Origin: Gammaproteobacteria bacterium
Lineage (GTDB): Bacteria > Pseudomonadota > Gammaproteobacteria > Pseudomonadales > Porticoccaceae
Direction: 5' to 3'
DNA length: 64,000 bases
NCBI GenBank assembly: GCA_018069465.1
Contig: JAGPUW010000029.1
Coordinates: forward strand, 1 to 64,000
In this document: in pieces, positions 1-64,000 of the stretch
Layout of the letters: the number at the start of each line of letters is the position of its first letter
Position numbering within the stretch: position 1 is the stretch's first letter
The notes under the pieces: model-generated
What the model saw: only the letters and a program-made list of their open reading frames with translations
Told to the model about the DNA's origin: nothing
The model's database searches: none
Position numbers and translations under genes: made by a program

Positions 1-250
1 AAAGCATCTGAACGCTGGACACACCCTGTTCAGAATTGGAATTTAACCCTGTCACAATTGGCGATTCATTTTCCAGATCGCCTAAACAAATACATCAGCC
101 TGTAAGCTGGTTAGGTTGACACAGAGTTTTGAACACCCTCAATAAAAAACACTGAAAATCATGGGATTAGCGCCACTAAGCGTAAATTCCGACTATTTCT
201 GACAATAGACAGAATCACGTCCAGCGCAACCCACAAAGCCATCACCAAAC
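1..250. other. Non-coding left edge
   Basis: No convincing gene is visible here. The stretch lies downstream of the minus-strand carboxylase operon, is AT-richer than its neighbours and has only short stem-forming words (for example CAGC/GCTG near 101-114). It may hold the operon's 3' untranslated region or the end of a gene outside the window. I see no clear terminator with a U-tract. Confidence 0.4.
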
Positions 251-1084
251 TCAAGCCAGCCCAGCCACCCGCTCAACAATAATCTTAGGATCGAGATCGG
301 CAGGCACATCACCGTAAAGACAAGCGCTTGTCAAAGAGGGCAAGGCAGCACCACCCCAAAAGTCACTATTTAATCCACCACCGGTCGGGCCATCCTGCTC
401 ATCTAAATCAGCCGCATCGAGGGTGGGCCGCAAACGAATATCCGCCTCCAGGTCTTCGAGCCCTGCGGCCAATTCGGCACTTTCCAAACGCAGTGCAAAC
501 ACCCAGTCGTAGTGTCCGGCGACACCCTGCAATACTTCGCAGGCCTCGCCTTCGTCACCGAGGTCAACGCCACTCTCACCATTACTGTCGGCAAAGGCGA
601 GCACTAGACCTGCAATCGGCAACTCGGCAAAACTGCGCAGCAAATCGGCCAGTGCCGTGGCGCTGTCGTCGAGCATGTCGAAATCAATATTGCCCGCATC
701 TTCGCCGAGCATGACCAGCAGTGCCGAGGGTGACGGTAGTTGCAGCACTACGTCGACCTTGGCGCTGAGTTGGTGGGCCATGGCTGCAATGGCGTCGGCA
801 CAAAAAGCTTTCAGCGCCGTATCTGCCAGCAGTGCTGAAATCCGCTCGACGCCTTCGCAATCAGCCGCGAGGCTGGCGTGGGCGGCGAACACGGCGCCAA
901 AATCGAAGGTCACCACTTGAGAGCCGAGTATCTTATTGGCATCGGCCAGGCCAGCCGCATAGCGCATCGGCTCGCTATGCCAGGCGGGGTGATTATTGGC
1001 GAACACCTGGCGGGCGTAATCTTCGAAGGCAAGCCATCGCAACACCGTACCGTTTTCTAAGTGATTTTTAATTAAGCCTGCCAT
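251..1084 (-). CDS. Putative fifth subunit of acetophenone-carboxylase-type enzyme (Apc5-like) or hypothetical protein
   Basis: A 277-residue soluble acidic protein with no signal peptide, no membrane segment and no motif that I recognise. The start ATG has a GAGGGAAG ribosome site about eight bases upstream. It is the last gene of a minus-strand unit whose first four genes match the subunits of acetophenone carboxylase (Apc1-Apc4) in order and size. In that system a fifth separate protein of about 34 kDa (Apc5) is needed for activity and is encoded after apc4. The present protein (about 29 kDa) holds nearly the same place, so an Apc5-like role is a reasonable inference from position and size, not from a motif. 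Unlike the described operon, a NYN-domain gene is inserted before it. It could equally be an unrelated passenger. Confidence 0.5.
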   Translation of the reverse strand: MAGLIKNHLENGTVLRWLAFEDYARQVFANNHPAWHSEPMRYAAGLADANKILGSQVVTFDFGAVFAAHASLAADCEGVERISALLADTALKAFCADAIAAMAHQLSAKVDVVLQLPSPSALLVMLGEDAGNIDFDMLDDSATALADLLRSFAELPIAGLVLAFADSNGESGVDLGDEGEACEVLQGVAGHYDWVFALRLESAELAAGLEDLEADIRLRPTLDAADLDEQDGPTGGGLNSDFWGGAALPSLTSACLYGDVPADLDPKIIVERVAGLA

Positions 1085-1157
1085 TATTTTTACTTCCCTC
1101 TTTATACTGCGGTGCCGCTTTTTTACAGACGCTTCATTCTATCGCCCAGCTCTGGGC

Positions 1158-1886
1158 TTACTTTCGCCCATCCTTAATATACATAGCCGTACCATCTTTC
1201 CTCATTTCCACATCAAACAACTCGGTAGCTCTTATTAAGTCACCGAGTTTTTTATAGCCGTAGTTTATGGATGAAAAAGAACTGTTGTTAGATATGTAAT
1301 GGGCGACTCTACTCATATCGGCCCAGCCATCATCCTCTGACGTTTGCTCGACAGCAGTTCTCAGTAACCTAAGCAAAGAAGCATCTTGCCTGAGTTCTTT
1401 TCTGGATTTCCTTAATGTTGGACCCTGTTTATCCTGCCGGCCTTCATCTTCGACAACAAGGTTTTCCGTATAGATAAATGGCGAGCAGGCATCGACGAAG
1501 GGTTTCGGGGTTTTCTTTTCACCAAAGCCATAAACAGGCAAACCGCTTTCCAGCAGCCTTAAGACAAGGGGAGTGAAATCACTGTCGCTTGTCATTAAGG
1601 CAAATGCATCAACATTGCCGCTATAGAGCAGATCCATAGCGTCGATAATCATTGCTGAATCGGTAGCGTTTTTGCCTTTTGTGTAGGCAAACTGCTGCAT
1701 GGGTCTTATCGCAAAGGGGTGTAACCTTTCGATCCAACCCGACAAAGAGGGGTTATTCCAGTCCCCATGGGCGTGGCGAACATTGACCATGCCGTATTTA
1801 GCCAGCTCCTCAAGCACTCCTTCGATTGAATTATGACTCACATTATCGCAATCGATGAGGAGCGCTATCCTTTTTTCTACCGCCAC
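1158..1886 (-). CDS. NYN (PIN-like) domain protein with C-terminal OST-HTH/LOTUS domain
   Basis: A 242-residue protein. Residues 1-145 form a NYN/LabA (DUF88) fold: an early acidic motif (IDCDN, residues 11-15), an ATDSAMIIDAMDLL helix carrying further acidic residues, and TSDSDF near residue 100. These are the metal-binding aspartates of the PIN-like nuclease family, so an RNase role is likely. Residues about 165-240 resemble the OST-HTH/LOTUS RNA-binding domain, a common partner of bacterial NYN domains. The start is GTG with a perfect AGGAGG five bases upstream. It begins 35 bases after the HyuB-like gene stops and 73 bases before the next gene, so it seems cotranscribed with the carboxylase subunits. 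Nothing in the known acetone/acetophenone carboxylase pathways calls for an RNase, which makes the position odd. Family assignment is firm; the RNA target is unknown. Confidence 0.85.
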   Translation of the reverse strand: MAVEKRIALLIDCDNVSHNSIEGVLEELAKYGMVNVRHAHGDWNNPSLSGWIERLHPFAIRPMQQFAYTKGKNATDSAMIIDAMDLLYSGNVDAFALMTSDSDFTPLVLRLLESGLPVYGFGEKKTPKPFVDACSPFIYTENLVVEDEGRQDKQGPTLRKSRKELRQDASLLRLLRTAVEQTSEDDGWADMSRVAHYISNNSSFSSINYGYKKLGDLIRATELFDVEMRKDGTAMYIKDGRK

Positions 1887-1921
1887 AGGAACCTCCTGAC
1901 CCTACAACTTAAGCCGACAAC

Positions 1922-4156
1922 TTACGCCTTCAATGCCTTCAATTCCGCTTTGAGTGCGGCGATCTCAACATCTTTGGGATCGGGCATCATCACTGGCTCA
2001 ATGGCATCTGCTGGGCAGGTTTTGTCGGGAGTACCCAGGTACAAAACGGTGGGGTCGTCCCAGCTGCCGTAATAGGGCACATTGGCTGGCGGCTTGTCTT
2101 TGGTCCACTCGGCGGCAAACTCTTTATAGGGTTTAGCGCGCGCCAGGCGAGCCTTGCGTTCAGCCGCTCGCGCTGCCTCGGTTGCCTCTTTGTTAAGCGC
2201 GCCAGTGTTGTAATCCATCACCACGAAATAGATAGTCTCGATGGTTTTTTTGGAGACAATACCGTCGGCCCAGTCTTTGGCGATGTCAGCGGGGTCGCGC
2301 TCTAGCACGTCGCCGTAACCGCCACCGCCGCCCTGAGTAATCATGTACAGCTCACCCTGCTCGGCCAACTCAAATTGCAGGCCCGCGTGGTGGGCACTGT
2401 AAGTGGCGTCGGGGAAGGGTTGCTCGTTCATGATGTCTTCAATAGTGAAGCGCATAAGGTCGCGGCTGTCTTTCATCACATCGAATACGTTGACGTCTTT
2501 CACCTTACACAAAGGGTAGCAACCCGGTGCGTAGCCGCCGAAAATACCGTAGGTGGAGGGGAATTTAGCGCCAATGCTATTGACCATATAGCCCCAGGCA
2601 TCGGTGTCTTTGTGGGTGACAATTTGCTGGTAGCCGTGGCCGCCGCGCTGCTTGCCGAAACCACAGTTGTCGACCATTACTTTGTGGGGCACCAGCTTCA
2701 TCATTGGCACTTCTTCTTCAATCAGCTCTTGCTCGCCGATATCGGCCATTGAGGCAAAGATCGGGGCTACCGAGTGCTCGCCGTCGCGAGTTGCTCGCGC
2801 CGCACCACCCATGCCGTTGAGGTCGGCGCAGACGTTGCCGACAAACTCCTGGTGCTGATTGAAACCACCGTAAACAAAGGTGGTGATCATGTTGTACCAG
2901 CAGGCGACAATATCGGTGGAGCGAAAACCAGCGGCAAATAACAACTTGGGCACGGCATTCTGCACGGCGGTAAAGGCCGGGAAGAAGGTCATCATGCTCT
3001 GGGCGTTGGGTGCCTCGGGTGAACAGTTGAGCGCCGAGCCGGGATCGGTGAGCACGGTAATGGGTGCAAACACCGCCTGATTGCGCGGCAGGTCAGGCCA
3101 GATAAACATCAAAAACAACTGCGCCAGCATGCCTTTCATTGAGGCCAGCACGGTGTTGTTGGCGCGGTTCAAAAACTCCGGCGAAGAACCCCGCAGGTCG
3201 ATAATTAACTCATCGTTCTGCTTGCTCACTTCACAGCGAATTTTGATCAGCACGTTTTCGCGCAGGGTGCTGTCGGCGAACACATTGGTCAACACTTTAC
3301 CGTTGGGCCAGGTCTGTAAACGCCGTCGCACTTCGGCTTCGGTATCGGTGAGCGTGCCGCGAATAGTCGCCATAAAGGCTTCGATGCCGTAGTCGCGGAT
3401 CACTTCTTCAGCGCGCTTTTTAATACGCAGACAGGCGTGCAACTTGGACTTCATGCCCTCCATTTGCAGCTTTGGCTCGCGCACTGAGTTTTGCAGGAAG
3501 GTGAGCAGGTCTTTGCGGAATTCAAAGTTCTCTCCCACTTTCAAGGGCGGCATTTTCAGGCCCTCGTCGTAGGGGCTCTCGGCACCACCGGGCATACCAC
3601 CCGGCTCACAGGCACCGTTCTCACCCTCGTGCACGATGGAGCCGACGAAGCAGACAATTTCGCCGTTGTGGAAAACCGGCAGCGTCAGGCTTTGGTCGGT
3701 GTTGTGAATGTTGCCGTAGCGGGCATCGTTGTGCATAAAGATGTCGCCATCATTAATACCCACCGTTGGCTCGTCTTTCCAGTATTTAAGGGCAAACTTC
3801 ACCGGGTGCTGAGCCAGCACCGAGAAGATCAATACACCGCCGGCACTGGACAGGGCCAAATCGCCCTGACTAGAAAAGATACCGGCGATCAGGTCGCCCC
3901 ACTTGGCACCGGGGGCGGCACCCATTTGCTCCACCATGTCGAAAGATTCGTTACAGGCGGTTTGCAAACGGTTGCGGATAAGGTGAACTTCATCGGAGCG
4001 ATCTTGCCAGGCATCGACGGCGGCAAGCTCTACTGCGGTGGGTGTAGAGACACTGTGGTCAGCCATGATCTGTGGATCGGGGCCGAGAAAGAGTACGTTG
4101 TCGTCGAGAAACTGCTCAATCAAACTCCGTTCGCTGGGCGCTTTTGCATTAGTCAT
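1922..4156 (-). CDS. Hydantoinase B / acetone-carboxylase alpha-type subunit (Apc4-like)
   Basis: A 744-residue protein of the HyuB (hydantoinase B/oxoprolinase) family, which includes the acetone carboxylase alpha subunit and Apc4 of acetophenone carboxylase. Typical family stretches are visible: HNDARYGNIHNTDQ and VGSIVHEG in the first third, and the glycine-rich CGFGKQRGGHGYQQ and TQGGGGGYGD motifs in the second half. In acetone and acetophenone carboxylases this subunit joins the activated bicarbonate to the phosphorylated ketone enolate. A GAGGAGG ribosome site sits seven bases before the ATG and overlaps the stop of the upstream HyuA-like gene, so translation is probably coupled. The C-terminal ~40 residues end in a charged, lysine/alanine-rich helix. 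The substrate cannot be read from sequence. Confidence 0.85.
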   Translation of the reverse strand: MTNAKAPSERSLIEQFLDDNVLFLGPDPQIMADHSVSTPTAVELAAVDAWQDRSDEVHLIRNRLQTACNESFDMVEQMGAAPGAKWGDLIAGIFSSQGDLALSSAGGVLIFSVLAQHPVKFALKYWKDEPTVGINDGDIFMHNDARYGNIHNTDQSLTLPVFHNGEIVCFVGSIVHEGENGACEPGGMPGGAESPYDEGLKMPPLKVGENFEFRKDLLTFLQNSVREPKLQMEGMKSKLHACLRIKKRAEEVIRDYGIEAFMATIRGTLTDTEAEVRRRLQTWPNGKVLTNVFADSTLRENVLIKIRCEVSKQNDELIIDLRGSSPEFLNRANNTVLASMKGMLAQLFLMFIWPDLPRNQAVFAPITVLTDPGSALNCSPEAPNAQSMMTFFPAFTAVQNAVPKLLFAAGFRSTDIVACWYNMITTFVYGGFNQHQEFVGNVCADLNGMGGAARATRDGEHSVAPIFASMADIGEQELIEEEVPMMKLVPHKVMVDNCGFGKQRGGHGYQQIVTHKDTDAWGYMVNSIGAKFPSTYGIFGGYAPGCYPLCKVKDVNVFDVMKDSRDLMRFTIEDIMNEQPFPDATYSAHHAGLQFELAEQGELYMITQGGGGGYGDVLERDPADIAKDWADGIVSKKTIETIYFVVMDYNTGALNKEATEAARAAERKARLARAKPYKEFAAEWTKDKPPANVPYYGSWDDPTVLYLGTPDKTCPADAIEPVMMPDPKDVEIAALKAELKALKA

Positions 4157-4168
4157 AAGTAATCCTCC

Positions 4169-6301
4169 TCAGTTGACGCTGTTCTGTTCAAGCCAGGCAG
4201 AGCCCTGCTTGCCCATGGTCAGAGACCAACTGGGATAAACGAGATAAGTGGTGTGTGGCGTTTCGACCAGAGCGGGGCCATCGACTGAGGCACCCTCGGG
4301 AATATCCGCAACATTGTAAACATGGGTTGGCAGCGAACCCTCGGTGCCGTCGAACCAGCAATCGCGACTGCTAATCGGCGCCACTTTGGCAGCGCTGCTG
4401 GCGTTACTGGTTTGCAGACTGACCGCCTCGTGCTCGACGTAGGAGACCACGCGGATCACGTTGACCCGAATGCCCGCCTCGGGGGCGGCACTGCCCTTGC
4501 CAAAGCGGTTTTCGTAATTGCTGCTAAACAGGTCGAGCAGGGTCATCACATCCTGATCGGTCTGAATGCGATCTACCGGGCTGACAACAGCCGTTTGCGC
4601 CAGCTGGTTGCCGTAGCGCATGTCCAGCTCAACGCGGGACTGAATGTCTTTTTCATCGACACCCTGGCGCAGTAAATCTTCGCGACCGAGGACTTCGAGC
4701 TGGCCAACAGTGGCGTTAAACGCAGTGAAGTCTTGCAACACCTTGCGTTCAAGGGAGTCGTAGAGCATCAAATAGAGAGAGCGCTCGTGGATGTGCAGCT
4801 GATTCATGCTGCCCGCACCGAGGGCGGAGAAAACCGCGCTAAAGGGCGGAATCAAAATCTTCGAGATGCCAATTTTACTGGCGTAACCACAGGCGTGCAG
4901 CGGCCCACCCCCACCGTAAGACAGCAGGGTGAAGTTGCTGGGGTCATAACCTTTGACCGCCACTTCTTTAAAGATGGCATCGGCCATATTGGCGTCGACC
5001 TTGCGGCGAATGGCCAGCGCAGCGTCTTCAACACTGAGCCCAGTGTGCTCGCAAATATGGTCGCGAATCGAGCGTTCGGCGCGACGCTTGCTGAGTTTGA
5101 TGCTACCACCGGCGTAGTTTTTCTCATCGAGATAACCCAGTACCAGATTGGCATCAGTGGTCGTTGGCAGCTTGCCACCGCGACCGTAACAGGCCGGGCC
5201 GGGATCGGAACCGGCACTTTGCGGCCCCACTTCTACCGCACCCCACAAGCGGTCGTAACGGGCGATGGAACCACCGCCAGCACCGAGGGTGTGAAGATAG
5301 GTCATCGGCGTGCTGATCAGCCAGCGGTCAATTACCGGGTTAAAGTCGTAAAACTTAACGCCATCACTGGTCACCAGACCAATGTCGAAACTGGTGCCGC
5401 CCATGTCGGTGGCAATCATGTTCGGCTCGTCAAACTGCTTTGACAGACTCTCGGTAGCTTCCAGGCCGGCAACCGGGCCGGAGTGAATCGTTTGCAGGGA
5501 GTGGGTGGAACTCATCTGCGCCATACCGCAACTGTTGTGTACTACCAGCATGGGTTTGTCGTATTTATGTTTGCGCAACACGCTTTCGAGACTGGCCAGA
5601 CCGTGGTACATCTGGTCGTGCAGGTAGGCATCGAGAATGGCCGACATGGTGCGCGCGTATTCACCCTTGCGACCCGCGACGCGGTGCGAGAGGATAATGG
5701 GAATAGCGCCGAGCAAGTGGCTGGGGTATTCCTCAAGAATAATGCGCTCGATTTTCTTCTCGTTAATGGGGTTAACCACGGAGTTGATAGTGGCGACCAC
5801 AAAAGCCTGTGCGCCCCGGTCAACCAAACGACGTACCACGGTGCGCACGTTGTCTTCGTCAACATCGAACACCACTTCGCCCTTGTAGTCGATGCGCTCT
5901 TCAACGCCTTCGATCATTGAGCGCGGCACGATGGGCACGGGGCGTGTAGCACCGGCCAAATCCTGCTGCTCGGCTTCGCTGAGGCCGTCGCCATAACCAC
6001 GGGCGCGCATCAGGGGCACCGAGGACTCAAAGCCGGAGGTGGTAATCAAACCCACTTCTGGCCCCTTGCGCTCAATTAAGGCATTGGTGCCGAGGGTGGT
6101 GGCGTAGCGCACGGCGTCCACCGAAGACAGCACCTCTTCAACGCCCACATCGAGCTGTTGACAGGCATCTTCGAGGGAAGCCATAAAGCCGGAGGCGAGG
6201 TTGTGGTGGGTGGTCAGGGCTTTGCCCTCTGCGCGCTTCTCGTCGACCACCAAAAAACAGTCGGTAAAGGTGCCGCCGATATCAACACTGACGCGTCTCA
6301 T
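4169..6301 (-). CDS. Hydantoinase A-type ATP-binding subunit (Apc3-like)
   Basis: A 710-residue HyuA-family (hydantoinase A/oxoprolinase) protein. The N-terminus has the ASKHA phosphate-1 motif VDIGGTFTDC (residues 6-15), followed by TTLGTNALIERKG near residue 70 and the second nucleotide-binding motif ATDMGGTSFDIG in the middle. Beyond this lie LGAGGGSIA and YGGGGPLHACG, usual for the family. In acetone carboxylases this subunit hydrolyses ATP to phosphorylate the substrates. Its ATG overlaps the stop of the small-subunit gene (ATGA), indicating translational coupling. Size and order match Apc3. It is a second and clearly different HyuA copy in the same operon, which is the mark of the acetophenone rather than the acetone carboxylase type. 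Confidence 0.85.
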   Translation of the reverse strand: MRRVSVDIGGTFTDCFLVVDEKRAEGKALTTHHNLASGFMASLEDACQQLDVGVEEVLSSVDAVRYATTLGTNALIERKGPEVGLITTSGFESSVPLMRARGYGDGLSEAEQQDLAGATRPVPIVPRSMIEGVEERIDYKGEVVFDVDEDNVRTVVRRLVDRGAQAFVVATINSVVNPINEKKIERIILEEYPSHLLGAIPIILSHRVAGRKGEYARTMSAILDAYLHDQMYHGLASLESVLRKHKYDKPMLVVHNSCGMAQMSSTHSLQTIHSGPVAGLEATESLSKQFDEPNMIATDMGGTSFDIGLVTSDGVKFYDFNPVIDRWLISTPMTYLHTLGAGGGSIARYDRLWGAVEVGPQSAGSDPGPACYGRGGKLPTTTDANLVLGYLDEKNYAGGSIKLSKRRAERSIRDHICEHTGLSVEDAALAIRRKVDANMADAIFKEVAVKGYDPSNFTLLSYGGGGPLHACGYASKIGISKILIPPFSAVFSALGAGSMNQLHIHERSLYLMLYDSLERKVLQDFTAFNATVGQLEVLGREDLLRQGVDEKDIQSRVELDMRYGNQLAQTAVVSPVDRIQTDQDVMTLLDLFSSNYENRFGKGSAAPEAGIRVNVIRVVSYVEHEAVSLQTSNASSAAKVAPISSRDCWFDGTEGSLPTHVYNVADIPEGASVDGPALVETPHTTYLVYPSWSLTMGKQGSAWLEQNSVN

Positions 6302-6714
6302 GCCTCACCTCCGGCGTGTCGTGCCTTGAGGCTGTCGATGTCCAACACCAGGTCGTTAAGTGTCAGCGGGTGGCCGGGCGGCAAATATTCGACTTCCACC
6401 TGGGTGGCACACTGTGGGCAGTAGTATTCGATAATGCGGCACCAGTCGGGATCGGGTGCATAGGTAAAGGCATATTTTTCCGGGTCGATCACCGGGTCGT
6501 GAATTTCGCTGGGCTCGCGCTCATAAACCACCAGCGCCTCTTTATAGGGCCCGCGCGCGCTGCCGAGGTTTTGATCGCAACGACGGCAGTGCCAGGTTTC
6601 TTTGTCGAGATCAATCGACAGGTATTCAGTGATCGCCACCTTGCCATCTTCAATAGTGACACCGCTTAAGTCCATCTTCCCATTCTCTGCGCTCATGGCT
6701 TTTTTGCCGCTCAT
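6298..6714 (-). CDS. Acetone/acetophenone carboxylase gamma-type small subunit (Apc2-like)
   Basis: A 138-residue protein matching the small gamma subunit of acetone carboxylase and Apc2 (about 15 kDa) of acetophenone carboxylase. Two cysteine pairs, C43-x2-C46 (WHCRRC) and C99-x2-C102 (YYCPQC), form a likely zinc-binding site, and an HDP motif follows the sequence around residue 72. Both ends overlap the neighbours by ATGA (6711-6714 with the upstream gene, 6298-6301 with the downstream gene), so the three reading frames are translated in a fixed ratio. The protein contains no catalytic motif of its own. The gamma family usually serves as a structural and metal-binding part of the hetero-oligomer. 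Confidence 0.85.
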   Translation of the reverse strand: MSGKKAMSAENGKMDLSGVTIEDGKVAITEYLSIDLDKETWHCRRCDQNLGSARGPYKEALVVYEREPSEIHDPVIDPEKYAFTYAPDPDWCRIIEYYCPQCATQVEVEYLPPGHPLTLNDLVLDIDSLKARHAGGEA

Positions 6715-8648
6715 GACTGTTTCTCCACTATCAAATCACCGTTGGCGGATACCTTAAACGACCAGCCAGCACGAATTAGGCAGGTCAAATAGTCGTCCCG
6801 AAATAATGCTGGGCCATCACCGCTGGCACCGGCAGAGGCTGTTTTCAGCGAATAAACCGCCAGCTTGAGCGGCTCACCATTGATGTTAACAGTGGCTTCT
6901 CCCGTTGCCTGTGCAGGGGCGGCCGGCACATCAGTGGCCGTTTGCAGGCTTAAGTGCTGCAGCGTGTGGGTCGCGGTCAGTTGCAAAGCGCTATCGGCCA
7001 AACCGGCAGACAGCGCACTGAGTTGACCAGAGGCGTAGGGCTGAACGCTCAGCTGGCCATTTTTAGAGCCACTCACTTCGAGGCTTTCGTTCCAGTCACA
7101 CGCGTCAATGCCTTCACCAAACATATCGCGGCTGGCGCGGCTGCGCATTTCTGTAATCACCGCTTCTTCACCGCGTTCCAGTACCTCGGCCATAGGCACG
7201 CGGTAGTGGTGAGAAAGGTCACTAAAACCAATGCCGTAAGCGCTGAAAACGGACGAATAAGCGGGGACAATCAAGCGCTTAAAACCCGCCGCTTCGGCAA
7301 TGCCGCCCGCGTTCATGGGGCCACCGCCACCGAAGGCGAGTAGCGCGCTGTCGCCGATGTCGATCTTGCGAGCGCTCATCACAGCGTTCATGTGCTGGGC
7401 AATCTGGCCTTCGTAGGCGTTGATCATGGCATCGACGGCCTGGTCGAGAGACAGACCCAGGGGCTCGGCAATGTCACTTTGAATCACGCCTGCGGACAAG
7501 GATTTATCGAGGTTTAATTCACCACCGAGATAGTTATCGGGGTCAATCATGCCCGCCAGCAGCAGGGCATCGGTAATGGTTGCGACGCTGCCGCCACGAC
7601 CAAAACAGGCGGGGCCAGGTGCGGCGCCGACACTCTCTGGGCCGATGACGATGTCTTTATTTTCGACGCGAATAATCGAACTACCACCGTAGCCGAAGCT
7701 GACGATGTCACCCATCGCAAAGGACGAGGGGATTTCTTCATCGCCCACCAGTCCGTGAGCCAGCTCGGTGGGTGCGCCGTCGACCACCATGGAAATATCC
7801 GTGGTGGTGCCGCCAATATCCATGCCCACCATGGCACTGGCATCGTACATACCCGCATAGGCGACCATGCCTTCCATGCCACCACGGGGGCCGGAGCCAT
7901 ACGTTTTAATGGCGGTGGTTTTCGCCACTCGCGCCGAGTCACCATCGTTGCGATAAATCAGCATCGGGCTGGCGAGGTGGTGTTGCTTGGTAATGCGCTC
8001 GGCACCGTAGAGGAAGTGCTCCATGCCCGAGTGCAAATAGGAGTTGACCACTGCCGATAACAAGCGGCGGGCGTTGTTGTCGTCGCGCACTAATTCATGG
8101 GAAAACAGTACCGGGATAGCACCGAGCAAGTGGCGCGGATAGCGCTCAAGCACTGCGTCCTTAACCAGCATCTCCTGCTCGACCGTCGGCAGAGCGACGA
8201 CGACGCGGGATACGCCACCGGCAATCAAGGTGGTAAAACCCTGCATCAGTTCGGCTTCATCCAGCGTGTTATTGCCCAGGCTCAACGCCACTGGGGCCGC
8301 AGGCACCATCGCCGACCACAAGCTAGTTTTGCCCAGCGTGTCGGCCGCGCCGTAGAGGCTTTGCTCTTCGCCGGCGAGCAGCATAACGCCAACCGGAGAA
8401 CCCTTGTGCTCAACCACCGCATTGGTGCCCGAGGTGGTGGAGTAGCGCAGGTGATCGGTATCACCCAGTAAGCGCGCCAGGTCCTCTGCGCCATAGAGCT
8501 CGCGAGAAAGTCTGTCGAGGGAGTCGACAAAACATTGGCTGAGGTCGTGGGGGGTGGTCGGTGACTTGATGTGCGCCACCCGCTCCCCGTCCGTGGCGAA
8601 GGCGTCGGTGAACGACCCGCCGTTATCGATATTGACCAGTAATCCCAT
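6711..8648 (-). CDS. Hydantoinase A-type ATP-binding subunit (Apc1-like), first gene of carboxylase operon
   Basis: A 645-residue HyuA-family protein (about 68 kDa, close to the 70 kDa Apc1). The N-terminal phosphate motif is VNIDNGGSFTDA, with NGG in place of the usual IGG. The middle carries a canonical MDIGGTTTDIS motif near residue 278, then FGYGGSSI and FGGGGPMNAGG. The family phosphorylates its substrate or bicarbonate with ATP. It is the first gene of the unit (6711-8648, then gamma, HyuA2, HyuB). The ATG at 8648 has only a weak ribosome site. The gene pair with the second HyuA copy is too divergent to be a recent duplication. No regulator or thioesterase/ligase gene for the downstream pathway is adjacent. 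Confidence 0.82.
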   Translation of the reverse strand: MGLLVNIDNGGSFTDAFATDGERVAHIKSPTTPHDLSQCFVDSLDRLSRELYGAEDLARLLGDTDHLRYSTTSGTNAVVEHKGSPVGVMLLAGEEQSLYGAADTLGKTSLWSAMVPAAPVALSLGNNTLDEAELMQGFTTLIAGGVSRVVVALPTVEQEMLVKDAVLERYPRHLLGAIPVLFSHELVRDDNNARRLLSAVVNSYLHSGMEHFLYGAERITKQHHLASPMLIYRNDGDSARVAKTTAIKTYGSGPRGGMEGMVAYAGMYDASAMVGMDIGGTTTDISMVVDGAPTELAHGLVGDEEIPSSFAMGDIVSFGYGGSSIIRVENKDIVIGPESVGAAPGPACFGRGGSVATITDALLLAGMIDPDNYLGGELNLDKSLSAGVIQSDIAEPLGLSLDQAVDAMINAYEGQIAQHMNAVMSARKIDIGDSALLAFGGGGPMNAGGIAEAAGFKRLIVPAYSSVFSAYGIGFSDLSHHYRVPMAEVLERGEEAVITEMRSRASRDMFGEGIDACDWNESLEVSGSKNGQLSVQPYASGQLSALSAGLADSALQLTATHTLQHLSLQTATDVPAAPAQATGEATVNINGEPLKLAVYSLKTASAGASGDGPALFRDDYLTCLIRAGWSFKVSANGDLIVEKQS

Positions 8649-8988
8649 ATCATTTTACCCAGTAGAATTAACAAGAGATTCGAGACGAGCCCAAACCTTT
8701 ATTGCGGAGGGTAAAAAGATTTTGTTAACACCGAGTTAGCTATTTGCCAGTTCGTTGGGCACCAACAAGGCCCAGCTCAACTACTCGGGTACAGAACCCC
8801 CTTAACCCCGTGTTCTTTTTTTTGTGCAAACTTATTGCGCCGTTTATGGGCGAGCCATAAACCCGACGCGGCGCTTAACTTACTACAAAGCTAAAGCCAA
8901 CACCACAGGGACTGGGATAAATAACTGGGAGGAATTCTAGCGTGTCAAAATGGCACGATGCGCGCCAAAACGGCGCACTTTTAGCGCT
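8649..8988. promoter_or_regulatory. 340-bp intergenic region upstream of the carboxylase operon, with a nested stem-loop
   Basis: No gene is supported here. It should hold the promoter of the minus-strand carboxylase operon and the 3' end of rimO. A clear inverted repeat GTTTATGG / CCATAAAC with a 5-base loop lies at 8842-8862, nested inside an outer GCGCC / GGCGC arm pair (about 8837-8874), giving a possible cruciform or operator. A T-rich run lies at 8815-8824. I could not find a sigma54 (-24/-12) site on either strand. A short GCGCC/GGCGC hairpin at about 8963-8976 lacks a U-tract, so it is not a good rimO terminator. Confidence 0.45.
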
Positions 8989-10314
8989 TTACGTGGCGCT
9001 GACGGGGCTCGCCCAGAGGTCGTATTCATCGGCGTGTTCGACCCGCACGGTGAGTCTGTCGCCGGGCTTCAGGTCGCACTCGCCATTGAGGTAGACATTG
9101 CCGTCAATATCGGGGGCGTCGGCCCATGAGCGGGCGACGGCACCCTCTTCATCCACTTCGTCGACCAAGACCTCGATAGTGCTACCGACCTTCTTCGCCA
9201 GCCGCGCCGTGCTGATGACCTGCTGGGTTTCCATCAGGCGCTCCCAGCGCTCTTGCTTGATTTCTTCTGGCACGGGATTGGGTAAATTGTTAGCCGGGGC
9301 GCCGTCAACGGCCTCATATTTGAAACAGCCGACGCGATCGAGCTGAGCCTCCTGCAGCCAGTCGAGCAGGTGCTTAAAGTCGTCCTCCGTCTCACCGGGA
9401 AAGCCTGCGATAAAGGTGCTGCGCAAGGTTAAATCGGGGCAAATCTCACGCCAGCGCTGAATGCGCTCCAGGGTTTTTTCCTGATGGCCGGGGCGCTTCA
9501 TCGCCTTGAGCACGGAGGGGCTGGAATGCTGAAAGGGAATATCGAGATAGGGCAGTATTTTACCCTCGGCCATTAGCGGAATCACATTATCGACGTGGGG
9601 ATAGGGGTAAACGTAGTGCAGTCGCACCCAGGCATCCATATCGCCCAGGGCTTCACACAATTCGAGCATGCGCGATTTCACGGGCTTGCCCTGCCAGAAG
9701 CCGGTGCGATATTTTATATCGACACCGTAGGCACTGGTGTCCTGAGAGATCACTAGCAGCTCGCGAACGCCGGATTTAACCAGGCGCTGCGCTTCGTCCA
9801 GAACCTCGCCAACGGGGCGACTCACCAGCTTGCCGCGCAGGTCGGGAATAATGCAAAAGCTACAACTGTGGTTGCAGCCCTCGGAAATTTTCAGATAGGA
9901 GTAATGTCGCGGGGTCAGCTTGACGCCCTGGGGCGGTAGCAAATCAGTGTAGGGATTGTGGTCGGTGGGCGGCGCAACGCTGTCGTGCACGGCACTAACC
10001 ACCTCTTCGTATTGGTGCGCGCCCGTCACCGCCAGCACGCCGGGGTGGGTATCGCGGATCAAGCCCTCTTCGCCACCCATACAACCCGTGACGATGACGC
10101 GACCATTTTCGGCCATCGCCTCGCCAATGGCGTCGAGGGATTCCTGCTTGGCGCTGTCGAGAAAACCGCAGGTGTTAACCACCACCACTTCGGCATCGGC
10201 GTAACTGGGCGTGACATCGTAACCGTCGAGTTTTAACTGAGTGAGGATGCGCTCAGAATCAACCAGCGCCTTGGGACAGCCGAGACTGATAAAACCAACT
10301 TTAGGATTTGCCAT
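8989..10314 (-). CDS. rimO: Ribosomal protein S12 methylthiotransferase RimO
   Basis: A radical-SAM methylthiotransferase that adds a methylthio group to the conserved aspartate of ribosomal protein uS12. The order of domains is typical: N-terminal UPF0004 domain with [17 protein letters not shown] and further cysteines (VVNTCGF, VTGCMGG) for the auxiliary cluster, radical-SAM CxxxCxxC motif in [13 protein letters not shown] near residue 145, and a C-terminal TRAM domain. The region [10 protein letters not shown] is characteristic of RimO rather than MiaB. I prefer the ATG at 10314, four codons inside the longest frame (which opens with GTG), because the family starts just before the KVGFISLGC motif. 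It reads toward the carboxylase operon but is separated from it by 340 bases. Confidence 0.95.
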
Positions 10315-10478
10315 AAAACTGCCCACGCCAAAAATAAGAGAAGAAAAAACCGGGCGGCAATTCTACCAGAAGGCCACCGCGATTAATCCCGGCATAAGCA
10401 ATTTAGGCATCGCTGATCAACTCATCAAACAAACCGGAATTCCTTAGACTACACAGTGTCGAGCGTTGCAGAAAGCCG

Positions 10479-11081
10479 CTAGTCGGAGCGCGAATCGCGC
10501 AACAGCTGAGACTGTTTTTTCAGCACGTGGGACATAATGTAATCCTGATCATCTGCATCAAGATAGACAAAATCCACCGCCACCAGCTTGTTAAACTCCG
10601 CAGATGAGGGCAGGGCATCACGGCAGCTGACCACGCGACCGAAGGCTTTAACAAAATAGTATTCCGGAAACAGGGTCAGCGATAGCTCAAGGCAGTCGTG
10701 AACCCGCACACTCGCCGGGGCGTGGAAGGACACACCGCTAGCACTGAGGCTGATTTTGTGAGTCGGTCGCGGGACGATATCCTGGCTACCATCACCCGCC
10801 TCAGTACTATCGGACATCTGACCAACAATATGGATTTTGCGATTGAGTAATTTCAGTACCGTGGCAACTTCGGGCAACTGATCGTCGATATCGAGCAGCA
10901 ATGCATTGATCCGGCCATCGAGCTCAGCCAGTGAACTCAATAGTTTTTGTCGACGCCCCAAATCTACCTTCGAAGCCCCAATCGCCTCTTCCAGATCGGC
11001 CTCACTGATGGTTTTGTAGCTCAGCGAAACACTGTCATCAATGCGGTAAAACCGTCTTTTCTCTTCCATATTCCTACCCAT
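10479..11081 (-). CDS. PilZ-domain protein, probable c-di-GMP effector of the PomAB stator
   Basis: A 200-residue protein. It has a KRRFYRIDD motif within the first 15 residues and SLSASGVSF near residue 112, matching the RxxxR and (D/N)xSxxG elements that bind c-di-GMP in PilZ domains, although the first residue of the second motif is S rather than D/N. Between them lies a helical insert of about 80 residues. The gene starts 12 bases after pomB stops, so pomA-pomB-pilZ is probably one unit and the protein may act as a flagellar brake of the YcgR/FlgZ kind; that role is inferred from position. Two in-frame ATGs (11081 and 11069) are possible starts. Confidence 0.8.
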   Translation of the reverse strand: MGRNMEEKRRFYRIDDSVSLSYKTISEADLEEAIGASKVDLGRRQKLLSSLAELDGRINALLLDIDDQLPEVATVLKLLNRKIHIVGQMSDSTEAGDGSQDIVPRPTHKISLSASGVSFHAPASVRVHDCLELSLTLFPEYYFVKAFGRVVSCRDALPSSAEFNKLVAVDFVYLDADDQDYIMSHVLKKQSQLLRDSRSD

Positions 11082-11093
11082 AAACTTTTTATT

Positions 11094-12254
11094 TCATTCT
11101 TTATCTGCAGGTGACTCTTCTGTCGCCGCATCCAGCGCGCGCAACAAGGTCTCCAACTCGGCTGGGGTATCCAGCTCGCCGTCAAAATCCGGCAGCAGAG
11201 CATCCACTCCGGGCAGCTCTTGTTCAAGCCCAGCGGGCTCTGTATTCGACCCACTATCGGGGTTTGCCAGAGGCGCATCGGCGTCGATCAAAATCGGCCC
11301 CAACTCAGCAGGAGCAAAGTCTGGCTGTGAACTTTCCAATGCCGGCGCAACTGTCGGTGCATCAGCGCCGGGCGCTATCGGCGCTCCATCAGGCTCGGCC
11401 AAGGTCTCATCCCCAACTTCCTCCGCCCCCGGTTCAGACTCGCCTGTACCCAGTAGCTCGCCATTAACTTTGCGTAAAATTATTGTCAGCTCGACCCGTC
11501 GGTTGCGCGCTCGGTTTTCGGGTGTGTCATTGGGCACCAGCGGGTGGGCATCGCCGTGACCCTCAACCAGAAAACGATTGGGATCCAACAAGCCAGGGCG
11601 CAATAAGGCGTGCACCACCGAGACGGCTCGCCCGGAGGATAACTCCCAATTGGAGCGAAAACGCTTGGTATTAATGGGCCGGTTATCGGTGTGCCCGGCC
11701 ACCGTTATCGTGCCCTCGACCTCGGCCAGGGCAGCGTGAATTTTGTCCAGTATATCGGTAAAACCCGAGCGCAATTTAGCCCGACCCGACGGGAAAGAGG
11801 CTTTTTCACTAATACGAATAATAATGCTATCAGAGCTGCTCTCCAACTCGACCAGGCCCGCCTTAATTTCTTCGCTCAACAGCGCGGCCAGTTTTAGTGC
11901 CTCGGCCTCGGTTTCCTTTTCCTGCATTTCCTCCAACAGCTTTTCCATCGCCTGGGGATCCAATGCCTTGGGATCCAGGGAATCCAGCTCGCCGACCTTT
12001 TCGAACACAGGCATGTCGGTCACCTGGCCCTCGGTAAAGTCCATGTCCGTTTCAGAGCGGTCAGAGGGCACAATGCGCTGCACGCCAAAGGCCTCCCTCA
12101 TCGAGCCCGCCACCTGTTTGAACTTGAGAATATCCATCTCGGCAAAACTCAGCAGCAGCACAAAGAAGCACATTAACAGGGTCATCAGGTCGGCAAAGGT
12201 CATCACCCAAGCCGGTACCCCAGCCTTGGCTTTTGCCTCCGGTGCGTCGCTCAT
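11094..12254 (-). CDS. pomB: Flagellar stator protein PomB/MotB with long acidic C-terminal tail
   Basis: A 386-residue stator subunit. After a short cytoplasmic stretch it has one membrane segment beginning WVMTFADLMTLLMCFFVLLLS, in which the aspartate (residue 22) is the ion-binding residue, then a plug-like region and an OmpA-like peptidoglycan-binding domain (TVAGHTDNRPI near residue 183, NRRVELTI near residue 251). The last 120 residues are an unusual extension rich in Glu, Asp, Pro and Ala. The partner gene pomA lies 33 bases upstream. The partner's strong likeness to PomA suggests that Na+ drives the motor, in keeping with a marine life. Confidence 0.9.
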   Translation of the reverse strand: MSDAPEAKAKAGVPAWVMTFADLMTLLMCFFVLLLSFAEMDILKFKQVAGSMREAFGVQRIVPSDRSETDMDFTEGQVTDMPVFEKVGELDSLDPKALDPQAMEKLLEEMQEKETEAEALKLAALLSEEIKAGLVELESSSDSIIIRISEKASFPSGRAKLRSGFTDILDKIHAALAEVEGTITVAGHTDNRPINTKRFRSNWELSSGRAVSVVHALLRPGLLDPNRFLVEGHGDAHPLVPNDTPENRARNRRVELTIILRKVNGELLGTGESEPGAEEVGDETLAEPDGAPIAPGADAPTVAPALESSQPDFAPAELGPILIDADAPLANPDSGSNTEPAGLEQELPGVDALLPDFDGELDTPAELETLLRALDAATEESPADKE

Positions 12255-12287
12255 GACAAGCTCAGCTTAGACATTAAGCCCACGGGC

Positions 12288-13064
12288 CTACTTGCCCTCT
12301 TCCGCTTCTTTAGCTTCAATATCGCGCTTCGAACCCGGCAAATAGGTGCGCAGCATGTCATCGATAACCCGGGGGTTACGTCCTTCCTGCATACCGGAGA
12401 TACCATCAATGATTATCGATTGCAGCATAAACTCTTCATTGCGCCGCAAGCCGAGCTTGCCGGCCATGGGTGAGGCGATAACATTGGCAATTAAAGCGCC
12501 GTAAAGGGTCGTCAACAGGGCGACCGCCATGGCCGGGCCAATACTTTTTGGGTCGTCCATATTGCCGAGCATCAATACCAGACCAACCAGCGTGCCGATC
12601 ATGCCCATAGCCGGTGCCACTTCGGCAATTTTTGAGAATATCGCCGCACCATCATCGTGGCGCACTGCCGCTCTATTTCTTTCGGCCACCAATGTTTGGG
12701 TAACCACCTCAGCCTCCATACCATCGACCAGCATGTTCACGCCCTTCGCCAGAAACTCACTGCTAGGCTCTTTTTCTTCCAGTATCAGCAAACCACCGGT
12801 GCGGGTTTCCTTGGCCATATCGACGATTTCCAGGATCACGTCTCCCGGCGTCTGGGCTTTGTACATCAGCGCCTTCAACCCCGCTTTTATAGCATCGACA
12901 AATTGGCTGAAATTGTACTGCATCATCACCGCACCAAGCGTACCGCCGCCAACCACGGCCATAGAAGGCATGTCCACAAAGGGCATCACACCACCGCCCA
13001 TAATCATCGCGGCAATAATAATGCCGACGGCAACAACAAAACCTATAAGTGTAGCCAGATCCAA
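12288..13064 (-). CDS. pomA: Flagellar stator protein PomA (MotA/TolQ/ExbB family)
   Basis: A 258-residue inner-membrane protein that starts MDLATLIGF like Vibrio PomA. Four membrane segments are visible: residues 1-25, about 30-50, about 148-170 (IAEVAPAMGMIGTLVGLVLML) and about 180-205. The large loop between the second and third carries charged residues that touch the rotor protein FliG. With PomB it makes the ion channel that drives the flagellum. It is the first gene of the pomA-pomB-pilZ unit. No other flagellar genes are present in the window, which is usual for this pair in gammaproteobacteria. Confidence 0.93.
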   Translation of the reverse strand: MDLATLIGFVVAVGIIIAAMIMGGGVMPFVDMPSMAVVGGGTLGAVMMQYNFSQFVDAIKAGLKALMYKAQTPGDVILEIVDMAKETRTGGLLILEEKEPSSEFLAKGVNMLVDGMEAEVVTQTLVAERNRAAVRHDDGAAIFSKIAEVAPAMGMIGTLVGLVLMLGNMDDPKSIGPAMAVALLTTLYGALIANVIASPMAGKLGLRRNEEFMLQSIIIDGISGMQEGRNPRVIDDMLRTYLPGSKRDIEAKEAEEGK

Positions 13065-13291
13065 TTTGCTTCCCCTTTAGAAATTAGCTATGAGTCGCGG
13101 TCAGTCCCTCAACTGGCTTGCACCTGCCAGCTAACAAGCGACCGCGACAATATATACCAACTAGAGCTCATACTCTCTCTAAACAGAGTTTTCAAGCGAG
13201 GATTAGTTCACAGCACAGGCAGCCACTCAGCTCCCCGCGCAAGAAGATACGTAGAATCAGCGCCTTCGTAAACGTCACAAGATACTTACCT
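13065..13291. promoter_or_regulatory. Divergent promoter region between pomA and the PilB/MshE-like ATPase
   Basis: About 230 bases with no supported gene, serving both divergent units. The plus-strand frame does continue open through this stretch, but the family start of the ATPase lies at 13292. No sigma28-type or sigma54-type sequence stood out upstream of pomA. Confidence 0.45.
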
Positions 13292-15031
13292 ATGTCAGCT
13301 GTCCAGCTTTGTAATATTGAAGATTTTGACAAATTAACCTTTGGCAAGGCACCACAATCGGAGGTAAACCTCGGTGACCGACTGGTCGAAGCCGATGTTA
13401 TCTCACGCCGCCAACTACTTAAAGCCGTCGACTATCAACAAGAAAACAAGCTGTCTCTGATAGAAACCCTGAACAATTTGGGCCTAGTTGAGAAAGATAA
13501 TCAGCCGGCCTTTATCGCCTCACGGCTGGGTATACCCACGGTCAGCATTGGCGATATCGACATCAACCCACAGGTGCTCGCCGCTATCCCCTACAAAATG
13601 GCCATCCGCTACCGGGTGTTTCCCCTGGCTTTTTTCAACGATCAGCTGGTTGTCGCCATCGCCAACCCTTCAAATTTAGAGGCCATGCACGCCCTGACTT
13701 TTGCCGCTGGGAACGTTGAAATTGTTGTCGCCTCAGACAGTGATATTAGCAAGTTGATCGAAAAATACTTCCTAGTGGCTGAAGAACAAGCCGTGCTGGA
13801 CGAGATCGACGAACACCCCGATGACGATTTGCAACTCCTGGCAGATAACGATTCCCAGCAACTCATCGAAGAAAAAGCCAAGCAAAGGCCGGTGGTCAAA
13901 CTGGTCGACACCCTGCTGCGACAAGCGGTACGCCTCGGCGTGTCGGATATCAACATCAGACCCACCGAGTTCGGCGCCGATGTGTATTACCGCATCGACG
14001 GCAAAATGCATCTACAGCAGCACCTCGGACGGCACATACTGGCGCCGATCATTTGCCGTCTTAAGATCCTTTCCGGTATGAATATTGCCGAGCGCCGCCT
14101 GCCCCAAGATGGCCACGCCAGTATTGTGCATTTGGGCGCCGCCATTGATTTTCGCGTCTCAGTAATACCGATGGTCACCGGAGAGTCTGTGGTGGTGCGG
14201 GTGCTGGATAAATCCAAAGGCCTGATCGATCTCGATGGACTGGGTCTACCGAGCAGCGAGATTAGCCGCCTGCGACGCATATTAACCCACAATTTTGGCA
14301 TCTTTCTGGTCACCGGGCCGACCGGATCGGGAAAAACCACCACTCTCTATGCGGTGGTCAATGAGCGCAAGAAAAACGAACCTCACATTATTACTGTGGA
14401 AGATCCGGTCGAGTACCGCATTGACGGTATTGAGCAAATTCAGATTAAGCCCAACATCGGCTATACCTTCGCCGAGGCATTGCGCCATATTCTTCGACAC
14501 GACCCGGATGAAATTTTAATTGGTGAAATGCGCGATTTTGAAACAGCCGAAATCGCCATTAAGGCCTCTCTAACGGGCCACTTTGTGATGAGCACCCTGC
14601 ACACCAACGATGCCGCCAGCTCAGTGACCCGGCTCCTCGATATGGGCATCGAACCCTATTTGATCAACTCCACACTGGTTGGCATTTTGGCCCAGCGGCT
14701 GATAAGGAAAATTTGTCCGGACTGCAAGGTCGAAGACAAGGGCAGTCAGGAGATCAGGAAATATTTTCAGCTCGATGACAGCAGCACCTTCTATCGCGGT
14801 GCCGGCTGCAGCGAATGCAATCAAAGCGGCTACCGCGGACGCATCATGGTCGGCGAGCTTGTCGAAGTTACCAGTGAGCTAAAAACACTCATCAGTCAGC
14901 GCGCCAGTGCCGAACAATTGCGCCAGCAAAGCGTTGCCGATGGCATGATGCCACTCACGCAAAATGCCCTCTCGATGGCGGCGCAGGGAGTCTGCTCACT
15001 GGAAGATGTATTTGCGGTGAAGCTGGAATAG
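13292..15031 (+). CDS. Type II/IV secretion-pilus assembly ATPase (PilB/GspE/MshE family)
   Basis: A 579-residue hexameric AAA-type motor ATPase. The N-terminal 130 residues form a T2SSE_N/MshEN-type domain (LGDRLVEADVISRRQLLKAV, then a second LG-L repeat), a fold that binds c-di-GMP in MshE. The motor domain has Walker A GPTGSGKTT near residue 343, an Asp box and Walker B (ILIGEMRD), a His box (STLHTNDAAS), and a zinc tetracysteine with CPDC near 475 and CSEC near 507. The ATG at 13292 is chosen over the longer open frame from 13118 because the earlier 58 residues are basic and low-complexity and lack family likeness. No pilC, pilA or gsp gene is nearby, so the machine it powers is elsewhere. 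The leading Arg of the c-di-GMP motif seems to be replaced by Asn. Confidence 0.85.
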   Translation: MSAVQLCNIEDFDKLTFGKAPQSEVNLGDRLVEADVISRRQLLKAVDYQQENKLSLIETLNNLGLVEKDNQPAFIASRLGIPTVSIGDIDINPQVLAAIPYKMAIRYRVFPLAFFNDQLVVAIANPSNLEAMHALTFAAGNVEIVVASDSDISKLIEKYFLVAEEQAVLDEIDEHPDDDLQLLADNDSQQLIEEKAKQRPVVKLVDTLLRQAVRLGVSDINIRPTEFGADVYYRIDGKMHLQQHLGRHILAPIICRLKILSGMNIAERRLPQDGHASIVHLGAAIDFRVSVIPMVTGESVVVRVLDKSKGLIDLDGLGLPSSEISRLRRILTHNFGIFLVTGPTGSGKTTTLYAVVNERKKNEPHIITVEDPVEYRIDGIEQIQIKPNIGYTFAEALRHILRHDPDEILIGEMRDFETAEIAIKASLTGHFVMSTLHTNDAASSVTRLLDMGIEPYLINSTLVGILAQRLIRKICPDCKVEDKGSQEIRKYFQLDDSSTFYRGAGCSECNQSGYRGRIMVGELVEVTSELKTLISQRASAEQLRQQSVADGMMPLTQNALSMAAQGVCSLEDVFAVKLE

Positions 15032-15086
15032 AGAAATATAAAGGAACAGAAACTATTCTTCCTCGAGCGCCTTATCTACAGTCTTT

Positions 15087-15410
15087 TTATCCACACTCTT
15101 TATCTAAAAGAATGGGCTGCACCAGCACCCAGGGCCTGACCACCACCGACCACATCAGCGCATTGGCCTCGTACCACTCCAAAGCCAGAGCATCGCTAAT
15201 TTGACCGAGTTCACCCTTGGACTGCCAGGCGCTAATCTGTGTTTCATTATTGCTCGACATCTCGGCGGCGACCTCGACTAAATCGAGAGCCGGCGCCACA
15301 TAAATCGCACTGCCATTGGCGAAAAAATGCTGTAGTTCTCGCCAGGGCATTTTTGCCGTCTCGCCCTCTAGCTTGGCGCGCAATAACTCATCGGGGTCAG
15401 TTGTGGTCAT
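15087..15410 (-). CDS. DUF2288 family protein
   Basis: A 107-residue small acidic protein of the DUF2288 family, whose role is unknown. Recognisable features are the N-terminal LLRAKLEGETAKMPWRELQHFFANG and C-terminal VVRPWVLVQP segments. Its ATG overlaps the stop codon of the upstream GIY-YIG gene by four bases (15407-15410), so the two are translated together. It is convergent with the PilB/MshE-like gene, with 55 bases between the stops. Confidence 0.8.
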   Translation of the reverse strand: MTTTDPDELLRAKLEGETAKMPWRELQHFFANGSAIYVAPALDLVEVAAEMSSNNETQISAWQSKGELGQISDALALEWYEANALMWSVVVRPWVLVQPILLDKECG

Positions 15411-15697
15411 GTCTCTGTTCTCGAATGATCGGCAGGCATTTGGGTGCAGGCCTCAGCCAGGCGCAGTTTTTCACTGCGCGGCAGCTTTTTGATGGCCGCC
15501 TCACGGCGACTGGCGCTGGAGCGATCGTGCCCCGGCTCGTAAAACACCACTTGCTGAGGCTGGCGCCCGGCATGAAAATACTTCGCCCCCGCACCGCGTT
15601 GATGCTGTAAAAAGCGCCGCTCTACGTCTGTGCTAATGCCTGTGTAGAGGGAGCGATCACTGGCCAGTATCATATACACGCTCCACTCACTGGCCAT
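15407..15697 (-). CDS. GIY-YIG domain protein (UPF0213/YhbQ-like)
   Basis: A single-domain protein of about 96 residues of the GIY-YIG nuclease superfamily. The motif pair appears as VYMILASDRSLYTGIS, with YTG in place of YIG, followed by the conserved arginine (VERRFLQH) and the late acid/lysine region (SRREAAIKKLPRSEK). Such stand-alone proteins (YhbQ group) are thought to act on DNA, but the substrate is not settled. I choose the ATG at 15697; a TTG two codons earlier is also possible. It overlaps the next gene by ATGA. Confidence 0.85.
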   Translation of the reverse strand: MASEWSVYMILASDRSLYTGISTDVERRFLQHQRGAGAKYFHAGRQPQQVVFYEPGHDRSSASRREAAIKKLPRSEKLRLAEACTQMPADHSRTET

Positions 15698-15744
15698 TGG
15701 CAATGGGTTCGTCGCGCTTGTGTGCAGGCTTTTGCGACAGCCTG

Positions 15745-16224
15745 CTAGTGGCTGTGACTGCCATCGGCACCGTGGGAATGGCCGTGGGACAACTCTTCTT
15801 TGGTCGCCTCGCGCACGGTTTTAATCGTAATATCAAAGGTCAAATCAAGCCCTGCAAAGGGGTGGTTAGTATCGACATCGACCGAAAACTTACCGACCTT
15901 AACCACCGTCACCTGACGCGGCCCCTCTTTGCCCTGTACCACCACAATAGTGCCGGGCTCGGGGCGCTTCTTGGCGCGCAAATGTTTCAGCGGCACGCGC
16001 TGCACACTGTCGGGATGCGTCGGGCCATAGGGCTGGGTTAAATCGACGGCGAGGTGGTCGCCCACTTCTCTACCCGCCAGCTCCTGCTCCAGGGCGGGCA
16101 ACATGGCGCCGTGACCATGCAGATAAACAGTCGCCTCACCCCCGTCGGAGTTCTCCAGCTCTTTACCTGCGCCATCTTTCAGGCTGTATTCAAACTCGAC
16201 GACAGAATCTTTACTAATTTTCAT
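15745..16224 (-). CDS. slyD: FKBP-type peptidyl-prolyl isomerase, SlyD-like
   Basis: A protein of about 159 residues with the FKBP fold interrupted by the insert-in-flap (IF) chaperone domain, as in SlyD: the start MKISKDSVVEFEYSLKDGAG, the GHGAMLPALEQELAG helix, the IF domain about residues 70-130, and FDITIKTVREAT at the end of the FKBP fold. The tail is short and histidine-rich (HGHSHGADGSHSH), giving weak nickel-binding capacity compared with E. coli SlyD. The ATG at 16224 has GGAAG eight bases before it; the longer frame would open with TTG at 16242. Confidence 0.9.
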   Translation of the reverse strand: MKISKDSVVEFEYSLKDGAGKELENSDGGEATVYLHGHGAMLPALEQELAGREVGDHLAVDLTQPYGPTHPDSVQRVPLKHLRAKKRPEPGTIVVVQGKEGPRQVTVVKVGKFSVDVDTNHPFAGLDLTFDITIKTVREATKEELSHGHSHGADGSHSH

Positions 16225-16289
16225 AGTTACACTTCCACTCAATGTCAGCCTTAAAGGCCACTAATAATTTCCAGCGCGCAGTATCTTGA

Positions 16290-16844
16290 TTACGCACCCA
16301 CTTGGCAAGCCGCAACAAAGTTGAGGTTTTCACCACACTGGCGACAGTTGTACATCACCTCACCGCGAGCCAGTTTATAGTGCCGCCGCGAGGAGAGCCT
16401 ATGGCTCTGGCAGACACAGCGATAATCAAAATAACGCTGGCGGCGCGTCGGAATACCCTCCAGGTCATAAGCAGCGGTGCGACTATCGTCAGCCTTAAAC
16501 ACCTGCATTACCCCGCGCCACTCCTCGCCGTGGGGGCGAATATCCCCCAGGCCGTAGAGACAATCGCTAACGTAGTGAGCGACTTCGTGGGGCACCGTGG
16601 TGGCTAAATTGTCACTAAAATACTTGGCAAAAATGTGCGGGTTAAAGCGAATCACCCGCTCTTTGCCCCTCACCCGATACATGCCACTACAGCGGCCACG
16701 CAAATCGAAAAGCACGGGAATGGCTGTAAATTGTCGACCGTATTGCCGTTCAGCCAATGCCAACGTTGCCTGTGTTTTATCCAGTACCTGGGCTTGCTGC
16801 GCGGCATTTATCGGCGCGATGATCGCCGGAGTAATCGTCGTCAT
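16290..16844 (-). CDS. sprT: SprT-like zinc metalloprotein
   Basis: A 184-residue protein of the SprT/Spartan family. The catalytic zinc motif HEVAH (in TTVPHEVAHYVSD) lies near residue 86, with a downstream helix holding HGEEWRGVM that supplies a third ligand. A C-terminal zinc ribbon is seen in C-x-C at about 143-145 and CRQCGENL near residue 166. Eukaryotic relatives cut proteins crosslinked to DNA; the bacterial role is poorly known. It lies between slyD and dbpA on the same strand, with about 35-65 bases on either side. Confidence 0.88.
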   Translation of the reverse strand: MTTITPAIIAPINAAQQAQVLDKTQATLALAERQYGRQFTAIPVLFDLRGRCSGMYRVRGKERVIRFNPHIFAKYFSDNLATTVPHEVAHYVSDCLYGLGDIRPHGEEWRGVMQVFKADDSRTAAYDLEGIPTRRQRYFDYRCVCQSHRLSSRRHYKLARGEVMYNCRQCGENLNFVAACQVGA

Positions 16845-16879
16845 AGCGGGGCTTCAAGCCAGACCAACAAGACGGCGCA

Positions 16880-18265
16880 TCAAGACAGCTTGCGCACTTT
16901 AAAACTGCGCCCTTTGATTTTGCCCTCTTTCAAACTGCGATAGGCAATGCCCGACGACTTGCGCGCCACCGCCACGTAGGCGCGGAAATCAAAAATATCA
17001 ATCTTGCCGATGTCTGTTCCGGGCAGCCCGGCATCCCCCGTCAGTGCGCCAAGAATATCGCCGGGGCGCAGCCGATCTTTGCGGCCACCGTCGATGCACA
17101 GGGTCACCATTGGTGCCCGCGCGGGGTTATCCATTCCCCCAGAGGGCTCAGGTGTTTTTTCGAGACGCGGGCTAATGCCCGAAAAAGCCTCGATAGCCTC
17201 CAGTCGAAAGAATTCACCGGGGTCGTAGAAATTAATCGCCTTGCCCTCTTCACCCGCACGGCCGGTGCGCCCAATACGATGCACGTGCACCTCCGGGTCG
17301 CGGGCCAGATCGTAATTGAGCACCACTTTGAGGGACTTAACATCCAGCCCCCGAGCGGCCACATCAGTGGCCACCAGTACCGGACAAGAGTTATTGGCAA
17401 ACTGCACCAGCACCAGATCACGGTCGCGCTGATCCATATCGCCGTGCAGGGCGCTGGCCACAAAGCCCCGGGCATTCAAGGCATCGGCCACAGACTGGCA
17501 ATCGCGCTTGGTATTGCAGAAAATCACCGTCGAGTCCGGATAGTGCTTACTGAGCAGAGTCACCAGCAGAGCGGGTTTATCGGCGGCTTTCACTTTGTAA
17601 AAATGCTGGCTGATAATCTCCTCGCTATGTACCGCCTCCACTCGCACCTGCCGGGGCTCATGTTGAAACTGGCGACTGATCGCCAGCACGTCATCGGGGT
17701 AGGTCGCGGAGAACATCAAGGTCTGTCGCCCGGGGGGAATGGTCTCGACAATACCGGCAATGGCGTCGCGAAAACCCATATCCAGCATGCGATCAGCTTC
17801 ATCCAGTACCAGTGTGTGCACATCATCCAGCTTCAGCGAGCCCTTGCGTAAATGCTCGGCAATACGCCCCGGCGTGCCCACAACAATGTGCGCACCGTGC
17901 TCCAGCGAGCCGAGCTGGGGGCCAAAGGGCTTGCCGCCGCAGAGGGTCAAAATTTTAATGTTTTGCGTAAAGCGCGCCAGGCGCCGCAACTCTTTGCTCA
18001 CCTGATCGGCCAACTCCCGCGTCGGGCACAGCGTTAGTACCTGCACCCGGTATTTATTCAGCTGTAACTTCGCCAGTAGACTAATGCCAAAGGCCGCTGT
18101 TTTACCGCTGCCCGTTTTCGCCTGAGCGAGCATATCCCTACCGGCGAGCATGTCGGGCAAGCTGTCAGCCTGCACCTGCGTCATTTGCTCATAACCCAGC
18201 GACGAAAGGTTTTTCAACATACCATCGGGAAGTTGAAGGGAGGAAAAGGCCAGTTGCTTGCTCAT
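16880..18265 (-). CDS. dbpA: ATP-dependent RNA helicase DbpA
   Basis: A 461-residue DEAD-box helicase. Visible motifs are the Q-motif region (GYEQMTQVQADSLP), Walker A AKTGSGKT (residues 49-56), PTREL, TPGR, DEAD in VLDEADRMLDMGF near 155, SAT, and the helicase C motif HRIGRTGRAG near 330. The final 75 residues form the DbpA RNA-binding domain (VTLCIDGGRKDRLRPGD), which recognises hairpin 92 of 23S rRNA and tells DbpA from other DEAD proteins. It works in assembly of the large ribosomal subunit. It is divergent from the PHP gene. Confidence 0.95.
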   Translation of the reverse strand: MSKQLAFSSLQLPDGMLKNLSSLGYEQMTQVQADSLPDMLAGRDMLAQAKTGSGKTAAFGISLLAKLQLNKYRVQVLTLCPTRELADQVSKELRRLARFTQNIKILTLCGGKPFGPQLGSLEHGAHIVVGTPGRIAEHLRKGSLKLDDVHTLVLDEADRMLDMGFRDAIAGIVETIPPGRQTLMFSATYPDDVLAISRQFQHEPRQVRVEAVHSEEIISQHFYKVKAADKPALLVTLLSKHYPDSTVIFCNTKRDCQSVADALNARGFVASALHGDMDQRDRDLVLVQFANNSCPVLVATDVAARGLDVKSLKVVLNYDLARDPEVHVHRIGRTGRAGEEGKAINFYDPGEFFRLEAIEAFSGISPRLEKTPEPSGGMDNPARAPMVTLCIDGGRKDRLRPGDILGALTGDAGLPGTDIGKIDIFDFRAYVAVARKSSGIAYRSLKEGKIKGRSFKVRKLS

Positions 18266-18373
18266 AGCTGCTTGTTACTCTTAAAGGTGCTGGTCAGAAA
18301 AACGCGCATTTTATCAGAGCGCGTCGACTAACCCACGACCATTGCCTTTTTAAAGCCATTTAATTGTTACAAT

Positions 18374-19204
18374 ATGGCCAATATGATCTACGACTTACAC
18401 TGCCACACCACCGCTTCCGATGGTGAACTTAGCCCCAAGGCCCTGATTGCTCGCGCACTGGCTGCCGAGATTGATGTGCTGGCCATTACCGACCACGACA
18501 CACTGGCCGCTTACCGGGAAATTGATCAATCCGCCCTCGGCGCGCTAACACTCATACCCGGCACCGAACTCTCCACCCAGTGGCAGAAAACCAATGTCCA
18601 CATCGTCGGCCTCAACATCCCCCTCGAATGCGGCGCCTTTGCCGATGCCATCGCCGGGCAACAGCGCTCGCGTATTGAGCGCGCCACGATTATCGCCGAC
18701 AAGCTGGCCAAAAAAGGCTTTCCCGACATATTGCCCGGGGTGCTTGAAAAAGCCGGCAAGGGCTCCATCGGCCGCCCTCACTTCGCCCAGCAATTGCTGG
18801 AAATTGGCGCGGTGAAAAGTCTCGAAGAGGCCTTTAAGAAATACCTCGGCACCGGCAAAATCGGCGATGTAAAACAAATCTGGCCACCATTAGAAACCGT
18901 CGTCGGCTGGATTCGCGATGCCGGGGGCACTGCCGTACTCGCCCATCCCGACAAATACCGCCTCACCCGCAGCAAACTCCACCGCTTAACCGACGATTTT
19001 ATCGCCGCCGGCGGCGCGGCCATCGAAGTCGTTTCAGGCAAACAGGACAAGGTCAAAACCAGAGAGCTGGCGAAACTCTGTATCGAGAAAAACCTGCTCG
19101 CCTCCTGCGGCTCAGACTTCCATCAACCCGGCAAATTTTGGGCCGAACTCGGCCAGCACTCACCTCTGCCCGAAGAGTGCACCCCGGTGTGGGATCGCTG
19201 GTAA
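18374..19204 (+). CDS. PHP-domain phosphoesterase (RNase AM / TrpH family)
   Basis: A 276-residue PHP-domain metal-dependent phosphoesterase. The four metal-binding motifs are present: HCHTTASDGE (residues 10-19), ITDHDT near 44, AHPDK near 195, and GSDFH near 252. The E. coli homologue (YciV/Rnm) trims the 5' ends of rRNAs and hydrolyses 3',5'-bisphosphate nucleotides. Two close starts exist (18374 and 18383), neither with a clear ribosome site; the family usually begins close to IYDLHCHTT. It converges with the LysR gene, 21 bases between stops. Confidence 0.88.
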   Translation: MANMIYDLHCHTTASDGELSPKALIARALAAEIDVLAITDHDTLAAYREIDQSALGALTLIPGTELSTQWQKTNVHIVGLNIPLECGAFADAIAGQQRSRIERATIIADKLAKKGFPDILPGVLEKAGKGSIGRPHFAQQLLEIGAVKSLEEAFKKYLGTGKIGDVKQIWPPLETVVGWIRDAGGTAVLAHPDKYRLTRSKLHRLTDDFIAAGGAAIEVVSGKQDKVKTRELAKLCIEKNLLASCGSDFHQPGKFWAELGQHSPLPEECTPVWDRW

Positions 19205-19225
19205 ACGCAACATCCGCCCCACTTA

Positions 19226-20110
19226 TCATTCCCGCTCTTTTTTACACAGCGCCACCCAATTTTCAATGGCGGCGCTGAGGTACTTTTGACGGTGGTGAAT
19301 AAAATAAAAATGGCGACGAAAATCCCGCTGCGCCACCTTTAATGGCACCAAGCTACCGCGCGCAAAGGCATCACTGAGAGCGACTCGGGATAAACAGCTA
19401 ATACCCAGATCGGCTTCCACTGCACGCTTGATGGCCTCGGTATGCTCCAGCTCTAAGGCCACATTTATTTGGCTTAGTAGTCCCGTCATGGCTCGATCGA
19501 AGGTTTGCCGCGTGCCGGAGCCGCTTTCCCTGAGTATCCAAGTCGCGCCAAGCAAGTCTTTATCGCTGAGGGACTTTCGCTTCGCCAAAGGATGAGTGGG
19601 CGAACAAAAAACCACCAACTCATCTTCCCGCCAGGGAAAAACATGCAATTCAGGATTCTGCAGTTCACCTTCAATAAGGCCGATATCCAGCTCAAAATTT
19701 TCCACCTGCGCGCTAATACTGGCGGTATTGGCAACGTGCAGCTGCACCTGAGCACCGGCGTATTGCTTCATATACGCCGCCATAATGCCAACGGCCAGAT
19801 AGTTGCCGATGGTCAGCGTCGCCCCCACTCGCAGAGCGGGGATGCTGCTTTGCTGCGCCAGTCCTTGCTCAAAGGCCTGGGCCTGCTCAAAAAGTGCCTG
19901 TGCCTGTGGACGCAGGGCGCGGCCCAGTTCATTAAGCTGTAGCTTTTTGCCATTGCGGTCAAAGAGCTGGATGTCATAGTGCCTCTCAAAATCGGACAGG
20001 GAGCTACTGACGGCGGATTGTGACATCGCCAGATCGAGCGCGGCCTTACTGATGTTTTGATAGTGGGCGACTTTGAGGAAGACTTCGAGTTGCTTCAAGC
20101 TGTAGCGCAT
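19226..20110 (-). CDS. LysR-family regulator, FinR-like, divergent from fpr
   Basis: A 294-residue LysR-type regulator. The N-terminal winged helix (LKQLEVFLKVAHYQNISKAA, then SQSAVSSSLSDFERH) is followed by the usual co-inducer domain (residues 90-290). The gene shares its promoter region with a ferredoxin-NADP reductase gene on the opposite strand. In Pseudomonas the LysR regulator FinR sits in the same divergent place and activates fpr-1 on oxidative stress, so a similar role is inferred. A LysR box lies right at its start codon (20112-20124), fitting autoregulation. Confidence 0.82.
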   Translation of the reverse strand: MRYSLKQLEVFLKVAHYQNISKAALDLAMSQSAVSSSLSDFERHYDIQLFDRNGKKLQLNELGRALRPQAQALFEQAQAFEQGLAQQSSIPALRVGATLTIGNYLAVGIMAAYMKQYAGAQVQLHVANTASISAQVENFELDIGLIEGELQNPELHVFPWREDELVVFCSPTHPLAKRKSLSDKDLLGATWILRESGSGTRQTFDRAMTGLLSQINVALELEHTEAIKRAVEADLGISCLSRVALSDAFARGSLVPLKVAQRDFRRHFYFIHHRQKYLSAAIENWVALCKKERE

Positions 20111-20158
20111 ATCGGAATATCCGAAAACCTATATCATTAATACCCATTTTGCCGATAT
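20109..20158. promoter_or_regulatory. Probable LysR-type operator between finR-like gene and fpr
   Basis: The 13-base word TCGGAATATCCGA at 20112-20124 is a T-N11-A LysR box with palindromic arms TCGG/CCGA. A further half site CCGATAT at 20152-20158 pairs as an inverted repeat with ATATCGG at 20109-20115. The site abuts the minus-strand start codon (20110) and lies about 90 bases before the fpr ATG. The layout of a recognition site plus a second, more distant half site is typical of LysR activators. Confidence 0.6.
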
Positions 20159-20215
20159 AGAATCACCTTGTATAGTCCTCGCAATACTTTTCACACCTCG
20201 GGTTTGGAGCTCACC

Positions 20216-20989
20216 ATGTCAGGATTTATCGAAGCACAAGTCACCAGCGTCAGGCACTGGAACGACACCTTATTCAGCTTCAGAACAAATCGCGAGGCAT
20301 CCTTTCGCTTTAAAAATGGCCACTTTATTATGATGGGCCTGCCCCAGGAAGATAGGCCACTGATGCGCGCCTACAGTATTGCCAGTGCTAATTACGAGGA
20401 TGAACTGGAGTTTTTTAGCATCAAAGTAGCCGATGGCGCCCTCACCTCGCAATTAAAAAACGTCGTGGTCGGCGATACTATTTTGCTCAGTAAAAAGCCC
20501 ACAGGTACTTTGTTGCAGGACAATTTATTACCGGGTAAAAACCTCTACCTGCTCAGCACCGGCACTGGCCTCGCGCCCTTTATGAGCATTATTAAAGATC
20601 CGGAGATTTACGAAAACTTCGACAAGGTTATCCTCATCCACGGTGTACGCCGCGTTTCAGAGCTGGCTTACAGCGAGAGAATCATCGACGAATTGCCAAA
20701 CGACGAGTTTCTCGGTGAGTCGATTACCAACAAGCTAATTTACTACCCCACCGTTACACGTGAAGCTTTTTCGAACCAGGGCCGACTGACCGATTTAATG
20801 ACCAGCGGCAAACTCTTTAACGATATCGGCCTGCCCTCTTTCGATCTCGAAACAGATCGTTTTATGATTTGCGGCAGCCCGGCCATGCTCAAAGATTGCT
20901 GCACTATGCTTGACGAAAGAGGCTTTAAGGAATCACGTCGGGGTGAGGTTGGGCAGTACGTGATTGAACGCGCCTTTGTAGAAAGTTAA
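20216..20989 (+). CDS. fpr: Ferredoxin-NADP+ reductase
   Basis: A 257-residue FAD flavoprotein of the bacterial Fpr type. The FAD-binding motif RAYSIAS (in PLMRAYSIASANYEDELEFF) is near residue 50, the pyrophosphate site GDTILLSKKPTGTL follows, the NADP site STGTGLAPFMSI is near 113, and the C-terminus ends in VIERAFVES, an aromatic-containing tail usual for class I/II Fprs. It passes electrons between NADPH and ferredoxin/flavodoxin and supports iron-sulfur repair in oxidative stress. The ATG at 20216 is chosen by homology; a longer frame from 20168 adds 16 unlikely residues. It is divergent from a FinR-like regulator. Confidence 0.93.
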   Translation: MSGFIEAQVTSVRHWNDTLFSFRTNREASFRFKNGHFIMMGLPQEDRPLMRAYSIASANYEDELEFFSIKVADGALTSQLKNVVVGDTILLSKKPTGTLLQDNLLPGKNLYLLSTGTGLAPFMSIIKDPEIYENFDKVILIHGVRRVSELAYSERIIDELPNDEFLGESITNKLIYYPTVTREAFSNQGRLTDLMTSGKLFNDIGLPSFDLETDRFMICGSPAMLKDCCTMLDERGFKESRRGEVGQYVIERAFVES

Positions 20990-21056
20990 ACAGCAGGCAG
21001 TTAAACCCGCATAAGCCCCGCTCACGAACAGTGACAGGACTATCGGCAAGATGGCA

Positions 21057-24038
21057 CTAAACCACGACGATCAAACGCAGTGCATCGAGCTTCAACTGCG
21101 CGTTGGCGAGGTAGTCCTGAGAGAGGGCCATCGACTCGCGAAGGTAGTCAATTTCCTCACTGCGAATACTCGGGTTCACCGCCGCCAATGCCTGCAGGCG
21201 TTGCAGCTCACCATTTTGCCCCTCGGCCATGCGCCGCTGGGCCTCGGTAATTAAGGCCGTCTGCTGGGTCTCGGCAATGGCCTCGGCATGCGCCACCAAA
21301 GTATCCACCTGGGTTCGCACATGGCCCACCATATCGACAGCGGTGCGGCGTTTAACCCGCTGGCACAGTTTGGCGAAGTGGGCGGTGGTGAGTATCTGGC
21401 TTAAATCTTTACCGCTTTCATCGACCACCACCCGCACCACGGACTGGGGCAAATAGCGCCCCAGCTGCATGACTTTGGGTGCCGGGCAATAAACGGTGAA
21501 CATGCCTTCAAACAGCAAGGTGCCCGGCTTGAGTGGCGATAATTTTAAGGTGCAAACGGAGGTGCTGCCAAAATCACCGTTGGCGATTTGCTCCATCGCG
21601 GCAACGACCAGGGGATGCTCCCAGGTGAAGAAGCGCATGTCCTCTCGGCTCAAGGCGCGGCGGCGTGAATAGGTTGCTGTGAGACCATCCTCGGGCAGAC
21701 CCGGCAAACTCTGAGCGAGCATGTGGTCACTCGGCATCACCACAATACTATCGGCGCTGTGGTGGGACTGTTCGATGCCAAACTCATCAAAAACTTTGCT
21801 CAAATAATCTTCCAGCTCGCTGCTCTGCTCGGCGTCGAGCATGGCGTCAATCACCTCATTGGCGACCTCGGTATTGCAGGAGTTCATCTCCAGCAAGCGA
21901 TCGCGACCCTTTTGCATCGCCTCCAGCGCCGTCTCTGTCAGCTGGTGGCTTTGCTCCACCAAACTGGTGAGCGCATCGCTATCGCCCGGGCTGCGCAAGC
22001 AATGATGTAGCTGCTCGGCCACTTGCTGATAAATGCTCAAGCCCACCGGACAGACTCTCTGGAAGGCAGCCAGGCCCTCGCTGTACCAACGCAACATGAC
22101 CTCCTGCGCACTGCCCTCGTGGTAGGGCACATGAATTTGCACGTCCTGGCGCTGGCCAATGCGATCGAGACGACCGATGCGCTGCTCAAGCAGATCGGGG
22201 TTGATGGGCAGGTCAAATAAAACCAGATGGTGGGCAAACTGAAAGTTGCGGCCCTCACTGCCAATTTCAGAACAAATGAGCGTTTGCGCGCTGTCTTGCT
22301 CGTCGGCAAAGTAAGCGGCCGAACGATCGCGGGCAATCAAACTCATGCCCTCGTGGAAAACCCCGGAGCGCACACCCTGGCGCACACGCAAATATTCTTC
22401 CAGCGCCTGAGCGCTCGCCGACTGGGCACAAATGACCAGCACTTTTTCCTGACGGTGCTCGGCGAGCCAGTCAACTAACCACGCCACGCGGGGGTCGAGC
22501 AACAGCCAGTCTTCACCCAGTAGCCTTTCGGGCTGTAGATAGGTCAGCAAGCTGTCTTCGCTTTGCAGCCCCTCATCTTCACCAGGCGATGAGCTGACTG
22601 GATTGGGCAGGGCATAGCCCTGTAAGTGGCGCTGGGGGAAACCTTCAACGGCTTCGCGCGTATTGCGAAACAGCACGCGTCCGGTGCCGTGGCGGTCGAG
22701 CAAGTCTTGCACCAGGTTATCGGTCAGGGCGCTCAGCGCCGCTTCATCCCCACCCTCTTGTACCGTCTGCTGTGTCGCCTGTAATTCGGCGGCGGCGGTT
22801 GCACCTAAATAGTCACTGACCTGGGCAATAACAGCGGCATCGAGACCCAGTGCATCGCCACTTTGTAGCGACTGCACCAGTTCACTGACAGCTTGATAGC
22901 GGCTCTCTTCCTCGACAAACGTCGGCAGGTCGTAGTAGCGATCCGGATCGAGCAAACGCAGGCGGGCAAAGTGACCGGCCACGCCCAGTTGCTCCGGTGT
23001 GGCGGTTAATAACAAAAGACTGGGGATGCGCGCAGCCAAGGCCTCTATGCATTGATAGGCCGGGCTGGCTTGCTCCTCACTCCACGCCAGGTGGTGAGCC
23101 TCATCGACAATCAACATATCCCAACCCGCAGCCAGTGCCTGACTGTGGCGGCGCTGATTATTGCTTAAGAAAGACGTGCTACACAGCACCAGTTGGGCCG
23201 TCTCAAAGGGATTAACATCGCCACTGGGTGTTAGCGACTGCTCATCATCGAGGCCATCATCCAACTCATCGGCGAAGCTATCTTCGACCTCTTCCTCTGT
23301 TTGCTCCAGTGCTTCACAGCGGGCCTGGTCGAGAATGGTGAAGTGCAGATTAAAACGACGCAGCATTTCGACCAGCCACTGGTGTACCAGACTATCGGGC
23401 ACGGCGATCAAAACACGACTGGCGCGACCGCTATAAAGCTGCTGATGGAGGATCAAACCGGCTTCGATGGTTTTGCCCAAACCCACCTCGTCGGCGAGCA
23501 GTACCCGCGGCGCATGACGCACACCCACGCGGCTGGCGATGTAGAGCTGGTGGGGCAGCAATTGCACGCGACCGCCGAGCAAACCACAGGCCGGCGACTG
23601 CTGGTGTTGATGCAAAAATTGCAGGGTTTGCTGGCGCAGTTCAAAGCGCGCAACCTTATCGACCTGCCCCGCAAACAAGCGATCCTGGGGCTTGGAGAAA
23701 TGCACGAAGCTGTCGAGATCCATTTCGTGCAGTACCACCTCCTGGCCGTCGGCATCTTCGCAGAGGTAAATAACGCAGCCATTACCTTGCTGCCGGTCAG
23801 TGATCGTCAGCTCAAGGCCCTCGTCATTCTTGACCTTGTCATCGATGGGGTAAATAACCCGGCCCAGCGGCGCATTATCGGTGGCATAAACACGGCGTTC
23901 GGCTGCCGATGGAAAGCTAAGTTCCACCCGACGATTGGCGACTTCGATAACAATACCGAGCCCCAGCTCGGCTTCGGTATGACTGATCCAACGCTGGCCT
24001 GAAACAAATTCAGTTTGGGGCTCAATTCTACGGGACAA
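21057..24038 (-). CDS. rapA: RNA polymerase-associated protein RapA
   Basis: A 993-residue Swi2/Snf2 ATPase that recycles RNA polymerase. It has the N-terminal Tudor-like domains (FVSGQRWISHTEAELGLG...), helicase Walker A DEVGLGKTIEAG near residue 180, DEAH in VDEAHHLAW near 315, a helicase C domain with QRIGRLDRIGQRQD near 630, and the RapA-specific C-terminal spacer and Rapa_C domain. Length is in line with the family (about 950-970). An acidic insert (TEEEVEDSFADELDD) lies between Walker A and B. It converges with fpr. Confidence 0.95.
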   Translation of the reverse strand: MSRRIEPQTEFVSGQRWISHTEAELGLGIVIEVANRRVELSFPSAAERRVYATDNAPLGRVIYPIDDKVKNDEGLELTITDRQQGNGCVIYLCEDADGQEVVLHEMDLDSFVHFSKPQDRLFAGQVDKVARFELRQQTLQFLHQHQQSPACGLLGGRVQLLPHQLYIASRVGVRHAPRVLLADEVGLGKTIEAGLILHQQLYSGRASRVLIAVPDSLVHQWLVEMLRRFNLHFTILDQARCEALEQTEEEVEDSFADELDDGLDDEQSLTPSGDVNPFETAQLVLCSTSFLSNNQRRHSQALAAGWDMLIVDEAHHLAWSEEQASPAYQCIEALAARIPSLLLLTATPEQLGVAGHFARLRLLDPDRYYDLPTFVEEESRYQAVSELVQSLQSGDALGLDAAVIAQVSDYLGATAAAELQATQQTVQEGGDEAALSALTDNLVQDLLDRHGTGRVLFRNTREAVEGFPQRHLQGYALPNPVSSSPGEDEGLQSEDSLLTYLQPERLLGEDWLLLDPRVAWLVDWLAEHRQEKVLVICAQSASAQALEEYLRVRQGVRSGVFHEGMSLIARDRSAAYFADEQDSAQTLICSEIGSEGRNFQFAHHLVLFDLPINPDLLEQRIGRLDRIGQRQDVQIHVPYHEGSAQEVMLRWYSEGLAAFQRVCPVGLSIYQQVAEQLHHCLRSPGDSDALTSLVEQSHQLTETALEAMQKGRDRLLEMNSCNTEVANEVIDAMLDAEQSSELEDYLSKVFDEFGIEQSHHSADSIVVMPSDHMLAQSLPGLPEDGLTATYSRRRALSREDMRFFTWEHPLVVAAMEQIANGDFGSTSVCTLKLSPLKPGTLLFEGMFTVYCPAPKVMQLGRYLPQSVVRVVVDESGKDLSQILTTAHFAKLCQRVKRRTAVDMVGHVRTQVDTLVAHAEAIAETQQTALITEAQRRMAEGQNGELQRLQALAAVNPSIRSEEIDYLRESMALSQDYLANAQLKLDALRLIVVV

Positions 24039-24183
24039 GGGCGGCCTCTTGGCTTGATGGTAAATGTTGATGACGCGGTTTGTACTAAACGGCGCGCATT
24101 GTAGTGGCTACGCTTGCCAGGAACAAAATATATGTATGATTTAAGTGTAGAGCATTAACGCAACCGCGAGGGATAGAAGACCG

Positions 24184-24873
24184 ATGGCACGACTTGGCCT
24201 GCTTGAAACCGATACCCTGTACGATGAACTCATTGACGAATATGGCTCCTACGGAAAAATGTTCGCCGGTTTTTTCGATGCCCTGGGTGGTCAGCTCAGC
24301 TATCGCTACTATCAGGTACAGGCCGGCGAATTCCCCCAACACCCCAACGAGTGCGATGCCTACCTCATCACCGGATCGAAAGCTGGCGTCTACGACCCCC
24401 TGCCCTGGATCCACGCCCTGCAAAACTGGATCGTCGATTTTCACCGCCAGCGCGCCCCTATTATCGGCATCTGTTTTGGCCACCAGATCATTGCCCACAG
24501 CCTCGGCGGTTGCGCGGCGAAAAGCGATAAAGGTTGGGGGCTGGGCGTACTCAACTGCAAGCAAACCCTACAGGGAGGGGAATCAAGCTTGCGTTTAATC
24601 CACAGTCATCAAGATCAGGTGCTGACATTACCCCCCACAGCCGTGCGTCTGGCTGGCTGTGATTTTTGCCCCAATGCGGCACTGGCCATCGACAATAATG
24701 TGCTGACTTTTCAGGGCCATCCGGAGTTCAGCCCGGCTTATTTGCGGCGTTTGCTAGAACAACGTAAAGGCAGAATTGATAGTGAAGTGATAGAACGGGC
24801 TCTAGCCTCACTGGCCACGCCCACCGACCACGAACAGGTCGGGCGTTATTTACTGGATTTTATCAAGCGCTAA
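24184..24873 (+). CDS. Class I glutamine amidotransferase domain protein
   Basis: A 229-residue stand-alone class I glutamine amidotransferase. The catalytic triad is visible as Cys97 in GICFGHQ and His179/Glu181 in FQGHPEFS. The family (GMP-synthase-like amidotransferases, YfeJ/GuaA-related) has members that hydrolyse gamma-glutamyl compounds; the true substrate is not shown. A GAGGG ribosome site precedes the ATG. It is divergent from rapA with 145 bases between and has no partner synthetase nearby. Confidence 0.88.
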   Translation: MARLGLLETDTLYDELIDEYGSYGKMFAGFFDALGGQLSYRYYQVQAGEFPQHPNECDAYLITGSKAGVYDPLPWIHALQNWIVDFHRQRAPIIGICFGHQIIAHSLGGCAAKSDKGWGLGVLNCKQTLQGGESSLRLIHSHQDQVLTLPPTAVRLAGCDFCPNAALAIDNNVLTFQGHPEFSPAYLRRLLEQRKGRIDSEVIERALASLATPTDHEQVGRYLLDFIKR

Positions 24874-24905
24874 AAAAGGCTGTAAACCAGCGTGTAAAAA
24901 AGAGG
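24872..24905. terminator. Weak bidirectional terminator between convergent genes
   Basis: A short GCTG/CAGC stem (24879-24882 with 24888-24891) is flanked on both sides by runs of A on the plus strand, so the minus strand reads hairpin then six U. It lies just beyond the stops of the amidotransferase and GNAT genes. The stem is only four to five pairs, so support is weak. Confidence 0.3.
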
Positions 24906-24916
24906 GAAATAATTCG

Positions 24917-25171
24917 CTAACGGATAAATTTGCGCGCATACCAGCAACTGGCGCGCACATCGTAGCCCTCGCCCTTGGCCCAGGACAGACCGGTGCGCAC
25001 GAGCACTTCGGCGATACCACGACCGCGCAGAGCATCTGGCACATAGGTATGACTGAAATCGACACTGTTGCCGATCAGTCGATAATCAACCACCGATTTA
25101 TGGCCTTCGATAACCAGCAGGAAGCGTTGCTCCTCCGGTTGATGCTCGATGGCACTCTCTTGCTCGCTCAC
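24917..25171 (-). CDS. Small GNAT-family acetyltransferase (YjdJ type)
   Basis: An 84-residue minimal GNAT domain of the COG2388 (YjdJ) group. The acetyl-CoA loop is seen as DALRGRGIAEVLVRTGLSWAKGEG, and the last strand as VRASCWYARKFI. Such very short GNATs hold only the cofactor core; the substrate is unknown. The start is GTG at 25171 with no good ribosome site. It sits 42 bases downstream of the AhpD-like gene. Confidence 0.8.
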   Translation of the reverse strand: MSEQESAIEHQPEEQRFLLVIEGHKSVVDYRLIGNSVDFSHTYVPDALRGRGIAEVLVRTGLSWAKGEGYDVRASCWYARKFIR

Positions 25172-25213
25172 TGTTCTCTGTCCGATCTCATGTTATTGAC
25201 CATACATTCTACG

Positions 25214-25795
25214 CTATCGTGCCATTGCGTAAAACTCTTCATTGGGGCGCATGCTGGTGAGGTTAGCCATGCGATTGGATAAACAAAAGAACGCGCTAAT
25301 CGCGCCAATATCCCAAATATCTTCATCGTCAAAACCGTAGCTGTGTAAAGACTCGAAATCTTCATCGCCGATAGTGGCTGAATCCCGACTCACTTTAACG
25401 GCAAAATCGAGCATTGCCCGCTGCCGTGGCGTGATATCAGCCTTGCGATAATTGATCGCCAGCTGATCTGCCAACAGAGAGTTTTTCGCGACGATGCGCA
25501 ATATCGCGCCGTGGGCCACCACGCAATAGTGACACTCGTTACCGCCACTCACCGTGACGACCACCATCTCTTTTTCGGCCTTGCTGAGATTGCCCTGGCG
25601 CAGCATAAGAGCATCGTGCATGGCGAAAAAGGCCCGACATTCGTCTGGCCGATGAGCCAGCACCAAAAACACATTGGGAATAAAACCCGTTTTTTCCTGC
25701 ACCGTCAGTATTAACGTGCGCAGATCATCAGGTAGCGCGTTGAGTTCGGGCACGGGAAAACGACTGATACTTTTATTATTTGTTTGCTGACTCAC
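25214..25795 (-). CDS. Peroxidase-related protein, AhpD/CMD-like
   Basis: A 193-residue alkylhydroperoxidase-like (carboxymuconolactone decarboxylase superfamily) protein. The redox motif is CxxC-xxxH in NECHYCVVAHG, giving Cys88, Cys91 and His95. Preceding KAEKEMVVVTVS is the usual helix of the family. It matches the uncharacterised peroxidase-related enzyme subfamily (about 190 residues), which probably detoxifies organic peroxides or acts as a thiol-disulfide protein. Confidence 0.85.
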   Translation of the reverse strand: MSQQTNNKSISRFPVPELNALPDDLRTLILTVQEKTGFIPNVFLVLAHRPDECRAFFAMHDALMLRQGNLSKAEKEMVVVTVSGGNECHYCVVAHGAILRIVAKNSLLADQLAINYRKADITPRQRAMLDFAVKVSRDSATIGDEDFESLHSYGFDDEDIWDIGAISAFFCLSNRMANLTSMRPNEEFYAMAR

Positions 25796-25967
25796 CCACC
25801 AATCCTCTGTTAAATCCGCTTAAGACAGTAGTAGTTTAAGACGATGTGAACTTAACCACAAACACTTCTCGACACGCAAATAGAGTCAGCCGCTTGTCAC
25901 CGATCACCTATCAAACAGCCCAACAATCCCTTCTCAAGCCAAGCTTTAGCCAACAATTGGCTAGCCC

Positions 25968-26756
25968 CTAGCCGAACAAATGCCCCCGCGATGACAAGCC
26001 GCCATCAATCGTTACCACCGTACCCGAAATATAGGCTGCGCGGTCAGAGACGAGGAAGGCGCAAAGATCTGCCACCTCGGCGGGTTCGGCGAGGCGGCCA
26101 AAGGGCATAGTGGTGGTGAGCTGTCGCCAATCATCGGGATCGAGACCTTTATTCGAGGCATTTTGACGCATTAAATCAACCAGCCTTTGGGTCGCTGTCA
26201 TGCCCGGATTAATACCCAGCACACGGATATTATCGGCCGGACTACCGCCCCCCATGGCACGGGTAAAGGCGGCCAAACCGGCATTGCCCGTGGTGCCAGC
26301 GATATAGTTGAACTCGGTCACTTCGCCACCGGCAATGCCGATAACATTGAGTACCACGCCATGGCCCCGCGCCTTCATCACCCGGTACATTGCCCGCGCC
26401 AGATTGACGAAACCGTAGACTTTCAGATCCCAACCGCTGCGCCAGCTAGCTTCGTCAATATCGTTAATCGAACCCGCCGCTATCGCCCCGGCATTGTTGA
26501 CTAGAATATCGACCGGCCCACAGCTTGCCACCAGCTCGGTGGCCTTGTCGCCAAGGCTTAAATCCAGGGGGTGGATAGTCACAGTGACCTTGTATTTGGC
26601 TCGCAAATCTGCGGCGCAGGTTTCGAGGTCTGTGGCGTTGCGAGCGGCGAGGTGCAAGTCGCAACCCTCTGCCGCCAGCCGTGCGGCGATAGCCTTGCCA
26701 ATGCCCTTTGAGCCCCCGGTAATCAATGCGGTTTTACCCTGTAAATGCAAATCCAT
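25968..26756 (-). CDS. Short-chain dehydrogenase/reductase family protein with altered active site
   Basis: A 262-residue SDR-fold protein. The cofactor motif TGGSKGIG (residues 13-20), the NNAG motif (residues 87-90) and the late PGM segment are all typical. However, the usual YxxxK reads Y151-I-A-G-T155, so the catalytic lysine is a threonine, and the strand that normally carries the active serine reads LNVIGIAG without a serine. Known related SDRs with a YIAG motif exist, so it may be a distinct subfamily rather than a dead enzyme. The substrate is unknown. A perfect TAGCCAA/TTGGCTA hairpin sits just past its stop (25947-25963). Confidence 0.8.
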   Translation of the reverse strand: MDLHLQGKTALITGGSKGIGKAIAARLAAEGCDLHLAARNATDLETCAADLRAKYKVTVTIHPLDLSLGDKATELVASCGPVDILVNNAGAIAAGSINDIDEASWRSGWDLKVYGFVNLARAMYRVMKARGHGVVLNVIGIAGGEVTEFNYIAGTTGNAGLAAFTRAMGGGSPADNIRVLGINPGMTATQRLVDLMRQNASNKGLDPDDWRQLTTTMPFGRLAEPAEVADLCAFLVSDRAAYISGTVVTIDGGLSSRGHLFG

Positions 26757-26862
26757 AAGGCGACTCCTGGAGCGGTGTTGTTATATTTATAATGCGCTAT
26801 GGTGACGACAGATCAGTTGTGGCGACAGCTCAGTTGCGGCCGCAGTTCAGCCGATCGGGACG

Positions 26863-27171
26863 CTAGCGGTGACTACTGCTCGCCCACGCCGTGTAGCCAC
26901 CGTCGAGGCTATAGACATCAGAAAACCCCTGTCCCGCCAGATAGTTTGCCGCACTCTGGCTGGAATGGCCGTGGTAACACACCACCACCACGGTGCTATC
27001 TTTCGCCGTTTCATTCACAAAGCCAGTAACGCTGCGCTCATCTAAGCGCAGCGCGCCATCAATATGGCCCGCCTGATACGAGGCCTCATCGCGGGTGTCG
27101 AGCAAAATCACTTCTCGCTCATCGAACATGACTTTTAACTGCTCGACCGATAAATGTTGAAATGTCATCAT
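26863..27171 (-). CDS. glpE: Single-domain rhodanese (thiosulfate sulfurtransferase), GlpE-like
   Basis: A 102-residue single rhodanese domain. The catalytic cysteine lies in VVVCYHGHSSQ (Cys65), a five-residue active loop plus GHSS like E. coli GlpE; the N-terminal motif LLDTRDEASYQAGHIDGA matches the first rhodanese signature. It moves sulfur from thiosulfate to thiol acceptors such as thioredoxin. Two adjacent ATGs (27171, 27168) can start it. Confidence 0.87.
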   Translation of the reverse strand: MMTFQHLSVEQLKVMFDEREVILLDTRDEASYQAGHIDGALRLDERSVTGFVNETAKDSTVVVVCYHGHSSQSAANYLAGQGFSDVYSLDGGYTAWASSSHR

Positions 27172-27338
27172 GCTTTCCTCTTCGGTGCTTAACTATCAGC
27201 GGCTTAGCTTTTAGCGACTTCCCTGTTGATTGACACTCACCACCAAGTACAGGTGTGTCTGTCAGCACTGTGTTAAATGATGTCTTCAGAGTACTTTTTA
27301 GTTCGCACACCCATGCTCTTCACACCCGGGTTTTACAC

Positions 27339-27620
27339 CTAACCATAGGTGCAAAGGTAGGCCGTGGCCACCGCCACCTGCAGCTGAAAGCTTTTATCAG
27401 CGGCCACTTCAAAAGAATCACCGGCGGCGAATGTTTGCCACGCCTCTGCGCCCGGCAATTTGACGCTCAGCGCACCGCTTACTACTGTCATCACTTCGCG
27501 CTCACTGGTGGCAAATTCGTAATCACCGGGCACCATCACACCCACCGTAGCGGGCAGGGTGTCCGTCGCAAAGCCGATGGATTTAACCTTGCCGTCAAAA
27601 TATTCATTCACTGCTAACAT
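27339..27620 (-). CDS. ppnP: Pyrimidine/purine nucleoside phosphorylase
   Basis: A 93-residue cupin-fold protein of the PpnP (former DUF1255/YaiE) family. The start [13 protein letters not shown], the mid motif [22 protein letters not shown] and the end YLCTYG match the family over its full length. It catalyses phosphorolysis of several nucleosides. It stands 37 bases upstream of the histidine phosphatase stop codon's partner gene on the same strand, so the two may not be one unit. Confidence 0.92.
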
Positions 27621-27657
27621 CTTTTGCCTACTTTATTATTGCCAAAAGCCTGATCGT

Positions 27658-28263
27658 TTACAGGTGATCGGTTTGGTCGAAAAATTTAATCTCTGCATTG
27701 ACCGTGCATATTTCGGTTACCGAGGTGTTGCTAATTTGATAGTTCACCCACTTGGAGCGGTCTTGATCGATCCAGTGTGACAGGGCAAAGGCGATGGCCA
27801 GGCCGTGGGCAACCACCACCAGATTTTCGCCCGGGTGATTGGCTAAAAAGCCATCGACAGCCCCCACAAAGCGCTCGGTCACTTCTGCCCGCGTCTCGCC
27901 GCCTGGGGGGCGGTGGTGCTCATCGTTGATCACTTTCTTAATAAAGCCGTGTTCACCCTTCAGCTCATCAAAACTTTTGCCTTCAAAGTCACCGGCACCA
28001 AACTCCATTAAGCGTGGGTCGAAATTCACCCCATGCTCGCCGACGCGGGCAATTTGCTCGGCGGTGTATTTGGCCCGCTGCAGGGGGCTGGAATAAATGG
28101 CGTGAATGTCTGGCAAGTAATTATGAAAATAATCACCCAATCGATTGGCCTGCTCCAGACCCAGGTCTGTCAGTGGCGTATCCGTGTGGCCATGCCACAC
28201 CTGGTCGACATTGGCAGATGTCTGACCGTGGCGAACCAGTAACAAGCGGCCTTTTGGCTGCAT
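27658..28263 (-). CDS. Histidine phosphatase family protein
   Basis: A 201-residue member of the phosphoglycerate-mutase-like histidine phosphatases. The catalytic RHG motif is in LLLVRHGQTSAN (residues 8-19), the second histidine in VVVAHGLAIAF near residue 151, and the arginine/glutamate pair in SSPLQRAKYTAEQI and LMEFGAGDFEG. It could be a GpmB- or CobC-like phosphatase; sequence alone does not settle the substrate. Confidence 0.85.
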   Translation of the reverse strand: MQPKGRLLLVRHGQTSANVDQVWHGHTDTPLTDLGLEQANRLGDYFHNYLPDIHAIYSSPLQRAKYTAEQIARVGEHGVNFDPRLMEFGAGDFEGKSFDELKGEHGFIKKVINDEHHRPPGGETRAEVTERFVGAVDGFLANHPGENLVVVAHGLAIAFALSHWIDQDRSKWVNYQISNTSVTEICTVNAEIKFFDQTDHL

Positions 28264-28370
28264 CGCTTACCTCGTTATTTAGTGTTACGACAAGACCGCC
28301 AATACTAACAAATTTCAGCCGCTCTGATAACGACTACCTGAGCGCCAAAGTCAGTATTTTTAGTGTGCTT

Positions 28371-29876
28371 TTAGCGCTTGATCGACAGCTTAAAGCCAGC
28401 CGAGTCAAGTCGTCCGGCCTCTGCCAGCAGCTCGGCGAGGGTGAGGGGATAGTCATCAAAACTTTCGCCATTCAATGTCAGGGCCAATGTATCTGTGCAC
28501 TGAACTTGCAGTACCACCTCCGGTGGCTGTGAATCACCTCGACCCCGGTTTAATAGCACCGACAGTCGCAACAGCACACACAAGCGCAGCAGGGAGGGCT
28601 TATCTTTGTCAGCAAAATCACTCAGTAACTGGCGTCGCAAACGGCGACGGTGGCCACGTACCAGAAAAGCGAAAGCGTGCTGCTCCTGGTGGCTGAAGCC
28701 CGGCATATCAGCGCCATTGAGGATGTATTCACCGTGCTTGTGAAACTGTACGTGGGAAATAGCCAGCCCCACCTCATGCAATTCGGCGGCCCATCGCAGC
28801 CGGGCCCAATCCGCTGTCGATAAAGCCCAGTCACTTGCCACTTGTGCAAACAATTGCCGAGCGCAAGTGCTCACGCGCTCCGCCTGGGCCATATCGACAT
28901 TAAAGCGCCCCTGCATGGATTGCACCGAGCGCAAACACACGTCCTCGTGCTCGGAGCGGCCAACGAGATCATAGAGAGCACCCTCGCGGAGAGCACCACT
29001 TGAAAAGTGCATTTCATCAATTTTTAAAACATCAAAAATGGCCGTTAATATGGCGAGCCCCGCGATAAAATTATCGCGCCGAGCACTGCTCAGCCATTCA
29101 AGATCTATCTCACTGGTATTTGAATATTCGAGAAGTTTCCCTCTTAAGTGTTTTAAAGCAGGTCTGGTGATCACCTCCTGCCCACACAGCTGCTGACAGG
29201 CCTGAGCGATTGCCCGCACCGACCCCGAGGAACCATAGCAACTGTGCCAACCCTTTTTACGATAGCGCTTGCTGACCCTTAAGAGTTCGTTAGAGGCATG
29301 GTTGAAGGCATTCTGGAAATTCTCTTTAGACAGTGCGCCCTGCGGGAAAAAGCGATCCATAAAGGCAACACAACCCATCGCCAGGCTTTCCATCAGCTGG
29401 GCCTGAAATTGATCACCAATAATAAACTCGGTGCTGCCACCGCCAATGTCTACCACCAGACGGCGCTTGGGGTCTGAGGGCAAAGAGTGAGCCACACCGA
29501 GATAAATAAGCCGTGCCTCTTCGACACCGGAAATAACCTGGATTGGGTAGCCCAGCGCGTCTTCCGCGTAACGCAGAAACTCACGGCTATTGCTGGCAAT
29601 ACGCATCGCATTGGTGGCAAAAGCCACAACGGACTCACGGGGCAGACCTTCGAGGCGCTGCCCGAACTGCTTTAAACACGCCAACCCTCGCTGTTGGGCC
29701 GCATCACTCAGCAAGCCGTGGGCGTTAAGCCCCTCACCCAGACGCACACCTTCACGAAAAGTTTGCAAGGTACGAATTTCACCATGCTCTACCCGGGCAA
29801 CCACCAGATGAAAGCTGTTAGAGCCCATATCCAGAACGGCAATAGAACCTTCTGTACTCGCCAATGTTGTTGTCAC
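28371..29876 (-). CDS. ppx: Exopolyphosphatase
   Basis: A 501-residue Ppx/GppA-family enzyme of the ASKHA superfamily. The phosphate-1 motif is AVLDMGSNSFHLVVARV (residues 13-29), phosphate-2 VVDIGGGSTEFIIG near residue 140, and the C-terminal HD-like domain begins near residue 310 with WAAELHEVGLAISHVQFHKHGEYIL. Length (about 500) fits full Ppx rather than short forms. It degrades polyphosphate from the end. It lies 53 bases downstream of ppk1 on the same strand, so both are likely made from one transcript. Confidence 0.93.
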   Translation of the reverse strand: MTTTLASTEGSIAVLDMGSNSFHLVVARVEHGEIRTLQTFREGVRLGEGLNAHGLLSDAAQQRGLACLKQFGQRLEGLPRESVVAFATNAMRIASNSREFLRYAEDALGYPIQVISGVEEARLIYLGVAHSLPSDPKRRLVVDIGGGSTEFIIGDQFQAQLMESLAMGCVAFMDRFFPQGALSKENFQNAFNHASNELLRVSKRYRKKGWHSCYGSSGSVRAIAQACQQLCGQEVITRPALKHLRGKLLEYSNTSEIDLEWLSSARRDNFIAGLAILTAIFDVLKIDEMHFSSGALREGALYDLVGRSEHEDVCLRSVQSMQGRFNVDMAQAERVSTCARQLFAQVASDWALSTADWARLRWAAELHEVGLAISHVQFHKHGEYILNGADMPGFSHQEQHAFAFLVRGHRRRLRRQLLSDFADKDKPSLLRLCVLLRLSVLLNRGRGDSQPPEVVLQVQCTDTLALTLNGESFDDYPLTLAELLAEAGRLDSAGFKLSIKR

Positions 29877-29929
29877 AATAAACCTTAAAAATAATCAGAA
29901 ACAGTTTTTCACGGCACTATCGTAACAAA

Positions 29930-32017
29930 TTATTCGACCTTCACCTCACGCCGCAACAGCTTGTGGATATATTCTTGCGAGCGGATTTTTTTGCGGTTGC
30001 CACGCGGACTCATTGTATTTATTTGTCGCTCATCAATCACCCGCGCCTTGACACAATCACTCCATTGAGCATCGAGTATTAACTGAATCTTTTTTTGCAA
30101 TTTTTTATCGTAAACAGGGCAACTCACCTCTACGCGATGATCGAGGTTTCGAGTCATCAAGTCGGCAGATGAAATATAGTACAGCGGCTTTCCCGCATTG
30201 TGAAAGGAGAAGATACGCGGGTGCTCAAGATAGCGATCGACGATACTGATGGCTTTAATATTTTCACTCATACCCTCAACACCGGGAATAAGTGAGCACA
30301 TGCCACGAACAATCAACTTAATGCTAACCCCCGCTCGACCGGCCTCATAAAGCGCATCAATCAATTCCTTGTCAACCAGATTATTACATTTAATAAAAAC
30401 GCCGGATGACTTACCTTTTAATGCCTGTTTTTTCTCACTTTCAATTAATTGCAAAATACCACTACGGTTACTAAAAGGGGAGACCAACAGATGTTTAAAC
30501 TCATACCGCCTGTGGGCAAACTGAATAAAATCAAAAACCTTTTCAACATCGCGGCCTACCTCCTGATTATAGCTTAACAGACTAAAATCAGTGTATAGCT
30601 TTGCTGTTTTTTCATTGAAGTTTCCGGTGCCAATATGACTATATAAACGCGGGACTCCATTTTCGACGCGCTTGATTAAAAGCATTTTTGAGTGAATCTT
30701 TAACCCTGGAACACCGAAGATGACATGCACGCCAGCTTCCGTCATCCGCTCTGCCCAGTTAATATTGGCCTCTTCGTCGAAACGCGCTTGCAGCTCTACG
30801 ACCACGGTTACTTTCTTACCGTTTTCAACAGCGCTTATTAATGAATCAACAACTCTTGAAGAAGATGAAACTCGGTAAAGATTGATTTTTATAGCACTAA
30901 CCGCAGGGTCAATAGCCGCCGCTCGCAACCAGCTAATAATGTAAGAAAAAGAATTATAGGGGTAATAAAGCAGGCAATCCTGATCTTTAATACAGTCAAA
31001 CAGGTTTTGCTTTTTATCCAAATCAGGGTAGGGAATTGGCGGCAGTGGCTTCAACTCCAAATAGGGTGCACCGGGATTGGGAAAGGCCATAAAGTCTTTA
31101 GAGTTATGGTAGCGCGCACCGGCTATCAAGCTGTCTTTCTTTCTCAAGCCCTGTTTCTTGGTCAAAAACTCCAGCAAGTCTTCGGGTATCCCAGCATCGT
31201 AAACGAAGCGCACCGGCGCGCCCTTCGAGCGCCTCTTTAAACTGGCCGACATTTTTTCCATTAGGCTTTCAGAAATACCTTCACCAATCTCCAGCTCGGC
31301 ATCACGGGTAATCTTTATGGTGTAAGCCTCTATAGAATCTATCGGCAGAGCCCCCAGAAAAACATCTTTAAGGCAGTGTCGAATAATATTATCGAGGGTA
31401 ATAAAAACCCGCTCACGCCCCTTTGATCGACTCGGCAAAGCAATAAAACGACCCAGACGGTTACTGGGTATTTCAAGCACGGAATAATTAATCCGCTTTT
31501 TAAAAACAATCTTTACTGCAAAATAGATCGAGCCCTCTTTTAAAAAGGGAAACTTCTTTTTTTGGCTAAGCATAATAGGCGACAGCTCAGGCAGCACCTT
31601 GCTCTCAAAATATGCGCGCACAAAACCAGACTGTTGATTATTGAGCTGCACCTCATTAATGAGGTAGATTTTTCGCTTGCGCAACTCTTTTAAAATCGCT
31701 TGATAGGTTTTGTCGTAGGCTTCCTGCAACTGGTGAACTCTGGACATGATGTTATCCAGCAATTCTGTGCATTCGTCCTTTTTAGAGCCGCTGGAAAAAT
31801 CCACCAGGCGCTTGACATCGGCCACTCTAACCCGGAAAAACTCGTCGAGGTTACTCGAAAAAATACCCAGATAACGCACCCGCTGAATTATGGGAACGGA
31901 CTGGTCGGCAGCCTCCTGCAAGACCCGCTCGTTAAACAGCAGCCAACTTAGCTCTTTGGGGGTATAGCGCCAATTGTCTTCACCATCACCAACAACGCCC
32001 ATCATTCCACCTATCAC
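29930..32017 (-). CDS. ppk1: Polyphosphate kinase 1
   Basis: A 695-residue PPK1. The N domain (ELSWLLFNERVLQEA, SNLDEFFRVRVADVK), the head domain and the two C-terminal PLD-like domains are in order. The autophosphorylated histidine is in KIHSKMLLIKR near residue 440, followed by HIGTGNFNEKTAKLYTDFSL. The protein makes polyphosphate from ATP reversibly. The longest frame opens with GTG at 32017; ATGs at 32005 and 32002 follow AAGGTGAT and AGGTGG and may be the real starts. This gene is distinctly more AT-rich than its neighbours. A Pho-box-like site lies upstream at 32056-32073. Confidence 0.94.
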   Translation of the reverse strand: MIGGMMGVVGDGEDNWRYTPKELSWLLFNERVLQEAADQSVPIIQRVRYLGIFSSNLDEFFRVRVADVKRLVDFSSGSKKDECTELLDNIMSRVHQLQEAYDKTYQAILKELRKRKIYLINEVQLNNQQSGFVRAYFESKVLPELSPIMLSQKKKFPFLKEGSIYFAVKIVFKKRINYSVLEIPSNRLGRFIALPSRSKGRERVFITLDNIIRHCLKDVFLGALPIDSIEAYTIKITRDAELEIGEGISESLMEKMSASLKRRSKGAPVRFVYDAGIPEDLLEFLTKKQGLRKKDSLIAGARYHNSKDFMAFPNPGAPYLELKPLPPIPYPDLDKKQNLFDCIKDQDCLLYYPYNSFSYIISWLRAAAIDPAVSAIKINLYRVSSSSRVVDSLISAVENGKKVTVVVELQARFDEEANINWAERMTEAGVHVIFGVPGLKIHSKMLLIKRVENGVPRLYSHIGTGNFNEKTAKLYTDFSLLSYNQEVGRDVEKVFDFIQFAHRRYEFKHLLVSPFSNRSGILQLIESEKKQALKGKSSGVFIKCNNLVDKELIDALYEAGRAGVSIKLIVRGMCSLIPGVEGMSENIKAISIVDRYLEHPRIFSFHNAGKPLYYISSADLMTRNLDHRVEVSCPVYDKKLQKKIQLILDAQWSDCVKARVIDERQINTMSPRGNRKKIRSQEYIHKLLRREVKVE

Positions 32018-32055
32018 CTTTCTAAAAGACTAATCTACCAGCTTAACGCAAAATA

Positions 32056-32073
32056 ATGACAGGGCCATGACGG
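32056..32073 (-). promoter_or_regulatory. Pho-box-like PhoB site upstream of ppk1
   Basis: On the minus strand the sequence reads CCGTCAT-GGCC-CTGTCAT: two 7-base direct repeats, 11 bases apart start to start. The PhoB consensus is CTGTCAT-N4-CTGTCAT, so 13 of 14 positions match. It lies about 40-55 bases before the ppk1 start, in the place expected for a PhoB-activated promoter, with a weak -10 (TAAGCT or TAGATT) after it. Confidence 0.6.
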
Positions 32074-32254
32074 GTAACAACAGCGCTCACGCCACTTGCT
32101 CTACTTGAGCGATGCCATCGCGGGGATCATCAAAGCCTGTGGGAACTGCACTCCGCGCAGGCTGTCCCATAAATAGATCAAACGCAGGTTCAACATCGGC
32201 GCTTATCTTCTTTATAATGGCGCCACATTCTACGGATTACACAGAAGCCTAATA

Positions 32255-32950
32255 ATGAAAATACTGCTCGTCCTATTCACTGTATTTGCACTCAACCCCG
32301 TTGTCTGGGCCTCATGCCTTGACGAGGACTTAAATGCCGAGCAAAACCTCAAAGCCTGCCAGGTCGCCGCCGACAACGGTAATGCCGATGCCCAGAAACA
32401 GCTGGGTACCCTCTATTTTAGGGGCGCTGGCATACAGCAAAACTTCCAGCAGGCACTGCATTGGTACACACAAGCCGCAGCTCAAGGCCACGCCGTTGCG
32501 GCCTATAATATCGGCGTTCTTCACGACAAGGGCCTGGGACTAAAAAAAGACTATAAAGAAGCCGGCAAGTGGTATCGCAAGTCTGCCGATTTGGGCTATT
32601 CCACCGCGCAATACAACCTGGGCATTATGTACGAATACGGGCAGACCGTAGAAGAAGACCACGCCAGGGCCATGCAACTCTACTTACAGGCCGCAGAGCA
32701 AGGTGAAGCCGCCGCCCAGTTTGCCATTGGCGTGATGTACGACAAGGGCACGGGCGTCGACAAAGACCCCACCCAGGCTTACATGTGGTGGCAGATCGCC
32801 GGCGATGGCCACCCGCACGCCACTCACAACCGCGACGCTATCGCCGAAGAAATGACGTCAATGCAAATCAGCGAAGGCAAGCGCCTGGCCCAAATATGGT
32901 TGGACAAGCGCCCCGGACTTGTTCAAGTACCGTCGCCCGATTTGCAATGA
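32255..32950 (+). CDS. Sel1-repeat (SLR) periplasmic protein
   Basis: A 231-residue exported protein. A signal peptide (MKILLVLFTVFALNPVVWA-S) is cut about residue 19. Then follow four to five Sel1-like repeats of 36 residues (each with a pattern like A-xx-LG-x-LY-x-G-xGx-xxDxx-A-xx-WYxxAAxxG). Such solenoids bind protein partners. It is divergent from ppk1, with 237 bases between. The specific partner is not known. Confidence 0.88.
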   Translation: MKILLVLFTVFALNPVVWASCLDEDLNAEQNLKACQVAADNGNADAQKQLGTLYFRGAGIQQNFQQALHWYTQAAAQGHAVAAYNIGVLHDKGLGLKKDYKEAGKWYRKSADLGYSTAQYNLGIMYEYGQTVEEDHARAMQLYLQAAEQGEAAAQFAIGVMYDKGTGVDKDPTQAYMWWQIAGDGHPHATHNRDAIAEEMTSMQISEGKRLAQIWLDKRPGLVQVPSPDLQ

Positions 32951-33028
32951 GCCAGCCCAACTGCGAGTAGCTGGGGGTAGCTAGACTCGGCACATCGCTA
33001 AGCACGGCCCGTTTAAATATCGACCACT

Positions 33029-33925
33029 CTAAGCCCTACAACAGCTCGCAATCGTCTGCTGAATCGCAGTGAACAACTCGTGTCTTTGCGTTGCTCTGCG
33101 ATACACCAAGCCTACTTGCCGACTCGGCACCGGAGCCTTAAACGGCACATAGCGAATCTGCGAGTGTTTCATCACGCTGAGCTGCATCGCCATTTCGGGC
33201 ATCAGTGTCATCACCTCGTCGGCCTCCACCATGTAGCGCAGGGTTTCAAGGCTGGTCGCGGTAAAGGCATTAATCGCCTGTCCTTTCGATAACTGACAAA
33301 TTTCCAGCGCGTGCTCACGCAAACAATGGCCCTCGGCCAGCAAGGCGAGCTGACTGGTATCAAGATCGCTATAAGCTATCTCACTTTTTTTTGTGATTTC
33401 TCGTGAACGATGGGCCGCTAGATAAAACGCCTCATCATAAAGCGGCAGTTGCGCAAGGCCTTCAAGGCTGTCACTCACCGGTAGGGCCAGCACCAATAAA
33501 TCCAGCTTGCTGGTGCGCAGCAAGTCGAGCAGCTCGTGAGTTTGAGCTTCGTGCAAAGCCAGGCTTAAGCGAGGAAAACCCTGCTTGATCGGCTTAATAA
33601 TACGCGGCAGCAAATAGGGGCTGATGGTAGGAATCAGACCCAGGCGCAGCGAGCCACTAAAAGGATCTTTAAAGCGCTCTGCCATCGTCTTAATTTGCGA
33701 CACCTGCTCCTGCACCAAGCGCGCGTGCTTGACCGCCTCTTCGCCAGCCTCGGTTAGCAACAAACCTTTGTGGTGGCGCTCGATCAGCTGCACACCGAGA
33801 TACTCCTCCAGCTTTTTAATTTGCGCACTTAAGGTCGGCTGGCTGACATGGCAGCGCTCCGCCGCCTTGCGGAAGTTCTTTTCCTCGCTCAAGGCGAGCA
33901 GGTAATCCAGGTCCCGTAAATTCAT
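33029..33925 (-). CDS. oxyR: Hydrogen-peroxide-inducible activator OxyR
   Basis: A 298-residue LysR-type regulator with the OxyR marks: the N-terminal winged helix (MNLRDLDYLLALSEEKNFRKAA), the redox cysteines Cys201 and Cys210 in GHCLREHALEIC (same nine-residue spacing as C199/C208 in E. coli), and TSLETLRYMVEA. Oxidation forms the disulfide that switches on the antioxidant regulon. It is divergent from a peroxiredoxin-glutaredoxin gene with an OxyR-like site between, so it probably controls that gene and itself. Confidence 0.93.
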   Translation of the reverse strand: MNLRDLDYLLALSEEKNFRKAAERCHVSQPTLSAQIKKLEEYLGVQLIERHHKGLLLTEAGEEAVKHARLVQEQVSQIKTMAERFKDPFSGSLRLGLIPTISPYLLPRIIKPIKQGFPRLSLALHEAQTHELLDLLRTSKLDLLVLALPVSDSLEGLAQLPLYDEAFYLAAHRSREITKKSEIAYSDLDTSQLALLAEGHCLREHALEICQLSKGQAINAFTATSLETLRYMVEADEVMTLMPEMAMQLSVMKHSQIRYVPFKAPVPSRQVGLVYRRATQRHELFTAIQQTIASCCRA

Positions 33926-33949
33926 CCGCCTTGCCTCTCCCTTAAGACC

Positions 33950-33986
33950 ATAGTCTTAGCCTATCAATCTAATACAAACAATCGAT
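33950..33986. promoter_or_regulatory. OxyR-binding-site-like sequence between oxyR and the peroxiredoxin-glutaredoxin gene
   Basis: The order is ATAG-N7-CTAT (33950-33964), a 7-base spacer, then ATAC-N7-CGAT (33972-33986). This is the spacing of the tetrameric OxyR motif, ATAG-N7-CTAT-N7-ATAG-N7-CTAT. The first half is perfect in its four-base tracts and the second has two changes. The site lies 25 bases from the oxyR start and just upstream of a TTTAAT -10-like word (33995-34000) for the plus-strand gene, so it could activate the latter and repress oxyR. Confidence 0.6.
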
Positions 33987-34065
33987 TAGATCTATTTAAT
34001 AGCCAATTGTAAAGTAGCCACTCAAGTCAAGACACAAGCCAACAAACCAGCACGAGGAAAGCAGA

Positions 34066-34881
34066 ATGAAAAATATCAAAGACTCTAATTTGGAAGGATC
34101 TAATATGGAAGACTCAAATTTGCACAGCACAAATTTAACAGGCTCGACAGTTCCACAAGTCAGCTTTAAAACACGCCACGGCGATGCCTGGAAAGAAGTC
34201 AGCAGCAGCGAGCTATTTAAGGACAAGACCGTTATCGTCTTCGCCTTACCGGGAGCCTTTACGCCCACCTGCTCCTCCACCCATTTGCCACGATACAACG
34301 AACTGGCACCAGTGCTCTTTGCCAATGGCGTAGATGATATTATCTGCCTCTCGGTCAATGACGCATTCGTGATGGCCGCCTGGCAAGAAGATCAAAAAGC
34401 AGAACACATCACCTTCATCCCCGACGGCAATGGCGACTTCAGCGAGGGCATGGGTATGCTGGTTGATAAGCGGGACCTCGGTTTCGGCGCCCGCTCGTGG
34501 CGCTATTCCATGTTGGTAAAAAATGGTGTGATCGACAAAATGTTTGTCGAGCCAGACCTGCCCGGCGACCCCTTTGAAGTGTCTGATGCCGACACCATGC
34601 TCAACTACATTAACCCCAATGCCGTTGAGCCTGCGCAAATCACCCTGCTGTCAAAGCCCGGCTGCAGCCATTGCACCCGCGCAAAGCAAGCGTTAGAAGC
34701 CCACGCACTGCGCTATGAAGACATTGAATTAGGCGCAAACGGTGTTAGCTATAGCTCGCTGATGGCCATTGCCGGTAAAGGCACAACGCCACAGGTGTTT
34801 ATCGATGGCCAAAACATAGGCGGCGCCGATGCGCTTGAAGCATGGCTGGCTGCCCACGCCTCACAAACGACCGTCGCCTGA
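34066..34881 (+). CDS. Peroxiredoxin 5 - glutaredoxin fusion (hybrid Prx/Grx)
   Basis: A 271-residue fusion. Residues 29-185 form an atypical Prx5-type peroxiredoxin with peroxidatic Cys69 in PGAFTPTCSSTHLPRY. Residues 190-262 form a glutaredoxin domain with CSHC (Cys200, Cys203), where the usual CPYC/CPFC is changed. The N-terminus has an extra 25 residues in five-residue repeats around SNLxx/TNLxx, like a few pentapeptide-repeat turns; relatives normally begin close to VPQVSF. A GAGGA site precedes the ATG at 34066, and another GGAAGGA precedes an in-frame ATG at 34105, so two forms may be made. It lowers peroxides with glutathione. The gene is preceded by an OxyR-like site and followed by a strong terminator. 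Confidence 0.92.
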   Translation: MKNIKDSNLEGSNMEDSNLHSTNLTGSTVPQVSFKTRHGDAWKEVSSSELFKDKTVIVFALPGAFTPTCSSTHLPRYNELAPVLFANGVDDIICLSVNDAFVMAAWQEDQKAEHITFIPDGNGDFSEGMGMLVDKRDLGFGARSWRYSMLVKNGVIDKMFVEPDLPGDPFEVSDADTMLNYINPNAVEPAQITLLSKPGCSHCTRAKQALEAHALRYEDIELGANGVSYSSLMAIAGKGTTPQVFIDGQNIGGADALEAWLAAHASQTTVA

Positions 34882-34918
34882 CAGCAGTGCTGCACGGTCC
34901 AACCCAGCAGTAACAGCT

Positions 34919-34957
34919 ATGCCCGATAAATTGCACACGCATTTATCGGGCATTTTT
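34919..34957 (+). terminator. Rho-independent terminator of the peroxiredoxin-glutaredoxin gene
   Basis: A perfect 13-bp stem ATGCCCGATAAAT / ATTTATCGGGCAT (34919-34931 with 34941-34953) with a 9-base loop, followed by TTTTT. It ends 38-76 bases after the gene stop. A TATAAT -10-like word at 34961-34966 just after it is a candidate promoter for the next gene. Confidence 0.85.
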
Positions 34958-35028
34958 CACTATAATCATCGCCAGGCATCTCGACATCGCCTTAACTTAC
35001 CTCACCACCTGTAGAAATGGAGCACATC

Positions 35029-35310
35029 ATGGCCTCAGCAAGCGCAAGACATATACTGGTTAAAAGCGAAGACCAATGCCAACAACTGAAAAACGATATT
35101 GAAGGCGGCGCCGACTTTGCCGAAATCGCCAAACAGCACTCCTCCTGCCCCTCCGGCAAACAGGGCGGCGAACTGGGTCAATTCGGCCCCGGCCAAATGG
35201 TGCCCGAGTTTGATCAAGTGGTATTCAGCGCCGACATCAACACCGTGCAAGGCCCGGTAAAAACCCAGTTCGGCTACCACCTGCTGGAAGTGACTGAGCG
35301 CAGCGAATAA
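35029..35310 (+). CDS. ppiC: Parvulin-type peptidyl-prolyl isomerase PpiC
   Basis: A single-domain cytoplasmic parvulin of about 93 residues: ASARHILVKSEDQC at the start, then HSSCPSGKQGGELGQFGPGQMVPEFDQVVF and FGYHLLEV at the end, all matching E. coli PpiC. The ATG at 35029 is preceded by GGAG at the right distance; the frame is open from an ATG at 35017 which overlaps that site and is less likely. A strong terminator follows. Confidence 0.92.
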   Translation: MASASARHILVKSEDQCQQLKNDIEGGADFAEIAKQHSSCPSGKQGGELGQFGPGQMVPEFDQVVFSADINTVQGPVKTQFGYHLLEVTERSE

Positions 35311-35326
35311 GCCGCCCGGCAAAACC

Positions 35327-35362
35327 AAAGGCCTGCTCTTCCACGGATAGCAGGCCTTTTTT
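35327..35362 (+). terminator. Rho-independent terminator of ppiC
   Basis: A perfect 11-bp stem AAAGGCCTGCT / AGCAGGCCTTT (35327-35337 with 35349-35359) with an 11-base loop and a run of six T. It lies 17 bases after the ppiC stop. Confidence 0.88.
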
Positions 35363-35405
35363 ATAAGCGGCACAAAATCAACAGTGGCCCAGGAACGAAA
35401 CCCAC

Positions 35406-35879
35406 GTGAAAAAAATAGCCATTTTTGTCGACGTACAAAACATCTACTACACCACCCGCGATGCCTACGGCCGTCAATTCAACTACCGCAAACTGTGGCA
35501 ACAAATCAGCGCCCAGGGCGAAATTACCGCCGCCACCGCCTACGCCACCCAACGCAACGACGACAAACAAATAAAATTTCACGACGCACTGAAACACATC
35601 GGCTTCACCCTCAAACTCAAACCCTACATTCAACGCAGCGACGGCTCCGCCAAAGGCGACTGGGATGTCGGCATTACCATTGACGTGATGGAAACCGCGA
35701 AAGACGTCGATACCGTCATCCTGCTATCCGGCGACGGCGACTTTGACCTGCTGCTGAAAAAGATTAGAAATGATTACAGCGTGTGCGCAGAGGTTTACGG
35801 AGTGCGGGCGCTGACTGCTAGGTCGCTGATAGATGCAGCGAGTATTTATCATCCTATTGGGGACGGTTTGTTGTTGTAA
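35406..35879 (+). CDS. NYN-domain (LabA/DUF88) putative RNase
   Basis: A 157-residue stand-alone NYN domain. The acidic motifs of the PIN-like fold are VDVQN near residue 10, KGDWDVGITIDVM near residue 80 and SGDGDFDLLLKKIR near residue 103. It starts with GTG at 35406, eight bases after AGGAACG. Only 21 bases separate it from the HNH endonuclease gene, so they form a unit between the ppiC terminator and an inverted repeat at 36681-36714. It lacks the LOTUS domain of the other NYN gene in this window. Substrate unknown; a defence or RNA-processing role is possible. Confidence 0.85.
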   Translation: MKKIAIFVDVQNIYYTTRDAYGRQFNYRKLWQQISAQGEITAATAYATQRNDDKQIKFHDALKHIGFTLKLKPYIQRSDGSAKGDWDVGITIDVMETAKDVDTVILLSGDGDFDLLLKKIRNDYSVCAEVYGVRALTARSLIDAASIYHPIGDGLLL

Positions 35880-35900
35880 CAACAATAAAAAGGAAAGTTC

Positions 35901-36686
35901 ATGACTGAAAGAATTTCTTGGACACGGCAACAACTACTGGTTGCATTTAATCTTTACTGCCGACTTCCCTTTGGCAGGTTGCATTCTCGCAATCCAGAAA
36001 TTATTAAATACGCCGACTTGATTGGTAGAACACCCTCCGCTCTGGCCATGAAGCTTACGAACATCGCCAGTCTCGATCCAGTGATAACGGCCACAGGTCG
36101 CAAAGGTTTAAAGGGGGCATCCAAGGCAGATAAACTGATGTGGGAGGAAATGCACAATAACTGGGATGACTTCGCAACTGAGTCCAACCAAGCCTTAAAC
36201 GCAATAGCCGGATGCAATGATCTGGGAACACTAGAAGAAAAACAACTACTCGCTGATGAGATCGACTACACAGGGAATGTTAAACCCGTACTCACCAACG
36301 CCAGAATCGGCCAAAATTTCTTTCGACAAGCGGTACTCAGTGCGTATAACTATCGGTGCTGCATAACAGGCCTGTCAGTGCCCCGACTATTAATTGCGAG
36401 CCATATAGTCCCTTGGAAAAATGACGAAACAAACAGACTCAACCCTAGAAACGGACTGTCCTTGTCAATGCTCCACGACAAGGCTTTCGACGTCGGCATT
36501 ATTACAATAAATAAAGACATGACCGTTCGAGTATCAAAGCAAAAACAATCCGTCGATGATAATTTTTATACATCAGCGCTACTTCACTATGATGGAAAGC
36601 CTATTTTCCTGCCTGACAAATTCCCACCCAATGCTGATTTTCTAGCCTATCACCGGGAATATATATTTGAGAACGACACTCGCTAA
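35901..36686 (+). CDS. HNH endonuclease, putative restriction-type
   Basis: A 261-residue protein. Residues 1-100 form an N-terminal domain seen in a family annotated as putative restriction endonucleases (WTRQQLLVAFNLYCRLPFGRLHSRNPEI, then GRTPSALAMKLTN). The C-terminal part has an HNH_2 nuclease: YRCCITG (Cys153-Cys154), ASHIVPWK with His168, NPRNGLSLSMLHDKAFD with Asn184 and His192. An AAGGAAAG ribosome site stands before the ATG. No methylase gene is adjacent, which suggests a modification-dependent or stand-alone nuclease. It is lower in GC than the surrounding genes, as for acquired DNA. Its stop codon lies inside an AT-rich inverted repeat. Confidence 0.85.
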   Translation: MTERISWTRQQLLVAFNLYCRLPFGRLHSRNPEIIKYADLIGRTPSALAMKLTNIASLDPVITATGRKGLKGASKADKLMWEEMHNNWDDFATESNQALNAIAGCNDLGTLEEKQLLADEIDYTGNVKPVLTNARIGQNFFRQAVLSAYNYRCCITGLSVPRLLIASHIVPWKNDETNRLNPRNGLSLSMLHDKAFDVGIITINKDMTVRVSKQKQSVDDNFYTSALLHYDGKPIFLPDKFPPNADFLAYHREYIFENDTR

Positions 36687-36726
36687 TTAATTTGCGATTT
36701 CAAATTAATTAGCGATTTCAAATTAA
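36681..36726. repeat. AT-rich inverted repeat plus direct repeat overlapping the HNH gene stop
   Basis: A perfect 13-bp inverted repeat CGCTAATTAATTT / AAATTAATTAGCG (36681-36693 with 36702-36714) spans the stop codon of the HNH gene. In the same place a 15-bp word GCGATTTCAAATTAA occurs twice, at 36694-36708 and 36712-36726, an 18-bp period. It could act as a terminator or a recombination scar. Confidence 0.7.
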
Positions 36727-36747
36727 CGAGCCCGCATCTCCCTAGTC

Positions 36748-39219
36748 CTAAGGTGTGGAAGGATCACCAGGAGTATCGCCACCTTTCGAACCAACCTCCT
36801 TGCGTCCCGCCTCGCCGTCCTCATCTTTATCACCCCGCCCAAAGCTCCGCCGCAATTCAGCAAACTCTTGTAGCCGTGCCTGCACTTTGCCGTTGATGGT
36901 GTCGGGAGGGAAGTTGCCTTCGGCATCGGCCACGCCTGCGGGGGTGCCGGTGAGCAGGTGAATAGCTTCGTCGATATGACTTATGGGGTAGATGTTAAAC
37001 TGCCCGGCTTCAATGGCGTCTGTCACGTCATGGCGCAGTAATAAATTATCGACATTATTTTGGGGGATTAATACGCCCTGCTCGCCACTTAAACCGCGGG
37101 CATTGCAGATGTCGAAAAAGCCTTCGATTTTTTCATTCACGCCGCCAATCACTTGTGCCTGGCCCCGCTGGTTCATGGAGCCGGTGATGGCGAAGCATTG
37201 TTTAATGGGCACATTGCTGAGCGAGGATAACAACACACTGAGTTCGGCCAGGGAGGCGCTGTCGCCGTCGACACCGCCGTAGTTTTGCTCGAAGGCGAGG
37301 CTGGCGGTGAGTGAGAGCGGTGCTTTTTGTCCGTAGCGGGCGCCCAAAAAGCTGCTGAGTATAAACACGCCTTTGGTGTGGGTGGGGCCGCCCATATCGG
37401 CTTCGCGGGCAATGTCGATAAGTTTGCCGTCACCCAGGCGGGTGGTGGCGGTAATGCGCGAGGGCTGGCCAAAGCTGAAGTTGCCCATTTGTAATACCGA
37501 GAGGCCGTTGACCTGCCCCACCACTTCGCCTTCGGTGGCGATCATAATTTGCTCGCGCAAGATAGCTTCCTGCACTTGGTCGCGCACGCGGTCGACGCGG
37601 TTGGTTTGGGTTTCGATGACCTTGCGCACGTCCTCTTCACTGGCAACTGTGCGACCGGCTTCACTAGCCCAGTAACTGGCCTCGGATAGCATGTCGGAGA
37701 TGCTACGCATGTGGGTAGACAGTTTCTTAGAATCGTCGACCAGGCGCATGCTTTGCTGAATAACGGCGGCAACGGCGCTGCAATCAAAGGGTAGCAGGCC
37801 TTTTTCACTGACGATGGTGGCTATCATGCGGGCGTAGAGCATGTCATTTTCGCTGCTACGCTCTAGCCCCGCTTCAAAATCAGCGGGCACTTTAAACAAC
37901 TCGGCAAAGTCGGGGTCGTAGGCGTGCAGCATGTAGTAGAGCATGCGGTCACCGAGCAGTACGACCTTCACCTGCAAGGGGATGGGTTCGGGCTCCAGCG
38001 AAGCGGTGCTGCCAATACTGAGCATTTGTTCGAGGGATTCAATGCGCAATTCGCGGGAGTAAAGCGCCTGTTTGAGGCCCTCCCAGGCGTAGGGCTGCAT
38101 CAGTAATTTACGCGCTTCAAGAATCAGGTAGCCGCCATTGGCTTTGTGCAGGGCGCCGGGTTTAATCAGGGTGAAGTCGGTCATTAATGCGCCCATAAAG
38201 GCTGTGTTTTCGATTCGCCCCAGCAGGTTGCTGTAACTGGGATGCTCTTCGTAAACCACGGGCACACCCTGAGTTTGCGCCTGGTCGAGCATTAAATTCA
38301 CTTCGTAGCGATTGAGGTTTTTCTGAGGGTCAAACATTATTTGTTGCTGCTGCCCGCTGTCGGGGCGAAAGTAAACAGCATTGGCGATGATGTCGCTTTG
38401 AACTTCGCTGAGGTAGTCGAGCATTTGCGGCAGGTCGGCGTACTTGGCGCTTAAGGCCTCCATATAAAGGCCGACAGCCTCCATGGTGACTTCGTTATTG
38501 AGTTTGCGAAAGCGCTCCCCAGCCTCTTTGCGCCAGGCGGGGATTTGCTTGGTAACAATGGTGCGCAACTCTGCACGCAGACCCTCAATGGCTTTTTCAA
38601 TGGTCTTCTGCTCATCCTTATCGAGCTTCTCAAAAACCTCTGGCGTCAGCTCTTCGTCGTTGACCATAGGGATGAACGAGAACTCCCCCGGCGCTTGATA
38701 CACCTTAATACTTTTTTCGTGGGCCATTTCATGCAGGCTACGAAAGGCGGCCTCCTGATGCTTCTGCAATTCGGCCTCAATCTGCTGGCCCCGCGCTTTG
38801 TATTCGTCACTATCAAACGCAGTGGGGATGGCATCCTGAAGATCTTCAACCAAACGGCGCATATCGTTGCGCAGCACACTGCCCCGGCCCGGCGGCAATT
38901 CCAGCAGAGTGGGCTTGGTGGCATCCGCAAAATTATTAACGTAGCACCAGTCGGAGGGGACGCTCCCCTTACCGGCAATGTCCTGTAGATATTGATTAAT
39001 TGCCGTAAATTTTCCGCTACCGGGGGGGCCTAAAACAAAGAGGTTATAACCATCGTTCTTCATACCCACACCAAAGCGAATCGCCTCCAACGCCCTGTCC
39101 TGACCGATAATTTCGCTCAGGGGCTCGAGTTCACTGGTGGTTTTAAAGTCGAACTGATCAGCTTCGCAGCAGCGGGGGAAGTCTTCTGCTTTTAATGGCG
39201 CTACAGTATTATTATTCAT
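36748..39219 (-). CDS. Lon-related putative ATP-dependent protease (AAA_32 / LonB-like)
   Basis: An 823-residue Lon-family protease lacking the classical N-terminal LON domain. It has Walker A LGPPGSGKFT (residues 63-72, with F where T/S is usual at the end), a long coiled insert (residues 140-240) and a C-terminal S16 protease domain with the dyad Ser in VDGDSASLAEL near 655 and Lys in GGVNEKIEGFFD near 698. It resembles the E. coli YcbZ (LonH) group. The final 50 residues are a charged, Gly/Asp/Pro-rich tail. It probably acts in protein quality control. Upstream (39266-39425) lies a palindromic element that may affect its promoter. Confidence 0.9.
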   Translation of the reverse strand: MNNNTVAPLKAEDFPRCCEADQFDFKTTSELEPLSEIIGQDRALEAIRFGVGMKNDGYNLFVLGPPGSGKFTAINQYLQDIAGKGSVPSDWCYVNNFADATKPTLLELPPGRGSVLRNDMRRLVEDLQDAIPTAFDSDEYKARGQQIEAELQKHQEAAFRSLHEMAHEKSIKVYQAPGEFSFIPMVNDEELTPEVFEKLDKDEQKTIEKAIEGLRAELRTIVTKQIPAWRKEAGERFRKLNNEVTMEAVGLYMEALSAKYADLPQMLDYLSEVQSDIIANAVYFRPDSGQQQQIMFDPQKNLNRYEVNLMLDQAQTQGVPVVYEEHPSYSNLLGRIENTAFMGALMTDFTLIKPGALHKANGGYLILEARKLLMQPYAWEGLKQALYSRELRIESLEQMLSIGSTASLEPEPIPLQVKVVLLGDRMLYYMLHAYDPDFAELFKVPADFEAGLERSSENDMLYARMIATIVSEKGLLPFDCSAVAAVIQQSMRLVDDSKKLSTHMRSISDMLSEASYWASEAGRTVASEEDVRKVIETQTNRVDRVRDQVQEAILREQIMIATEGEVVGQVNGLSVLQMGNFSFGQPSRITATTRLGDGKLIDIAREADMGGPTHTKGVFILSSFLGARYGQKAPLSLTASLAFEQNYGGVDGDSASLAELSVLLSSLSNVPIKQCFAITGSMNQRGQAQVIGGVNEKIEGFFDICNARGLSGEQGVLIPQNNVDNLLLRHDVTDAIEAGQFNIYPISHIDEAIHLLTGTPAGVADAEGNFPPDTINGKVQARLQEFAELRRSFGRGDKDEDGEAGRKEVGSKGGDTPGDPSTP

Positions 39220-39265
39220 AGACGTGGCTTTCCTTGAATTAACATCTAGCTATCGCTAGGGCTTA

Positions 39266-39425
39266 GGAGTCTCTGATTAAGTCTGGACGAAGCAGGCTGT
39301 GCTTTAGGGTGTTTAGATTCAAGGCGTAAACCGCACGTAATAGCGAGCTATTGCGAAGGCTTGTAACGCAGAAGCTGGACATTCTAAAGTGCAGCATGGG
39401 AGTTCATGACTTGTTCAGAGGCTCC
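39266..39425. mobile_element. 160-bp palindromic MITE-like element
   Basis: A long imperfect palindrome lies between the SLT-lipoprotein gene and the Lon-like gene. Its ends, GGAGTCTCTGATTAAGTC and the reverse complement of GACTTGTTCAGAGGCTCC, agree at 14 of 18 positions. Further paired blocks follow inward (GCTGTGCTTTAG with GCTGCACTTTAG), and the exact middle is the stem AATAGC-GA-GCTATT at 39339-39352. The centre of that stem and the centre of the whole element are the same (39345.5). It has no open frame, so it fits a non-autonomous miniature transposable element or a REP-like folding unit. No second copy was seen in the window. Confidence 0.7.
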
Positions 39426-39515
39426 CCAACCATAACAAAACTCATCGACCTTTGGCTCAAGCAATAAGCCCTTAGTTGTGGCCGATCAATTCCCTGGCAT
39501 CAGCAAAGAAATGGC

Positions 39516-40118
39516 TCAGGAAAACAACCGCCGCAGCCAACCACCTTCAAGGCGCTTTTTACATTGGCTGTACTGGGCGCTATAGGTTTTTGAACGGCGC
39601 TCCACTTTGCGCGCGACACCCTTTAACCAGGCTTTATTTTTATAAGAACCCCGCGCATAACCGCCGTGGCCCTCGTGGTAATTCAGATACTGGTTGTAGG
39701 TATCCCACTTGGAAACACCATTGCGCCGCTGACTGATATTCATGTACCAAAAGACGAAATCCACGGCATCGCCAAAGTCGTCGCGGTCGCTGAACATCGA
39801 ACCGGCATCTTTTTGGTAATCTTTCCAGGTGCCGGTTTTTACCTGAGAATAACCGTAGGCTGAGCTGGCCCGACCCACGGGGATAATCCACAAAAAGTAG
39901 CGCATCGGCGGCCTGGCATCGTGTTTAAAGCCAGACTCCTGATACATAATCGCCATGGGCACGGAGATGGGCCCACCCCAGCGCTCGCTCGACGATTTAG
40001 CCGCTTTATACCAACTGCGTTTCTCGGTAAAAATATCGCAAATATTGCCGGGGTTGGCAGGCACCGAGGCGCAGCCACTCAGCATCAACAGGGTGACGGC
40101 AAGCAGGAGCAAACGCAT
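39516..40118 (-). CDS. Lytic transglycosylase SLT-domain lipoprotein
   Basis: A protein of about 200 residues from the ATG at 40118. A lipoprotein signal (MRLLLLAVTLLMLSGC) has a lipobox LSGC with Cys at residue 16. The catalytic region is MAIMYQESGFKHDARP, with the glutamate of lysozyme-like SLT enzymes, followed by SSAYGYSQVKTGTW as usual for the fold. It cuts peptidoglycan and is anchored to the outer membrane by lipid. An upstream longer frame (start 40154) would add 12 residues before the hydrophobic core. It is followed by the palindromic element. Confidence 0.85.
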   Translation of the reverse strand: MRLLLLAVTLLMLSGCASVPANPGNICDIFTEKRSWYKAAKSSSERWGGPISVPMAIMYQESGFKHDARPPMRYFLWIIPVGRASSAYGYSQVKTGTWKDYQKDAGSMFSDRDDFGDAVDFVFWYMNISQRRNGVSKWDTYNQYLNYHEGHGGYARGSYKNKAWLKGVARKVERRSKTYSAQYSQCKKRLEGGWLRRLFS

Positions 40119-40192
40119 ATTTAAGATGGCAGCTTTCAAAGAATCAGTTTTCAATTAACAGGCGCTTTTCATGCGCCCGAGTAATCGTCACG

Positions 40193-40489
40193 TTATTTTG
40201 CTTCGCCTTTGGCGTTAAATATCGCCATCTGCTCAGGTGTTGCCGGCGTTTGGTGTTTGTCTTTCCAATCGCTGTAGGGCATGCCGTAAACGTTTTCGCG
40301 GGCGCTTTCATAGTCCACGCTCTCACCGCGCTGCTCTGCTTCGGCGACATACCATTTCGACAGGCAGTTGCGGCAAAAGTCGGCCAGGTTCATTAATTCA
40401 ATATTCTGCACTTCTTTATGCTCATCGAGATGCTTTAAAAAGCGACGAAAAACGGCGGCTTCAATTTCTGTTTCAAGGTGTTTATTCAT
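40193..40489 (-). CDS. DUF1244 family protein
   Basis: A 98-residue acidic helical protein of the DUF1244 family, of unknown role. The typical parts are VFRRFLKHLDEHKEVQNIELMNLADFCRNCLSKWY and the YGMPYSDWKDKHQTPAT motif. Its ATG shares a base with the stop of lipA (TAATG at 40489), so it is translated with the lipoate synthesis gene. Confidence 0.87.
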   Translation of the reverse strand: MNKHLETEIEAAVFRRFLKHLDEHKEVQNIELMNLADFCRNCLSKWYVAEAEQRGESVDYESARENVYGMPYSDWKDKHQTPATPEQMAIFNAKGEAK

Positions 40490-41496
40490 TAACTGACTTC
40501 CTCTCCGTGGGCCTGTTTATCGGCATGGTAGGACGAGCGCACCAGCGGCCCAGACGCAATGTGTATAAAACCAATCGATTCGGCGTATTGCCGATATTCC
40601 TGAAATTCGTCGGGGTGGACAAAACGATCGACCGGCAGGTGATTTTTTGAAGGCTGTAAATACTGCCCCACGGTGAGCATTTCTACATCGTGGGCGCGCA
40701 GGTCGTCGAGGGTGGCGAGCAACTCTTCTTTGCTTTCACCGAGGCCAACCATTAAACCGGATTTACTCGGCACCCCTGGGTTCAGCGCTTTGTACTGTTG
40801 TAGCAGCTTTAAGGACCAGGCGTAGTTGGCGCCCGGGCGGGCTTCGCGGTAGAGGCGCGGCACGGTTTCAATATTGTGATTGAAGACATCGGGCGGCGTG
40901 CCGCTGAGAATATCCAGCGCAGGCTCCATGCGGCCGCGAAAATCGGGCACGAGCACTTCGATTTGCAACGCGGGGTTGAGCAGGCGGGCCTCGCGTATAC
41001 AGTCGGCAAAGTGCTGAGCACCGCCATCGCGCAGGTCGTCTCTGTCGACCGAGGTAATGACCACGTAGTTGAGCTGCATTTCGGCAATGGCGGCGGCGAG
41101 GTGGGCGGGCTCTTCGCCATCCAAAGGGTTGGGCTTGCCGTGGCCGACGTCGCAAAAGGGGCAGCGGCGGGTGCAGATGTCGCCCATAATCATAAAGGTG
41201 GCGGTGCCGCCGCTAAAACATTCACTTAAATTGGGGCAGGCCGCTTCTTCACAGACGGTGGATAATTTATTTTTGCGCAGAATTTTTTTAATGCGCGCCA
41301 CGTCGGGTGAACTCGAGAGGCGAATTTTCAGCCACGGTGGTTTGCGCTGATAGGTTTCGGTGGGAATTACCTTGACCGGAATGCGTTCAACCTTGTCGGC
41401 ACTGCGGAGCTTTTCGCCCTGACGTAGTCGCTGGGTGCGCTTAACTGGCACCTTGCTATCGTCGCCGCCTGAAACGCCATTGCCGTTACTGCTCAT
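40489..41496 (-). CDS. lipA: Lipoyl synthase
   Basis: A 335-residue radical-SAM enzyme that inserts sulfur atoms into octanoyl groups to form lipoyl. The auxiliary cluster motif C-x4-C-x5-C ([12 protein letters not shown]) lies near residue 82, and the radical-SAM C-x3-C-x2-C (CTRRCPFC) near residue 109; the RSSYHADKQ motif at the end holds the serine ligand. Its start overlaps the stop of lipB (ATGA), and DUF1244 overlaps its stop. Confidence 0.96.
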
Positions 41497-42224
41497 TGTT
41501 CACGCTCATTTTTTTCACTGTTTTTTGTTGGTGGCTGCCAGTCTGCATATTGCCACTGTTGATATCGCCAGCTCGGCGGCGCTATCCGGCCAGCACTAAA
41601 GTGTGCGACCAGCTCATTAATTAACTGTGTTTCTATCGTCTGCCACGAGGGCATCTCGCCACTGGGTAATAAATCTTTCAACCGTGTCATGCGCAAGCCC
41701 TGATAACCGCAGGGATTAATTCGTTGAAAGGGTTCCAGGTCGACATCCACATTTAACGCCAGACCATGGTAGCTGCGCCCGCGCCGAATGCGTAAACCCA
41801 GTGAGGCAATTTTTGCCTCGCCGACATAAACGCCGGGGGCTTTGTCTCGGGTTTCGGCCTGAATGCCGTAAGCTGCCAGCAGGGCTTTTAAACTTTTCTC
41901 AATAGCGCAAACCAGTTCGCGCACGTTCAGTTTGGCGCGCTTTAAATCAATTAATGTATACACCACCAGTTGGCCGGGGCCGTGGTAGGTGACCTGGCCA
42001 CCGCGATCGACTTTAAGCACGGGAATGTCACCGGGCATTAATACGTGCTCTGCTTTGCCCGCCTGGCCCTGGGTAAAAACGGGCGGGTGTTGTACCAGCC
42101 AGAGCTGGTCGGGGGACGCTTCGGTGCGCGACTCGGTGTAATCTTTCATCGCCGCAAAAACGCTAGCGTAGGGCTGTAAACCCAATTGGCAAACAGTGAT
42201 CTCAGACCCTGCAGAAGCTGTCAT
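41493..42224 (-). CDS. lipB: Octanoyltransferase
   Basis: A 243-residue protein that moves octanoyl from acyl-carrier protein to lipoyl domains. Conserved features include [17 protein letters not shown], the active lysine in [26 protein letters not shown] near residue 135, and the catalytic cysteine in NPCGYQGL near residue 172. Its stop overlaps lipA; ybeD ends nine bases upstream of it. Confidence 0.96.
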
Positions 42225-42233
42225 CGGCTAAAC

Positions 42234-42503
42234 CTAAAGCACCATCCGCACATGGGTACTGGTTTTGAGGTCTGTAAAAATAGCCTCTAACTGCGCTTTG
42301 CCCGTGGCCGTAATGGTGACGGTCACCGACTGGAAGGTCGATTTTTTGCTATCGCGAATCGTCACCCGGGTCTGATCAAAACCCGGGGCGTGGCGCTCCA
42401 TCACGGTGTACACGTGGCTGCGGAATTCTTCGCAGGTACTACCCATGACCTTGATTGGGTAGTCACAGGGGAACTCGATGCGTGGTGCTTCTGGCTCGCT
42501 CAT
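42234..42503 (-). CDS. ybeD: YbeD/DUF493 family protein
   Basis: An 89-residue member of DUF493 (YbeD), with an ACT-like fold. The features are IEFPCDYPIKVMGS at the start, the central VTVTITATGKAQLEAIF and the end HVRMVL. It sits between dacA and lipB, as in many gammaproteobacteria. It may bind small ligands, but the role is unsettled. Confidence 0.9.
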   Translation of the reverse strand: MSEPEAPRIEFPCDYPIKVMGSTCEEFRSHVYTVMERHAPGFDQTRVTIRDSKKSTFQSVTVTITATGKAQLEAIFTDLKTSTHVRMVL

Positions 42504-42525
42504 TGGCGCCTCACGAAATGACTCA

Positions 42526-43674
42526 TCACAAAAGACTCAATACAAACTGTACCAGCCTGTCCCACAGGCGCGAGAAAAAACCGGCCTCGGCGACGGGATG
42601 GGCGGCGACCAGTTTTTCGTCAGCCAGGGTTTCACCCTTGTAGGTGACGATCAGGCGACCCAGTTCCCGCTGTTGCGTCAGCGGCGCTTCGAGTGTGGCG
42701 TCGACATGAAGGTTACTTTCAAGCTGGGCTCTGGCACCACGAGGGAAGGTTAAAAACACGTCCTCAGCCAGCACCAGGTCGACACTGTCTTGCACACCAA
42801 ACCAGACGCGATTATTGGCCTGTAGTACATCGCCGGCGCTGAATACTTTGGCGGTTTCGTAATAGCGAAAACCGTAGGCCAGTAACTTTTGCGATTCCTG
42901 GGCGCGGGCCTCTTCGCTATTGGTGCCCATCACCACCGATATTAAGCGCATGCCGTTGCGCTCAGCGGAGGCCACCAGGCAATAGCCCGCCTCCTCGGTG
43001 TGGCCGGTTTTCATACCGTCGACGGACTTGTCACGCCACAGCAAGCGGTTGCGGTTGGGCTGTTTAATGCCGTTGTACTCAAAATATTTTTCGGAATACA
43101 GGGCGTAGTGAGCGGGGTGCTCATTAATGATGGCCTGAGCCAGCAGCGATAAATCGCGGGCGGTGGTGATATGTCCCTCGGCGGGCCAGCCGGTGGCATT
43201 GACGAAGTGACTGCTATTCATGCCCAGCAATACGGCTTGCTGGTTCATCACATCGGCAAAGGCACTTTCACTACCCGCTAAATACTCGGCTAGCGCGACG
43301 GTGGCGTCATTGCCGGACTGGATAATAATGCCCTTCAATAATTCACCGAGGGCTACTTCGGTGCCCTCGCGAACAAACATTTTAGAGCCGCCCATTTTCC
43401 AGGCGGTGACGCTAATGGGGACTTTATCGGCATAGGTGAATTTACCACTATCGATTTCACCTGCCACCACGTAGCTGCTCATCATTTTGGTTAAGCTGGC
43501 GGGGGGCAACGGCAAGTCGGCATTTTCTTCAACCAGCACTCGCCCCGTGTTGGCGTCAATTAATATCCACGACTTGGCGGCCAGTTGCGGCGCTGCCGGA
43601 ATTAAGGTTTGAGCCTGCGTGCTAGCAACGACAAAGCACATCGAAACAAGCAGTGCAGAAAGGGTTTTCAACAT
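42526..43674 (-). CDS. dacA: D-alanyl-D-alanine carboxypeptidase (PBP5/6 family)
   Basis: A protein of about 382 residues. A signal peptide precedes the S11 peptidase domain, whose motifs are SLTK (Ser about 60, Lys about 63 in this numbering), SGN in QSGNDATVALAEY, and KTG in KTGHTEEAGYC near 223. A C-terminal beta domain is followed by an amphipathic helix (LWDRLVQFVLSLL) that ties it to the inner membrane. It trims pentapeptide stems. The ATG at 43674 has AAGG nine bases before it; the longest frame opens with TTG at 43695. Confidence 0.94.
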   Translation of the reverse strand: MLKTLSALLVSMCFVVASTQAQTLIPAAPQLAAKSWILIDANTGRVLVEENADLPLPPASLTKMMSSYVVAGEIDSGKFTYADKVPISVTAWKMGGSKMFVREGTEVALGELLKGIIIQSGNDATVALAEYLAGSESAFADVMNQQAVLLGMNSSHFVNATGWPAEGHITTARDLSLLAQAIINEHPAHYALYSEKYFEYNGIKQPNRNRLLWRDKSVDGMKTGHTEEAGYCLVASAERNGMRLISVVMGTNSEEARAQESQKLLAYGFRYYETAKVFSAGDVLQANNRVWFGVQDSVDLVLAEDVFLTFPRGARAQLESNLHVDATLEAPLTQQRELGRLIVTYKGETLADEKLVAAHPVAEAGFFSRLWDRLVQFVLSLL

Positions 43675-43820
43675 AATTTTAAACCTTGTTTTCAATAGTA
43701 TTGCGACTGTCGTAGCGCCACGTCTACATCGGTATCGGGCCAGCCACCGTCTTTTAAAACGGGCTTCATAATAACACGGGCAAAGACGCCGCTTCGCTTG
43801 TAGCCGCGATTAAAAAGCCG

Positions 43821-44747
43821 CTAAATCTCTCTGACAGCATTAACCACAAAAGGTTTATAGCGGCCCTGCTGTATCAGGCGATTGCGCAGTGCCGCGAGCT
43901 GTAATTGATCGACAATGGGGCCAATCCAGACTTTAAAAACAGGGGTCTTGACCTCGCCAAAACGGCGCACAGAAACGGGGAAGGTGGTGATTGCCGCGAG
44001 CTGCTTTTGCAACTGTCTGGCAGAATTCATCGAGCTGTAAACGCCTATCTGTAAAAAGGGCTGGGCAGCGGCTTGTTGAGTGGCCACCGCTAAAGGCCGG
44101 GGCTTTTCAGCTTTGTTGAGCTGCGCACTCAGGGTTGGCAGCGACACGCTGTTGGGCTGAAAGTTGGCGGGGTCTATGGTCTCTACCCTAACCCGCGCCG
44201 TACCGTTGTTGGCATAACCCAGCTTTTTCGCCCCGGCGTAAGACAGGTCAATAATGCGCCCGCCGTGGAAGGGGCCGCGATCATTAACACGGACAATAAT
44301 CTGCCGCCCATTGGCCACATTGGTGACCCGAACGTAGGCGGGAATAGGCAGGGTTTTGTGGGCTGCGGTCATGCCGTACATGCTGTAGGTTTCACCGTTT
44401 GAGGTTTTGCGGCCGTGAAATTTATTGCCGTACCACGAGGCCATGCCCTCCTCGCTGTAACCCTTTGCAGAGGGCATTAATTGATAGGTGACACCATTGA
44501 CGGTGTAGGGATTTTTGTTGCCGGCAATCGTAATGGGATCGACCCGAGGCACCGCATCAGCGAGCTGACTGACATCGACCTCATGCACTGGCCCGCTGTC
44601 TTTTATGCGGGCAAAGGAGTCGCCGCTCTGACAGCCGCTCAATGCCGCGAGCAGTAACGAGCCCAGCATCAATGCCGCCCAATAAGCCCGACGCGAGAAC
44701 CACACGCCGACCCTGTCAGCCTTTAAAACGCAAAAAACTTTAACCAC
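43821..44747 (-). CDS. rlpA: RlpA-like septal ring lytic transglycosylase lipoprotein
   Basis: A 308-residue lipoprotein. The signal peptide is long with a late lipobox (AALSGC). It has a double-psi beta-barrel domain (GMASWYGNKFHGRKTSNGETY, then VRVNDRGPFHGGRIIDLS) with the catalytic acid residues and a C-terminal SPOR domain (residues 220-308), which binds denuded glycan at the division site. The start is GTG at 44747, which overlaps the last eight bases of mltB. Confidence 0.92.
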   Translation of the reverse strand: MVKVFCVLKADRVGVWFSRRAYWAALMLGSLLLAALSGCQSGDSFARIKDSGPVHEVDVSQLADAVPRVDPITIAGNKNPYTVNGVTYQLMPSAKGYSEEGMASWYGNKFHGRKTSNGETYSMYGMTAAHKTLPIPAYVRVTNVANGRQIIVRVNDRGPFHGGRIIDLSYAGAKKLGYANNGTARVRVETIDPANFQPNSVSLPTLSAQLNKAEKPRPLAVATQQAAAQPFLQIGVYSSMNSARQLQKQLAAITTFPVSVRRFGEVKTPVFKVWIGPIVDQLQLAALRNRLIQQGRYKPFVVNAVREI

Positions 44748-45750
44748 CGCTATTCATCCCCGCGGCAATTTGCTCGGCCAGTTGCGTGACGGCCATGGCG
44801 TAGCGGAAGCTGTGGTTATAGCGGGTAATGGTGTAATAATTTTGCAGGCCGAGCCAGAATTCGACGCCCGCCTGACCCTGTAAACGCAGGGGAATCGCCT
44901 TCACCTGCGCATCCATTTCCAGCACTGGGCTAAAGCCCTGCGCGGCCAATTGCGCCAGGTTTAATGTCGGCTTCACCAGCTTATTAATCCCCTCGCTGCT
45001 GTAATCGGCGCGGATTCTGGCACGCACCACTACACCCTCACCGGGCTGCCAGCCGTGTTTTACAAAATAGTTGGCGACACTGCCAATGGCGTCGACCGGA
45101 TCGGCCCAGATATCCGCCACCCCGTCAGCATTGTAATCGACGGCATAGGCGCGGTAGCTGGAGGGCATAAATTGGCCGTAGCCCATGGCGCCGGCATAGG
45201 AACCCTTCAGCGTTGCGGCATCGAGCTTTTGCTCTTTAGCCAGCAACAGAAAGTGTTCAAGCTCTTTGGTAAAAAAGGGACTGCGCGCCGGGTAGTCAAA
45301 AGCCAGGGTTGAGAGGGCGTCGATAACCCGATAATTCCCGGCAATACGGCCATAGTAGGTTTCGACACCGATAATCGCCACCACGTACTCGATGGGCACA
45401 CCGTAGTCGGCCTGCATTTTTTCCAGCCACTGCTGCTGTTCACGCCAGAACGCCAGGCCCTGGCGAATGCGTTTGTCGGTGACAAAAATCTTGCGGTAAT
45501 CCTTCCACAACTTCACTTTTTCGGCGGGCCGCGTCATGGCATCAATAATCGACTGCTTATACTGGGCGCCGCCAAACAAGGTTTGTAATTCAGCGCGATC
45601 AGCACCGTGCTCGACCACCATACGCTCGATAAACGCCTGCGCCTGGGCATTGCCCCCATAGTTTCTGTCGGCCTCGGCCCGCACCACGGCGGCACTTGCT
45701 AACAAAGTGATTAATAAACTCGCGAGCCCTGTTTTAAACATTAATTTCAC
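44740..45750 (-). CDS. mltB: Lytic murein transglycosylase B
   Basis: A 336-residue protein with an N-terminal signal peptide (a hydrophobic run without a lipobox, so it may be secreted rather than lipid-linked). The catalytic Glu lies in IIGVETYYGRIAGNYRVIDALSTLAFDYP near residue 130, and AMGYGQFMPSSYRAYAVDYNADG is typical of MltB/Slt35. Its ATG overlaps the rodA stop (ATGA) and its end overlaps rlpA. Confidence 0.94.
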   Translation of the reverse strand: MKLMFKTGLASLLITLLASAAVVRAEADRNYGGNAQAQAFIERMVVEHGADRAELQTLFGGAQYKQSIIDAMTRPAEKVKLWKDYRKIFVTDKRIRQGLAFWREQQQWLEKMQADYGVPIEYVVAIIGVETYYGRIAGNYRVIDALSTLAFDYPARSPFFTKELEHFLLLAKEQKLDAATLKGSYAGAMGYGQFMPSSYRAYAVDYNADGVADIWADPVDAIGSVANYFVKHGWQPGEGVVVRARIRADYSSEGINKLVKPTLNLAQLAAQGFSPVLEMDAQVKAIPLRLQGQAGVEFWLGLQNYYTITRYNHSFRYAMAVTQLAEQIAAGMNSGG

Positions 45751-46898
45751 AGTTGTTCACCCATCCTTTTTTTCTCTTTGCTGACGGCCATCAGCATACC
45801 AAACCCCAGCATCAGGGTCACAATCGAGGTGCCGCCGTAACTCACCATCGGCAAGGGCACGCCCACTACCGGCAAGATACCTGAAACCATGCCCATATTG
45901 ACAAAAACATAGACAAAAAATGTCAGCGTAATGCTACCGGCGAGCAGGCGACCAAACATACTCTGCGCGTTGAGACTGATCATCATGCCCCTCAATATAA
46001 TCAACAGGTAAACCAGCAGCAGACACAAAACCCCAGTAAAACCAAATTCTTCCGACAACACGGCAATAATAAAATCGGTATGACTCTCGGGTAAAAAATC
46101 CAACTGCGACTGCGTACCCTGCATCCAGCCTTTACCTGAGCTGCCACCGGCGCCGATGGCGGTGGTCGACTGAATAATATTCCAGCCCGCGCCAAGCTTG
46201 TCTGACTGAGGGTCAAGCAGGGTCAAAATACGGGTTTTCTGGTAGTCGCGTAGCAGATAAAACCAGAATATCGGCGCGATGCTCAAACCGGCAAACAAGG
46301 CACCGAGTAAATAGGCGCGACCTAAACCGGCGAGAAACAGCACAAAAAAACCAGCGGCAAAAATTAGCAGGGCGGTGCCCAAATCCGGCTGTATACCAAC
46401 CAGTATTGCCGGTGTGCCAATCAATAGCAGCGCCACGACAACGTGCTTAAAATGCGGTGGCAATACCCGCTGAGCCAAATAACTGGAAAGCATTAAAGGC
46501 ACGGCCACCTTTAATACTTCGGAGGGTTGAAAGCGAAAAAAACCGAGGTCGAGCCAACGCTGGGCACCCTTGGCGCCGACACCGATAAAGATCACGGCGA
46601 TGAGCAGGCCTATGCCGCCGACATACAGCACAAAGGCCCAGCGCTGTATAAACCGTGGGTCAAACTGGGCCACGGCGAGCATCGCAAAAAGGCCTATACC
46701 CATAAAGACACCCTGGCGCTTAACGTAGTTGAAGTCCTGACCGCTGGCGCTGAAGAGCACTGAAATACCTATCGCCATCAATAACAGCAGTAGCAACAAG
46801 AGGGGGACATCGACACGCAGGGCCAGCCAACGCTTGCGCTCGCCGTAAACGCTGGAGCCGTGTTCTTTTAGACTGCGTTCAAAATCACCCTGACTCAT
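45747..46898 (-). CDS. mrdB: Rod-shape-determining peptidoglycan polymerase RodA
   Basis: A 383-residue SEDS glycosyltransferase with about ten membrane segments. Family motifs include AKGAQRWLDLGFFRFQPSE and the end VGVPLPMVSYGGTS. It polymerises glycan strands for cell elongation with PBP2. Its ATG lies inside the end of mrdA (14-base overlap), and the mltB start overlaps its stop. Confidence 0.96.
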   Translation of the reverse strand: MSQGDFERSLKEHGSSVYGERKRWLALRVDVPLLLLLLLLMAIGISVLFSASGQDFNYVKRQGVFMGIGLFAMLAVAQFDPRFIQRWAFVLYVGGIGLLIAVIFIGVGAKGAQRWLDLGFFRFQPSEVLKVAVPLMLSSYLAQRVLPPHFKHVVVALLLIGTPAILVGIQPDLGTALLIFAAGFFVLFLAGLGRAYLLGALFAGLSIAPIFWFYLLRDYQKTRILTLLDPQSDKLGAGWNIIQSTTAIGAGGSSGKGWMQGTQSQLDFLPESHTDFIIAVLSEEFGFTGVLCLLLVYLLIILRGMMISLNAQSMFGRLLAGSITLTFFVYVFVNMGMVSGILPVVGVPLPMVSYGGTSIVTLMLGFGMLMAVSKEKKRMGEQL

Positions 46899-48789
46899 GA
46901 CTACTCTCTACCGTGCCCGGCGCTACAGCCTCTTCGGCCAACTCGCCTGTAGAGGGCTCGGGGTAATATTTAAAATAGGCATTGATCACATCTCGCGCTA
47001 CCGGTGCCGCTGTGGAACTGCCGTGCTCACCATTTTCGACAATCACTGCCACCGCTATACGCGGGTTTTCAAGTGGCGCGAAAGCGATAAACAGCGCGTG
47101 GTCGAGCTGTAATTTGGCGAGTTTGCTGGCATCGTATTTTTCGTCCTGCTTGATGCCAACCACCTGTGCCGTACCGGTTTTACCCGCCATGGTGTAATCA
47201 ATTTTGCCGATGGCCCGACGCGCCGTTCCGCGCAAATCCCCAACCACCCCCGCCATGGCATCGATCACAATATCCCAATAGCGCGGCGGAATATCGATGC
47301 TGGCAGGCTCAGACACCGGCGCCGTCAATTCGTTGCCAACCGCATTCACCATTCTCGGCTTGCGCACCTCACCCCGCGTTGCCAGACGACTGACAGATAC
47401 TGCCATTTGCAGAGGCGTGGCCAGCATAAAGCCCTGGCCAATACTGACATTAATGGTGTCACCCGGATACCAGACGCGGCCACGGGCACCTTGTTTCCAG
47501 TCTCGCGAGGGCATCAGGCCCGGCGCCTCTGCGGGCAGGTCGATGCCGGTTTTATGGCCATAGCCGAAGCGCGTGCCGTAATCGTGGAGCACATCAATGC
47601 CCGCTCGAAAGCCAACATCGTAAAAATACACATCACAGGACTGCACGATGGCATCGTAGATACTGATTTTGCTGCCGTGACCGCCGCGCTTCCAGTCGCG
47701 ATATTTATGTTTTTTGTTTTCGAGCTGATAGTAGCCCGGATCGTAAACACGATAACCCATGGTCACCGTACCCGAGTCCAGAGCCGCCAGACCAAATACC
47801 GGTTTAATCGTCGAACCCGGCGGGTATTGCCCGCGCAAAGCGCGGTCGAAAAGTGGCTGGTCGAGCGAGCCAGTCAGGGCTTTATAGGCTTTGGTGGAAA
47901 TGCCCGTGACAAAGGGATTGGGGTCAAAAGACGGCATACTCGCCAGTGCCAGCACGCCCCCTGTCACCGTATCGAGAGCGACCACGGCACCGCGCTCTTC
48001 ACCCAGCGCATCGATGGCGATCTTTTGCAGGCGGCTGTCGAGATACAAATGTAAATCGGCTCCCGGCACCGGGTCAGTGCGCTCCAGCACGCGCATCACC
48101 CGGCCCCGAGCATTGGTTTCGACATTTTCGTAGCCAACCTCACCCAACAACTGGTCTTCGTAGTACTTTTCCAGACCGGTTTTGCCGGTCATGTGCGAAC
48201 CCTTATAACGGTGGGGATCGAGCCGTTTCAAATCGCGCTCATTAATGCGCCCGGTGTAGCCGATGACATGGGCGAGTTGGTTGGCCAGGGGATAATCGCG
48301 GATCAATTGTGCGGAAACTTCAACCCCGGACAAGCGGTGCTCGTTGACCGCAATCATGGCCTGCTCTGTTTCACTGAGATTAAAGCGCAACGGCACTGAC
48401 TCGTAGGGGCGCCGACGCTTGACAAGTTTTTCAAAGCGCGCCAACTCGGTGTCTTTAAAAGCCAGCAGTTCACCGATATCTGCCAGTAATTGCGCGAGGT
48501 TCTTGCTGCGCTCGACGACGATGGACAGGGTAAAGCCGGGGCGGTTATCGGCCAGCAGCACGCCATTGCGATCGTAAATCAAACCCCGCGCCGGCGGCAG
48601 GGCACGCACGTGAATACGATTATTGTCGGCCAGCGTGGCGAAGTCCTGATGCCGGTTGATCTGTAAATCGTGGTAGCGCCACAGTAAAACGCCCAGTAAC
48701 AGCACCACCACCAACAGCGTAAAACTGGCGCGCGCGGCATAGAGTCGAGACTCCCACTGGGGATTTTTTAGGGTACTGAAGTCTGGCAT
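46885..48789 (-). CDS. mrdA: Penicillin-binding protein 2
   Basis: A 634-residue class B PBP with one membrane anchor (residues 20-45), a PBP dimer domain and a transpeptidase domain. The active-site motifs are S-x-x-K in YPPGSTIKPVFGL near residue 327, S-x-N-like SCD in VQSCDVYFYDV near 385, and K-T-G in MAGKTGTAQVVG near 546. It crosslinks peptidoglycan during elongation with RodA. The C-terminal 25 residues are a disordered Glu-rich tail. Confidence 0.96.
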   Translation of the reverse strand: MPDFSTLKNPQWESRLYAARASFTLLVVVLLLGVLLWRYHDLQINRHQDFATLADNNRIHVRALPPARGLIYDRNGVLLADNRPGFTLSIVVERSKNLAQLLADIGELLAFKDTELARFEKLVKRRRPYESVPLRFNLSETEQAMIAVNEHRLSGVEVSAQLIRDYPLANQLAHVIGYTGRINERDLKRLDPHRYKGSHMTGKTGLEKYYEDQLLGEVGYENVETNARGRVMRVLERTDPVPGADLHLYLDSRLQKIAIDALGEERGAVVALDTVTGGVLALASMPSFDPNPFVTGISTKAYKALTGSLDQPLFDRALRGQYPPGSTIKPVFGLAALDSGTVTMGYRVYDPGYYQLENKKHKYRDWKRGGHGSKISIYDAIVQSCDVYFYDVGFRAGIDVLHDYGTRFGYGHKTGIDLPAEAPGLMPSRDWKQGARGRVWYPGDTINVSIGQGFMLATPLQMAVSVSRLATRGEVRKPRMVNAVGNELTAPVSEPASIDIPPRYWDIVIDAMAGVVGDLRGTARRAIGKIDYTMAGKTGTAQVVGIKQDEKYDASKLAKLQLDHALFIAFAPLENPRIAVAVIVENGEHGSSTAAPVARDVINAYFKYYPEPSTGELAEEAVAPGTVESSHESG

Positions 48790-48892
48790 TTTTCGCTGAA
48801 TTAGCTCCCGACCACAAAATAGCTTGTCGTGTAAAAAGTGAGACTACCGATGGCAGAAAACACTCCACCCATACTTTTTTATTGTTCGTTAT

Positions 48893-49360
48893 CTAGCGAT
48901 GATAAGGGTGGCCGGCATTAATTGACCAGGCGCGATAGAGCTGCTCAATCAAAATAATACGCACTAAGGGGTGGGGCAATGTCAGCGCCGACAGCGACCA
49001 GCTAATATTGGCCCGCTCTATACAGGACGGAGCCAGGCCATCGGGGCCGCCAATCAACAGGCTAAAGTTATCGCCACTGCCCTGCCAGTCGCGCAGGTTT
49101 CGCGCCAGCTGATCTGTGCCCCAGGGTTTGCCTTTCACGTCCAAAGCGACCACCCGGTCGCCCTGGCCAATGGCTTTGAGCATGGCCTCGCCTTCATTGG
49201 CGATGGCCCGCTGCGGCGCTTCATTTTTACGCCGCGCAGCGAGCGCGACCTCGACCAGTTCGAGGTGCAACTCCCCCGGTAGGCGCTTGGCGTATTCATT
49301 GTAGCCACTCTGCACCCAGCCGGGCATTTTACTGCCCACGGCAATAATGCGCAGCCTCAA
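48893..49360 (-). CDS. rlmH: 23S rRNA pseudouridine1915-N3-methyltransferase RlmH
   Basis: A 155-residue SPOUT methyltransferase. It has the family start [17 protein letters not shown], the knot motif [12 protein letters not shown] near residue 103 and the end [15 protein letters not shown]. It methylates pseudouridine 1915 in helix 69 of the large subunit. It lies 104 bases upstream of mrdA and downstream of rsfS, in the usual gammaproteobacterial order. Confidence 0.96.
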
Positions 49361-49405
49361 GCGGCGCTACCAGCATTGACTACCTGACCGACCGCCTGCC
49401 AATAC

Positions 49406-49771
49406 TTAACCATTTTCATCGACATCAACGTCAATTTTAGTGGCGTCACTGGGGCGCAGTGACCAGAGTTTTTCCAGCTCGTAAAAAGCCCGTGTTTTCA
49501 CTTGCATAACGTGGACAATAACATCGCCGAAATCGACCAGTACCCACTCGCCCTCCTCCATGCCCTCGACACCGATGGGCTGAAAACCGGCTTTTTTGCC
49601 CTCTTCAACGGTGTTCTGCGCCAGGGCTTTAACTTGACGATTACTGGCGCCGCTGACGACGACCATGGTGTCGGTTATATCGCTGAGTTCACGCACGTCA
49701 ATAGTGACGAGGTCCTGACCCTTGATGTCTTCAAGTGCTGCAATAACAATGCTGTAAATATCACTACTCAT
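49406..49771 (-). CDS. rsfS: Ribosome silencing factor RsfS
   Basis: A 121-residue member of the RsfS/DUF143 family. The parts ALEDIKGQDLVTIDVRELSDITDTMVVVSGASNRQVKALA and GWVLVDFGDVIVHVM-like segments are typical. It binds uL14 and blocks joining of the ribosome halves in starvation. Its start overlaps the nadD stop (ATGA). Confidence 0.95.
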   Translation of the reverse strand: MSSDIYSIVIAALEDIKGQDLVTIDVRELSDITDTMVVVSGASNRQVKALAQNTVEEGKKAGFQPIGVEGMEEGEWVLVDFGDVIVHVMQVKTRAFYELEKLWSLRPSDATKIDVDVDENG

Positions 49772-50478
49772 GAATTTTCCTGCTTGTACAAGCCGTGTTG
49801 GTGAATGTATTGAATAACCGCATCGGGTACCAGATAGCGCACCGAGTTTCCGGTGGCGAGGTCTTCGCGGATTTGTGTCGCCGATACCGGCAGTAAAGTC
49901 ATGGCTTCAACCAGCACACAACCACTCGGGGTATTCGACAGTAATTGCGGATCATTTGTGCAACGTCCCGCCAGCCACTCGGCCACGGGGCCCGTCTCGG
50001 GCAAATGCCAGCCGGGCCGTGCGGCAACGACAATGTGAGCGTAGTCACTCAGTTCTTGCCAGCGCTGCCAGCTGTGTAAATTAACCAGCGAATCCATGCC
50101 GATACAAAGACAGAGGGCGACATTGGCACCCAGCTCGGCACGTAGTTGCGCTAAGGTTTCAACCGTATAGGACAGCCCTTCACGGCGCAGTTCCCGGTCA
50201 TCTGCAAATAAGCCATCAGCCGGTAAATCAGCGCTGACAACACTATCGCCATGGGTCTCACTGCCAATTGCTAGACTCAACATCGCCAGGCGATGCTCGG
50301 CGCTGACGCCGGGCTGTTCGCGATGGGGTGGCCGGGCGGAGGGTATTAAATGCAGCTCATCGAGGCCCAGGTGCTCACGCAACTCTACGGCGGTGCGCAA
50401 ATGACCGATGTGCACGGGATCGAAAGTGCCGCCAAAAATGCCGACTGCTTTCAAAGCCCGGCTCTTTGCGCAGGACAA
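49768..50478 (-). CDS. nadD: Nicotinate-mononucleotide adenylyltransferase
   Basis: A 236-residue nucleotidyltransferase of NAD synthesis. It has the GGTFDPVHIGHLRTA motif (residues 16-30) and the ISxTxxR-type motif VSATQIREDL near residue 205. Its stop overlaps the rsfS start, and proA lies 30 bases upstream. Confidence 0.95.
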   Translation of the reverse strand: MSCAKSRALKAVGIFGGTFDPVHIGHLRTAVELREHLGLDELHLIPSARPPHREQPGVSAEHRLAMLSLAIGSETHGDSVVSADLPADGLFADDRELRREGLSYTVETLAQLRAELGANVALCLCIGMDSLVNLHSWQRWQELSDYAHIVVAARPGWHLPETGPVAEWLAGRCTNDPQLLSNTPSGCVLVEAMTLLPVSATQIREDLATGNSVRYLVPDAVIQYIHQHGLYKQENS

Positions 50479-50508
50479 TATTGCACCCTGATTTTGCCGC
50501 GAAAAAAT

Positions 50509-51777
50509 CTATTCACGAATGTGCCCATCACCGAGGACGATATATTTTTGACTGGTCAAACCCTCAAGGCCCACCGGGCCACGGGCGTGAATTTTATCCG
50601 TTGAAATACCAATCTCTGCACCGAGGCCGTATTCAAAGCCATCGGCAAAGCGGGTGGAGGCATTAATCATCACCGAGCTGGAATCGACCTCATTCAAAAA
50701 ACGCCGCCCCCGGGTGTAATCTTCAGTGACGATAGCTTCGGTATGTCGCGAGCTATAGGTCTCAATATGATCCATCGCCGCATCCATATCGGCGACCACG
50801 CGGATCGACAAGATCGGCGCCAGATACTCCGCATGCCAGTCGTCTTCGCTCGCCGCCGAGCAAGCCTGTTTCGAGGCGGCGATAATCCCACGGCCCCGCT
50901 CACAGCCGCGCATCTCAACACCCTCCTGGGCATAAGCCGCCGCCAAACGAGGCAAAATAGCCTCGGCCACGCCCTCCGCAACCAGTAAAGTCTCCATCGC
51001 ATTGCACACACCATAGCGGTGGGTTTTGGCGTTAAAGGCGATATTAAAGGCCTTTTCGAGATCGGCCTTGTCGTCGATGTAAACGTGGCAGACACCGTCT
51101 AAATGCTTAATGACAGGAATCGTTGCCTCGCGACTAACGCGCTCAATCAGGCCTTTACCGCCCCGCGGCACAATTACATCGACGTAATCTGACAGGGTCA
51201 CCAGCTCACCCACGGCGCTACGATCGGTGGTTTCCACCACCTGCACCGCCGTATCGGGCAAACCTTCGACCGCCAACCCCTTGCGAATACAGGCGGCAAT
51301 CGCCTGATTGGAGTGGATGGCCTCGCTGCCACCACGCAGGATTGTCGCGTTGCCGGATTTCAAACACAGGCTCGCCGCCTCAACAGTAACGTTGGGGCGG
51401 GACTCATAAATAATACCGATCACTCCCAATGGCACACGCATTTTGCCGACCTGAATACCACTGGGCCGATAATTCATCGCCGTGACTTCGCCGATGGGAT
51501 CGGGCAGTGCCGCCACCTGGCGCAGCCCCTCTATCATGCCGTCGATGCCCGCGGGCGTCAGTTCGAGCCGGTCGAGCAGGGCCGCGTCAAGATTGTTGTT
51601 GCGGCCATTGTCCATATCTTTGCCATTGGCGCTGATCAGCAGGGCTCGATCGGCATCGAGCACCTCGGCGATCGCCAGTAAAACCCGGTTCTTCACCCCG
51701 CTGTCAGAGCGCGCCATTACCCTGCCGGCAGCGCGGGCGCTACGGCCCAGGGATTGCATATACGCTGTAATATCCAT
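50509..51777 (-). CDS. proA: Gamma-glutamyl phosphate reductase
   Basis: A 422-residue enzyme of proline synthesis. The catalytic cysteine is in [12 protein letters not shown] near residue 257; [37 protein letters not shown] is typical of ProA. It is the first gene of a long minus-strand unit. A TATAAT -10-like word (minus strand, 51854-51859) lies upstream without a clear -35. The proB partner is not in the window. Confidence 0.96.
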
Positions 51778-52001
51778 TCAATGTCTCTGTGCTATTGCTC
51801 TGCGCCAGCTCCGTGCTAGTTCATCAGAGAGGGCAAGCTTAATAATGGCCGCTATTATAGCGCGAACCCATGCCTGGGCGAGAGACAAAGACAGTTCTAT
51901 GAAGGCCTCTTTACAGGGAGCCATTTGCAGCCTCGCAGAATTTTCTGCACTATCGACGCCACTTTTTAATTTACACCTTTTCAAATAACCCGGAGATAGA
52001 C

Positions 52002-52469
52002 ATGAAACAAATCGGCCAAGGCTTCTACTGGCAGGACTTGCACGTCGGCGATGAATACAAAACCTGGGGCAGGACGGTATTGGAGGCGGATATCTGCGCC
52101 TTCATCAATCTCATCGGGCTTCACGAAGTGGTGTTTAGCGACCGCGAGTTTCTGCGTGAAAAATCGGTTATTAAAGAGCCCTTTGCACCCGGCGCTCTGG
52201 TTTACAGCTTTGCCGAGGGACTGCTGCTACCCACCATGCAGGGCACCGGCATGGCTTTTCTGAATATGGAACTCGACATAAAACGCCCTTGTCTGGCGGG
52301 CGATACGATCCACGTTGAATTTGAAATCATTGAAGTACGCGAAACCAGCAAGGGCAATCGCGGCCTGGTGCGCACCTTTAATAAGGTGATGAATCAAAAT
52401 GGCGACATCGTACTGACCTATAATCCGCTGCGCATGCTCAAGGGCCGACCGGTTGATGGCGAGGGCTGA
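52002..52469 (+). CDS. MaoC-like hotdog dehydratase family protein
   Basis: A 155-residue hotdog-fold protein. Its layout fits a MaoC-like acyl-CoA hydratase family member: the N-terminal GQGFYWQDLHVGDEYKTWGRTVLEADICAFINL and mid-region PGALVYSFAEGLL. A CGGAG ribosome site lies before the ATG. It is divergent from proA and convergent with the LON-domain gene. It probably hydrates an enoyl-CoA; the substrate is unknown. Confidence 0.82.
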   Translation: MKQIGQGFYWQDLHVGDEYKTWGRTVLEADICAFINLIGLHEVVFSDREFLREKSVIKEPFAPGALVYSFAEGLLLPTMQGTGMAFLNMELDIKRPCLAGDTIHVEFEIIEVRETSKGNRGLVRTFNKVMNQNGDIVLTYNPLRMLKGRPVDGEG

Positions 52470-52480
52470 ATAGGCCGAGC

Positions 52481-52517
52481 AAAGAAAAAAGGCAGGGCTT
52501 TATCGAAAGCCCCTGCC
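52481..52517 (-). terminator. Rho-independent terminator of the LON-domain gene
   Basis: On the minus strand an 11-12 bp stem GGCAGGGGCTTT / AAAGCCCTGCC (one bulge) with loop CGAT is followed by TTTTTTCTTT. It lies about 90 bases beyond the stop of the LON-domain gene and also forms a hairpin for the convergent maoC-like gene. Confidence 0.82.
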
Positions 52518-52527
52518 TAAGTATTCC

Positions 52528-52583
52528 CCTAATACTATGGGCTTAATACTAGGGGCTTAACACTAAGGGCTTAACACTGCGGG
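52528..52583. repeat. Four tandem 14-bp repeats
   Basis: Four head-to-tail 14-base units (CCTAATACTATGGG, CTTAATACTAGGGG, CTTAACACTAAGGG, CTTAACACTGCGGG) lie at 52528-52541, 52542-52555, 52556-52569 and 52570-52583. They stand between the LON-domain gene stop (52610) and its terminator, so they would be in its 3' untranslated region. Confidence 0.8.
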
Positions 52584-52609
52584 CCCCACTACGACCCCAG
52601 CCCCCAAGC

Positions 52610-53215
52610 CTATGGCGCGGGTTTAGCAGCGCGCATCCGTAGCTCTATCACCCACTTTTTAACTTCCAGCAAGCGTTCATCGACAGTCGCCATCGCCAGC
52701 AGCGAGCGCTTGCGCTCAGGATCGACGGGCAGCACCCCCGCCAAACGCCAGACTAGTGTCGCCTTCGTTAAATCGGCCAAAAACACCGCCTTATCAACGC
52801 CCATGTGCTTGGCCAGACTTTCGAGCATATCGACCAGATCATCTTCCCCAAAGCCGATGGGCTCGTCATCGTCGGCGGTGAAAATCTCGGCATCGCCAAA
52901 CATCAAGCCATCGTCTTCAACACGCGTAGCGCCAACATGGATGCGCTGCTCCCCCTGCACAGAAATGGACAGCAGGCCGTTGGGCAATTGCTCGAAGTCG
53001 CGAATCGTCACCAGCGTTCCCCAGGGGAAGATTTCCGGCGTTGCGCCCACTTCTTTGCCCTCCACTATCGGCAAAATACCAAAGGGCTTTTCATCGGCCA
53101 TCGACTCGCGCACCAGACGCAGATAACGCTGCTCAAAAATCTGCATGCGACTGCCAATAGTCGGATACAAAATGAGTTGCAGGGGAAACAGGGCTATTTC
53201 ATTTTTAGTGGACAT
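52610..53215 (-). CDS. LON substrate-binding (N-domain) protein
   Basis: A 201-residue protein with only the Lon N-terminal (PUA-like) domain: the family start EIALFPLQLILYPTIGSRMQIFEQRYLRLV, then GTLVTIRDFEQLPNGLLSISVQG and a helical C-terminus. It has no ATPase or protease part. Such proteins (peptidase S16 LON-domain, COG2802) are common; the role is not known. Its end is followed by tandem repeats and a terminator. Confidence 0.88.
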   Translation of the reverse strand: MSTKNEIALFPLQLILYPTIGSRMQIFEQRYLRLVRESMADEKPFGILPIVEGKEVGATPEIFPWGTLVTIRDFEQLPNGLLSISVQGEQRIHVGATRVEDDGLMFGDAEIFTADDDEPIGFGEDDLVDMLESLAKHMGVDKAVFLADLTKATLVWRLAGVLPVDPERKRSLLAMATVDERLLEVKKWVIELRMRAAKPAP

Positions 53216-53366
53216 ATTTTTTAGCTCGCTAATCTAAGTGGATAGTCTATTGCCCCCGAGGCTCGCCCGCCATGCATTTTTACCAGCAGCTCAGGCAATT
53301 TTGGGATTTACCCCCATTGATCATTGCCGTAGCATGCCACCTTCCAATCAACGAGAGATAACAATA

Positions 53367-53795
53367 ATGAGCCTACCCGAAACCCTTGCTATGAACCCCG
53401 CCCTCTTCGCCCTCGCCGGCTTCGCCGGCTGGACAGTCTTTTTATTATTGACCGTCGCCAATCTGCGCATGGCCAATTTTTTTACCGGCAAAAAAGCCAT
53501 TAATGGCTTTTCACCCAGCGGTGACGACCTACCGGGCTTTGGTCAGCGCGTGACTCGCGCCCACCTCAACAGTGTCGAAAACCTGCCCGTGTTTGCCGCA
53601 CTGGTCGTCGCTGCGGGTCTCTCTGGGCAGTTTTCAATAATGGAAGGTACGGTGATGTATGTGCTCTACGCCCGTATCGGCCAATCTGTCGCCCATATGA
53701 TTTCAACAGCACCACTGGTGGTTTGGGTGCGCGCCACGTTTTTCTTTGTACAAGTGTTGTTGATGGCCTGGTATGCCATACAGCTGGTTTTTTAA
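53367..53795 (+). CDS. MAPEG family membrane protein
   Basis: A 142-residue membrane protein with four helices (residues 10-32, about 70-90, about 95-112 and about 120-140), of the MAPEG family (glutathione-related membrane enzymes). The segment RVTRAHLNSVENLPVFAALVVAAG is the family mark. The ATG at 53367 is chosen over an earlier frame start (53238) because of its CGAGAG ribosome site and because the early residues are not conserved. The substrate is unknown. Confidence 0.87.
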   Translation: MSLPETLAMNPALFALAGFAGWTVFLLLTVANLRMANFFTGKKAINGFSPSGDDLPGFGQRVTRAHLNSVENLPVFAALVVAAGLSGQFSIMEGTVMYVLYARIGQSVAHMISTAPLVVWVRATFFFVQVLLMAWYAIQLVF

Positions 53796-53806
53796 AACCT
53801 TCATCG

Positions 53807-53840
53807 ATTAAAGCCGGCAGCTTCGCACGCCGGCTTTAAT
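53807..53840 (+). terminator. Hairpin terminator after the MAPEG gene
   Basis: A perfect 12-bp stem ATTAAAGCCGGC / GCCGGCTTTAAT (53807-53818 with 53829-53840) with a 10-base loop. The T-tract is short, lying within the arm (CTTTAAT). It is 12 bases after the gene stop, and the stem works in both directions. Confidence 0.65.
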
Positions 53841-53914
53841 CCGCTGCCAGCGTAAACAGTCTGACCGGCAGTAAAACTTTCTCATGCAAATCTTACGACT
53901 CTTTTCAAACACCC

Positions 53915-54535
53915 TCACGTCACCTTAATAGCCATATCTTCCAGCGTATTAGCTGTAATATGAATCCTTTTGGCTATTTCCTTAAGCTGCGCCAGCATAT
54001 CTTTATGGCGAATGATTTTTTTAACATCGTCTTGCATGAGAAGTTCTGCGGATTCCCGAGCGCATCCCTCAACCACCTGATCATAGAGTTCGAGGATCAG
54101 GTCAACATTCTCACTATTTGACTGCAGGTCTTTTGTCGATAATTGAGCAATCCCCTTTTCAAGTAAAGCGGCCATTTCCAAAATTATTGTTACAATAGAA
54201 AGGTAATCCTGCAGCGAATGCGTGCCGTAGACCCTAGCCTCAAGCTGAAAGTGTTTAACGGCTAGAGTGATCCAGTCGAGTTGCGTAATCATTCTGAAAA
54301 TAGATTCTTTATCGTAGGGAGTAATCAGGACATTGAGCAATTCCTGCATATTCCTTGTCTTAAGCTTTCTCGCCTGCTTTGTATCGGCGGCAATATCTCG
54401 CAGTGCGGCAGCATCATTTTGGCTACAGAGATTAAAAAGGTCAGCCACAAGTTTATGGCAAGCCTGTGCCTGATTAAAAAGAGCAGCATTAAAGTCAGCT
54501 TCTTTGGGGAGGAAAAAATGACTAATAAATCCCAT
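53915..54535 (-). CDS. DUF47/PhoU-like phosphate-transport regulator (TIGR00153)
   Basis: A protein of about 206 residues from ATG 54535, a helical bundle of the DUF47 (PhoU-like) family. Typical features are FLPKEADFNAALFNQAQACHKLVADLF near the start and a C-terminal helix AKRIHITANTLEDMAIKV. Such proteins partner PiT transporters. The start lies two bases after the pit stop. A longer frame (54643) runs into pit and is not supported. Confidence 0.88.
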   Translation of the reverse strand: MGFISHFFLPKEADFNAALFNQAQACHKLVADLFNLCSQNDAAALRDIAADTKQARKLKTRNMQELLNVLITPYDKESIFRMITQLDWITLAVKHFQLEARVYGTHSLQDYLSIVTIILEMAALLEKGIAQLSTKDLQSNSENVDLILELYDQVVEGCARESAELLMQDDVKKIIRHKDMLAQLKEIAKRIHITANTLEDMAIKVT

Positions 54536-54537
54536 AA

Positions 54538-55572
54538 TCAAGCCCTGATATTGGTCAAAATAAAACAGTAAAACCAGCCCAGAAAAAATGAAATTGGCAG
54601 ATTTAACCACCAACCCGAAATAATTCCTGCAGCAGTGTGCCATTTAACATGGCCCGGTTTCTCGGCGGCACCATTACCCAGCAGTGTTGCAGTAACCACC
54701 TGACTGGTTGACGTGGGAGCGCCGATTGCGGTTGCGATGCTATTAACCAGTGCAGACCCCATCTGGTTCGCAACTGAGTGAATCGGTTTAACACGAAACA
54801 GCCCAAAGCCAAGCGTCTGAATGATACGCCAACCACCAAATAGCGTGCCAAGAGTAATCGCGGAAGCACACCAGATAACCGCCCAATCTGGGACGGTAAA
54901 CTGGGCTGTTTGACCCGTAGCCAGTAGCATCATGCCAATAATGGCCATGCCTTTTTGTGCATCATTGGCACCGTGAGAGGCGCCTAACCAGGCGATACTG
55001 AAATATTGACTGACAATAAAAAAGCGGCTGGCTTTCACGGTTAAGCGGCTGAAGACAACGAAAAAACCCTTCATGGTCAAAAACCCGATAATAAAACCCA
55101 GCAAAGGCGAAGCAAAAAGGCCCATAACCACTTTCATAAGCCCTTCTAATCTACCGTCCAACAGTGCTTCATAGCCCCAGTGAATTTGCTCACTGCCGAC
55201 ACCATAGAGCCCGGCACCGACAAGACCGCCAGCCAGTGAGTTAGAAGAGGACGAAGGGTAACCAAGAAACCATGTGACGAGGTTGTAACTAATTGCGGAG
55301 AGCAGCGCACCAATAATAATACTGGTACCAGACAGCGCTGATGCGCCACTAATATCGATAAATGTACCCACCGTATCAGCGACCGCGAGACCAATAGTTA
55401 ATGGTGCTATAAAAGTAGCACTGCTTACGATAGCGATAGCAATGCCAGGCTTGATTGAACGTGATGCAATCGCAGTTGCCACCATATCAGCGGCATCGTG
55501 AAAGCCATTGGTAAAATCAAAAAGCGCTACGATAAGCAGAACGATAATTAAAGAGGTATTGAAAGCCTCCAT
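54538..55572 (-). CDS. pit: PiT-family inorganic phosphate transporter
   Basis: A 344-residue transporter with about ten membrane segments and two PiT repeats: FDFTNGFHDAADMVATAIASR (residues 18-38) and ASHGANDAQKGMAIIG near residue 203, which hold the GANDANN-type and N-D signatures of PHO4 proteins. It takes up phosphate with Na+ or H+. It lies five bases after the APC permease and two before DUF47, so the three probably form a unit. Confidence 0.93.
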   Translation of the reverse strand: MEAFNTSLIIVLLIVALFDFTNGFHDAADMVATAIASRSIKPGIAIAIVSSATFIAPLTIGLAVADTVGTFIDISGASALSGTSIIIGALLSAISYNLVTWFLGYPSSSSNSLAGGLVGAGLYGVGSEQIHWGYEALLDGRLEGLMKVVMGLFASPLLGFIIGFLTMKGFFVVFSRLTVKASRFFIVSQYFSIAWLGASHGANDAQKGMAIIGMMLLATGQTAQFTVPDWAVIWCASAITLGTLFGGWRIIQTLGFGLFRVKPIHSVANQMGSALVNSIATAIGAPTSTSQVVTATLLGNGAAEKPGHVKWHTAAGIISGWWLNLPISFFLGWFYCFILTNIRA

Positions 55573-55577
55573 CAGCT

Positions 55578-56906
55578 TTATCGATCGACCTTGTTATAGT
55601 TTTTTTTAAACAGGAATCGTCGCTGGCATATCAAAAACTCCGCGCTGCAAACCCCTATATAAATTGCACCAATCCACAGTAAATTCTTTTCGTTAGTGTT
55701 CCACAAGTAATAGATGAGTGCTAACCAGGAGGACAGGGAAAGAACCATTCCAAGCAGGGGAATAAGTGGATAGCCGCCAATGGTACGACGCAGACGCCAG
55801 GCTGAGAAGTTGATTAAAGTAAAGATCAGCAGAAACGTTGAGCTGGCAAAAGAGGAAATAATCGTTAGATCTGCAAGGTTAACAAAAACCACTGTGCAGC
55901 TGGTAATCACCACCAGGCTAACCCAGGGAATGTTATTTTGTTTACGCCTAAAGCCAAAAGCTTTAGGCAGCGCCTTCTCTGTCGCCATAATCATACCAAG
56001 GCGGGCAGTGCCGAACATGGTTGCATTAATAGCGGACGCCGTTGAAAAAAGAGCCGCCAAACCGATTAACAAGAACCCGGCATCTCCCAGGAAAGGTTTG
56101 GCTGCAACCGCAAGTGCGTATTCTTTGTATCTAGAAATTTCTTCGGGCAAAAGGTTTCCCACCGCAACGCTGGAAACAAGAATATAAATAGTACTCGTAA
56201 TTGCAATCGACCAAATAATGGCGGGCTTCAAATTTCGCTGCGGATCCTCCATCTCATTAATGGCATTGGGGATAAGCTCAAAGCCTTCGTAGGCGACAAA
56301 TATAAGCGCCGCCGCCATCACCACACCACTATAACCCTGGTTAAAAACGGGAAGTATATGGTCTTCCTTAACGTAAAAAAGGCCAATTACTGAAAATAAA
56401 AAAAGAATTATCATTTTGACGGTAACGATCATCAACTCACTGCTACCGCTCGCTTTTATACCGTAGAGATTAACACCGAGAAAAGTGAGCAAAATTAAGG
56501 TTTCAAGAAAATGGTGTACCACAATACTATTGCCATTATCCCCCAACATCGCGCCACCATAAACACCAAAGGTATAAGCATAAAGAGACATCGTGCCTAT
56601 ATACCCGGCAAGTAGTAACCAGCCCCCCATGGCAGCGACATTCTGGTTTTCAAACGCATGCTCAAGGAAAGTAAAGCTACCGCCACTCGACTGAAAAACA
56701 GCACCCAAACGAGCGTACGAGAGGCCGGTTAATAGCGCAATGATCCCTCCGAATGCAAAAGCAAAGGGTGCGGCATGTCCAGCCTGTGCAATGGCGAGAC
56801 CCAGAACGGAGAAAATACCACCGCCCACCATACCGCCGATGCCCATTGCGATAACTTCTTTAAGTGTTAGTTTCGTTTCTTTTGTGTGGCCCTGTCCATC
56901 TTGCAT
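55578..56906 (-). CDS. APC-superfamily amino-acid permease
   Basis: A 442-residue membrane protein with about 12 segments. The first segment has the APC motif MGIGGMVGGGIFSVLGLA (residues 21-38), followed by SYARLGAVFQSSGGSFTFLEHAF, usual for the amino acid-polyamine-organocation superfamily. The substrate cannot be read. It is directly upstream of pit (five bases), an unusual pairing. A TTGTCA / TATAGC (16 bp apart) promoter-like pair lies at 56940-56918 on the minus strand, which would leave a very short leader. Confidence 0.9.
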   Translation of the reverse strand: MQDGQGHTKETKLTLKEVIAMGIGGMVGGGIFSVLGLAIAQAGHAAPFAFAFGGIIALLTGLSYARLGAVFQSSGGSFTFLEHAFENQNVAAMGGWLLLAGYIGTMSLYAYTFGVYGGAMLGDNGNSIVVHHFLETLILLTFLGVNLYGIKASGSSELMIVTVKMIILFLFSVIGLFYVKEDHILPVFNQGYSGVVMAAALIFVAYEGFELIPNAINEMEDPQRNLKPAIIWSIAITSTIYILVSSVAVGNLLPEEISRYKEYALAVAAKPFLGDAGFLLIGLAALFSTASAINATMFGTARLGMIMATEKALPKAFGFRRKQNNIPWVSLVVITSCTVVFVNLADLTIISSFASSTFLLIFTLINFSAWRLRRTIGGYPLIPLLGMVLSLSSWLALIYYLWNTNEKNLLWIGAIYIGVCSAEFLICQRRFLFKKNYNKVDR

Positions 56907-57021
56907 AGATGTTTTTCGCTATAAAATTATAAAAACTATTGACAACCCTGCTTGTAAATAAAATCCTATCTATTAATAAACAGGTACTCGCCTTTTTTAT
57001 CGATCAAAAGATGGCTCCGCT

Positions 57022-58227
57022 TCACCCATGCCAAAAATAATCCTCCATCCGATCAAAGGCCAGATTAATGGTCTCATCAGGTACACAGTAAGCCATACGC
57101 ACATGGCTTTCACCGAGGCTGCCGAAAGCACTACCCGGCGTAACGGCGACCTTCGCCTCATGCAACAGGTCGATAGAAAAGCCCCAGGCATTGCTATGCT
57201 CAGCGACAATACGTGGGAAAACATAGTAAGCGCCCTCCGGTTTAACGTACTCAAAAATGTGCGGCAGGCGATCGAGACGCTGACAAATTAATGTGCGGCG
57301 CTGATTGAGAATTTTTTCAAATTCCGCCATATGATTTGGTGGATGACTGAGGGCAACAATTCCAGCGCTTTGCGAAATATGTGGTGTGCAGATCAGGTTG
57401 GCATCGTGAACTTTTAGCGCCTGCTTTTTAAGTGCGGCGGGCATAATCATATAACCGAGTCGCCAGCCGCTCATTGCGTAGGCCTTGGAAAAAGTAAACA
57501 GATAAACCAGATTGTCCTGCAGACTTTTTACCGAGGCTAAATTAAAGTGGCGGCTGCGGTTTTCATAGGTGAAATTGGAGTAGGGGTCATCCAGTAGAAT
57601 TAAAATATTGTGCTGGCGGGCAATTTCGCCAACACGGATAAGTTGCGCTTCATCGAAAATCTTACCGGTTGGATTGGAGGGCGAGACAATAACTATCGCC
57701 TTGGTTTTTTCTGTGATCAGGGCCGGCAAAGCATCAACATCCAACGCCCACCCCTGTTGTTCATTCAGCGCCCAGCTAACCGAGTGGCCATCACAAAGTT
57801 TGATCTGCTGAAAGTGGGAGGCAAACCCGGGATCAGTGAGAATAATTTCGTCGCCGGGGTTAATAATGACGCGGAACAATGTACTCAGGCCCTGCATATT
57901 GCCCGCAGTAATGAGCACGTTTTCCTTTGCATCGACAGTAATGCCGGTTTCCCGGGCGTGGGTCTCTACGACCAGATCGCGCAATTCGGGCAGCCCATCG
58001 GGCAAGGTGTATTTACCAATATCATCATCCTCATCGAGCAGCCGCTGTACGCCACGGCGAATAATCTCTGGCGTTTTGAATGACGGCACACCCCAGGTCA
58101 ATGATGCAGCTCCCTCCACTTGCGCGCTGAGCATAGCCATCTGTTTGATGGCCGAAATTTCAGCGGCACAGACCGGCCTGGCGACCCAATTTTGATGAGA
58201 TTTATTGCTATCGACTGAATTCGTCAA
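57022..58227 (-). CDS. PLP-dependent class I/II aminotransferase
   Basis: A 401-residue fold-type I aminotransferase. It has VSPSNPTGKIF (residues about 176-186), the substrate pocket LILLDDPYSNFTYENRS, and the PLP lysine in FTFSKAYAMSGWRLGYM near residue 250, with the phosphate arginine just after. The start is TTG at 58227 with AAGGAGG seven bases before it, a strong ribosome site that decides the start. Close relatives act on aspartate/aromatic amino acids; specificity is not clear. Confidence 0.9.
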   Translation of the reverse strand: MTNSVDSNKSHQNWVARPVCAAEISAIKQMAMLSAQVEGAASLTWGVPSFKTPEIIRRGVQRLLDEDDDIGKYTLPDGLPELRDLVVETHARETGITVDAKENVLITAGNMQGLSTLFRVIINPGDEIILTDPGFASHFQQIKLCDGHSVSWALNEQQGWALDVDALPALITEKTKAIVIVSPSNPTGKIFDEAQLIRVGEIARQHNILILLDDPYSNFTYENRSRHFNLASVKSLQDNLVYLFTFSKAYAMSGWRLGYMIMPAALKKQALKVHDANLICTPHISQSAGIVALSHPPNHMAEFEKILNQRRTLICQRLDRLPHIFEYVKPEGAYYVFPRIVAEHSNAWGFSIDLLHEAKVAVTPGSAFGSLGESHVRMAYCVPDETINLAFDRMEDYFWHG

Positions 58228-58624
58228 GCGTGTGCCTCCTTAATTATGGACAAATACGACAGAGGTCCTGCTGCTAATGCCATTTTCAACCCAGTGATTC
58301 GGGGATGCTCAGCATTTAATTCAACAATAATCGCCGCCGCTGAAGTGGCGCTGACAATGAACAACTGCATCGTATAAGGCCTAGACCACTCTACAATGAC
58401 AGATGCCATCGTCTTTATCAGTGACACTTCGAATAATAGCCAGTGAAGAATAAGCACCCATCTTGATTCAGACAAGTGTTTCGTTAATTGCCAGCACAAC
58501 TGTTGCTGGCAATTTTCTGGCCACCGCAGACGTGACAAAACCTTGCGATTACCTTGATGAATCGCAGTTGCTCTTTACACAGCCCGTGATAACCTGAATG
58601 GGTCGATGACACGTGCAAAACACC
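58228..58624. other. Intergenic region, with a perfect hairpin
   Basis: Between the aminotransferase and the HlyD gene (divergent). A minus-strand frame of 104 codons (58224-58538) is open and its stop overlaps the TTG start of the aminotransferase, but its sequence has no recognised family and weak coding character. A perfect 11-bp stem AATTGCCAGCA / TGCTGGCAATT (58486-58496 with 58504-58514, loop CAACTGT) is followed by TTCT on the plus strand. No other element is seen. Confidence 0.4.
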
Positions 58625-59770
58625 ATGAAAAAAACCCTGCTAATTGTCGTATCTCTTCTTGTAGTGGCCGCCATTTACTGGCAATTCAGCCGTGAAGAAC
58701 AGATTGCCGTCAGGTTAACAAACGTCGAACAGGGCCGGGTCGAAGCTACCGTCGCCAATACCCGCGCCGGCACCATTAAAGCCTGCCAACGTTCACGCCT
58801 GTCGATGCCCATCGGTGGGCAAGTTGCCAACTTACTGGTCGACGAGGGCGATCTCGTTGCCGAGGGGCAGGTACTTATCCAGCTGTGGAATGACGATCAG
58901 CAGGCCCGCGTTGTCGAAGCTAAAACCCGCGTCACCGCCGCCGGTGAATTTGCCAAGGAAAGCTGTCACCGGGCCGCCAACGATGCCCGAGAGCTAAAGC
59001 GCAAACAGGGTTTGGCGGCCAAAAAACTGATCTCAGAAGAAACCCTCGATGCCGCTCAGACCCTGGCCAGTGTGTCATCTTTCTCCTGTGCCAAAGCCCG
59101 CGCCGGGGTTGAAACCGCCGAGGCCAACGTCGCCCTGCAAGCGGCGCTCTACGAAAAAACCCGCCTGCGTGCACCCTTTGCCGGGGTCGTTGCCGAAATC
59201 AACGGCGAGGTCGGCGAGTACATCACCCCCTCCCCACCGGGTGTTGCCACCCCCCCGGCCATCGACTTAATCGCCCGCAACTGCCTCTATGTTTCCGCCC
59301 CCATTGACGAGGTCGACGCCGCCGCCATCGAATTGCAAATGCCCGCACGCATCAGCCTCGACGCCTTTCGCGGGCAGGTCTTTCGCGGTCATGTCACCCG
59401 CATCGCGCCCTATGTTAAGGAGTTTGAAAAACAGGCGCGCACGGTTGATATTGAGGTTGCCTTTGACGCTCTGCCCGACGATCTCACCCTGCTGATTGGC
59501 TACAGCGCCGATATTGAAATCATCCTCAGCCAGCGCGACAACGCCCTGCGCATCCCCACTGAAACGGTGATTGACGGTAATCGAGTGCTGCTCTACGACG
59601 CGGCGACGGGGCTACTCAGCTACCGACAGTTCAAGCCCGGACTCAGCAATTGGACCTCGACGGAGGTCGTCGAAGGTCTCAGTGAAGGTGAGGCCATCTT
59701 GCTGTCCCTCGATACCGAAGGCGCTGTCGATGGTGCGCGGGTCGCACCTATCTCGCCAACGATTCGCTAA
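58625..59770 (+). CDS. HlyD/MacA-like periplasmic adaptor (membrane fusion protein)
   Basis: A protein of about 381 residues. An N-terminal membrane segment (MKKTLLIVVSLLVVAAIYWQF) anchors it, then a barrel-sandwich (lipoyl-like) half (SRLSMPIGGQVANLLVDEGDLV), a long coiled-coil hairpin about residues 85-170, and the second half-motif (YEKTRLRAPFAGVVAEINGEVGEYI). It links an inner-membrane exporter to an outer-membrane channel or delivers substrate. The ATG at 58625 is chosen over a GTG at 58613. It is the first gene of a four-gene export operon; no TolC gene is adjacent. Confidence 0.9.
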   Translation: MKKTLLIVVSLLVVAAIYWQFSREEQIAVRLTNVEQGRVEATVANTRAGTIKACQRSRLSMPIGGQVANLLVDEGDLVAEGQVLIQLWNDDQQARVVEAKTRVTAAGEFAKESCHRAANDARELKRKQGLAAKKLISEETLDAAQTLASVSSFSCAKARAGVETAEANVALQAALYEKTRLRAPFAGVVAEINGEVGEYITPSPPGVATPPAIDLIARNCLYVSAPIDEVDAAAIELQMPARISLDAFRGQVFRGHVTRIAPYVKEFEKQARTVDIEVAFDALPDDLTLLIGYSADIEIILSQRDNALRIPTETVIDGNRVLLYDAATGLLSYRQFKPGLSNWTSTEVVEGLSEGEAILLSLDTEGAVDGARVAPISPTIR

Positions 59771-59837
59771 GGGATGTGCCGAATAAAAGGATGGCCAGCG
59801 CGCCCAATGATAAAAACCCTCTGCAAAATATACCGCC

Positions 59838-60539
59838 ATGATTGAACTCCAGCAGCTGTGCCGCAGCTTTCAAATTGGCGACCAGTGCGTTCACGCCCTC
59901 GACCATATCGACCTGCATATAGAGCGCGGCGAATACCTGTCCGTCATGGGGCCTTCGGGTTCGGGCAAATCCACCCTGCTCAATATGCTCGGCCTGCTGG
60001 ATACACCCAGCGGCGGTGAATATCGGCTCAACCAGACCGCGACCAGCCAGCTCAATGAAGAGGCCCGCGCCACTTTACGTCGCGAGCACATTGGCTTTGT
60101 CTTCCAGAGTTATCATTTAATCCCCCGACTCACGGCGCGGGAAAACATTGAGCTGCCGCTGATACTGGCGGGTATTGCCCCGAAACAGCGCAAGCCCATT
60201 ATCGACAGGGTGATTACGCGCCTGGCGCTGACAGATCGCGCCGCCCATGTGCCCAGCCAATTGTCGGGGGGGCAGCGCCAGCGTGTCGCCATTGGTCGCG
60301 CCATTGTCATGAAACCCGAGCTGCTGCTCGCCGATGAACCCACCGGCAATCTCGATTCGGTCTCGGGGCGGGAGGTCATCGAATTGCTCGAAGAACTCAA
60401 CGACGAGGGTATTACTTTGCTGGTGGTCACCCACGACCAGGCCATCGGGGTGCGGGCCAAACGTGAACTAAAAATGATTGACGGCCGTATTGCCAGCGAT
60501 AGCGCCAGGCCTGCAATCACCCCACAACTCGCCCCCTGA
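59838..60539 (+). CDS. MacB/LolD-type ABC transporter ATP-binding protein
   Basis: A 233-residue ATPase: Walker A MGPSGSGKSTLLN (residues about 36-48), Q-loop near FVFQSYHLIP, signature LSGGQRQRVAIGRAI near 140, Walker B LLLADEPTGNLD near 160 and the H-loop VTHD near 198. The ALDHIDLHIERGEYLSVMGPSGSGKST pattern is that of the MacB/LolD/FtsE group. It works with the two permeases that follow; the next gene begins six bases after its stop. Confidence 0.93.
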   Translation: MIELQQLCRSFQIGDQCVHALDHIDLHIERGEYLSVMGPSGSGKSTLLNMLGLLDTPSGGEYRLNQTATSQLNEEARATLRREHIGFVFQSYHLIPRLTARENIELPLILAGIAPKQRKPIIDRVITRLALTDRAAHVPSQLSGGQRQRVAIGRAIVMKPELLLADEPTGNLDSVSGREVIELLEELNDEGITLLVVTHDQAIGVRAKRELKMIDGRIASDSARPAITPQLAP

Positions 60540-60545
60540 ATTGCC

Positions 60546-61766
60546 ATGCGCATCGCCGACCTTCTCGCCTTCAACCTGAAACTGATCGAGCGTCAGCGCC
60601 TGCGCTCTGCCATGTTACTGGCCGCCATCGCCATTAGTGTCATGGCGATCAATTTGCTCACCGGCATTGGCGAGGGTGGCAAGCAATTTGTGCTCGGCGA
60701 GTTCAATCTGCTCGGTAAAAACGTGTTGATTATGCTACCGGGCAAGAAGGAAACCACCGGCGGCATTCCACCGTTGACGGGGGAGACCACCCGCGATCTG
60801 ACCCTGCGCGATGCCCAGGCTATCGCCCGTCTCGCCAATGTGTCTGCGGTGGCGCCATTGATCGCCGGTAAAATGGAAATTTCCCACCACAAGCTCAGCC
60901 GTGAAGCCTTTACCATTGGCAGCAACCGTGCCTTTTTTGCGATTCGCCAGCTCGAAGTGGCCCAGGGCAAAGCGCTGCCCCTGCTCCCCTTCGAGCAAGG
61001 GCAGGCGGTTTGCGTTATCGGCAGCAAATTGCGCAAAGAACTGTTCGGCCCCAAGCCCGCCCTCGGACAATGGCTGCGAGCGGGGGACAGCCGCTTTCGG
61101 GTGATTGGTATTCTCAAAGACAAGGGCGAGGGTCTGGGCTTTGATATGAACGAGGCGATTATTGTGCCCGTGGCCAACGCCCAGGCACTCTTTAATCAGG
61201 CGGGCTTGTTTCGGGTTTTTATTGAATTGCGCAGTCTCGATGGTTTACAGCAATCACAGCAGCGCATCCTCGCCCTGCTCAAAGAGCGCCACGAGGGTGA
61301 AGAAGATGTCACCATCATCACCCAGGACTCCCTGCTTTCCGCTTTCGAGAACATCCTCAACACCCTGACGCTGGCGGTCGCTGGCATCGCCGGCATTAGC
61401 ATGCTGGTGGCGGGCATACTGATTATGAACGTGTCACTCATCGCCGTGAGTCAGCGCACCCGTGAGATCGGTCTGCTCAAGGCACTGGGCTGTCCGGCGC
61501 GCACCGTGGCGCTAATTTTCCTCAGCGAGGCCAGTATTATGGCGCTCAGCGGGGCGCTACTTGGCATCTTGATTAGCGAGCTGCTGCTGGCGACCGCAAG
61601 GGGTCTCTACCCCACAATCCCCTTCACCACCCCCTTTTGGGCTCAGCTTGGCTCGGCCCTCATTGCCACGGTGACCGCCCTGTTGTTCGCCGCCATTCCC
61701 GCCCGCAAGGCCGCCAATATGGCACCCGTCGATGCCCTCCTCGACAAGAAAGCGGGGCAGGCATGA
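60546..61766 (+). CDS. MacB/FtsX-like ABC permease, first copy
   Basis: A 406-residue permease. It has an N-terminal membrane helix (residues 20-40), a large periplasmic MacB_PCD domain, and three C-terminal membrane helices of the FtsX domain (residues about 275-400) with VSQRTREIGLLKALG near 300, which contacts the ATPase. The end overlaps the next permease by ATGA (61763-61766), so the two are made in equal amounts. Confidence 0.92.
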   Translation: MRIADLLAFNLKLIERQRLRSAMLLAAIAISVMAINLLTGIGEGGKQFVLGEFNLLGKNVLIMLPGKKETTGGIPPLTGETTRDLTLRDAQAIARLANVSAVAPLIAGKMEISHHKLSREAFTIGSNRAFFAIRQLEVAQGKALPLLPFEQGQAVCVIGSKLRKELFGPKPALGQWLRAGDSRFRVIGILKDKGEGLGFDMNEAIIVPVANAQALFNQAGLFRVFIELRSLDGLQQSQQRILALLKERHEGEEDVTIITQDSLLSAFENILNTLTLAVAGIAGISMLVAGILIMNVSLIAVSQRTREIGLLKALGCPARTVALIFLSEASIMALSGALLGILISELLLATARGLYPTIPFTTPFWAQLGSALIATVTALLFAAIPARKAANMAPVDALLDKKAGQA

Positions 61767-62959
61767 TAACCAAAGATGCGGCGCGTTTAATCTGGGGTTC
61801 GGTGTGCCACAGCTTCGGCAAGAGTTTACTCACCGCCCTGGGTATTGGCATCGGCATTGCGGCGGTATCGCTGCTGACCTCCCTCGGCAGTGGCTTGCAG
61901 CTGTATATGCTGGAGCAGTTTTCCCAGTTCGGCACACGGATTATCGCCGTCAATCCCGGCAGGGACATTACCCACGGCATCGGCGGCTTACTGTCGTCGG
62001 TGCGGCCCCTCAGCCTGGAGGATGCCGAGGCGCTGGTGACCCTGCCCGGTGTCGAGTACGTCGTGCCCCTGGTGCAGGGCGCTGGCGCCATCGAATACGG
62101 CAATCGCCAGCGCAACAGCGATATTCTCGGCATCGGCCCACACATGGCCAAAGCCTGGCAGTTCAAGGTCAGCATGGGACGATTTTTACCCGAGGACCCC
62201 AGCGGCCACAGCCGCGCCTATGCAGTGCTGGGTTACACCATGAAGCGGGAGCTCTTTGCCAATGCCAACCCCCTGGGCAAAACCATTCGTGTCGGCGGAC
62301 TGCGCTTTAAGGTGATCGGTGTGATTGAGAAAAAGGGTCAGATACTGGGCTTTGATATGGACGACATTGTCTATATTCCCACCGATAAAGCCCTGCAACT
62401 GTTCAACCGCGAGGGCCTGATGGAGATCGACATTACCTTCACCTCCACCACCCGCTCAGCGCAACTGGCAGAGCGAGTGAAACGGGTGCTGATCGAGCGC
62501 CACGGCGATGAAGATTTTTCCATCACCACCCAGGATGAGATGCTGCTGACCATGGGCAATGTGCTCAATGTGCTCACCATCGGCGTCGCCGCTCTGGGTT
62601 CTATTTCCCTGTTTGTCGGTGCCGTCGGCATTGCCACTATTATGACCACCACCGTGCGCGAACGCAGTGCCGAGATTGGTCTGCTGCGTGCCATCGGCGC
62701 CAGCCAGCGACAAATTCTCGGGTTGTTTTTAGGGGAGGCAGTGTTGATTTCTCTACTCGGCGGCATCATCGGCCTCGCCTTGCTCGCGGCAATTGCCGCC
62801 GTGCTTTCTCTACTAGTACCGGCTTTACCGTTGGCCCTCCACCCCTTTTTTCTCGCCCTCGCGCTGCTGGCCTCCGCCATCATCGGCCTACTGGCCGGCG
62901 TCGTACCCGCCTACAGTGCCAGCCGACTAAACCCTATCGATGCGCTGCGGGCAGAATAA
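61763..62959 (+). CDS. MacB/FtsX-like ABC permease, second copy
   Basis: A 398-residue permease homologous to the preceding one, with the same layout: first helix about residues 20-40, MacB_PCD periplasmic domain, and a C-terminal FtsX domain with VRERSAEIGLLRAIGAS near residue 300. The start ATG at 61763 overlaps the previous stop; a longer frame from 61637 is not supported. The pair probably forms a heterodimer with the ATPase. Confidence 0.93.
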   Translation: MITKDAARLIWGSVCHSFGKSLLTALGIGIGIAAVSLLTSLGSGLQLYMLEQFSQFGTRIIAVNPGRDITHGIGGLLSSVRPLSLEDAEALVTLPGVEYVVPLVQGAGAIEYGNRQRNSDILGIGPHMAKAWQFKVSMGRFLPEDPSGHSRAYAVLGYTMKRELFANANPLGKTIRVGGLRFKVIGVIEKKGQILGFDMDDIVYIPTDKALQLFNREGLMEIDITFTSTTRSAQLAERVKRVLIERHGDEDFSITTQDEMLLTMGNVLNVLTIGVAALGSISLFVGAVGIATIMTTTVRERSAEIGLLRAIGASQRQILGLFLGEAVLISLLGGIIGLALLAAIAAVLSLLVPALPLALHPFFLALALLASAIIGLLAGVVPAYSASRLNPIDALRAE

Positions 62960-62975
62960 GCCCAGGCGCTTGTCG

Positions 62976-63353
62976 CTAGCCTCGCCGCCAACGCAAATAG
63001 CCATCGCGTAAAATAAATCCGTAGATCAACAGATTAGAGCCGAGTGCGATCACCCCTAGCGCCAAAGCCAGGGTTCGGGTCATGCCGCCGGGATAAATCA
63101 GCGCTATCAGATAGTGTTCAATAAACCCACCTGAATAAGCCCCATCGCCAGCCAGTATCCGCAGTTGTTTCTCCAGCGGCGTCAGCGGGCAGGTCCAGTT
63201 AAAAAACTCAATCAGCGAAATCCACACCGCCAGAGGGAAGTGCACCAGCGCCAGCCAGGCTCGCCAGAAATACAGCAGACCGCCAAGTAAGCCATAAATA
63301 ATCAGCAGTAAGTGGGTCAGAAGAACGGCATCCGCCGCCGCACTATAGGGCAT
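62976..63353 (-). CDS. DUF2784 membrane protein
   Basis: A 125-residue integral membrane protein of the DUF2784 family. Three to four helices are seen (residues 8-30, 35-50 and 92-116). A conserved W-T-C-P-L-T-P-L-E (FFNWTCPLTPLEKQLR) motif follows the second helix, characteristic of the family. The role is unknown. It converges with the permease operon with 16 bases between. Confidence 0.87.
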   Translation of the reverse strand: MPYSAAADAVLLTHLLLIIYGLLGGLLYFWRAWLALVHFPLAVWISLIEFFNWTCPLTPLEKQLRILAGDGAYSGGFIEHYLIALIYPGGMTRTLALALGVIALGSNLLIYGFILRDGYLRWRRG

Positions 63354-63639
63354 CTTTTTTAGCGCCTCCTTAATTATTTCTTAGCAAAACCCCCTCACAC
63401 ACGGGAGCAAATCCTGTTAACCGGTTAACACCTTGGACACTCAGCCACACGGATAGGAGCACAGCTGTTGTCAGCGGGCCAGCAAAACCCTATCTTCTAC
63501 TTATAAATTAAATAACTCATAAATATCACCCTGTATTTTCTATAACGCACTGCCAAACCCGCCACAGATGCAACGTCATTTTAGAGCGACGAACCAGGAT
63601 TAACTTTTATGAGCACGGCTGTAGTAATGGAGTTTCACC
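63354..63639 (+). promoter_or_regulatory. Intergenic region with a perfect 16-bp palindrome upstream of the porin-like gene
   Basis: About 286 bases with no gene. The 16-base sequence TGTTAACCGGTTAACA at 63415-63430 is a perfect palindrome with a central CCGG. Its shape and CG centre fit operators of LacI-family repressors (for example GntR-type TGTTACCGGTAACA sites), but no regulator gene is nearby. It lies about 210 bases before the gene at 63640. Confidence 0.5.
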
Positions 63640-64000
63640 TTGATCATTGAACATGGACTGACAACAAAACCTCGCCAGCTTTGCGCTGTCAGGCCTGTGG
63701 GTTTTAGCGCCGTGTTGATGGCGGCTTACTTACTCGGTAGCAACCCTGTGCTGGCTCTTGAAGAGCAGCAAGCGAGCTATTCGTTTTACGGTTTCGGCAC
63801 TTTAGGTACCGTCTATTCCGACGAAGATCAAGCTGACTTTGTCTCCAGCTGGTTGCTACAGCCCAATGGCGCTGGCCACACCAGCGAGTGGCACGGGGGC
63901 GTCGACACCAAGATCGGCGGGCAAGTTAACGCTCAACTTAATGAACAGCTGTCTGCCGTTCTACAGGTCGTGATGCAGCGCCAGGAAGACAACGCCTGGA
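63640..64000 (+). CDS. Outer-membrane porin-like protein (partial, runs off the window)
   Basis: An open frame continues to the end of the window without a stop. The start is TTG at 63640 with GGAG about eight bases before it; no ATG in the same frame gives a proper signal peptide, and an in-frame stop (63625-63627) bars an earlier start. A signal peptide of about 37 residues ends in NPVLA-LEEQ. After it comes SFYGFGTLGTVYSDEDQADFVSSW..., and then NAQLNEQLSAVLQVVMQRQED, a pattern of a beta-barrel start seen in porin-like outer-membrane proteins. Only the first 120 residues are here, so the family is likely but not certain. Confidence 0.72.
   Translation, partial: MIIEHGLTTKPRQLCAVRPVGFSAVLMAAYLLGSNPVLALEEQQASYSFYGFGTLGTVYSDEDQADFVSSWLLQPNGAGHTSEWHGGVDTKIGGQVNAQLNEQLSAVLQVVMQRQEDNAW

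Follow-up and report, generated by a model that had tools for sequence, protein, structure and literature searches.

The window, by which we mean the whole stretch of 64,000 nucleotides analysed, starts at base 1 of contig C24 of a Porticoccaceae genome. Near its beginning lie six minus-strand open reading frames (Table 1), and the positions given for them in the initial annotation were confirmed, as was the AGGAGG motif ahead of the NYN gene. Both junctions among the first three genes (apcA, apcB and apcC) are 4-base overlaps, the 710-aa gene (apcC) and the 744-aa gene (apcD) lie 12 bases apart, and the gene order is apcABCD(E) with the NYN gene placed between D and E. Across the operon, Pfam recognised Hydantoinase_A twice and Acetone_carb_G and Hydantoinase_B once each. 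In the 340 bases between rimO and apcA, a pattern scan found no promoter-like consensus on the minus strand; rimO also lies upstream of apcA in the related locus L031 and was not found upstream in L033.

Table 1. Features at the start of the window (positions in window coordinates)
Feature	Position	Strand	Basis
Multi-copy repeat at the C24 break	1-140	.	near-identical copies at other contig ends
ApcE-like fifth subunit (epsilon, 277 aa)	251-1084	-	fold and synteny
NYN-LOTUS (OST-HTH) predicted RNase gene, 242 aa, GTG start	1158-1886	-	PF01936, PF12872
Shine-Dalgarno AGGAGG, 5 bases ahead of the NYN GTG	1892-1897	-	sequence
ApcD-like subunit (HyuB, Apc beta, 744 aa)	1922-4156	-	PDB 5l9w_A
ApcC-like subunit (Apc alpha, HyuA-type ATPase, 710 aa)	4169-6301	-	PDB 5l9w_B
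ApcB-like small subunit, 138 aa, CxxC ... CxxC	6298-6714	-	Pfam Acetone_carb_G 4.4e-33
ApcA-like subunit (Apc alpha', second HyuA/ASKHA ATPase, 645 aa)	6711-8648	-	Pfam PF05378+PF01968
Intergenic region rimO-apcA, 340 bases, likely promoter region	8649-8988	-	

The best NCBIfam models along the minus strand were ApcA, ApcB, ApcC and ApcD, in operon order. The top PDB matches were 5l9w_b (labelled Apc alpha subunit) for the ApcA-like protein (E 1.8e-90), 5l9w_B for the ApcC-like protein (E 3.5e-156, versus 2.7e-88 for acetone carboxylase) and 5l9w_A for the ApcD-like protein (E 7.6e-88, versus 1.7e-45 for acetone carboxylase). The acetophenone-carboxylase-type layout proposed at the outset is borne out by these models and 5l9w matches. 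The bit scores of all four subunits nevertheless fell below the curated NCBIfam cut-offs (ApcA 348 against 1250, ApcB 146 against 250, ApcC 569 against 1500, and ApcD 318 against 1500), so that the equivalog test for acetophenone carboxylase proper failed. Judged by these scores, the operon is not classed as acetophenone carboxylase sensu stricto and the substrate may differ greatly; the group of operons to which it belongs is well separated from the Aromatoleum Apc by score.

Both HyuA subunits carry ASKHA-type motifs (DNGGSFTD, DIGGTTTD and GAAPGP in the ApcA-like protein). Only ApcC has a near-match to the Apc-alpha fingerprint R/KERiDsxG, namely EERIDYKG at residue 134 with one deviation (E first); the fingerprint was not found in ApcA. 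In the ApcB-like protein, Cys 43, 46, 99 and 102 form two CxxC pairs and Cys 92 is extra; by these two pairs, the protein would possess the four conserved metal-binding cysteines.

Attempts to name the 277-aa protein by sequence failed, and fold and synteny alone worked. No significant Pfam, NCBIfam or PDB sequence match was obtained with the single protein or with its 19-member family, and the 19-member profile matched no PDB sequence, 9fou included, up to E 10. Further searches with the family returned single-member matches alone, at E 0.026 or weaker. Using the AlphaFold model (pLDDT 91.6), Foldseek placed 9fou, the solved ApcE, first by E-value (E 4.4e-6, TM 0.66), and VIA-align scored UroD (Z 21.0) above 9fou (Z 17.7). 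Among the papers listed for acetophenone carboxylase from 2023 on, none described the 9fou structure. By hhalign, the profile of the 277-aa protein matched the gene that follows apcD on a plasmid of Neorhizobium (E 2e-36), and of the 42 distinct apcD loci, 40 have an ApcE-family gene downstream (six duplicate rows were dropped; three loci, L029, L030 and L032, were recruited through apcE, and without these the count is 37 of 39). From the 9fou fold match and the profile matches at the equivalent position, we counted the epsilon subunit, which is about 34 kDa in the acetophenone carboxylase type, as present. Gene order and predicted fold together identify the 277-aa protein as the epsilon-type fifth subunit, tied to the Aromatoleum ApcE by fold and not by sequence, and the suggestion that it is the counterpart of Apc5 came through the structure check with 9fou at Foldseek rank 1.

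The subunits are homologous to 5-oxoprolinases and hydantoinases, and ApcC and ApcD match the caprolactamase alpha (428 bits) and beta (142 bits) subunits, respectively, as would be expected if the operon encoded a hydantoinase, lactamase or other ATP-dependent amidohydrolase and not a carboxylase. We consider this very improbable, as the operon combines two different HyuA subunits with Acetone_carb_G and ApcE-type subunits, hydantoinase clusters have A and B alone according to PMC5214803, and acetophenone carboxylase was the top PDB match for A, C and D alike.

Since the contig starts at window base 1, the assembled sequence ends 250 bases downstream of the 277-aa gene. The repeat at the break recurs in copies of 140-146 bases, 99-100% identical, at the ends of contigs C29, C8, C43, C28 and C14 and, in C39 and C38, 50 bases short of the end, with a shorter copy at the C4 end and an 87% copy inside C21. 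The repeat was rejected as an insertion sequence: no transposase ORF was seen beside the internal C21 copy, and the repeat was missing from the matches of the transposase stretch at the C2 end.

The initial annotation had remarked that no regulator, ligase or thiolase is adjacent. As regards thiolase this stands, none having been recognised among the cluster genes examined; as regards ligase and regulator it is an artefact, since the window begins where the contig breaks off within a multi-copy repeat. In relatives, the clusters continue after apcE with an acyl-CoA ligase, a CobW GTPase and alcohol-dehydrogenase-type SDRs, with an AraC regulator in two of them, and counterparts of the ligase, CobW, SDR and AraC genes sit on C2, another contig of this genome. 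The best PDB match of the SDR was an R-specific alcohol dehydrogenase (E 4.4e-65), which fits a secondary alcohol/ketone pair and is not specific enough to name the substrate. The ligase of the Cupriavidus cluster may resemble acetoacetyl-CoA synthetase. Given the ligase and the secondary-alcohol-dehydrogenase-like SDRs in the relatives' clusters, the pathway probably runs from secondary alcohol to ketone, beta-keto acid and beta-ketoacyl-CoA. The CobW GTPase in the clusters offers a lead for metal loading.

The NYN-LOTUS protein scored well above the Pfam gathering scores for both of its domains: NYN, PF01936 (E 3.3e-36, 125.4 bits against 24.2), and OST-HTH, PF12872 (E 5.2e-11, 42.7 bits against 23.8); its C-terminal portion matches PDB 2kpm. 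The paper on LK-nuclease and OST-HTH proteins considered below is that of Anantharaman et al. 2010. Asp residues 12, 14, 76, 82, 85, 101 and 103 are invariant in 41 of 41 sequences including that of the window, making RNase activity plausible as far as conservation goes. The GC content of the gene is 45.5%, versus 56-59% in the apc genes, and is also about 45% in the NYN copies of two relatives. The gene may be co-transcribed with the apc genes. A short hairpin after it (5 pairs, fold z-score -1.07) was rejected as a terminator, the pattern scan placing it on the plus strand alone; a known defence gene was likewise discarded, with no PADLOC match.

We then surveyed gene neighbourhoods. The apcD-apcE gap holds the NYN gene in 2 of 40 distinct junctions (the window and a second genome of Porticoccaceae), an SDR in one (Cupriavidus pBB1) and no ORF above 100 aa in the remaining 37. 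NYN homologues with 66-87% identity were found in unrelated surroundings in other families. In the 41 of 42 NYN loci that were readable (L140 gave no NYN ORF and was excluded from the neighbour and tree counts), two lay beside apc and no neighbour family occurred in more than six loci. One genome, G457, carries both the NYN gene and an apc operon, unlinked and about 0.7 Mb apart. The survey found no conserved NYN-apc module in relatives and rules out NYN as a conserved operon partner. The idea that NYN belongs to the carboxylase system did not survive the comparison of gene order, and the tempting link between RNase and carboxylase was removed as unsupported.

The two NYN-bearing operons are not sisters, a single clade being rejected by the operon tree (p-AU 1.7e-55); L032 apcD was partial in the first such tree, and in the second L032 was omitted and a plasmid outgroup added. 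The NYN tree joins the two operon copies weakly (support 77/76 and 77/58). In a codon comparison of six NYN copies picked out of 41, these two had the lowest pS among the 15 pairs, and their pN of 0.08 with a pS of 0.66 indicates purifying selection, from which we take the gene not to be mere debris. The occurrence of NYN at an identical junction in two non-sister operons, under purifying selection, is the unusual point of this locus.

Could the NYN-LOTUS RNase then have been recruited in one Porticoccaceae branch as a functional regulator within the operon, cutting or tuning the long apc mRNA? The shared junction, the weak grouping of the copies, the agreement of NYN pS (0.664) with that of the flanking apcD (0.660) and the lack of a second close NYN homologue in this genome, whose sole other NYN-domain match lies in a 170-codon open frame, speak for it. 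However, NYN is missing from 38 of the 40 operons and, among the seven closest, is present in two and missing from five; in the three of those five whose whole genome was searched (G008, G010 and G063; the other two are L029 and L030), NYN had no match up to E 1e-30. Equally conserved NYN genes occur away from any apc operon, and pS is near saturation, which weakens its agreement, with apcE of the same pair at 0.790. We regard such a regulator as unlikely. Little credence is given to the combined reading in which the gene entered the operon of a common ancestor in one Porticoccaceae branch and was retained in at least two long-separated lineages for trimming or timing the apc transcript ahead of a separately supplied epsilon subunit. 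Two independent insertions at an insertion-prone apcD-apcE junction, in place of one insertion with losses, are possible though doubtful, and compatible with our main reading. The separation of the two operons in the tree, the intergenic stretches flanking NYN, which by eye differ between the window and L034, and the SDR at the same junction in Cupriavidus suggest them; the weak grouping and lowest pS of the two copies point the other way.

We therefore favour, with considerable confidence, an apcABCDE-type five-subunit ATP-dependent ketone carboxylase operon with NYN as a stand-alone passenger gene. By analogy with Apc, the core would consist of ApcC, phosphorylating the ketone in its enol form, ApcA, phosphorylating bicarbonate, and the two further subunits ApcD and ApcB; docking of ApcE, with its UroD fold, would let both activated substrates react to the beta-keto acid. 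The stand-alone predicted RNase gene would have landed between apcD and apcE and been kept in some lineages; it looks like a real, long-kept passenger and not a working part of the carboxylase.

The operon is of a known type, of which the window is a further example in a gammaproteobacterium. According to PMC5214803, a single apcABCDE-type ketone carboxylase had been characterised biochemically as of 2017. Related five-gene operons occur in gammaproteobacteria and are also carried by plasmids of Neorhizobium, Cupriavidus, Rhodococcus and a haloarchaeon (five of nine plasmid records with an apcD match above 45% identity were examined), and the fifth gene is annotated as hypothetical in the four annotated plasmid records. 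Our literature search found no paper joining Porticoccaceae and acetone carboxylase.

In Aromatoleum aromaticum EbN1, apcABCDE is followed by bal, encoding benzoylacetate-CoA ligase (PMC4729919, PMC5214803), and the subunit order is alpha', gamma, alpha, beta, epsilon, that is apcABCD(E) (PMC5214803). The present system resembles apc-bal in its subunit set and order A-B-C-D-E, followed by a CoA ligase in relatives, in its homologous alpha, alpha', beta and gamma subunits and in the ApcE fold. It differs in that its subunits score below the Apc equivalog cut-offs, its ApcE is not recognisable by sequence, and a CobW GTPase, SDRs and a facultative NYN gene belong to the cluster. Acetone carboxylase AcxABC shares homologous HyuA, HyuB and gamma-type subunits; unlike the present operon, it has one HyuA and no epsilon subunit, as PMC5214803 describes it, and it is a weaker PDB match than acetophenone carboxylase for ApcA, ApcC and ApcD. 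The NYN protein, finally, has the domain architecture of stand-alone bacterial LK-nuclease (DUF88) plus OST-HTH (LOTUS) proteins, whose genes, according to PMC2848206, have no conserved neighbourhoods with other RNA-processing systems; unlike those genes, two here sit inside a catabolic operon.

The locus is probably a ketone carboxylase operon, ordinary though little studied, that carries a facultative passenger gene for a predicted RNase. The six ORFs lie where the initial annotation had placed them, their Pfam domains are as it described, and the AGGAGG motif it had noted stands 5 bases ahead of the NYN GTG.

Positions of the features discussed (in the window unless a locus is named)
Feature	Position	Strand
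Multi-copy repeat	1-140	
277-aa protein, ApcE-like	251-1084	-
NYN-LOTUS gene	1158-1886	-
ApcD-like	1922-4156	-
ApcC-like	4169-6301	-
ApcB-like	6298-6714	-
ApcA-like	6711-8648	-
Second NYN-domain match	35412-35855	+
Extra ORFs between apcE and ligase	L031:10935-13287	
Extra ORFs between apcE and ligase	L032:1508-2994	
SDR gene, plasmid pBB1	L119:12244-13020	
CobW/COG0523-type gene, contig C2	L081:9570-10610	
CobW/COG0523-type gene, Neorhizobium plasmid	L086:19807-21015	

In gene order, the best NCBIfam models for the core subunits were ApcA, ApcB, ApcC and ApcD, every score falling below the model's own cut-off, and PDB searches with A, C and D ranked acetophenone carboxylase subunits above acetone carboxylase. 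Using motif definitions from PMC5214803, ASKHA-type ATP motifs were found to be kept in both HyuA proteins, a sequence close to the Apc-alpha fingerprint in ApcC only, and two CxxC pairs plus a fifth Cys in ApcB. Because subunit matches and motifs fit while the scores stay under the cut-offs, the predicted complex is apc-type but not an acetophenone carboxylase by the equivalog standard.

Sequence searches of Pfam, NCBIfam and PDB found nothing for the 277-aa protein, and its 19-member family profile matched nothing in PDB up to E 10. An AlphaFold model built from 17 sequences reached a mean pLDDT of 91.6 (five models: 91.6, 89.4, 85.8, 66.4, 65.9), and its top Foldseek match by E-value was 9fou, ApcE of acetophenone carboxylase (E 4.4e-6, TM 0.66, 17% identity). 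As VIA-align scored UroD (Z 21.0) above 9fou (Z 17.7), the modelled fold is UroD-like and by itself not specific for ApcE. Synteny adds to the fold evidence for an ApcE-like protein: a family member lies downstream of apcD in 40 of the 42 loci that remained once six duplicate rows were dropped (L032 included; L029, L030 and L032 entered via apcE itself), none being detected there in L180 and L182. The family profile also matched the "hypothetical" gene that follows apcD on plasmids from Neorhizobium (hhalign E 2e-36) and, weakly, from a haloarchaeon (E 3e-7).

Judged by sequence, the 242-aa product of the inserted gene is a good NYN-LOTUS protein, with seven Asp and two Asn positions invariant in 41/41 sequences, the window's included, and a LOTUS part matching PDB 2kpm. 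Its GC content is 45.5% versus 56-59% for the apc genes; the copies in L034 and L052 are also at about 45%. The window holds a second NYN-domain match, within a 170-codon open frame (Pfam NYN score 140.5 bits versus 126.4 bits for the in-operon gene).

As a conserved operon part the gene did not hold up, being present in just 2 of the 7 closest operons; for three of the five NYN-free operons, a search of the genome (G008, G010, G063) at E up to 1e-30 turned up no match to NYN. Among 40 apcD-apcE junctions, only those of the window and its relative L034 hold NYN, and 37 lack any ORF above 100 aa; an SDR gene occupies that of Cupriavidus necator N-1 plasmid pBB1, so the junction takes up other genes elsewhere. 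Counting the window's genome, homologues occur in 9/112 family genomes (E up to 1e-30) and 33/390 order genomes (E up to 1e-70). Their neighbourhoods differ except in close pairs, no neighbour family recurring in more than 6 loci (41 readable of 42 examined). In genome G007 an 87% identical copy adjoins two genes judged by eye to be a different acyl-CoA-ligase-like gene and an acyl-CoA-dehydrogenase-like one, and in G457 an 83% identical copy shares a contig with an apc-type operon about 0.7 Mb away. Such mixed surroundings agree with PMC2848206, according to which bacterial NYN-LOTUS genes do not sit in conserved neighbourhoods alongside other RNA-processing systems.

The operon tree groups the window with L029 and L030 (97/99) and L034 with L031 (92/93), and rejects window plus L034 as one clade (p-AU 1.7e-55). 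In the NYN trees the two in-operon copies join weakly (77/76 and 77/58), and alternatives linking either one to L052 and L120 were not rejected (p-AU 0.08 and 0.21). Their synonymous difference (pS 0.664) equals that of apcD in the same pair (0.660; apcE 0.790) and is the lowest among 15 NYN pairs from six copies. Although the values are near saturation, we lean to a single old insertion followed by losses, two separate insertions at this junction being less likely. The NYN gene's low rate of nonsynonymous change (pN 0.08) means that it is under selection, which does not show service to the operon.

The initial annotation had seen no ligase or regulator adjacent, a contig-end effect: C24, the 232,290-base contig whose first 64 kb form the window (base 1 of both coincide), breaks off 250 bases past apcE. 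The assembly of the genome (3.6 Mb, 49 contigs) is broken at repeats. Further copies of the repeat at the window's start lie at, or close to, several other contig ends, and contig C2 ends within a transposase gene of IS4 type that lies 2.5-3.3 kb upstream of a ligase gene; parts of that transposase gene recur at the starts of other contigs. C2 carries ligase, CobW, SDR1, SDR2, ParA, SDR3 and AraC genes, its ligase being 83% identical to that of L034, and C24 and C2 are plausibly neighbours. In relatives, acyl-CoA ligase and CobW GTPase genes follow apcE in L030-L034, joined by SDR and ParA genes in L031-L034 and by AraC in the L031 and L033 clusters; no gene of the cluster was recognised as coding for a thiolase. 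Among solved structures, SDR1 is closest to R-specific alcohol dehydrogenases. rimO precedes apcA in L031 as in the window, and was not found upstream in L033. Differing extra ORFs separate apcE from the ligase in L031 and L032; insertions seem to occur readily in the cluster's 3' half.

The CobW/COG0523-type gene belongs to the cluster in the window's clade (L030-L034 and C2); more distant ones lie near apc genes in two other places, the Neorhizobium plasmid and L182, a second locus from gammaproteobacteria. A possible role for the CobW product is to load the small subunit with metal; for acetone carboxylase, a 2023 paper (PMC10865871) describes known enzyme-specific chaperones as absent. The Aromatoleum apcABCDE-bal cluster (PMC4729919) follows the same plan, carboxylase then CoA ligase.
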